Below are positions 1-25,700 of a stretch of DNA of 25,700 nucleotides, piece after piece. A program made the translations under genes and the position numbers. Below the pieces are notes generated by a model. It saw only the letters and a list, made by a program, of their open reading frames with translations. It did no database searches and was not told where the DNA came from. Position 1 is the first letter of the stretch. Each line of letters starts with the position of its first letter. The stretch is from a virus. The stretch is from the IMG/VR virus record IMGVR_UViG_3300029448_000384, positions 1 to 25,700 of that record; one strand, given 5' to 3'.

Positions 1-410
1 GCTTTATCTTCTAAATACATTTTTCCTTTAGTCACTAATCCTTTCACAATACCTTTAGTGTCTGCTGCTGGTGTAAGTACCGATAACTCTGTTTGTGGTG
101 CTCTGCTTGTTATTAATGAAGGCGAATCAGCCCAACTCACCTCATATACTTCATATTTCCAATATCCTGCTGGAGATAGGTTTATTTTGCCAGCTAACAC
201 ATTAGGTGTAGTGTTGTAAACAAATAAAAAGTATGTATACCTATCATATGTTGTTTGAGTATCTGCATAAGCATATTGTACACTATTATCTATATCATTA
301 GTAAACTTAAACAAGTGCCTAATGTTAGAAGATGCAACAGTACTATTAATTCTATTGTCCTCAGTTTGTAAGTAAGCAGTAAGGTTAGTTTGTGTAAATC
401 CTTGTATCAT
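1..410 (-). CDS. Virion-associated protein of unknown function, N-terminal 136 residues (cut by window edge)
   Basis: The ORF starts at the ATG at 410-408 (MIQGFTQTNLTAYLQTEDNR) and is still open at base 1. It has no recognised domain. The sequence is mixed, mostly polar and beta-rich, with a segment around residues 60-90 rich in Tyr and Trp. It lies downstream of capsid and tail-tube genes and behind terminator and promoter-like elements. The two leftover bases at the edge combine with base 25700 to give a frame that continues for 15 more codons and stops just before the portal gene. If the sequence is circular, the full protein has 152 residues and belongs to the portal unit. A head or neck virion protein is an inference from position only. 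Confidence 0.75.
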   Translation of the reverse strand, partial: MIQGFTQTNLTAYLQTEDNRINSTVASSNIRHLFKFTNDIDNSVQYAYADTQTTYDRYTYFLFVYNTTPNVLAGKINLSPAGYWKYEVYEVSWADSPSLITSRAPQTELSVLTPAADTKGIVKGLVTKGKMYLEDK

Positions 411-426
411 ATACTATATAATAGAA
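411..426 (-). promoter_or_regulatory. Late control element, copy 1
   Basis: On the minus strand this reads TTCTATTATATAGTAT, directly before the ATG at 410. It matches four other intergenic copies with one or two changes. It follows a terminator hairpin, as expected for the start of a new transcription unit. Promoter function is inferred; a translation-initiation role is possible because the element touches the start codon. Confidence 0.5.
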
Positions 427-459
427 AAAGCCCTTTTTTATTTGCCTTACAAAATAACT

Positions 460-493
460 AATAAAAGAAAAGAGTGACATTTAAGCCACTCTT
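460..493 (-). terminator. Factor-independent terminator after the tail-tube gene
   Basis: The minus-strand RNA can form a nine-pair stem, AAGAGUGGC with GUCACUCUU, around the six-base loop UUAAAU, followed by the U-rich tract UUCUUUUAUU. One pair is a U-G wobble that would be an A-C mismatch in plus-strand RNA, so the structure belongs to the minus strand. It lies 34 bases after the stop of the upstream gene. Confidence 0.75.
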
Positions 494-526
494 CTCTAAG
501 AAATATATAAAAACTACTAATTGTTT

Positions 527-1093
527 TTATGAAGAAACAACACCTGCTAAAGTAAATCCTCCGTTATCAAATGGATTAGCTGTGTAATCTGGTACAAATT
601 GGAAAGGTTGATTTTCTAAGCCGTCGAAGGTTAAAGTGTATCCATTTCTGTCTCCAAACGCTGCGCCGCTATCCATAGTTCCTGCGTTTAATTCCATTCC
701 ATTTACACTCCCTAAACAAACAATAGTGTCATGCCCTGTTGCTGTTACTGTTTGATTTAATTGTGCAAATATAATTACTTTAGTTTGACCTAAAAGCTTT
801 ATTTGATTTTGATCTTCTTTTGTAAGTCTGTTAAGTACAATGTTTACTGTTGGTGTGTAAAAAATAGTTCCGTTTTCACGTGATCCCGTGATACTATCTT
901 GAAGAGATGCAACACCAAGTGGCATTGTATACCTATATAAACTATTACTGCCCATTTCTAAATCTGTTATTTCACCATTTGCAGTAGGTATTGATGTAAC
1001 TTGGTCGTAAACTGCGAAATAAATAAACTTAATCCCACCTGAAATTCTATTACAATCAAGCCCTCTACCTTTTGTTAAAGCTGTACATGCCAT
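527..1093 (-). CDS. Probable major tail tube protein
   Basis: This 188-residue protein follows the major capsid gene. It begins MACTALTKGRGLDCN and contains the segments SRENGTIFYTP (near residue 71) and DRNGYTLTFDGLE (near 148-160). From memory, this pattern resembles the tail tube proteins of Bacteroidetes phages: a short Cys-containing start, a central ENGT stretch and a GYTLTF beta-strand near the end. The length suits a single-domain tube protein. It is the only candidate for this role in the window, which also encodes a tape measure and a tail chaperone. A terminator directly follows it. A head-decoration or other structural protein is the alternative. Confidence 0.6.
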   Translation of the reverse strand: MACTALTKGRGLDCNRISGGIKFIYFAVYDQVTSIPTANGEITDLEMGSNSLYRYTMPLGVASLQDSITGSRENGTIFYTPTVNIVLNRLTKEDQNQIKLLGQTKVIIFAQLNQTVTATGHDTIVCLGSVNGMELNAGTMDSGAAFGDRNGYTLTFDGLENQPFQFVPDYTANPFDNGGFTLAGVVSS

Positions 1094-1120
1094 ATTTTTT
1101 TATGTTTTAAAGGTTAAAGG

Positions 1121-1144
1121 AGCAAGGGTTTTTACACCCCTGCT
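1121..1144 (-). terminator. Hairpin between capsid and tail-tube genes (attenuator candidate)
   Basis: The minus-strand RNA forms AGCAGGGG paired with CCCUUGCU around the eight-base loop UGUAAAAA, with one G-U wobble. Only a weak U tract follows (CCUUUAACCUUU). It lies between the MCP stop and the next ATG. It may partly terminate transcription or protect the upstream mRNA 3' end, tuning capsid against tail-tube output. Confidence 0.5.
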
Positions 1145-1161
1145 TCTATTAATTAAGTTAT

Positions 1162-2070
1162 TTACGACTGTCTTACGATATCAGCTCCTGTTCCTGTTTG
1201 AACACCTGCTGAGTAACGAGCGACTAATCTCATGTTATCGCTTCCGTCGAGAGCAGACATATCCATCATCGTAATTCTTGTAGCGTCTGAAATGAGGTCG
1301 GTACCGAAGAACATATTTGATTTTTGTGCTATTACTAACTCATTTTCCGCCATTCCATTACAAGGTGCAATTTTATACCCTTCAAACATTGGTACATAGT
1401 CACCATTCATATTATAAGCATTAACATACCCTAAAGTAGATACTGCTGAAATATAGTATTGGTAAGTTCTTTGACTCATGTAAATATGTAAGTCTTCTTT
1501 ACCTAAAGTTGTTGTAGGTATAGATGCTACCGCTCCTTGAAGCTCTGCAATAATTGTTGCTGCTGTATAAGCTCCCGCTGCTGCATCTTGAACTACTGTT
1601 CCGTCAACACCTGGCAATAATAATCCTGTTACAGCCCCTAAGAATCCGTTGAATTTCCCTGCAACAGCAGTTCCTGTCCAAATTGAATCTTCAGTTGCAT
1701 TTGCTATAATCTCACCCATGTAAGATATAACGTAGTCTTCAAAAGATGCTGGAGGTGGTGCGCCTGCTCCTGCTCTCATTTGTAACGCTTCCCATGAGTC
1801 TAAGAGAGTTTTTTTACAAAGGTCAAGATTTACTTGAAGGTTCTTAGGCTCTAATACTTTTTCGGTAAGCGCTAAAGTACCTGCACTTGTAAAGTCACAT
1901 GTTGCATCAGCTACTGATGAAACAGTATTGTTCATAGCCTGTATATTACTTTTATATTTGATATTCTCTATCATCGTTAAGTAATCTAACGAGTTTGAAG
2001 CTTTTAACGCAGCGCTGATGTAGAATCCAGCGGCTTTCCCTGCAAAATTTGATGTTGTAGTAAACGCCAT
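1162..2070 (-). CDS. Major capsid protein (HK97-fold type)
   Basis: This 302-residue protein lies directly after a protease and an acidic scaffold-like gene, the classical capsid order. The N-terminus (MAFTTTSNFAGKAAGFYISA) is Ala/Ser-rich. The middle (residues about 80-125) has the helix-rich stretch with LDLCKKTLLDSWEALQ. The C-terminal half carries LHIYMSQRTYQYY, YKIAPCNGMAEN and a final VARYSAGVQTG segment, as in MCPs of Bacteroidetes phages where the P- and A-domain strands end. The gene is long, intact and preceded by an A-rich start region. The assignment rests on sequence flavour and neighbours; exact fold and cleavage site were not determined. Confidence 0.85.
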   Translation of the reverse strand: MAFTTTSNFAGKAAGFYISAALKASNSLDYLTMIENIKYKSNIQAMNNTVSSVADATCDFTSAGTLALTEKVLEPKNLQVNLDLCKKTLLDSWEALQMRAGAGAPPPASFEDYVISYMGEIIANATEDSIWTGTAVAGKFNGFLGAVTGLLLPGVDGTVVQDAAAGAYTAATIIAELQGAVASIPTTTLGKEDLHIYMSQRTYQYYISAVSTLGYVNAYNMNGDYVPMFEGYKIAPCNGMAENELVIAQKSNMFFGTDLISDATRITMMDMSALDGSDNMRLVARYSAGVQTGTGADIVRQS

Positions 2071-2097
2071 TTTTTATTGTTTTTTAGTTATTAATAT

Positions 2098-2799
2098 TTA
2101 TTTGTGTAATTCATATAAGAATTTCTCCTGATTTGTCATCCTTCTAAAATCTTGTGCGGTAGGAGTTCTTCTTTCCGAACTAAATTTGTTTGTGTTAATT
2201 GGTGCATCAGCAGGTGATTCTGCTAATTCAGTTTTTAACTTTTCATTCTCAGCTTTCAATGCTTCCATATCTTCTGCTGAAAATTCAACTACTTCAGTAG
2301 TTTTGATTGACTTAGGTTTATCAGAAACTTCTGGAGTTTCTTCTGACATTTCTTCTACTTCGTCATCACCACCTTCTTTTTCTCTTTTAAGATCAGCTAC
2401 TGCATCTTCTAAGTTTTGGATACGCTTTTCCATCCCAGCCCAATCCTCAACGTCAGCTTCTTCTTTTCTGTCATCATCTTCTGGAGCTAATTCAACTGCT
2501 TCTTCAGATAATTCTTCAGCAGTTTCTTCTTCTTCAGTTTCTGATTCCATAACCTCAGCAACTACACCCTCTTCTTCTACTCTAAAAGAAACACCTTCTT
2601 CAGTCTTATATGTCCCAATTGGTAAAAGGATTGTCGTGCCATCTTCGGTCAAAACTGAAATATCTACTCCAGCTTCAAGTTCTTCAGCAGTAGAAACGAA
2701 AATAGTACCATCTTCGCTTTTTGCTTGCCAAGCTAATTTAATTGATTCTTCGGCTTTGTTTAAGCCAAGTGCTACTAGTATTTGTTCTTTAATGTCCAT
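2098..2799 (-). CDS. Probable capsid scaffolding protein
   Basis: This 233-residue protein is extremely acidic. Residues about 75-160 are dominated by Glu and Asp, with a predicted coiled coil around residues 120-145 (MEKRIQNLEDAVADLKREKE) and a second near 170-195 (MEALKAENEKLKTELAE). The C-terminus is basic and polar (SSERRTPTAQDFRRMTNQEK), as in scaffolds whose tail contacts the shell. It lies between the head protease and the MCP. Scaffolds are poorly conserved, so this is based on composition and location. The N-terminal 70 residues (AWQAKSEDGTIFVSTAEELE) form a small folded domain of unknown role. Confidence 0.7.
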   Translation of the reverse strand: MDIKEQILVALGLNKAEESIKLAWQAKSEDGTIFVSTAEELEAGVDISVLTEDGTTILLPIGTYKTEEGVSFRVEEEGVVAEVMESETEEEETAEELSEEAVELAPEDDDRKEEADVEDWAGMEKRIQNLEDAVADLKREKEGGDDEVEEMSEETPEVSDKPKSIKTTEVVEFSAEDMEALKAENEKLKTELAESPADAPINTNKFSSERRTPTAQDFRRMTNQEKFLYELHK

Positions 2800-2810
2800 A
2801 GGTTCTTTTT

Positions 2811-2824
2811 TAATATAATAGAAT
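2811..2824 (-). promoter_or_regulatory. Late control element, copy 2 (divergent)
   Basis: On the minus strand this reads ATTCTATTATATTA, 11 bases before the scaffold ATG at 2799. The first ten bases match the other copies; the right half of the palindrome is degraded. Confidence 0.4.
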
Positions 2825-2829
2825 AGTTA

Positions 2830-3546
2830 TTACTTTGTTTGATTTTCGTTTATTATCTCGTTTAAAGCTGATAGTATCTCTTCGTGTGTTGGCGTTCTTT
2901 CTGACATCTTCTCCATCTTATCTGTGAAATACCCTTCAATACTTAAACCTTTCAATTCTCCTGCTTTTACTTTTTCCCAAAGCTCATCATTGTTTATCTT
3001 CATAGAAACCATCCATGTTCCTTTAGGAAGGTCGTAACCATAAAGTCTAGACTTATCCATCTTAGGGTCTTCTATAATCCAGCTTTCAGTAGTTAAAACA
3101 CCAGACACTCTATCTTGATGTTCATACGTTGCTTTGTGATGATTGTTATGTTTTAAATAAAGTTCTGATGATTTTCTTACTGTCTCAGGACTAAAATAGA
3201 CATAGTACTCTGAGTCTGTATTTGGGTTATATCTAAATATTTGCTTATTTGGTATTAAAGCAGGAGATACGAGCATTCTCTTTTCTTCATCAACCTTAGC
3301 AAATGTTAAATTATTCTTTTCTTTTCCAAAATAAACAAAGTCTTGTTCAATAGCTGGAGCAGCTACTAAGCTAATAGCATCAATTGCCAACTCTTCACTA
3401 TCTTCATCAATAACTAACTCTACGATAGAAGTAGTCTTTTCGTAATAGTCTTTATTTGCAGCTTCACATTCTGCTATGGAGTCGTATTGACAGTCTCCTG
3501 TCTTACCCCATTTTACTTTTCCATTTTCACATTCTTCGCAAGGCAT
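2830..3546 (-). CDS. Head maturation protease, XkdF-like
   Basis: This 238-residue protein probably processes the scaffold and capsid during head maturation. Family signs: a core starting near residue 40 (VELVIDEDSEELAIDAISLVAAPAI is typical of XkdF-like proteins), a His-rich segment near residues 130-145 (HNNHHKATYEHQD), and LKGLSIEGYF near residues 197-206, whose Ser is the likely nucleophile. The first 35 residues form a separate Cys-containing module (Cys 3, 6, 18, 27) with the motif DCQYDSIAECEAAN. It lies directly before the scaffold and MCP genes. A control element touches its start codon. The catalytic residues are assigned by pattern only. Confidence 0.8.
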   Translation of the reverse strand: MPCEECENGKVKWGKTGDCQYDSIAECEAANKDYYEKTTSIVELVIDEDSEELAIDAISLVAAPAIEQDFVYFGKEKNNLTFAKVDEEKRMLVSPALIPNKQIFRYNPNTDSEYYVYFSPETVRKSSELYLKHNNHHKATYEHQDRVSGVLTTESWIIEDPKMDKSRLYGYDLPKGTWMVSMKINNDELWEKVKAGELKGLSIEGYFTDKMEKMSERTPTHEEILSALNEIINENQTK

Positions 3547-3560
3547 ATTATATAATAGAT
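3546..3560 (-). promoter_or_regulatory. Late control element, copy 3
   Basis: The minus strand reads ATCTATTATATAATA, containing the exact 12-base palindrome TATTATATAATA (3546-3557). It overlaps the A of the protease ATG by one base. If it acts as a promoter, the transcript would be nearly leaderless. Confidence 0.5.
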
Positions 3561-3582
3561 TTAATTAATATTTATTTGATTT

Positions 3583-5148
3583 TTAAATTGTTGCTCTACG
3601 TCTTATATTCGCTAACTGGTTCTGACTGTTAGTCATTTCGTCTGTAACTACAAACGCTTTGACAGGTTCTGGTGCTTCTCCTCCAGTTAATTCAAAAGCC
3701 CCTGACATCATTTGAGGTGCTGGTGCTGCTGCTGCTGCTGCACCGCCTCCTCCGCCTCCTCCTCCGCTTCCACCTACTGGAGTTGATAGTATTGTGTTTA
3801 CATTGGCAAGACCTGCAATTATAATTCCTGCTGCTGCGGCAATACCTGCAATACCTGCTTGACCAAGTGCTTTATTCGCACCTACGTAAGTGTCTATAAT
3901 AGCCTGACCAACGGCTAGTTCTTTACTTTCTCCTGCTAAGGCTTGTAGTCCTCCTGCAAGCCCTGAGAACGCTTCTAATTGAGTGTTGACTTGTTCTTGT
4001 GCGATTTTAGATTTTTTGTCAGCAAATTGTTTGTCAATAGCAGTGGTATCCATTCCTGATTTTCTAGCCATATCTAATTTTTGCTGATACGCAGTTTCAA
4101 GTTCTTGCAACTCTCTCTCAATACCTGACAACCCTTCTGCTCTAAGTTCATTCTGCGTTTCTAAAAGCTCTCTTTCTAAAGATACTTGATTAGTCTTTTG
4201 CTCAGACAATTGACCAGTAATAGTTTCTTCAAGTTCTAGCATTGCTACTTTTTGCTCTTGTAATGCTATGTAGTTTTCTTCGCTATCATTTATATTAAAT
4301 TGAGCCTGTGCAGAATCAATTTGTAATTGTATTTGTGCTTTTTGCGCTTCTTGTTGCTCTGCTAAAATTTTATCTAACTTTTCATTGGCTGCTATTCTTT
4401 CTTGGAAAGTCTTAGTTTCATCATCTCTTATTTGTCTCTGAACTTCAGCGTCTTTTAAATATTGAGCATTTAACTTAGCAAATTCTACTGCTGCCCTTTG
4501 TGCCGCTTTATTTGTTTCAGTTATAGCAGCTGCTTGTTTAATTGTTTCTTTAGTATAATTAGAAACCACATCTACTGCTTCTGTAACCGTATCAACCACT
4601 TTGTCAAAAGAATCATCTACACCTGTGGCAACATCTACCAATTCTTTACCTGCCATCTTAGCAAAGTCTGCTGCCTCACTAAAGTTCCCTTTAAATAAAG
4701 AAGACAAAGCACTTCCTACATAGCCAAAAGTATCTAATAGACTATTAAACCTTTCTATAAGGTTGTTTTGAATCATCTCAGAAAAATCTAGTAAAGCCTG
4801 TTTAGGGTCTTCAAATATAGATTTAAAAAAGCCTGTAAACTTACTTACATTTTCTGCCAAGAAATTAAACAAATCATTGAAGGCTATGTTTAAAGCCGTC
4901 ATAGCAGTATTAAAAGTGTCTAATACTTTTTGATTTTTACTAAACACTTCCATAAGTTTAGCTATCAACCCAACAATAATACCAATACCTGCTGCTTTTA
5001 ATGCTGTTCCCATGCCTTTGATCACTCCGCCTAATCGCTTAAATCCTCCACCCGCCTGACCTGTTGCCTTGCCTAAATCTTTGACCTCTTTAGTTACCGC
5101 ACCAACATTTGATTTTACTTCTAATTCTAAAACTTCTTTATCTGCCAT
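3583..5148 (-). CDS. Tail tape measure protein
   Basis: This 521-residue protein sets tail length and probably helps DNA passage. Layout: a polar N-terminus with Gly-rich turns (residues about 28-45), a hydrophobic segment near 50-65 (AAGIGIIVGLIAKL), a helical region, long Gln/Glu-rich coiled coil from about 215 to 400, a second hydrophobic stretch near 430-455 (AGIAAAAGIIIAGLANV), then a run of Gly followed by Ala (about 460-482) and a polar tail. This is the standard tape-measure architecture. At roughly 0.15 nm per residue it predicts a tail near 75-80 nm. Unusually, it lies downstream of the tail-tip genes, directly before the head protease. Confidence 0.85.
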   Translation of the reverse strand: MADKEVLELEVKSNVGAVTKEVKDLGKATGQAGGGFKRLGGVIKGMGTALKAAGIGIIVGLIAKLMEVFSKNQKVLDTFNTAMTALNIAFNDLFNFLAENVSKFTGFFKSIFEDPKQALLDFSEMIQNNLIERFNSLLDTFGYVGSALSSLFKGNFSEAADFAKMAGKELVDVATGVDDSFDKVVDTVTEAVDVVSNYTKETIKQAAAITETNKAAQRAAVEFAKLNAQYLKDAEVQRQIRDDETKTFQERIAANEKLDKILAEQQEAQKAQIQLQIDSAQAQFNINDSEENYIALQEQKVAMLELEETITGQLSEQKTNQVSLERELLETQNELRAEGLSGIERELQELETAYQQKLDMARKSGMDTTAIDKQFADKKSKIAQEQVNTQLEAFSGLAGGLQALAGESKELAVGQAIIDTYVGANKALGQAGIAGIAAAAGIIIAGLANVNTILSTPVGGSGGGGGGGGAAAAAAPAPQMMSGAFELTGGEAPEPVKAFVVTDEMTNSQNQLANIRRRATI

Positions 5149-5159
5149 ATCTTTTTATT

Positions 5160-6005
5160 TTAAACTTTCATTTCATAAAGGTTGAGAGTACAACTCCATG
5201 TTATATCCATATCTCTAGCTCCTGTAACTTGCAAGTGCATGTCGTTAGTACCGCTAAAATCAATCGCTGCAGTCCATCCGTCAACTGTTCCATAACTACC
5301 TAATGTTGAAACCGATTGGTTGTCTGCTTTCAAATAAGCTATACCTGTTGCCCGTAATAATATTCTATCATATACATTACCAGCTGCTGTGCCTCCTGTT
5401 CTTACACCCATTACATTAGCTTCAAAGCCTGTAAATGATGTTGTTGTCGCTGATGAATCTCTAGCAATTGTTGTTATACCACTAACCCCATTAACCAGTA
5501 TGTTTGTTGGAGCTTCATCGTCTGTATTTCCTGATAAATGTATTATTGAACTTTGACTTTTACCTAAAGAATCACCACCACCACCCATAACAACTTCCCC
5601 ATCTCTTTGTGCTAAACCATAAGAACCTAAAACAGCAGCATTATTTGCTCCAATTCCAGCATCATATAATATTCCTACCTGATTATTACTACCTATTACA
5701 ATATTATTTCTTGAGATACCTCTAACCCAATTGGATTCTCCCATTATATAAGTATTGTTAACCCCCTTTTCAGTTGTGTTGTTCGCACCTTGAACATAGT
5801 TATTTTCATCAATTAGACTTTGACCTATGTTGTAGTTAAATACATAAGCCCTACATGTCCCCGAAGATTTGTCATAAGTGTATCCGTAGGCTTCACATGC
5901 AGCCTGATTAGGGTGTACACTGTTAGTTCCATCAGTAAATAAAACTTCTCCTGAAGTGGATGTAAGTGCTGGTTTAATTGAGTATCCTGGTAAAAAATCT
6001 GCCAT
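5160..6005 (-). CDS. Tail fibre or receptor-binding protein candidate
   Basis: This 281-residue protein has a short N-terminal region with SVHPNQAACEAYGYTYDKSS (residues about 29-48) plus a second Cys. Next comes a repeat-rich segment (about 60-130) with repeating Asn-Asn and Gly turns, such as NNYVQGANNT, NNTYIMGESN and NNIVIGSNNQVG, which resembles the YadA-head type of left-handed beta-roll. A Gly/Ser-rich beta region follows, and the last 70 residues look like a compact receptor-binding or trimerisation domain. It is coupled by TAATG to the large tail-tip gene upstream and is followed by the tape measure. Receptor binding is inferred from architecture. Confidence 0.55.
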   Translation of the reverse strand: MADFLPGYSIKPALTSTSGEVLFTDGTNSVHPNQAACEAYGYTYDKSSGTCRAYVFNYNIGQSLIDENNYVQGANNTTEKGVNNTYIMGESNWVRGISRNNIVIGSNNQVGILYDAGIGANNAAVLGSYGLAQRDGEVVMGGGGDSLGKSQSSIIHLSGNTDDEAPTNILVNGVSGITTIARDSSATTTSFTGFEANVMGVRTGGTAAGNVYDRILLRATGIAYLKADNQSVSTLGSYGTVDGWTAAIDFSGTNDMHLQVTGARDMDITWSCTLNLYEMKV

Positions 6006-8923
6006 TATGGTATAAGTATAAATTCAACAGTTGATAAATCTTTTGGCTTGTAGTCTATCTTATTTACTCTAAATTGTCTATTTTTAATAAACACAGTGGA
6101 ATACATATCAAAAGTGGATATATCTGCAGGAGATAAATTAACTTTAAGAATCATTATTCTTGTGTCTGCATTGTATAGCTCCCCGAGATATGGCAACCAA
6201 TACTTGGTAAATAAATTTATAACAGGGGTCAGCCCCATTGCAGTTACTAATTGATGATCTCCAAAATTAAAATCTTGACTATCACCTGATTGTGGAGGAT
6301 TGTTTACAACTGTAGGTACGGCTGTCAAATGGCTAAAACGCAAGTATTGTGTTACATCTGCTGAAACTACTCCATTTTGAGATGGTATTTTATACGAAAA
6401 TGGTAAGTTCACAAGACCATTTAAATATAATAGTCTCGGACTATTTTCAAAGGCTGAAGAAGTGCCATCACTAGAGTCATAAGAATAGATTGATGGAACT
6501 ATAAGGTCAGGGTATTGCGACATCAAAGGTTTGCAAAAAGTCGCTCCAAATGGCTCTGCTGTAATTTCTTCTTCACCCTCTAATATGGTAAATCCTGAAG
6601 CATCATAAACTTTACTGCCCCATAAAGCCCCTCCATTATCTCTCTTGTAAACATTAACAGCATAATCATCATCATCTTCTGCAAACTTAAATGTTGTTTT
6701 TTTATTTAAATCTGTTAAAGGGGTTAGTTTCACCTCTTCAACACTTATCTTATCAGTCCAGTCATGTGCTATACCCCTTGAAACTAAACTTGTACCACTT
6801 GTGTTTTCTATAAATACATCCTTGTATGGTTCTATTATAAGATTAGAAGGATCTGTTTTGTCAGGTATTGTTATCAGATTAAACATATTCATGATACCTT
6901 TTAAAAACTCCCATTGGTTTAATTCGCCCCTTAGGGTTTGCAGTAAAGTAGCACCAACTGTATTGTTTACCCCTGTTATTATAGTTACATTATTTCCTAT
7001 ATAAGGGAAAGGGGCGATATTACTTCCTAAAATTGCCATGTCATTACCAGAGTTTTGTATTGTTTTGAACTTTAACGTATCGCCTGTATTCATCACAACA
7101 TAGAAGTTGCCTGTAAGATTGTAGTTATTACCAGTTCCCGTAGATGTTCCACTAGTCGAAAGAACCCCAGTACTATTATAATTTGTTTGAAGACCCCCAG
7201 TAGTTTCATGCACCCACTTACATGTAAAGGTTGAAGTTCCAACAGCGTTCTTCACATAAAATAACATGTCATAATTAACGCTGTAAACCTGGTTGTTCGC
7301 AGTAGCAGTAAATGTACCACCACTATAACCAAAGTCAGCATCTAATGTAGTCTGAGGCCCGTTAAAAAAGACACTTAATTCATGAAAATTAACCGTCTGA
7401 TAATATGCTTCTAAGTCAAAGATACCCTTAAAAGCAAGTCCTCCCGAGTTAGAGAATACACGTGGAGTTTCAGCATCTCCCCAATTAAAATCCATAAATA
7501 AATTCTCAAATAATGATGTATTCAAAAAAGTACTTGTGTAAGAAAAAGGGAAAGCAGGCTGGTTGAATATTCTATCAATTAAATACTTTACATTTATAAA
7601 AGGCCTAAATGTGCCCTCTAAATTTACAAGCTCAGGATTACCATTACTTTGCACTATATATTGATGCTCCCAATCGCAAAAAGGATACCTGACAGTTCCG
7701 CCATCTCTGAATCCTGAAGTACCCGTATTAGTATAAGACAAACTCCCTGACCAACTTAATTGAATATTTGTCCTTGTGTATCCGTGATCTAATTCTGAAA
7801 AATCTAAATCATAGAACTCTCTTTCTTTTAAAACATCAGCCAACGCTACTGCTTCTGAATAAAGATTGACGTTAAAACTTATTTCACCTTTTTTGTCTTG
7901 TATATCGATAAGCCTTAAATACCCCTCAAATAAAACAATCCCATCTTCTTTTAATCTGCATTGTGTTTTTATATAGGGGTTAAATTGTAGTGTTCCTTGC
8001 GAAGACCTTGTTATTTCAAATACGTGATCAAATATTCTACTATTTCTTTTTGTTGATGGTAAATTAAATGCTTTAGAATATGACTGTACTTTTTCAGCTA
8101 CATTTTTAAAATCATCAACACTTAAAGTTAAAGGGATGTCTTCATCTTCATAAAGATCACAAATAACAGAACCATCTCCAACTATACCACTAAGCTCACC
8201 CCCATGTGAGTACACAATCGAAACACTGTCAATTGCTAGAATAATATTATTATCAAGCGTAGCCGAAAGAACAAAAACATCAGCCTCACTTTCGGCAGTA
8301 AATTGTCTAGTAAAAACCTGTCCAGATGTTGATCCTGTTATAGGGGATATTGGGGTGTATGCTCCAGGAGCAAAAGGGGTTGATGTTAAAGGTGTTCCAG
8401 TCATCCCATTTACACCATTAATCATATCACCATTACCAAATGTACAACCAAAATATAATTTATTATTGCTAGGAACTCCGCCTACTGCTGAAACTGTTCC
8501 TATTGTAACTGTTATTGTGTATTCCATTCCCACTGTAAGGCCAGCTATTCTTTGAGCTATACCTGTTATTGCGGGCTTATTATCTCCTGCTCCCGCCCCC
8601 TTCAAGAAAACCTCTCCTTGGTTATAAGTCGGCCAATTAGGAACAGTTCCTGTTGCAGCACCATTTCTAAATGCCATCCAAGAGCCTGCCCCTATTGCAC
8701 TACCATAATTAACTATATTAAGAGCCACTAAAGCAGATTGAATAGTAGGGAGAGCTCCTGCTGCTATTGATGCTGAACTTGTGACTGCATTAGTGTTTCC
8801 ATTTCCATCAAAAACTATGGTATTAAATAGCTCTCCATTAGAAACCATTTCAGGGCCTATTGGATAATAATCAGCTAAAAAGCCGTCATAGTTTTGTGGT
8901 AATACTTCTAGTTGTACACTCAT
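6005..8923 (-). CDS. Large baseplate / tail-tip protein with N-terminal beta domain
   Basis: This is the largest protein (972 residues). A short start (MSVQLEVLPQNYDGF) leads into a Gly/Thr/Asn-rich beta domain of about 230 residues that looks like a carbohydrate-binding jelly roll. From about residue 255, a long conserved-looking tail part begins (CDLYEDEDIPLTLSVDDFKN, then KVQSYSKAFNLPSTKRN and FEGYLRLIDIQDKKGEISFN). The C-terminus ends with KDLSTVEFILIP. The ORF starts by TAATG coupling with the previous tail gene. Such long proteins in Bacteroidetes phages usually form the tail tip or hub. No peptidase motif was recognised. Confidence 0.6.
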   Translation of the reverse strand: MSVQLEVLPQNYDGFLADYYPIGPEMVSNGELFNTIVFDGNGNTNAVTSSASIAAGALPTIQSALVALNIVNYGSAIGAGSWMAFRNGAATGTVPNWPTYNQGEVFLKGAGAGDNKPAITGIAQRIAGLTVGMEYTITVTIGTVSAVGGVPSNNKLYFGCTFGNGDMINGVNGMTGTPLTSTPFAPGAYTPISPITGSTSGQVFTRQFTAESEADVFVLSATLDNNIILAIDSVSIVYSHGGELSGIVGDGSVICDLYEDEDIPLTLSVDDFKNVAEKVQSYSKAFNLPSTKRNSRIFDHVFEITRSSQGTLQFNPYIKTQCRLKEDGIVLFEGYLRLIDIQDKKGEISFNVNLYSEAVALADVLKEREFYDLDFSELDHGYTRTNIQLSWSGSLSYTNTGTSGFRDGGTVRYPFCDWEHQYIVQSNGNPELVNLEGTFRPFINVKYLIDRIFNQPAFPFSYTSTFLNTSLFENLFMDFNWGDAETPRVFSNSGGLAFKGIFDLEAYYQTVNFHELSVFFNGPQTTLDADFGYSGGTFTATANNQVYSVNYDMLFYVKNAVGTSTFTCKWVHETTGGLQTNYNSTGVLSTSGTSTGTGNNYNLTGNFYVVMNTGDTLKFKTIQNSGNDMAILGSNIAPFPYIGNNVTIITGVNNTVGATLLQTLRGELNQWEFLKGIMNMFNLITIPDKTDPSNLIIEPYKDVFIENTSGTSLVSRGIAHDWTDKISVEEVKLTPLTDLNKKTTFKFAEDDDDYAVNVYKRDNGGALWGSKVYDASGFTILEGEEEITAEPFGATFCKPLMSQYPDLIVPSIYSYDSSDGTSSAFENSPRLLYLNGLVNLPFSYKIPSQNGVVSADVTQYLRFSHLTAVPTVVNNPPQSGDSQDFNFGDHQLVTAMGLTPVINLFTKYWLPYLGELYNADTRIMILKVNLSPADISTFDMYSTVFIKNRQFRVNKIDYKPKDLSTVEFILIP

Positions 8924-10368
8924 TATATTGATTGTGTTCTTAAAGTTCTACTTTTCTCTACTTCAAAAGTATATTGTAAAAGCCTGTCATTTGCAATTGT
9001 CTTTCTAGTAAAGCTAGATGTTTTTAGTGTTACTGGTGTCAAATACCTGTTTAGAGTATCCGTATTAGAAGGCACTTGTTCAAATCCTTTTAAAATATAA
9101 ACTTCAGGGCTGTTTGTAAGTTCTTCAAACATAATATTATTATCTTCGGTTACAAAACCCGTATTCATAGTAATAGATTCGGTAGCGTTCTTTCTAAACG
9201 CTTTCTTTCCACCTTTATATCCTCCAACTTTATAATAAGAAGAACTCCATGTGCCTTTAAGTTGGTCGTATGTTGTTCCTTTTGTAGATATTTTTGTGGT
9301 TGACTTTTGAGTAAATGTATAGTAATCCCATGCACCCCATTGATTCAACCAACAGAGTCTAATGCTTTCATAACCTTTTAAGTTAGGGCAATTTAACTGT
9401 ATAGTATATGTCTTAGTACTTACAGTACCACCACCATCACTTCCAAGGCTAAGTGTGATTTTACCCCCATCCATTTGTCCTAAATCATATTTAGTTTTAA
9501 AAGTGCTACTCCAATTCCTAAGATTACCAGGAAAACATCCTACATATTGAAATTGATTTTTTGTATTGTCTACGCCCTGATTAGATCCCCAATAACTAGA
9601 GCCGTTTTGAACAGACCTTACAATGTTTTCAGATCCTAATAAAGAACCATCGCTGCTGTAGTATTTCAATATTAGTTTTCTAGCAGCTTGACTTTGAGCG
9701 AAAGTTCTTGCTAAAAAAGCTACCGTTCCATAGTCATCACCATTAGCATACTGAACGTCTGGAGCATTAGTTAAAAACTTTATAGTTGAATCACCTGCTG
9801 TCGGGAAAAATCCACTCATATCAAACCCGAAATAATTAGCAGGAGCTGTAGTTGTTCTATTCCGTAATTCATCTGTATCTTTTAAGTACCCATTAGTAAT
9901 TAAATAATTTACAGAAGAAACACCTGAGCCTGTAACATTAGCAACAACATTAGACCCTGATGCTACTCCTTCAGTTGTAATTCTAAGTGCCATGTATCTA
10001 GCACTGTATTTACTAAAAGAATATTTGTCAATTAAGTGCATTGGGTGGCTTAAAATGTCTGTTGTTGTATCACCCTTGAAACTACTCCCATCAGCAGCTA
10101 AATTGTCAGTACTAACATAGTCTTCTATAATACTACTCAGATCAATCATTCCTACTCCAGAATTATTGGGTGTTATTTTAAAGGTAGCTATTTTGTCAGC
10201 ACCCGTAGATAGTACAGGGGGAGAGCCCTCACTTATATGTACGTCAATCACAAATTTCACTCTCGTATGGCTTATTAAAATTGGGGTATTTGAAAATGCA
10301 AATATTATCTCTTGACCTGCTACTAATGTTTGATATAGTGGTGTTTGTTCTATTGTTGTTACTGACAT
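8923..10368 (-). CDS. Distal tail / tail-tip structural protein
   Basis: This 481-residue beta-rich protein has no recognised enzymatic motif. The first 100 residues (PLYQTLVAGQEIIFAFSNTP) look like a beta-sandwich attachment domain. Around residues 335-360 the aromatic stretch SIRLCWLNQWGAWDYYTF occurs, a feature I associate with tail-tip proteins of Bacteroidetes phages. The end (TIANDRLLQYTFEVEKSR) is beta-strand-like. It lies between a tail-completion gene and the large tail-tip gene and is coupled to the latter by TAATG. A Dit-like role is an inference from position and size. Confidence 0.5.
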   Translation of the reverse strand: MSVTTIEQTPLYQTLVAGQEIIFAFSNTPILISHTRVKFVIDVHISEGSPPVLSTGADKIATFKITPNNSGVGMIDLSSIIEDYVSTDNLAADGSSFKGDTTTDILSHPMHLIDKYSFSKYSARYMALRITTEGVASGSNVVANVTGSGVSSVNYLITNGYLKDTDELRNRTTTAPANYFGFDMSGFFPTAGDSTIKFLTNAPDVQYANGDDYGTVAFLARTFAQSQAARKLILKYYSSDGSLLGSENIVRSVQNGSSYWGSNQGVDNTKNQFQYVGCFPGNLRNWSSTFKTKYDLGQMDGGKITLSLGSDGGGTVSTKTYTIQLNCPNLKGYESIRLCWLNQWGAWDYYTFTQKSTTKISTKGTTYDQLKGTWSSSYYKVGGYKGGKKAFRKNATESITMNTGFVTEDNNIMFEELTNSPEVYILKGFEQVPSNTDTLNRYLTPVTLKTSSFTRKTIANDRLLQYTFEVEKSRTLRTQSI

Positions 10369-10374
10369 TTTATT

Positions 10375-10911
10375 TTATTTTGTAAATGTTGTTATATAAG
10401 TAGATACGTCTTGTTTAAATTCTTTTAAAAGAGTTCCTTGCAATTCTTTATAATTGACGCCTAAAGGTCTTGAAAAGAAGCTAATGCTTTTAATTCCCTC
10501 TCTTTTTATTTTCTTACTTATTAAATAAGCAAATCCTGAAACATATTGTCCTGTATTTTTTGACCTTCCTCTTCCCAATCCTTTTGGTTTTATTCCTTTC
10601 TTTTTTATCCACTTAGAAAGTATATCAATAGGAGGCCCTTTTGTTGTGTACTTGTAAGGGCTTGATTTTATTCTAGTTCCATCAGAATAAGATATTGGAT
10701 TCTTATTACCTGAAACCCCTTTGTCTAAAAATGTACCATAGTCAGCCATGTAAAATTTAACACTATACCCATTGGGATCAGTTGTGACCTTAGCCCTTAT
10801 TGACTTACCCAAAGCTGTACCACCCTTTTTACTTTGCAAAAGTTTTTTAGAATCGTTAACAACTTGTTGTGCGAAACTATTAAGATACCTTTCTAAGTTT
10901 TCAGTTTTCAT
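10375..10911 (-). CDS. Tail completion / neck protein, HK97 gp10-like
   Basis: This 178-residue basic protein starts with a helix (MKTENLERYLNSFAQQVVND), followed by a Lys-rich region and the segment FYMADYGTFLDKGVSG (about 53-68). It ends with KSISFFSRPLG and a C-terminal helix. The pattern 'Y-G-x-F-x-D-x-G' with a later aromatic 'FF-x-R-P' is found in HK97 gp10-like and related tail completion proteins. It lies among other small connector-size genes upstream of the tail-tip genes. The start follows the preceding stop without a gap. The family link is from memory of motifs, not a search. Confidence 0.5.
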   Translation of the reverse strand: MKTENLERYLNSFAQQVVNDSKKLLQSKKGGTALGKSIRAKVTTDPNGYSVKFYMADYGTFLDKGVSGNKNPISYSDGTRIKSSPYKYTTKGPPIDILSKWIKKKGIKPKGLGRGRSKNTGQYVSGFAYLISKKIKREGIKSISFFSRPLGVNYKELQGTLLKEFKQDVSTYITTFTK

Positions 10912-11361
10912 TTAGACTACGGCTACGAATACTTCTACATTTGCATCATCTGTGCTTCTTGGCTTCACTGTTATCTTTGTAATATCTTGCAGTGTTGTAA
11001 AAGTTGCGGTTGCAGACGCTACACCAAGAACAGTTGTATCTGCTTGGCATAAAACATGAGATGCTGAAGGTGTTAATACTACTGTATAACTTGTGCTCTC
11101 ACCACTAATTGCTAAATCCATGTTTGCAGTTTCACTTATATTTGTTACTCTAATATACTTAGTATTTTCTAAGTCTATTGCACCTGCACTCCCATAAACA
11201 TTACTATTAAAAGTTGCTACAATAGTTTCATTTGAATGGGGACATGTTACTGTTCTTTCAAATGTATTTGCAATATTTGCTACTGTTAATGTGTTTGATG
11301 AACCTCTTAATGCACCATTCACGGTTACACTCTCGGATATTGTTACTACTAAATCTGCCAT
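10912..11361 (-). CDS. Small beta-rich virion protein
   Basis: This 149-residue protein (MADLVVTISESVTVNGALRG start) is rich in Thr, Val, Ser and Ala and almost free of long helices. It looks like a single beta-sandwich, with strands visible as alternating hydrophobic residues (YIRVTNISETANMDLAISG). Similar short MADL-starting proteins occur in marine phages as decoration or minor tail proteins. It lies inside the neck/tail block. I cannot tell whether it decorates the head or the tail. Confidence 0.5.
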   Translation of the reverse strand: MADLVVTISESVTVNGALRGSSNTLTVANIANTFERTVTCPHSNETIVATFNSNVYGSAGAIDLENTKYIRVTNISETANMDLAISGESTSYTVVLTPSASHVLCQADTTVLGVASATATFTTLQDITKITVKPRSTDDANVEVFVAVV

Positions 11362-11365
11362 AATT

Positions 11366-11716
11366 TTATTTTTTATCTATTTGTTTTAATTTATTAATTG
11401 CCCAATTGATTCCACTAGAACCACCCCAAGCATCCCACATAAGACCACCACATCCTTCTGAATACGGCACGTCTTTATGTTGTTGATGTCTTTTAAATGA
11501 TGCCATACGTGCTATTGTGTCTCTGCTTATCTTTTCTTTATTTGCTAACTGTGCGCTTCTAGTCCATCCAACACGTGTTCCACAATCACTGCCATTTTCT
11601 TCTTTCCATTTTCTTGCTCTCTTTGCGTTATTACTAGCCGCTTCAGGATAGTCATTATAAGACTCCAACTTAATGCTTACTGCTTCTAATTTTTCTAATA
11701 AGTCTTCGTAACTCAT
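11366..11716 (-). CDS. Stand-alone conserved phage domain of unknown function
   Basis: This 116-residue protein is Trp/Gly/His-rich. It contains YPEAASNNAKRARKWKEENG (about 23-42), a Cys-Gly-Thr turn, SRDTIARMASFKRHQQHKD (about 64-82) and GCGGLMWDAWGGSSGINWAI (about 88-107). I recognise this pattern as a module widespread in phage structural proteins, often fused to portals or proteases; its function is unknown. Here it is encoded alone. Its ATG overlaps the stop of the preceding 29-residue ORF (ATGA). An internal virion or assembly role is a guess. Confidence 0.55.
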   Translation of the reverse strand: MSYEDLLEKLEAVSIKLESYNDYPEAASNNAKRARKWKEENGSDCGTRVGWTRSAQLANKEKISRDTIARMASFKRHQQHKDVPYSEGCGGLMWDAWGGSSGINWAINKLKQIDKK

Positions 11717-11802
11717 AGTCTTATTTTAATTGTTGGTGGTATTATCTTTATCTCTACTTTACCAATCTTTATCGTATTTAATTTCTTTAAGAACTCTATC
11801 AT
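11713..11802 (-). CDS. 29-residue basic micro-ORF
   Basis: The ORF starts MIEFLKKLNTIKIGKVEIKI and exactly fills the gap between its neighbours. Its ATG shares a base with the upstream stop (TGATG at 11804-11800), and its TGA overlaps the downstream ATG (ATGA at 11716-11713). It is basic and rich in Ile and Lys, with no recognised domain. The double coupling supports translation; the function is unknown. Confidence 0.55.
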   Translation of the reverse strand: MIEFLKKLNTIKIGKVEIKIIPPTIKIRL

Positions 11803-12350
11803 CAGTACCCTGCTCCTTTAGTGTCAACTGGAATCTGACATGTACTAAAGTCATTCATTACTTTTATGCCTATTGTAAATGTCCATCCACACAACAAATT
11901 GTCAAACCTTTCTTGAAATGGCTCAATATTAAACTGGTCTTCTGTAAAGTAAAGAGGTTCATTAATATCATTAACACCAAATAAAGATTGCCTTGTACTA
12001 TGTCTTAGCATTCCAATAAAATCAGTACATATCTCTAATGTTTGATTCCATACTTGTTGTTCATTGTTTTTTGCGTCAATTAGTTTTGTAAGCAACTCGT
12101 TTTGTTTTACTTGCCAATCGTCTTTCTCGCTTACTAAGTCGCATATAAACAATTGAAAGTTATATATCAACTCAGAATCTCCTGTTGCTACATTGGTAGG
12201 GTTTATGTGCAACAAAGGCATCTTTTCCATCTTTTCTAAGTTGATGTCAAATATATCTCCAACAGAAACAGTTGATATTTGATTGTGATACTCACCTAAT
12301 CTACACAATGTGTTTATTACGTTATTATATGTTTTATTGCTTACTGGCAT
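11802..12350 (-). CDS. Probable tail terminator / neck protein
   Basis: This 182-residue protein begins with a helix (NKTYNNVINTLCRLGEYHNQ), followed by strands with PLLHINPTNVATGDSELIYN and a region ending FDNLLCGWTFTIGIKVMNDF. This mixed alpha/beta arrangement, with a final pair of strands after a 'D-N-x-x-x-G-W' turn, is common in tail terminator and completion proteins of Bacteroidetes phages. It follows the tail chaperone gene. Its N-terminal codons overlap the end of the frameshifted chaperone by 17 bases. Function is inferred from position and shape. Confidence 0.45.
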   Translation of the reverse strand: MPVSNKTYNNVINTLCRLGEYHNQISTVSVGDIFDINLEKMEKMPLLHINPTNVATGDSELIYNFQLFICDLVSEKDDWQVKQNELLTKLIDAKNNEQQVWNQTLEICTDFIGMLRHSTRQSLFGVNDINEPLYFTEDQFNIEPFQERFDNLLCGWTFTIGIKVMNDFSTCQIPVDTKGAGY

Positions 12351-13112
12351 GTTTTACTTTATTTTGTGATTCTAAATCTGTTTCATAACTCAACCAAGTT
12401 AGTGCTTCTAAAAGATTGAGCTTCGTAATTGCATCTAATTTTGATATGTCTGCATTTGTCAATCTATACATTACTCCAAACCAACTCCATTTTTCTGCGA
12501 AGGATTCTGAGGCAATAGCTTCTTGATTTCCTTCAGACGTTCCATTAAATATGATGGCAAAGTCTTCAACAATTCGTTGCCTAAATTGTAAAAAAAAACC
12601 AGTGCACTTTGCACTTGCTCTGCTGACATCTTTTTCATTTCTTCCGCCCGTATACTTATATTTCCATCGTAGGCTTCAATAATATAAATATCATTCTTTT
12701 CTTCTACTATGGGTCTGTACAGAATAGCCATTAATTCAGGCAGGTTTTTATCAATATCATTTTTGATAAACGTCTCTATGTCTGCATACTCCCCTAGCGT
12801 TATATCATCTAAGTTTGGATGAAATCCATATCTCTTACCCCCTACTTCAATTATCCTTTTTAAAGAACTATCTTGCTTCTGTTGCATCTCAGAAACCCTC
12901 CCCATTAAAACCGCAACATCTTTTAATTCCAGTTGATTGATTGTATTCTTTGGAATATTAGATAATGCCTCTATTGTATCTCTCGCCTCCTCACTCTTTG
13001 TGCCCTCTTGGAAGTCAAGTAGCTTTAGCCACTTCTCTAGTGTTACCTCCTTCCAGCTACTAATTAATTTAAACTCCTTCTTTTTGCCGTCCTTCTTAAT
13101 CCTAACCTTCAT
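12334..13112 (-). CDS. Tail assembly chaperone, frameshifted long form (gpGT-like)
   Basis: A -1 shift on the U9 run (12598-12590) would join 174 zero-frame residues to 85 residues of the -1 frame, giving 259 residues ending at the TAA at 12336-12334. The extension is open without interruption and has protein-like sequence: SFAEKWSWFGVMYRLTNADI, then KLDAITKLNLLEALTWLSYE. The 'EKWSW...Y.L...DI..L' pattern resembles the T domain of tail chaperones. The last 45 residues can also start at the ATG at 12471 (TAATG overlap), so a separate small protein is the alternative. The shift itself is inferred from sequence. Confidence 0.7.
12471..13112 (-). CDS. Tail assembly chaperone, short form (gpG-like)
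   Basis: The zero-frame product has 213 residues. It starts MKVRIKKDGKKKEFKLISSW and contains the conserved-looking block YGFHPNLDDITLGEYADIET (about 94-113) and a helical C-terminal part (MKKMSAEQVQSALVFFYNLG). Such proteins bind the tape measure during tail assembly. The evidence for the role is a U9 run near codon 174 that opens the -1 frame into a second domain, as in gpG/gpGT pairs. A late control element touches its start codon. The zero frame stops at TAATG, where an internal ATG of the extension also begins. Confidence 0.7.
   Translation of the reverse strand: MKVRIKKDGKKKEFKLISSWKEVTLEKWLKLLDFQEGTKSEEARDTIEALSNIPKNTINQLELKDVAVLMGRVSEMQQKQDSSLKRIIEVGGKRYGFHPNLDDITLGEYADIETFIKNDIDKNLPELMAILYRPIVEEKNDIYIIEAYDGNISIRAEEMKKMSAEQVQSALVFFYNLGNELLKTLPSYLMERLKEIKKLLPQNPSQKNGVGLE
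12590..12598 (-). other. U9 slippery site for -1 frameshifting
   Basis: The minus strand reads GTT TTT TTT TAC in the zero frame, which contains the in-frame heptamer U UUU UUU. A one-base backward slip continues as TTA CAA TTT AGG, the open extension frame. No strong downstream stem was noticed by eye. Confidence 0.65.
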
Positions 13113-13113
13113 A

Positions 13114-13128
13114 TATTATATAATAGAA
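13114..13128 (-). promoter_or_regulatory. Late control element, copy 4
   Basis: The minus strand reads TTTCTATTATATAATA up to two bases before the ATG at 13112, with the exact palindrome TATTATATAATA at 13114-13125. It precedes the tail operon, after terL and the plus-strand RNA candidate. Confidence 0.5.
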
Positions 13129-13132
13129 ATTG

Positions 13133-13161
13133 TTGTTATTTAGTTTAATAGTGTATATTTG
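13133..13161 (+). promoter_or_regulatory. Plus-strand Bacteroidetes-type promoter
   Basis: TTG (13133-13135), an 18-base spacer and TATATTTG (13154-13161) match the flavobacterial TTG-N17-23-TAnnTTTG pattern. A second candidate, TTTG (13158-13161), 20 bases, TACTTTTG (13182-13189), lies just downstream. The first would start transcription near 13168, before the terminator stem. Confidence 0.5.
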
Positions 13162-13167
13162 CGCCAA

Positions 13168-13253
13168 GTTTGTATTCATTTTACTTTTGAAGGGGAGTAG
13201 GACATTCTATTTTTTAAGTTATTATATCTTCTTTCAACCTGCTCCCCTTTTTT
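13168..13253 (+). ncRNA. Candidate plus-strand small RNA
   Basis: This is a predicted transcript of about 86 nt between a plus-strand promoter and a plus-strand terminator. It contains no convincing ORF. It would be the only transcript on this strand. It ends three bases inside the 3' end of terL. The roles that come to mind are a regulatory antisense RNA at the terL/chaperone junction, or a structured RNA linked to packaging; neither can be decided from the sequence. Confidence 0.45.
13189..13253 (+). terminator. Plus-strand terminator with long loop
   Basis: GAAGGGGAGUAGG (13189-13201) pairs with CCUGCUCCCCUUU (13238-13250), 13 pairs including two G-U wobbles, followed by U's to 13253. Both wobbles would be A-C mismatches in minus-strand RNA, so the helix fits plus-strand RNA. 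The loop is 36 bases, longer than usual. Confidence 0.55.
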
Positions 13254-14454
13254 ACTGCACAAAATATTTACCTGCATTCGGATTGTCTAAATGATATATA
13301 ACATTATATCTCACTCCATCAATAGCATGATTCCAATTGTCAATGTATAACTTAGAGCCTTTGTCTTGATATGCGTAATTGTTTAGCTCTTTAGCTATAT
13401 TAGTTGACTCAGGTGTAATGACTAAGTGATAATCCTGCATTCTTGTTATACCACTTTCAATAGTTCCCTTTTTAACAGGCTTTATGTTTACCCCTAAATG
13501 CTTTAAGTCTGCTATTAGTCTAGGCTCTGCGGAATCAGCGATAATCAACTTCTGCTCTACCTTTTCTAATATTAGCTGTGCTAAGTCGTGAGACTTTAAT
13601 CCGTTCTTGTATATGTGTTCTTTTAAATATATCTTTTGCTTCTTTTTGTCAATAGCCACTTCTGTTAAACTATCAGGATCAACGCTAAAACCAAAGTCCA
13701 TACCGCATGACGTTTGTAATCCATCTGGATTGAATTCACCTATACTCCAGTTGTCAAATACTACTCCTTCTGCACGTTCTAACCAACCACCCATTATTTT
13801 ATGCTGATACTTTTTAAAGTTGTTATGCTTTATGGTCTCTATACGCTCTAGGAAGCTCTTAGAGAGGTTTTCTTCATTGTCTAGGTATGTACTATGGATA
13901 TAGCATACATTGTCTCTAACGCCATTAAAACCAGCTTCAACTCCTTTGTCTTCAAAGAATCTTTTGTATATCCAATGTTCTTTAGTAACAGGATTGAGTA
14001 TAAGTATGATTCTGTTCTGTATTTCTTTTTCTCTAATACTTAAATCTATTGTATCAAATATATCTTCGTCAATTAGTTCTTCTGCCTCGTCAAGAATCCA
14101 ATTTGATACGCCTGTCAATGATTTAAGACTTGCAGTTTGATTTCCTGCTGACGTTTTGATCCCTCTAAATAAAATATCAGACTTATTCTTTAAATTGACA
14201 ACCTCTGCTTTATTAATGCTGAATATACTTTCATATCCTAATAGTGTTATCTTTTCTAAGAACTCAGGTATGATTGACAGGTGTGCTGATACCATTGTGT
14301 ATCTTGTAAACAATACTCTAATGTTTCTTGTCATTGTGAGTAATGTTAAAAAGACTGTAACAGCAAAAGACTTACCAGAACCCCTACCACCTGTTATTAT
14401 ATAATAACGGCAGTCAGATGTAAATAGTGGATTGTATTTCTCGCTAAGATTCAG
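13252..14454 (-). CDS. terL: Terminase large subunit (PBSX/Terminase_3 type)
   Basis: This is the packaging ATPase and nuclease, 400 residues if read from CTG at 14454. Walker A is GGRGSGKS at residues 22-29; Walker B is WILDEAEE (Asp/Glu about 122-123). Nuclease acidic residues lie in GMDFGFS (Asp 253), IIADSAEP (Asp 307) and NHAIDGVRY (Asp 379). The first ATG, at 14334, would remove Walker A, so it cannot be the real start. The frame upstream is closed by TGA at 14460-14458, leaving CTG 14454 as the only plausible in-frame start. One A fewer in the AAAA at 14458-14455 would restore a GTG start (GTG AAA CTG), so a real or assembly indel is possible. Confidence 0.9.
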   Translation of the reverse strand: MNLSEKYNPLFTSDCRYYIITGGRGSGKSFAVTVFLTLLTMTRNIRVLFTRYTMVSAHLSIIPEFLEKITLLGYESIFSINKAEVVNLKNKSDILFRGIKTSAGNQTASLKSLTGVSNWILDEAEELIDEDIFDTIDLSIREKEIQNRIILILNPVTKEHWIYKRFFEDKGVEAGFNGVRDNVCYIHSTYLDNEENLSKSFLERIETIKHNNFKKYQHKIMGGWLERAEGVVFDNWSIGEFNPDGLQTSCGMDFGFSVDPDSLTEVAIDKKKQKIYLKEHIYKNGLKSHDLAQLILEKVEQKLIIADSAEPRLIADLKHLGVNIKPVKKGTIESGITRMQDYHLVITPESTNIAKELNNYAYQDKGSKLYIDNWNHAIDGVRYNVIYHLDNPNAGKYFVQ

Positions 14455-14701
14455 TTTTCACAAAGTTTATTAAAGGCATATTCAGACTCTCCTCGTTTGT
14501 AGTAACATCTACCCTTTGCTGAGGTCTTCCATAAAAGTATTCAAAGAATAACTTTACTGCCCATTGCTCTTTTTTCTCTAATCCTTTTTGTAATGATTCT
14601 AAAGCCATTGCGTTCATTGGTGTTAGATTCTCTATTAGCTTTTGTTCTTCTGCTTTTGCCTTGCGCCCTGCTCCTTCTCTTTTTCCTCCGTGTGTACTCA
14701 T
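14444..14701 (-). CDS. terS: Terminase small subunit
   Basis: This 85-residue protein starts MSTHGGKREGAGRKAKAEEQ, the basic Gly-Lys/Arg stretch typical of small terminase subunits, followed by a helical region (NAMALESLQKGLEKKEQWAV) and YGRPQQRVDVTT. It should recognise phage DNA and hand it to the large subunit, which follows directly. It is shorter than many relatives, and no complete HTH was outlined. Its stop (14446-14444) lies eight bases inside the presumed terL start, so the two are translationally coupled. Confidence 0.8.
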   Translation of the reverse strand: MSTHGGKREGAGRKAKAEEQKLIENLTPMNAMALESLQKGLEKKEQWAVKLFFEYFYGRPQQRVDVTTNEESLNMPLINFVKTES

Positions 14702-14728
14702 TTTGAAATAATTTGATTAATCAAGTTG

Positions 14729-14744
14729 TATTATATAATAGAAA
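14729..14744 (-). promoter_or_regulatory. Late control element, copy 5
   Basis: The minus strand reads TTTCTATTATATAATA with the exact palindrome at 14729-14740. It lies 27 bases before the terS ATG and next to the stop of the last early gene, marking the early/late boundary. Confidence 0.5.
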
Positions 14745-15128
14745 TCACTTGAATTCATTTGGTAGCATTAGTCTTATACCTAATTCTGTTAAAGCCCATA
14801 TACGTATTTGGTCTGCATATACTTCGAACTCTTTAGTGTTCATTCTTGCTGTACTGTTTACTGTTTGTAGTCCTATCTGCTTATCGTTTATCTCTATGCT
14901 TTGCCATTCACTTGAAAACTTAATCTTTAGTGTGTCGTGCATTTCGTCAGGAAAGTATCCTAGCTCAGAAGCTAATGGTTGCACTATACAAGCCCAGTAG
15001 TAATTGTTTTGCATACTTGATCTATTGTTTCTTTGTTTCTTAACCTTTACTATGTAATCGCTATCAAGCTCTTTTAAGTAATTAAATAAAGTCTGTTTAT
15101 CTTGAGTGTTATTTATTACAAAGTTCAT
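14745..15128 (-). CDS. NinB-like recombination protein
   Basis: This 127-residue protein carries the NinB (lambda Orf-like) pattern RSSMQNNYYWACIVQPLASE (about 36-55), then DEMHDTLKIKF, and a C-terminal helix with Trp-Ala-Leu. NinB proteins bind single-stranded DNA and assist recombination. NinG is encoded in the same operon, as in lambda-like nin regions. The ATG overlaps the stop of the preceding gene (ATGA). It is the last gene of the early unit. Confidence 0.7.
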   Translation of the reverse strand: MNFVINNTQDKQTLFNYLKELDSDYIVKVKKQRNNRSSMQNNYYWACIVQPLASELGYFPDEMHDTLKIKFSSEWQSIEINDKQIGLQTVNSTARMNTKEFEVYADQIRIWALTELGIRLMLPNEFK

Positions 15129-15325
15129 AGACGCATAAGCCTACCTGCAAGACTGTTCTCTTTCCTTCTCTTTAATTCTTTAGATATGCCATTGCTTATT
15201 CTTACTTTGTTAATTCTAAACATCTCTGATAAGTCTGACAAGCTATTGTGTTCAGGGTTCTTAAAATAAAACTTTACAGCTTCACTCTCTAAATAGTTTA
15301 AGTGTTTCTTAGTTCTTGGTTTCAT
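15125..15325 (-). CDS. Small HTH-like DNA-binding protein
   Basis: This 66-residue basic protein contains SLSDLSEMFRINKVRISNGI (about 28-47), which fits a helix-turn-helix: a short helix, a turn at Arg-Ile-Asn, and a recognition helix. The C-terminus is very basic (KELKRRKENS). A DNA-binding or regulatory role is likely; the target is unknown. It overlaps the NinB-like gene by four bases. Confidence 0.55.
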   Translation of the reverse strand: MKPRTKKHLNYLESEAVKFYFKNPEHNSLSDLSEMFRINKVRISNGISKELKRRKENSLAGRLMRL

Positions 15326-15583
15326 TTAATCAAATGACTCGTTTATACCTCTTTCTCCCAACAGTTTTTCTTTAGCGCTATCCCAAAGCCTGTCGCCCCT
15401 TCTCTTCTTGCTTAGTGATGCCTCTGTTCTAATTAGACTAGGCATTCCTTCTTCAGGTTCTGCCTCCATCCATAGACCACAATCACATAGTGCGTGTATA
15501 GACCTCCATCTACCGTCTCTTAAGGCTAAGGTAGTCTTGCCTATATTCTCTTCATTACCGCATTCGCATTTATATAGTGTCAT
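15326..15583 (-). CDS. Zinc-ribbon-like small protein
   Basis: This 85-residue protein has two Cys pairs, CEC (residues 6-8) and CDC (33-35), spaced like a small zinc ribbon, separated by TTLALRDGRWRSIHAL. The C-terminal half is charged, with KKRRGD. No enzymatic motif was seen. It lies in the early operon between small genes of unknown role. Zinc binding is inferred from the Cys pattern. Confidence 0.6.
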   Translation of the reverse strand: MTLYKCECGNEENIGKTTLALRDGRWRSIHALCDCGLWMEAEPEEGMPSLIRTEASLSKKRRGDRLWDSAKEKLLGERGINESFD

Positions 15584-15584
15584 A

Positions 15585-15809
15585 TCAGTCTATTAATTTA
15601 AGATTTCTTCCTTCTTCTTTTGCTATTCTTATTATTGTCTTATATAACTTCTTTCTTTCTAAGTTTGTTTCGCACCATATAAATTGCGTATCCATCATTC
15701 CTGTTAAAGTAAGTTGTATTCCAAAACGAGTTCCTTTTTGTTCCGTTTTAGGATAACCATATTTTTTAACTACTTGCTTCCAGCTTACCAGTTGTATTGT
15801 GTCTGTCAT
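15585..15809 (-). CDS. Hypothetical early protein, 74 residues
   Basis: The protein (MTDTIQLVSWKQVVKKYGYP start) is unrecognised. The middle holds beta-type sequence (RFGIQLTLTGMMDTQFIWCE) and the end is a basic helix (RKKLYKTIIRIAKEEGRN). Its ATG overlaps the stop of the DUF3310 gene (ATGA at 15809-15806). Confidence 0.6.
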   Translation of the reverse strand: MTDTIQLVSWKQVVKKYGYPKTEQKGTRFGIQLTLTGMMDTQFIWCETNLERKKLYKTIIRIAKEEGRNLKLID

Positions 15810-16063
15810 GTTGCAAGTCCTCCTGTTAATGTTTTACTTTCTTCGTGAATCTTTTCTAATTCAAAGTGCAATACGTTTATAGCTTTCTGTATGTCTTGCT
15901 CAGGAGAATTACCTTCTTTATTTCCCGCTCTTAATATATACTGTACTGCTTGAGCTTTCCATGCACTTAAATCAAAATCATCAACAATGTCTTTAGCTGA
16001 GTAGCCATATAGGTTGCCTGTATAGTAATGAGGTTGGGGGGTTTTTTTATAATCTTTAGTCAT
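15806..16063 (-). CDS. DUF3310 family protein
   Basis: This 85-residue protein, read from ATG at 16063 (MTKDYKKTPQPHYY), contains the DUF3310 pattern AWKAQAVQYILRAGNKEGNS followed by DIQKAINVLHFELEKI. Such proteins are common in phage early regions and sometimes described as possible nucleotide kinases. A longer reading from 16177 would overlap the upstream gene by 104 bases and add unconserved-looking residues, so the shorter start is preferred. The start region encodes an A7C6 homopolymer stretch (16048-16036), a possible slippage or error site. Confidence 0.75.
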   Translation of the reverse strand: MTKDYKKTPQPHYYTGNLYGYSAKDIVDDFDLSAWKAQAVQYILRAGNKEGNSPEQDIQKAINVLHFELEKIHEESKTLTGGLAT

Positions 16064-16073
16064 TGTTTTGTTT

Positions 16074-16481
16074 TTATTGTGAATATTTTTCATATAGTTT
16101 TTTAATTCCATCAAAGCAAGTGCTGATACATGATCCGCAATTAGTGTGCGTTTGATAATTAGTTCCATGTATAACATTGTAAATTGAAATCATCTTAGCT
16201 TTTGCTTGTTGATCTTTTGCTCTTCCTGTTTTTAAGTCTTTCCACATATCTAATATTTCATCTATTATTTCTTGTGGCAAATCATCAGGGGTTTCTATCT
16301 CTGTTGTTTTTTCCCATTTTTTAGGATTGTCTGCACACTCCATTGGTGCTAGTCTTGCCTTTACTTTCATGAAGCATTTACATATAGAGCAATTTCCTAA
16401 TAAGCTAAGATATTTATCACAAGCTTTACATATTGCTATTCTGTCTTCATAGACTTCGTTAGGAACAAAAAATCTATTCAC
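16074..16481 (-). CDS. Zinc-ribbon protein, GTG start
   Basis: This 135-residue protein has an N-terminal Cys cluster CKACDKYLSLLGNCSICKC (about 18-36), followed by CADNPKKW and later CGSC...C. The N-terminal part resembles the small zinc ribbons that many marine phages encode. The start is GTG at 16481-16479, since the next Met would cut off the Cys cluster. It overlaps the preceding 33-residue ORF by eight bases. The function is unknown; a DNA- or protein-binding regulator is possible. Confidence 0.65.
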   Translation of the reverse strand: MNRFFVPNEVYEDRIAICKACDKYLSLLGNCSICKCFMKVKARLAPMECADNPKKWEKTTEIETPDDLPQEIIDEILDMWKDLKTGRAKDQQAKAKMISIYNVIHGTNYQTHTNCGSCISTCFDGIKKLYEKYSQ

Positions 16482-16575
16482 TCTTTACTGTCCAATATGG
16501 TTGCCTCCAGTCAGGGTGCTTAATTCCAAACTGCATTATAAAACTGTCGTGTGTTTTTGGGTTATATATCTTCAT
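16474..16575 (-). CDS. 33-residue micro-ORF
   Basis: The ORF starts MKIYNPKTHDSFIMQFGIKH and ends with PDWRQPYWTVKSE. It fills the gap between the sigma-like gene and the zinc-ribbon gene, overlapping them by 14 and 8 bases. The aromatic, globular-looking composition is unlike random AT-rich sequence. Function unknown. Confidence 0.45.
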   Translation of the reverse strand: MKIYNPKTHDSFIMQFGIKHPDWRQPYWTVKSE

Positions 16576-17146
16576 TTAATTCTTTTTTTAATATTGTTCT
16601 TACTTTATCTATTGTTGTGAATATACTATTTCTGCTTATGCCAGTCTTTGCAGCAAGTGAATCAAGCGTCTCTCCACTATAATACAATTTAAATAACTCC
16701 CTATCATACCAAGATTCTATTTTGTCAAGCTGTATATCTATTAGTTCTAATTTATGTAGCTTTTTATTATGCTCCACATCTTCATCTTCGTTAGGCAAAT
16801 TGTAAAGATGCTTAGTTGGTATCACCTCTCCAGTTTCAATCACATCATAAGTTATTGTGCTTGTAAATTCATCTATGTGAGTATAGTATTTTCCATACTT
16901 ATAATAAAAATTACTACGCTTACTTGTCAAAGACCTTCTTAATGCAACAGCACCATACCTTGTTAATCCTTCAACACCATCTTTTTCATATACAATTCTT
17001 AGGGTATCAGGATTCATTTGTTGTAAAAAATAAAGCATGAGCTCTTGAACCGCCTCATTAACTTTGTTTTCATCATTTGTAAAGCGATAAGCCATAGTCC
17101 TGAACTTATCTGTTAGCTTTGATATTTCAATGTATATATCAGTCAT
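16562..17146 (-). CDS. RNA polymerase sigma factor-like protein
   Basis: This 194-residue protein has two sigma-type parts. Residues about 10-42 (KFRTMAYRFTNDENKVNEAV, then QELMLYFLQQM) resemble region 2 helices. Residues about 145-190 (ESWYDRELFKLYYSGETLDS and LAAKTGISRNSIFTTIDKVR) form a region 4 helix-turn-helix. The linker is phage-like and charged. It may direct host RNA polymerase to the late promoters. The upstream neighbour overlaps it by eight bases (ATGACTGA). A sigma-like regulator without promoter activity is the alternative. Confidence 0.65.
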   Translation of the reverse strand: MTDIYIEISKLTDKFRTMAYRFTNDENKVNEAVQELMLYFLQQMNPDTLRIVYEKDGVEGLTRYGAVALRRSLTSKRSNFYYKYGKYYTHIDEFTSTITYDVIETGEVIPTKHLYNLPNEDEDVEHNKKLHKLELIDIQLDKIESWYDRELFKLYYSGETLDSLAAKTGISRNSIFTTIDKVRTILKKELNEDI

Positions 17147-17495
17147 TATCAGGCTCTAAAGAATCTAGTTTTGTTACAGTCTCAGTTAGCATTTGTTCTA
17201 ATACTACCTTGTATGCTCTAATAACCGCTGAGTTTGTTTTTGTTTCTATTCCTGCATAAAAGCCACTTGTTGCAACCGAGATGTTTATTGGTAAGATTAC
17301 TATCCAATCGTAAAAATTATTTTCTCTTACCCCCTCACCATATCCGTTATGATAGTCTATTATTAAATCAATGACCTCTAAATAATTCTTGTATCTTGTT
17401 TGTGATGTTACCTCTTCTGTAAACTGTTTGCACATTGCAATATAGGGTTCAACTATCATTCTGTGTTCTTCACTTGAATAAATCGGAGTGTGCAT
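17139..17495 (-). CDS. Hypothetical early protein, 118 residues
   Basis: The protein is unrecognised, with a helical start (EEHRMIVEPYIAMCKQFTEE), an aromatic middle (DYHNGYGEGVRENNFYDWIV) and a helical end. No zinc or nucleotide motif was seen. It lies between NinG and the sigma-like gene, so a role in replication or transcription is possible but not supported by sequence. Confidence 0.6.
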   Translation of the reverse strand: MHTPIYSSEEHRMIVEPYIAMCKQFTEEVTSQTRYKNYLEVIDLIIDYHNGYGEGVRENNFYDWIVILPINISVATSGFYAGIETKTNSAVIRAYKVVLEQMLTETVTKLDSLEPDND

Positions 17496-17517
17496 ACGGC
17501 TAAATTAAAATAAAAGT

Positions 17518-17931
17518 CTATTCAATTCCCTTTTCTTTCTTTAAGTTTTTAACAGCCTCTTTGTAATAACTTATTTTATCTTCATAATCATGCCTAGAAA
17601 TTTTATGAATTTGTTTTGCTTTGAATTGTAATTCTTGAGCAGTTCCTGATCCATATTTTGCATCAAGAGCTAAAGCAAACTTATACTGCTCTCCCTGTTT
17701 AAACATATTACATCCAACACACTGAGGTTGGCAGTTTATTTCATCAAACCTTGTAGATAAAGAACCCCTAGACTGGAAGTGTCCATTTTGCATTCCTGAC
17801 TTATAATGCTTGACACATCCGCAGGTTATACATTGTACAGCGCCTTCATCTGTTGCATCTCTTAGGCGTATAAAAAGACTAAACCATTTATCAAGTTCTT
17901 TTTTTAATCTACTTATTGATTTTGTAGCCAT
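17518..17931 (-). CDS. NinG-like recombination protein
   Basis: This 137-residue protein has the NinG layout: Cys 34 and Cys 37 in CITCGC, NGHFQSRGS around His 51, RFDEINCQPQC, and CNMF with Cys 71 and Cys 74, a Zn-binding fold related to HNH nucleases. In lambda it acts as a Rap-type Holliday-junction nuclease. It overlaps the upstream gene by 23 bases and co-occurs with a NinB-like protein. Confidence 0.85.
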   Translation of the reverse strand: MATKSISRLKKELDKWFSLFIRLRDATDEGAVQCITCGCVKHYKSGMQNGHFQSRGSLSTRFDEINCQPQCVGCNMFKQGEQYKFALALDAKYGSGTAQELQFKAKQIHKISRHDYEDKISYYKEAVKNLKKEKGIE

Positions 17932-18217
17932 TTTCTTTTAAATATTCATCTTGTATTTCACCTTTCCTTAGCCTATACTTTTCACCCCTATATGTAGGGA
18001 ACTCTTCTTGCAGCTTTGCTCTTGCCCTTCTTATACTCGTTGCTGCTGTTAATTGTCCTGCTGCATATAATCTTAAAAAATCTCTATAACTTGAATTTTT
18101 AACAATTATCATTTTTTTGATTTCTTCATTCCAAATGTTGCAGCATAATCTGTTATCATCATCTTTTAAATGAGGATATTTGTCCAGCCAAAATTTTACT
18201 TTTTCTTTTGTTTTCAT
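17909..18217 (-). CDS. Conserved phage hypothetical near NinG
   Basis: This 102-residue basic protein starts with a helix, then LKDDDNRLCCNIWNEEIKKM (about 17-36) and a region with SIRRARAKLQEEFPTYRGEK (about 61-80). From memory, this DDN...SIRR.R.KLQEE..YRG pattern recurs in phage replication and recombination regions, with no known function. The start overlaps the preceding micro-ORF (ATGA). Confidence 0.65.
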   Translation of the reverse strand: MKTKEKVKFWLDKYPHLKDDDNRLCCNIWNEEIKKMIIVKNSSYRDFLRLYAAGQLTAATSIRRARAKLQEEFPTYRGEKYRLRKGEIQDEYLKENGYKINK

Positions 18218-18276
18218 TCTCTTAGGTTTCTAATTAAAAACATAATGACAGCAGTTATTATTACCCAACCAATCAT
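18214..18276 (-). CDS. 20-residue membrane micro-ORF
   Basis: The peptide begins MIGWVIITAVIMFLI and ends with the basic tail RNLRE, a minimal single membrane segment. The ORF exactly bridges its neighbours: its ATG overlaps the upstream TGA and its TGA overlaps the downstream ATG (both ATGA). The double coupling and hydrophobic core support expression. Function unknown. Confidence 0.5.
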   Translation of the reverse strand: MIGWVIITAVIMFLIRNLRE

Positions 18277-18641
18277 GATAATAGTTTTACTGGTTCTTGA
18301 TAATATGGTACTGTCTTAGGGGCTTTCCCTAATGTTTTTACTTCATAATAAGCGTTGTCACACATTCCTTTCATTTCATATGTCCACTTATAAAACGTAC
18401 GAATGTTTAAAAAAGGTTCATCCTTGCCAAATCTAACTCCATGATGGAAGGCATCTTGCACTTGATTGAATGTCATATTTCCAAAGCGTTTTTCTTTAAT
18501 TAAATCTTGAGCAAATACTTTACTAAGACTAGCCATCGTTTGAGGATCAGTTTTATGTCCTATTTCGACTGAGGTCTTTGCAATCAAGTCCAATACCTTT
18601 TCAGTTAGTTCTTGCAAATCTTCTTGTTTTAGTGCTTTCAT
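18273..18641 (-). CDS. Hypothetical replication-region protein
   Basis: This 122-residue helical protein has the central motif FGNMTFNQVQDAFHHGVRFG (about 53-72), then PFLNIRTFYKWTYEMKG. Similar proteins occur next to replication genes in Bacteroidetes phages. It follows the HTH replication protein gene with a 12-base gap and lies before NinG. A role as a helicase loader or replication accessory is conceivable but not shown. Confidence 0.6.
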   Translation of the reverse strand: MKALKQEDLQELTEKVLDLIAKTSVEIGHKTDPQTMASLSKVFAQDLIKEKRFGNMTFNQVQDAFHHGVRFGKDEPFLNIRTFYKWTYEMKGMCDNAYYEVKTLGKAPKTVPYYQEPVKLLS

Positions 18642-18653
18642 TTTTTCTTTTTT

Positions 18654-19253
18654 TTATATTAATTTTTTTGCTTCTTGCCAAGCATTTATTTGTGAGTCTA
18701 ACTTAGACATTGTATTTGTTTTATTCTTTCCCCAATTTTTTTGATTTTTTTCCCAGCGCAATAATCTTAATTTTATTTCAAATGTGCTTTGTTTTTGGTA
18801 TCTCATTTTCTTTTTACCTTCTGTCCAATAGTTTACAAAGTCCTCTAACATATCTTGAGGATAATCAAAAGTCATGACCTCAGCAATAAATTTTTCCTTA
18901 GTTATATTTATATTACTTGTATTATTAATACTTGTATTATTACCTTTCAGCTTTTTCAGTATAGGGGTATCAATCTTTTTCGTGATACCTATACATCTTT
19001 TTATTATCTGTTTGTTAGAGTTTCTTTCTATTAATACTGTTATAAAACCTAATTTTTTCAAATCACTAATCCAACTGCTTATAGTGTTTTTACTAACGCC
19101 ATACAACTCCGCAAAGTAATTGTTGGTTGCATAGCAGTATCCAAGCTTCCCGCTTAATGCTGTTATCTCTCCATATAAAAGTTTAGCATTAGGCTTTAAG
19201 TTTGAGTATCTTACCTCAGCAGGAATGATAGCGTAGTAATTAGGTTTTTCCAT
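18654..19253 (-). CDS. HTH replication initiation protein (DnaD/Rep-like)
   Basis: This 199-residue protein starts MEKPNYYAIIPAEVRYSNLK. Residues about 25-70 form a winged HTH of the type in Rep and DnaD-like proteins (NAKLLYGEITALSGKLGYCY and NNYFAELYGVSKNTISSWIS). A polar linker with many Asn follows, then a C-terminal part with EDFVNYWTEGKKKMRYQKQ, as in phage replication initiators. The start at 19253 is preferred over the in-frame ATG at 19280 because it is TAATG-coupled to the previous gene. Origin binding or helicase loading is inferred. Confidence 0.7.
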   Translation of the reverse strand: MEKPNYYAIIPAEVRYSNLKPNAKLLYGEITALSGKLGYCYATNNYFAELYGVSKNTISSWISDLKKLGFITVLIERNSNKQIIKRCIGITKKIDTPILKKLKGNNTSINNTSNINITKEKFIAEVMTFDYPQDMLEDFVNYWTEGKKKMRYQKQSTFEIKLRLLRWEKNQKNWGKNKTNTMSKLDSQINAWQEAKKLI

Positions 19254-19762
19254 TATATTATTTCTAAGTTGTAATTGCAATCTGTCAATGCAAACTTACA
19301 CTTTTCTAATTGATCGTAAAATTCTCTATATGAAACCTTAACATCAGCTTCAACATTACCAGAGGTAATTCTAATAATTGTTTGATGCTTATCGCTATTA
19401 GTTATTCCATTATCTCTCAAATGTTGCTTTAAATGACCTAAATCTGCAAATGTTTTCTTATCATTTTGAATATTTGAATAAGCATTATACACCGTATTAA
19501 ATACTTCTCGGTATTTAGGGAATGATCTATAATTAGATTCATGGCATTTTTCATAATGATAAACAGATACCCTATCTCTTTTAATCTCTTTTGCTATTAT
19601 GGTCGGGTGTATATCATCTACCATTCTAGCTATAACACTAGCAACGCTTCTAGGTATTTGATATTTCTGCTCTCTACTTTTGTAGGCAAGTGAGCCTTTA
19701 CGCAACCCCACTATACTTGTAGTAAGGTTGCATAAATTTTTAAAGTTCTTTTCTGCTATCAT
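19253..19762 (-). CDS. DnaA domain IV-like DNA-binding protein
   Basis: The 169-residue protein has YQIPRSVASVIARMVDDIHP (about 34-53) and AKEIKRDRVSVYHYEKCHES, resembling the DNA-binding domain of DnaA: a helix, then a HTH with R-D-R-x-S-x-x-x-H-Y. It lacks AAA+ motifs. It lies between SSB and the HTH replication gene, so it may bind the phage origin or recruit the host initiator. The C-terminal half is unrecognised. Confidence 0.6.
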   Translation of the reverse strand: MIAEKNFKNLCNLTTSIVGLRKGSLAYKSREQKYQIPRSVASVIARMVDDIHPTIIAKEIKRDRVSVYHYEKCHESNYRSFPKYREVFNTVYNAYSNIQNDKKTFADLGHLKQHLRDNGITNSDKHQTIIRITSGNVEADVKVSYREFYDQLEKCKFALTDCNYNLEII

Positions 19763-19763
19763 C

Positions 19764-20090
19764 TTAAAATGGCATTATATCATCATCAGTAGTGACAAAT
19801 CCCTCATTACTTTCTGAATTTTTATTATTCCATTGCCAAGCATTTACGCTAGTATAATACTTGCCGTTAAATTCATTGCTTTTAATGTTTACTGCTACAC
19901 TTACTGTATCTCCAACACTAAAGCCATCTAGCTTTTTTAATGAGTCATTACCAAAAGCTGTGATACATACGTCAGTCTCAAATTTATCAAACTGTTTTAA
20001 AACAACATCTTGCTTTTTCCATTCTTTACCTGCTTTTGATATACCCGTTTCAAGTGGTAAAATTTTACTGATTTTTCCTTTAATTTCCAT
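19764..20090 (-). CDS. ssb: Single-stranded DNA-binding protein (DUF3127-type)
   Basis: This 108-residue protein has an OB-fold-like pattern: MEIKGKISKILPLETGIS, then GKEWKKQDVVL and KLDGFSVGDTVSVAVNIKSN, with aromatics in GKYYTSVNAWQW. It ends with the acidic tail DDDIMPF, the same type as bacterial SSB tails that recruit partner proteins. It follows an annealing-protein candidate and precedes replication genes. A 114-base non-coding leader with an inverted repeat lies upstream. Confidence 0.8.
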   Translation of the reverse strand: MEIKGKISKILPLETGISKAGKEWKKQDVVLKQFDKFETDVCITAFGNDSLKKLDGFSVGDTVSVAVNIKSNEFNGKYYTSVNAWQWNNKNSESNEGFVTTDDDIMPF

Positions 20091-20126
20091 GTTTTATTTA
20101 TTTATTATTAAGTTAGTAAAAAGAAA

Positions 20127-20196
20127 GTGAAAAGGAATTGATAATATCACAAGTATAACCGCTAATTATTAAATGTCTTTTATCTAACCTTTTCAC
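20127..20196. repeat. Inverted repeat in the ssb leader
   Basis: GTGAAAAGG (20127-20135) and CCTTTTCAC (20188-20196) are perfectly complementary, 52 bases apart. The surrounding gap contains no ATG on the minus strand and holds the odd-length palindrome TGATATTATCA. AAAAAGAAA and TTTCTTTTT flank the outside. It may be an operator, an mRNA structure or part of a replication origin. Confidence 0.5.
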
Positions 20197-20204
20197 AATC
20201 TATA

Positions 20205-20588
20205 TTATTTCTTTTTAAATTCTTCTGATTCGTCTTCTCCAAATACACCCAGCTCATAGAATCCAGTTAGCTTTAAGACTACACGGCTCATTGCTCTTTT
20301 CTCCGCCATTTCTAAAACATACCAGCTATTGCAATTACCATCTTTGAAACCGCCCTTTAAAGCAGAGCCAAAAGTTTCAATAGTTATTTCGTCTTTAACT
20401 CCTGTCGCTTTAACAGCAGCAAAATCAGACTCACACTTTATACACTCATACCAAATCTTTATGTTTTCCATTGCTTGAATCTTCTCTATTCCTGACCGTG
20501 TTATAATTACGTAGTGCTGATGTTTAAATACATCATCTTTTTCTAAACCGTAATGCAAATACTTTTCTTTAATTTTTTCTGTTTTCAT
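20205..20588 (-). CDS. Candidate single-strand annealing protein (ERF/Rad52-like)
   Basis: This 127-residue protein has HQHYVIITRSGIEKIQAMEN (about 23-42), a region of strands, and NSWYVLEMAEKRAMSRVVLK followed by LTGFYELGVFGEDE. From memory, the 'AEKRAxSRxVLKLxGxYxLGVxGEDE' pattern occurs in phage proteins placed beside SSB, possibly short annealing proteins. The next gene being ssb fits. The family assignment is tentative. Its ATG overlaps the upstream stop (ATGA). Confidence 0.55.
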   Translation of the reverse strand: MKTEKIKEKYLHYGLEKDDVFKHQHYVIITRSGIEKIQAMENIKIWYECIKCESDFAAVKATGVKDEITIETFGSALKGGFKDGNCNSWYVLEMAEKRAMSRVVLKLTGFYELGVFGEDESEEFKKK

Positions 20589-20869
20589 ATCGTTGTTATT
20601 AGCGCTTTGTTATTATTCATTTTATTATACTTCTCTTTATAAACTTTTAACATCTCTTCATTTTCATAATCATACACTTCGTCTAAATTAAGTCCTGTTA
20701 ATTCAATGTAATCATCTAATGCCTTGTCTATTTGTTCTCTAGTTCCAAATATCTTTATACTAGGCTCTACTCTTTTAAGGTCTGTAAACCATCCTTCTGG
20801 TGAGTAGTTTTCAATTGTTTTATATACTCCATTATTATAGAAGTAAAAAGATTCGCATATTAACTCCAT
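20585..20869 (-). CDS. Hypothetical early protein, 94 residues
   Basis: The protein is unrecognised, with an aromatic beta-type start (ESFYFYNNGVYKTIENYSPE), a middle that resembles a ferredoxin-like alpha/beta segment (IKIFGTREQIDKALDDYIEL), and an acidic to basic end. It is coupled with its neighbours: its ATG lies ten bases inside the end of the previous gene, and its stop overlaps the next ATG. Function unknown. Confidence 0.6.
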   Translation of the reverse strand: MELICESFYFYNNGVYKTIENYSPEGWFTDLKRVEPSIKIFGTREQIDKALDDYIELTGLNLDEVYDYENEEMLKVYKEKYNKMNNNKALITTI

Positions 20870-21111
20870 ACTGTGTTGTCTTTAAAGTTATAATATTCAG
20901 TTTTAATCTTAACAAATAAATCAATTACTTGTTCGTCTATTGACTTGTGTAATAAAAACTGTTGGTGCTCTTTTTCTATATTCTTTAGTAATGAAAATAA
21001 ACCATCATTTACTTTATTCAACCATAATGGGTTCTCGTTTAACACATCTAATATAGATATAACAGCTTCGTCTTTGTTTGTTGCTTCTTTCATTTTGTAG
21101 TTCGTGTACAT
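20860..21111 (-). CDS. First early gene, 83 residues, unknown
   Basis: This small helical, acidic protein (MYTNYKMKEATNKDEAVISI start) is unrecognised. It is the first gene after the early promoter, a place where phages often carry host-takeover or immunity-blocking genes. That is context only. A second ATG at codon 7 is an alternative start. Confidence 0.6.
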   Translation of the reverse strand: MYTNYKMKEATNKDEAVISILDVLNENPLWLNKVNDGLFSLLKNIEKEHQQFLLHKSIDEQVIDLFVKIKTEYYNFKDNTVWS

Positions 21112-21138
21112 TTTCTTTTTTTATTGATTAATATGGTA

Positions 21139-21172
21139 CAAAAGTAAAAAGAAATTTTAGTTATTAACAGAA
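21139..21172 (-). promoter_or_regulatory. Early promoter, Bacteroidetes type
   Basis: The minus strand shows TTCTG (21172-21168), a 21-base spacer and the -7 box TACTTTTG (21146-21139), matching TAnnTTTG. Transcription would start near 21132, about 20 bases before the first early gene. A second box, TAACTTTG (21187-21180), lies upstream but lacks a TTG at the right distance. Confidence 0.55.
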
Positions 21173-21230
21173 TTACTTACAAAGTTATTAACAATTTAAG
21201 TGTTAAAAAGGGTTTTACTAGGGGAAAGTT

Positions 21231-21308
21231 TTATACAGTAATTAATAAAACTAATAAAATAATAAGGAAATAAAGTGTGTAAATTTGCCAGCTAAGGTCT
21301 TTGTCCAT
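21231..21308 (-). CDS. 25-residue membrane micro-ORF
   Basis: The peptide starts MDKDLSWQIYTLYFLII and continues as a Leu/Val/Ile membrane segment to its end. Its ATG overlaps the metallophosphoesterase stop (TAATG at 21310-21306). It is the last ORF of the lysis block, before the early promoter. A membrane-active or regulatory lysis role is possible. Confidence 0.5.
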   Translation of the reverse strand: MDKDLSWQIYTLYFLIILLVLLITV

Positions 21309-22045
21309 TATAGTGGCATTAATAGGTTCAAGGGTGTCTTCCCATTGTTTAAGATAACAGCACAACCAACTGCTGGTCTTTTTCCATATTTAGCGTATGC
21401 CATAGCATATGACTTATGATTAATCCCACACCCCACCTGAGTTCCAAAGACTCTAAAGTTTTTTCCAACATAATGTTCTGTATAGCATTGCGTATGTAAA
21501 TGCCCCTGTACCGTATTCATCATATCAGCACGACATTTAGTCCTAGCAGTACCGCCTTCACCATGAATATACTGTACATCATCTTGCTCAAATCTTTCTA
21601 CAAAATCCCAATTAGGAGTTCCTAAAACTTCTTTGTAAGACTTAATCCACTTAGAGGGTATTGCTGATGTCTGCGCTTTACGCATTATAATACGGTCGTG
21701 GTTGCCTATAATAACTTTAGTTCCAATATCATCAAAAGCATCATACCATTTAGATATTTTAGTAATAGCCAAATCAAGCTCTTCTAGGCCTCCCATCCCA
21801 TCCGCAGAGGTCTCATGGTAGCTGCTGTAATGATTGTCGATTATATCGCCTATAAAGACTGTCTGTGTACAGTTAAATGCTTCGTATTGCTCTAAGCACC
21901 AATCCAGGTAACCATCTAAGCAAAACGGTTCATGAAGGTCACCGATAACTAGAATATTTCTAGTCTCGGTTTCCCTCATTTTTTCTAACGCCACAATTTC
22001 ATGTGGTTTTAGTCTGTATCTATTATTTTTTTGAAGCATCTGCAA
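21308..22045 (-). CDS. Calcineurin-like metallophosphoesterase
   Basis: This 245-residue protein shows all key metal-binding motifs: GDLHEP (35-40), GDIIDNH (near 66), GNHDR (near 113) and GHLHTQ (near 180), preceded by HGEGG. Such enzymes cleave phosphodiesters or phosphomonoesters with two metal ions. Phage versions are often of unknown substrate; nucleotide, RNA or DNA ends are options. It overlaps the holin gene by 23 bases. Confidence 0.85.
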   Translation of the reverse strand: MQMLQKNNRYRLKPHEIVALEKMRETETRNILVIGDLHEPFCLDGYLDWCLEQYEAFNCTQTVFIGDIIDNHYSSYHETSADGMGGLEELDLAITKISKWYDAFDDIGTKVIIGNHDRIIMRKAQTSAIPSKWIKSYKEVLGTPNWDFVERFEQDDVQYIHGEGGTARTKCRADMMNTVQGHLHTQCYTEHYVGKNFRVFGTQVGCGINHKSYAMAYAKYGKRPAVGCAVILNNGKTPLNLLMPL

Positions 22046-22205
22046 TTCCCTGCCCTAAGACTAGTGTTAAAGCAGCATAAAAGATTTCTTGTGCAGTCTC
22101 AGGAGAAACTCCAAGTAGCGTAACGATTCCAGGAATTACAATAGAACCTACTGCGTACCAAAACTTTTTCGACTTTAATATAGCCGAGATTATCCATGTT
22201 TTCAT
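22023..22205 (-). CDS. Small holin
   Basis: This 60-residue protein has a basic start (KTWIISAILKSKKFWYAV), a hydrophobic stretch (GSIVIPGIVTLLGV), a short polar turn (SPETAQE), a second hydrophobic helix (IFYAALTLVLGQGIADASKK) and a basic end. That is the layout of small holins found next to endolysins in Bacteroidetes and marine phages. It follows the DUF5675 gene with a two-base gap. Confidence 0.7.
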   Translation of the reverse strand: MKTWIISAILKSKKFWYAVGSIVIPGIVTLLGVSPETAQEIFYAALTLVLGQGIADASKK

Positions 22206-22207
22206 AA

Positions 22208-22693
22208 TTATTTATTTTTGATTATTAAATTAATATTTGTGCCTCCCAAATTTATAATTTCTTTCATAAGTAAATCCATTGCTAAAGTTGAATTGTGAAC
22301 AATGTCTTGTTGAGTACCTTGTCCTACTAGGATACATCCTCTGGTGTCTTTAGCTGTATTGCCTCTGTGAAATAATATATATGATCGGTCTTTTACCTCT
22401 TGTACTAATAAATGTAGATAGTTTCTTGTTCCACTTTCTCTTGGGTATCTTAATCTTACCTTATATTGTCCTGCTGGAATGCAAGATATACTTCTTTGAT
22501 TGTCTTTGTAGGGTAGTTCTAAAGTATCACAAAACCTCTCTCCGTTCAAAAATAATTCACCGATAGTAGATTTATCAGTAAATGTATCCCTAATAATTAA
22601 AAGGTTTATGTAATTAGGTTTAGAGATAGGTGGTTTTATAGATTTTACACCCTTTAACTTCTGCAACAAGTTCTTGACGCACTTTAACATCAT
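22208..22693 (-). CDS. DUF5675 lysis-region protein (L,D-transpeptidase-like signature)
   Basis: This 161-residue protein has TIGELFLNGERFCDTLELPY (about 42-61), IPAGQYKVRLRYPRESG and ILFHRGNTAKDTRGCILVG (about 110-128). This layout is typical of DUF5675. The His-x-Gly-Asn followed by Arg-Gly-Cys recalls the catalytic His and Cys of L,D-transpeptidase (YkuD) enzymes. It lies directly before a holin, so a cell-wall role is likely. No signal peptide is obvious; the N-terminus is basic and amphipathic. Confidence 0.7.
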   Translation of the reverse strand: MMLKCVKNLLQKLKGVKSIKPPISKPNYINLLIIRDTFTDKSTIGELFLNGERFCDTLELPYKDNQRSISCIPAGQYKVRLRYPRESGTRNYLHLLVQEVKDRSYILFHRGNTAKDTRGCILVGQGTQQDIVHNSTLAMDLLMKEIINLGGTNINLIIKNK

Positions 22694-22748
22694 TCTCTTT
22701 GTTTTTGTTATACTTAGGATTTGTGCTATTTAATTTTGTCTTTTTCAT
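22620..22748 (-). CDS. 42-residue micro-ORF, basic
   Basis: The ORF starts MKKTKLNSTNPKYNKNKEND. It is ATGA-coupled to the preceding 31-residue ORF and overlaps the DUF5675 gene by 74 bases. The composition is basic and Asn/Lys-rich, as expected also for chance AT-rich sequence, so coding is uncertain. Confidence 0.35.
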   Translation of the reverse strand: MKKTKLNSTNPKYNKNKENDVKVRQELVAEVKGCKIYKTTYL

Positions 22749-22840
22749 TTGCACCCTTTGAAACTACAATCACCACACCACTTAAGACAATACGTTTGCC
22801 CTGTTAATTTATATATAAGATTGCATATTAGTTTTTTCAT
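22745..22840 (-). CDS. 31-residue Cys-rich micro-ORF
   Basis: The ORF starts MKKLICNLIYKLTGQ and has Cys at 6, 18, 22, 25 and 30 (YCLKWCGDCSFKGCK). It is ATGA-coupled on both sides. Five Cys in 31 residues suggest a zinc knuckle or disulfide peptide. The Cys density supports a real gene. Confidence 0.5.
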   Translation of the reverse strand: MKKLICNLIYKLTGQTYCLKWCGDCSFKGCK

Positions 22841-22989
22841 TTCTTGAATTTTACGAATTTATAAATAGTAAAACTTATCGCTAGAATTAGTGAAATTAGC
22901 GTAAGGTATTCATTGCAGTCAGTAATACTGAACCCAATTGCTGATCCGTTAGCTAGTCCTACTTGTAGTGTGTCTCTTAGGTCGGTCAT
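22837..22989 (-). CDS. 50-residue membrane protein, holin-like
   Basis: The protein starts MTDLRDTLQVGLANGSAIGF, has one clear membrane segment at about 28-46 (YLTLISLILAISFTIYKF) and a basic end (VKFKK). This layout resembles short single-segment proteins from marine phage lysis regions. It overlaps the 40-residue ORF by 41 bases and the next ORF by four. It could be a second holin or an antiholin. Confidence 0.6.
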   Translation of the reverse strand: MTDLRDTLQVGLANGSAIGFSITDCNEYLTLISLILAISFTIYKFVKFKK

Positions 22990-23071
22990 TTTTATTTGTA
23001 TTAGGCTTTTTATCCAAGTAGGATTTAAGCTTAGTTATGTTTATTGATTTTGGTTTGTAGTATTTCTTCAT
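22949..23071 (-). CDS. 40-residue basic micro-ORF
   Basis: The ORF starts MKKYYKPKSINITKLKSYLD and ends with a Lys/Arg/Thr-rich tail. The ATG shares a base with the connector stop (TAATG at 23073-23069). It is strongly basic with no membrane segment. Function unknown. Confidence 0.45.
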   Translation of the reverse strand: MKKYYKPKSINITKLKSYLDKKPNTNKNDRPKRHTTSRTS

Positions 23072-23646
23072 TATGTTAAATCAGGAGTTAAAAAATCTCT
23101 CAATGTAAGTTTTGTTCCTTGATTCATTGGTCTTTCTAGGTTCATGCCATTATAATATGCATTGCTATCTGGAGAAACATCAGCCCCTGAATTAGTAGAG
23201 TATTCTGGAAAGCTTGACGTATTATTTCTAACATATTCAATCATTCTCTCGGTGTAATACTGAGCTGTATTAACAATCTCCTCTCGCAGATGTTGTGCTT
23301 CTTCAGTACTTAAAGCTGTTCCTGTTTCTGATGTTTTAGAGTATATGTTTCCATTTTCAATTTTAAAACGTAAAAAAGGAATGGCATGCCAAAAAGAATA
23401 GTTCACCAAAACAAAAGAGATATAGTCCTCTAGCAAAGTCTTGTAAGCTGCATTTGCTACATCACCTACTGTTCCTGCTGTAATTAGATCCTTTAGCTTC
23501 TGAGTTAAATCAGTGCCCAATTTAGTTTCAATATATAATTTTTGACTCTGTAAAATATAAGGGCGCAAGAGCGTTGGATCGCAATTCAGATTGATTGCGC
23601 TTAAATCTTTTAATTTTTGTTCTGATATAAATAGTACGTATGCCAT
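23071..23646 (-). CDS. Head-tail connector protein (DUF6712-like)
   Basis: This 191-residue helical protein starts MAYVLFISEQKLKDLSAINL and contains RPYILQSQKLYIETKLGTDL (about 28-47), a DYISFVLVNYSFWHAIPFLR segment and EEIVNTAQYYTERMIEYVRN. This resembles the adaptor or head-completion proteins of Bacteroidetes phages, which sit below the portal. It follows the portal gene after five bases, the usual place for a connector. Confidence 0.65.
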   Translation of the reverse strand: MAYVLFISEQKLKDLSAINLNCDPTLLRPYILQSQKLYIETKLGTDLTQKLKDLITAGTVGDVANAAYKTLLEDYISFVLVNYSFWHAIPFLRFKIENGNIYSKTSETGTALSTEEAQHLREEIVNTAQYYTERMIEYVRNNTSSFPEYSTNSGADVSPDSNAYYNGMNLERPMNQGTKLTLRDFLTPDLT

Positions 23647-23651
23647 AATTA

Positions 23652-25640
23652 TTATTCTAAAAATCCTTCATTCTTCATAGTCTTAGGCGCTCTCGCAACT
23701 AGACTGTCATTTCTTTTAATTGTAAAACCTTCACTTCTAGCTTTTGTAGCAGTTATAATTTTATCAGTTGTTATATTGTCTGGATAAACTACAAATCCTT
23801 CGTCGCTTGCAGGCGCTTGGAAGATCCTACGTTTCCAGTAGTGATGGCAGTTGCCGCCTCCCTTAAAAAGCCAGCAACTATACGTTGCAGCTCCTCTAGG
23901 TCCCCATCCTGGATTTACAGGTATTGTTGACATTCTTAAAATATCCTCCTTCCTGTAAACTTTTTTTGTCGCCATCATAAGCTTGCAAAAGCTTCTTGTT
24001 TCTCCTTCTTGACTTAAAGAGTTATTTCTAGTGTAAACATATCTAACTTTAAAGAACTCATCTCCTGCTTTATTAAGACCATCCTGTTCACTTCTTACAT
24101 TTGGATTAGCTCTACCAGTTCTAACAAAATCAAATTTTTCACTTGCAACTTTATTTAATTCTTTTTCAAAATCGAAGTCTTGATGTTCTCCATCTACTAT
24201 TTCATCATCTATCATCTCCCATCCTTCTGGCATATCTTCGCCATACTCTTCAATAAATTTAGAAAGCTCCGTAGCTTCTTCATGCCCTTCACACGCCATA
24301 TAAGCCGTTCTCCCTTCATATTCATGCTCATGGTACCCCTCGCACCCCACGGTCTTTGCATGCGCCTCAGCCTCTTCTATTGTGCTAAAAACAGGCTTTC
24401 CATCAATCATACCCACCTTACTAAAATCTTCCCTTACTTCAACGTCTAATGGTTTAAGCCCCATCTCCTCTCTCAATTCATCTTCTGTAAGAATTCCTTT
24501 TAAGTCTTCTGACGTAAATTCTAATGTGATTGGTTTTAACTGTACAAATTCAACAGGTAAATCCATATCGTTTACTGAGAATATAGTTTGTAAAGTATTT
24601 TTGATATTTAGTTGGAACGGAATAATCACAGTATTGAGATAAAAATTAAAGGCTGAATTAAGTTCGTCAACATTTGATCCTAATCCTGTGTCGTTTTTAA
24701 TACCCATTAGCATAGGGCTTGTTACACGATGCCCTGTAAGGATGTTTTGAACAAGTAGTTCTTGGAGTGCTAAATATTGTTTATCTGCGTCAGAAACGCT
24801 TATAGGCGTTATCTCAGGCGTTCTAGTACGGTCTTCTGAGAAACTTAAAATAAATTTACCACTATTGGAAGCCCCCGTGAATTTTTCAGTAAGACTTCTT
24901 TCTATTTGCATTCTCTCTTCCTGCGTTGGGATTCCATTTGCGAAACTCACAAAGTATGAGCCACTAAATCCGTTCTCTATATTGTTGAGATGAAACTCTG
25001 CAACTTTTTGATCTACTAAAGCCCAGTTGTTTGCAGCAACATAATCTGGCGTATGGTATATGTCCATATTAGGACTATAAGAACCTGCGTATAATAATTG
25101 ACTTGTTGCTGTTCTATCGTTTCTATTAAAAGCTGAAATAGGATAAGGCTTGTGTGTTCTTGTATTTGCCCAATCAGCACTTATAAAATATGTATCTACT
25201 TGCCCCATCTCATTAGGTCTTCCTGCTCTTACTCTTTCAACAGGCACGTGGTAAACCTCAGAGATTTGCGTTCTTTCACGATTCCAAATAATGTGTAAAG
25301 CATACGCCCCTTGTAACTTAAAGTCAAAAGCAACCTTTTTAATTACTTGATGTAAAGATTCTTTAGAGTTTGCACTTCTTAAAAACTTCTTTAATCTTAC
25401 GTAAGCGTCTAAATTAGTATCTTCATCAGAAGCGATTAGGTCTTTGCCACCGATCATTTCCGCAGTAGCGTTTACGATCGCAGCGTGAGTTGAAGAATTA
25501 TAATAAAGATCAATAAGAAATTGCGGATATAAATTTTTCCAGTTTTCAGTTCCGTATTCTACATAGTCTTTACCTCTTGCCTCTTGCACTACTGGAGCTG
25601 TTGCTGTTTCGAGATTAATTGAGATGATATTGTCTTTCAT
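23652..25640 (-). CDS. Portal protein with long C-terminal extension
   Basis: This 662-residue protein forms the DNA entry ring of the head. The portal core covers about residues 1-400: WKNLYPQFLIDLYYNSSTHA, YHVPVERVRAGRPNEMGQVD, LQELLVQNILTGHRVTSPML followed by GIKNDTGLGSNVDELN, and ELREEMGLKPLD. Beyond 400 it carries an acidic region with a short Cys/His cluster (GCEGYHEHEYEGRTAYMACE), then a C-terminal domain (about 545-662) with RSFCKLMMATKKVYRKEDIL, NPGWGPRGAATYSCWLFKGG and NCHHYW. The extension is probably an extra domain exposed inside the head; its role is unknown. The gene starts 11 bases after the end of the ORF from the right edge. Confidence 0.85.
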   Translation of the reverse strand: MKDNIISINLETATAPVVQEARGKDYVEYGTENWKNLYPQFLIDLYYNSSTHAAIVNATAEMIGGKDLIASDEDTNLDAYVRLKKFLRSANSKESLHQVIKKVAFDFKLQGAYALHIIWNRERTQISEVYHVPVERVRAGRPNEMGQVDTYFISADWANTRTHKPYPISAFNRNDRTATSQLLYAGSYSPNMDIYHTPDYVAANNWALVDQKVAEFHLNNIENGFSGSYFVSFANGIPTQEERMQIERSLTEKFTGASNSGKFILSFSEDRTRTPEITPISVSDADKQYLALQELLVQNILTGHRVTSPMLMGIKNDTGLGSNVDELNSAFNFYLNTVIIPFQLNIKNTLQTIFSVNDMDLPVEFVQLKPITLEFTSEDLKGILTEDELREEMGLKPLDVEVREDFSKVGMIDGKPVFSTIEEAEAHAKTVGCEGYHEHEYEGRTAYMACEGHEEATELSKFIEEYGEDMPEGWEMIDDEIVDGEHQDFDFEKELNKVASEKFDFVRTGRANPNVRSEQDGLNKAGDEFFKVRYVYTRNNSLSQEGETRSFCKLMMATKKVYRKEDILRMSTIPVNPGWGPRGAATYSCWLFKGGGNCHHYWKRRIFQAPASDEGFVVYPDNITTDKIITATKARSEGFTIKRNDSLVARAPKTMKNEGFLE

Positions 25641-25651
25641 GTTTTTTTATT

Positions 25652-25700
25652 TTATAAACTTGCTAGTCTTTCGGTAACATTAGCTCTTAGCGCTGCGCTT
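25652..25700 (-). CDS. C-terminal end of a virion gene (probable continuation of the gene at 410)
   Basis: The minus strand is open from the right edge to TAA at 25654-25652, encoding SAALRANVTERLASL. The other two frames contain early stops. Joined with the two leftover bases at the left edge it gives DKASAALRANVTERLASL in perfect frame. It ends 11 bases before the portal ATG. The join is an inference that assumes a circular sequence. Confidence 0.6.
   Translation of the reverse strand, partial: SAALRANVTERLASL

Follow-up and report, generated by a model that had tools for sequence, protein, structure and literature searches.

A single gene in this marine phage DNA probably gives rise to two proteins through a -1 slip at a run of nine U residues, which is overall the best explanation of what follows. 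The window, meaning the whole stretch of DNA analysed, is a 25.7-kb IMG/VR virus record (25,700 nucleotides), and the gene lies on its minus strand. The zero-frame ORF (12471..13112, minus strand; "G" below) has an unshifted product of 213 aa and matches PHROG 32199 with an E value of 1.5e-16. The run, at 12590..12598 on the minus strand (A9 on the plus strand), falls within codons 172-175 of G, GTT TTT TTT TAC. Exactly as the original prediction had placed it, at codons 172-174, the run contains a U UUU UUU heptamer in the zero frame (12597..12591), a property that every nine-T run has in any phase. Read in the -1 frame from 12591, 85 sense codons follow, with a stop at 12336..12334, and this extension (12334..12591, minus strand; "T" below), to which relatives are homologous from residue 1, has the translation LQFRQRIVEDF...EKWSWFGVMYRL...LLEALTWLSYE...HASKQ. 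Joined to G codons 1-174 it gives a fusion of 259 aa with the junction ...ALVFF-LQFRQRIVEDF..., and the predicted end of the extension at 12334 and product size of about 259 residues are thus borne out by the sequence.

In the proposed scheme, most products would end in the zero frame as G, presumably the major form, while a minority would slip -1 at U UUU UUU, add the 85 codons, and end as the G-T fusion (GT). Both would act on a tape-measure protein, much as gpG and gpGT do in lambda, and the slip would be made by the ribosome rather than by RNA polymerase. Lambda-type pairs are characterized by a -1 (or +1/-2) shift near the 3' end of G, with G binding the tape measure, T binding the major tail protein, and tails requiring a ratio of the two. 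The nine-T run is the only A/T run of at least nine in the whole window. At the base composition of the window, the probability that 85 codons of a fixed frame stay open is ~0.001, and the longest of 604 stop-free -1 segments within its other genes is 59 codons. Before the run, too, the -1 frame stays open for 28 codons, so the open frame by itself cannot place the shift site; it is placed by the nine-T run together with the switch in conservation that is found there.

G and the T extension were searched separately against IMG/VR (80 loci per query). Both were present in all 160 sequences compared, with T in the -1 frame relative to G. More distant relatives were reached via Nonlabens phage P12024S and via a distant T domain used as a single-protein query. 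The P12024S-based scan included the pattern FFYHLGND, a source of bias toward FF in that set; the G-query and distant-T-query sets were found without any pattern across the run. The IMG/VR relatives, with identities down to ~27% and with Nonlabens phage P12024L included, together gave 202 distinct junctions, 189 with T9 and 13 with T10. T runs and open -1 frames, which the original prediction had suggested looking for in related genomes, are therefore found throughout this set. Neither of the patterns it had named as counter-evidence was seen: no run shorter than nine T's occurs among the 202 distinct junctions, and none of the loci examined has T as a gene of its own.

Among the same 202 junctions the run occurs in two codon phases, and it is intact despite altered flanking residues (VFFY, LFFY, IFFY, FFFY, RFFFV/RFFFA), being displaced by one codon in the RFFFV/RFFFA relatives. 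Just seven other T runs of at least nine are found on the same strand across 592 kb of loci. Homology of T begins at the first codon past the run in every relative set. The nine- or ten-T switch is judged to be real and under strong selection because it is present at all 202 distinct junctions; sequence comparison also establishes the frame of the fusion, the point of the slip, and an overlap that codes in both frames.

Two cultured phages have the same arrangement. P12024S (a Nonlabens/Persicivirga phage, Inhavirus) has the same T9 in the same place, within codons CTT TTT TTT TAT, with T in the -1 frame. The equivalents in P12024S and P12024L are ~27-30% identical for G and ~28% for T, with the terminase upstream as in the window; their G differs in having the first 10-15 residues missing and a shorter C-terminus. 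In P12024S the G-T fusion would have ~230 aa. In the annotation of P12024S, G is gp38 and most of T is gp39, both "hypothetical", and the frameshift is not noted. P12024L has the same run and the same annotation as two separate hypothetical genes. The gene split in this way lies at 23136-23830 in P12024S (NC_018271.1) and at 23946-24640 in P12024L (NC_018272.1). A profile search of the extension against PHROGs, proposed in the original prediction, did yield a match, PHROG 38404 (55 positions; 39 of 57 T domains, best E 2e-41), but the function of this family is listed as unknown. Judging by its length, it appears to be a clipped P12024S gp39. For G, PHROG 32199 matches all 63 members.

Profile comparison also identifies a distant homologue of G in Flavobacterium phage 6H, gp10, which is a few genes upstream of the annotated tape measure. 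This gene (locus 10047-10927) ends CFFYSTR with a six-T run only, and a T-like ORF (~105 codons) is present in the -1 frame behind a stop; because of the intervening stop, 6H must reach this ORF in another way, if at all. A contig scan of assembled genomes turned up two loci only, both on phage contigs, one binned into an archaeal MAG and the other into a Pseudooceanicola MAG; these do not fix the host, since binning is unreliable for this purpose.

Tail chaperones studied experimentally use ribosomal frameshifting. This, and the fact that the heptamer is in frame, favor the ribosome as the agent of the slip, with the reservation that an in-frame heptamer always lies within a run of this length. 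A ribosomal slip is considered slightly more probable than not, one that is transcriptional in whole or in part a substantial but smaller possibility, and some other cause improbable. In transcriptional slippage, RNA polymerase would stutter on the nine T's and add one U, leaving mRNAs of heterogeneous length, and the U10 transcript would read into T. The resulting protein is identical to that from a ribosomal -1 slip, so protein sequence cannot separate the two. The idea can be put forward only tentatively, and in its favor is the length of the run, which is at least nine in 202 of 202 junctions where a ribosomal heptamer requires seven. In many bacteria, selection against slippage-prone A/T runs also sets in at a length of nine (Baranov 2005, PMC1088944). 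The two outer T's are explicable, however, by amino-acid constraint in both frames: the zero frame has V, L, I or F before FF and Y, W or F after it, and the first residue of T in the -1 frame is L or F. Since this constraint may be what holds the outer T's, run length fails to discriminate between ribosome and polymerase.

Two further observations would fit slippage by the polymerase. No other slippery heptamer replaces the T run in any relative examined, whatever their diversity, and no RNA stimulator was found: none of eight stretches had a fold more than 2 sd better than shuffles, and no consensus RNA structure was detected downstream of the run in 31 sequences. Such structures are reportedly dispensable for some phage frameshifts (PMC5009743), which makes them a common rather than a defining feature.

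Whichever machinery slips, the products are probably tail assembly chaperones, an indirect assignment that draws on the presence of tape-measure and tail genes, gene layout, predicted fold, and profile matches. The AlphaFold model of G has a pLDDT of 86.8, and its terminal long helix (residues 164-199) holds the slip site. When this fold was compared with BFVD, the matches were one "Tail assembly chaperone" (E 0.018), P12024S gp38, and a 6H protein taken as gp10 from its length of 191 residues. Profile matches to relevant families are weak: Pfam Phage_TAC_7 (PF10109) for five of 63 members (best E 0.041), the tail protein family PHROG 166 (best E 6.5e-4), and the chaperone family PHROG 4976 (E 0.028). 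Pfam and NCBIfam scans otherwise gave weak or chance matches only, and no firm match of G or T to a curated family or a solved structure (PDB) was found by profile and model searches, a result that falls short of proving that none exists. Fold matches for T were set aside because its model is of low confidence (pLDDT 68).

The genes around G and T are in the order terminase, G/GT, tail-completion-like, HK97 gp10-like. The upstream neighbor (13252..14334, minus strand) encodes the terminase large subunit (PHROG terminase, E ~1e-32) and is 64% identical to TerL of P12024S. The next gene downstream (11802..12350, minus strand; 182 aa) is called tail-completion-like from inspection and from its position in relatives; its ATG, at 12350, gives it a 17-base overlap with the end of the T extension. 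The protein has no PHROG or Pfam match; the equivalent position and a similar motif are seen in two relatives, where the tail-completion-like and gp10-like followers were called by eye. A probable tail tape-measure protein of 521 aa is encoded at 3583..5148 (minus strand), with PHROG tape measure matches at E 3.6e-11 and 3.8e-9 and a hydrophobic segment around residue 432, and this is probably the client to be expected for a G/GT chaperone. It is ~7 kb downstream of G/GT on the same strand. Of the lambda G/GT-type layout originally proposed, then, the conserved -1 shift and the extension hold up, but the gene adjoins the terminase and is not between a major tail protein and the tape measure. 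Gene position is a usual rather than a strict feature, and formal membership of a lambda-type family is for this reason not claimed.

Elsewhere in the window, a 972-aa protein encoded at 6005-8923 (PHROG 38559, E 6e-9, without a Pfam match) is likely a tail protein by its position. Probable major capsid and major tail proteins were recognized by inspection at 1162-2070 and 527-1093; their placement after the tape measure and protease is unusual compared with lambda-type phages.

The position of G/GT on the terminase side, so far from the tape measure, together with the weakness of the chaperone family and fold matches, could be taken to mean that the frameshift is real but the proteins serve some purpose other than chaperoning of the tape measure, for example head-tail joining. 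This seems unlikely, given that tail chaperones have as their hallmark a G-like ORF with a final long helix and a -1 extension of ~85 residues, that one of the fold matches is to an annotated chaperone, and that the homologue in 6H is found upstream of a tape measure. Tail assembly chaperones therefore remain the preferred reading of G and GT.

Codon-position variability in 74 aligned relatives changes frame at the run. It is highest at the third position of the zero frame before the run and at the third position of the -1 frame from just beyond it almost to the end of T. Neither frame has a stop codon between the run and the point where the zero frame ends, and in this part the -1 frame is the more constrained of the two. 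In near relatives the zero-frame stop follows the run by ~25, 40 or 49 codons; in distant ones the interval is 16 to 84 codons. While this stop shifts, the length of the T extension is stable at 80-92 codons.

These comparisons also bear on a 45-codon ORF with a TAATG start (12334..12471, minus strand). Its location after the zero-frame stop, which the original prediction took to be explained by the frameshift, is as described there, and it forms an internal portion of the T extension. As a separate gene it is probably not real. The TAATG is found in the window, in some relatives, and at gp39 of P12024S, so that ribosomes finishing G could in principle restart there and make a separate 45-residue T protein by coupled re-initiation. 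The ATG is not a conserved start, however: many relatives lack it or any nearby start, while the T protein is conserved anyway. In some distant relatives the zero-frame stop is 55-84 codons past the run, far inside T, and conservation of T and the codon signature of the -1 frame both begin at the run, ~40 codons before the ATG. GTAATG can also be taken as the codons for a conserved V-M pair within T and does not have to serve as a start. Since relatives do not keep the ATG consistently, re-initiation is rejected as very improbable. Most improbable of all is a homopolymer miscount, to which some sequencing methods are prone, or a decayed gene or broken fusion; this is rejected on the uniform conservation of the -1 relation, which is the same in all loci, across many independent metagenomes as well as two cultured phages; moreover, no in-frame G-T fusion was seen among the relatives compared and purifying selection acts on either side of the run. 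A -1 slip within a single gene remains the explanation adopted here.

The site can be set beside several known ones. Lambda has the slippery site G GGA AAG, in contrast to the U9 run here. The P2-type tail chaperones E/E' have U UUU UUG and a -1 shift, and thus share the U-rich heptamer and the direction of the shift, with a shorter run; the sequence comparison with them covers the weak Phage_TAC_7 (PF10109) matches. In lambda gpG/gpGT, a -1 shift near the end of the chaperone ORF gives, as a minor product, a fusion that carries a separate C-terminal domain (PMC5009743). Similarly, the shift near the end of the G ORF would here give a C-terminally extended fusion, and by analogy the lambda ratio mechanism (PMC5009743) may apply. 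No sequence relationship to lambda gpG/gpGT was detected, and compared with lambda G is larger (213 aa), the zero frame continues for 16-84 codons past the run, and the gene adjoins the terminase instead of directly preceding the tape measure. Transcriptional slippage at runs of nine A or T residues has been described for Thermus dnaX and for IS elements (PMC1088944); these have the run of nine in common with the present site, where addition of one base would give the identical product.

Tail chaperones with a frameshift already form a known kind, and the present site is an unusually uniform example. A literature search, mostly outside subscription papers, returned no report of this site in flavobacterial phages or of transcriptional slippage in a tail chaperone. 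The finding amounts to a recoding site that is widely conserved among phages of marine and fresh waters that are related to flavobacterial phages. It indicates that the records of two cultured phages split the recoded gene in two, and it identifies the T-domain family PHROG 38404 with the shifted part of a probable tail chaperone. With a single kind of slip site across the 202 junctions, these phages also offer a clean system for asking whether such ratios are set by the ribosome or by the polymerase. It is conceivable, if less than likely, that RNA polymerase slippage at the strictly kept U9 determines the G/GT ratio in this large clade of flavobacterial-type phages, in which case tail-chaperone stoichiometry would be fixed at transcription and not by the ribosome.
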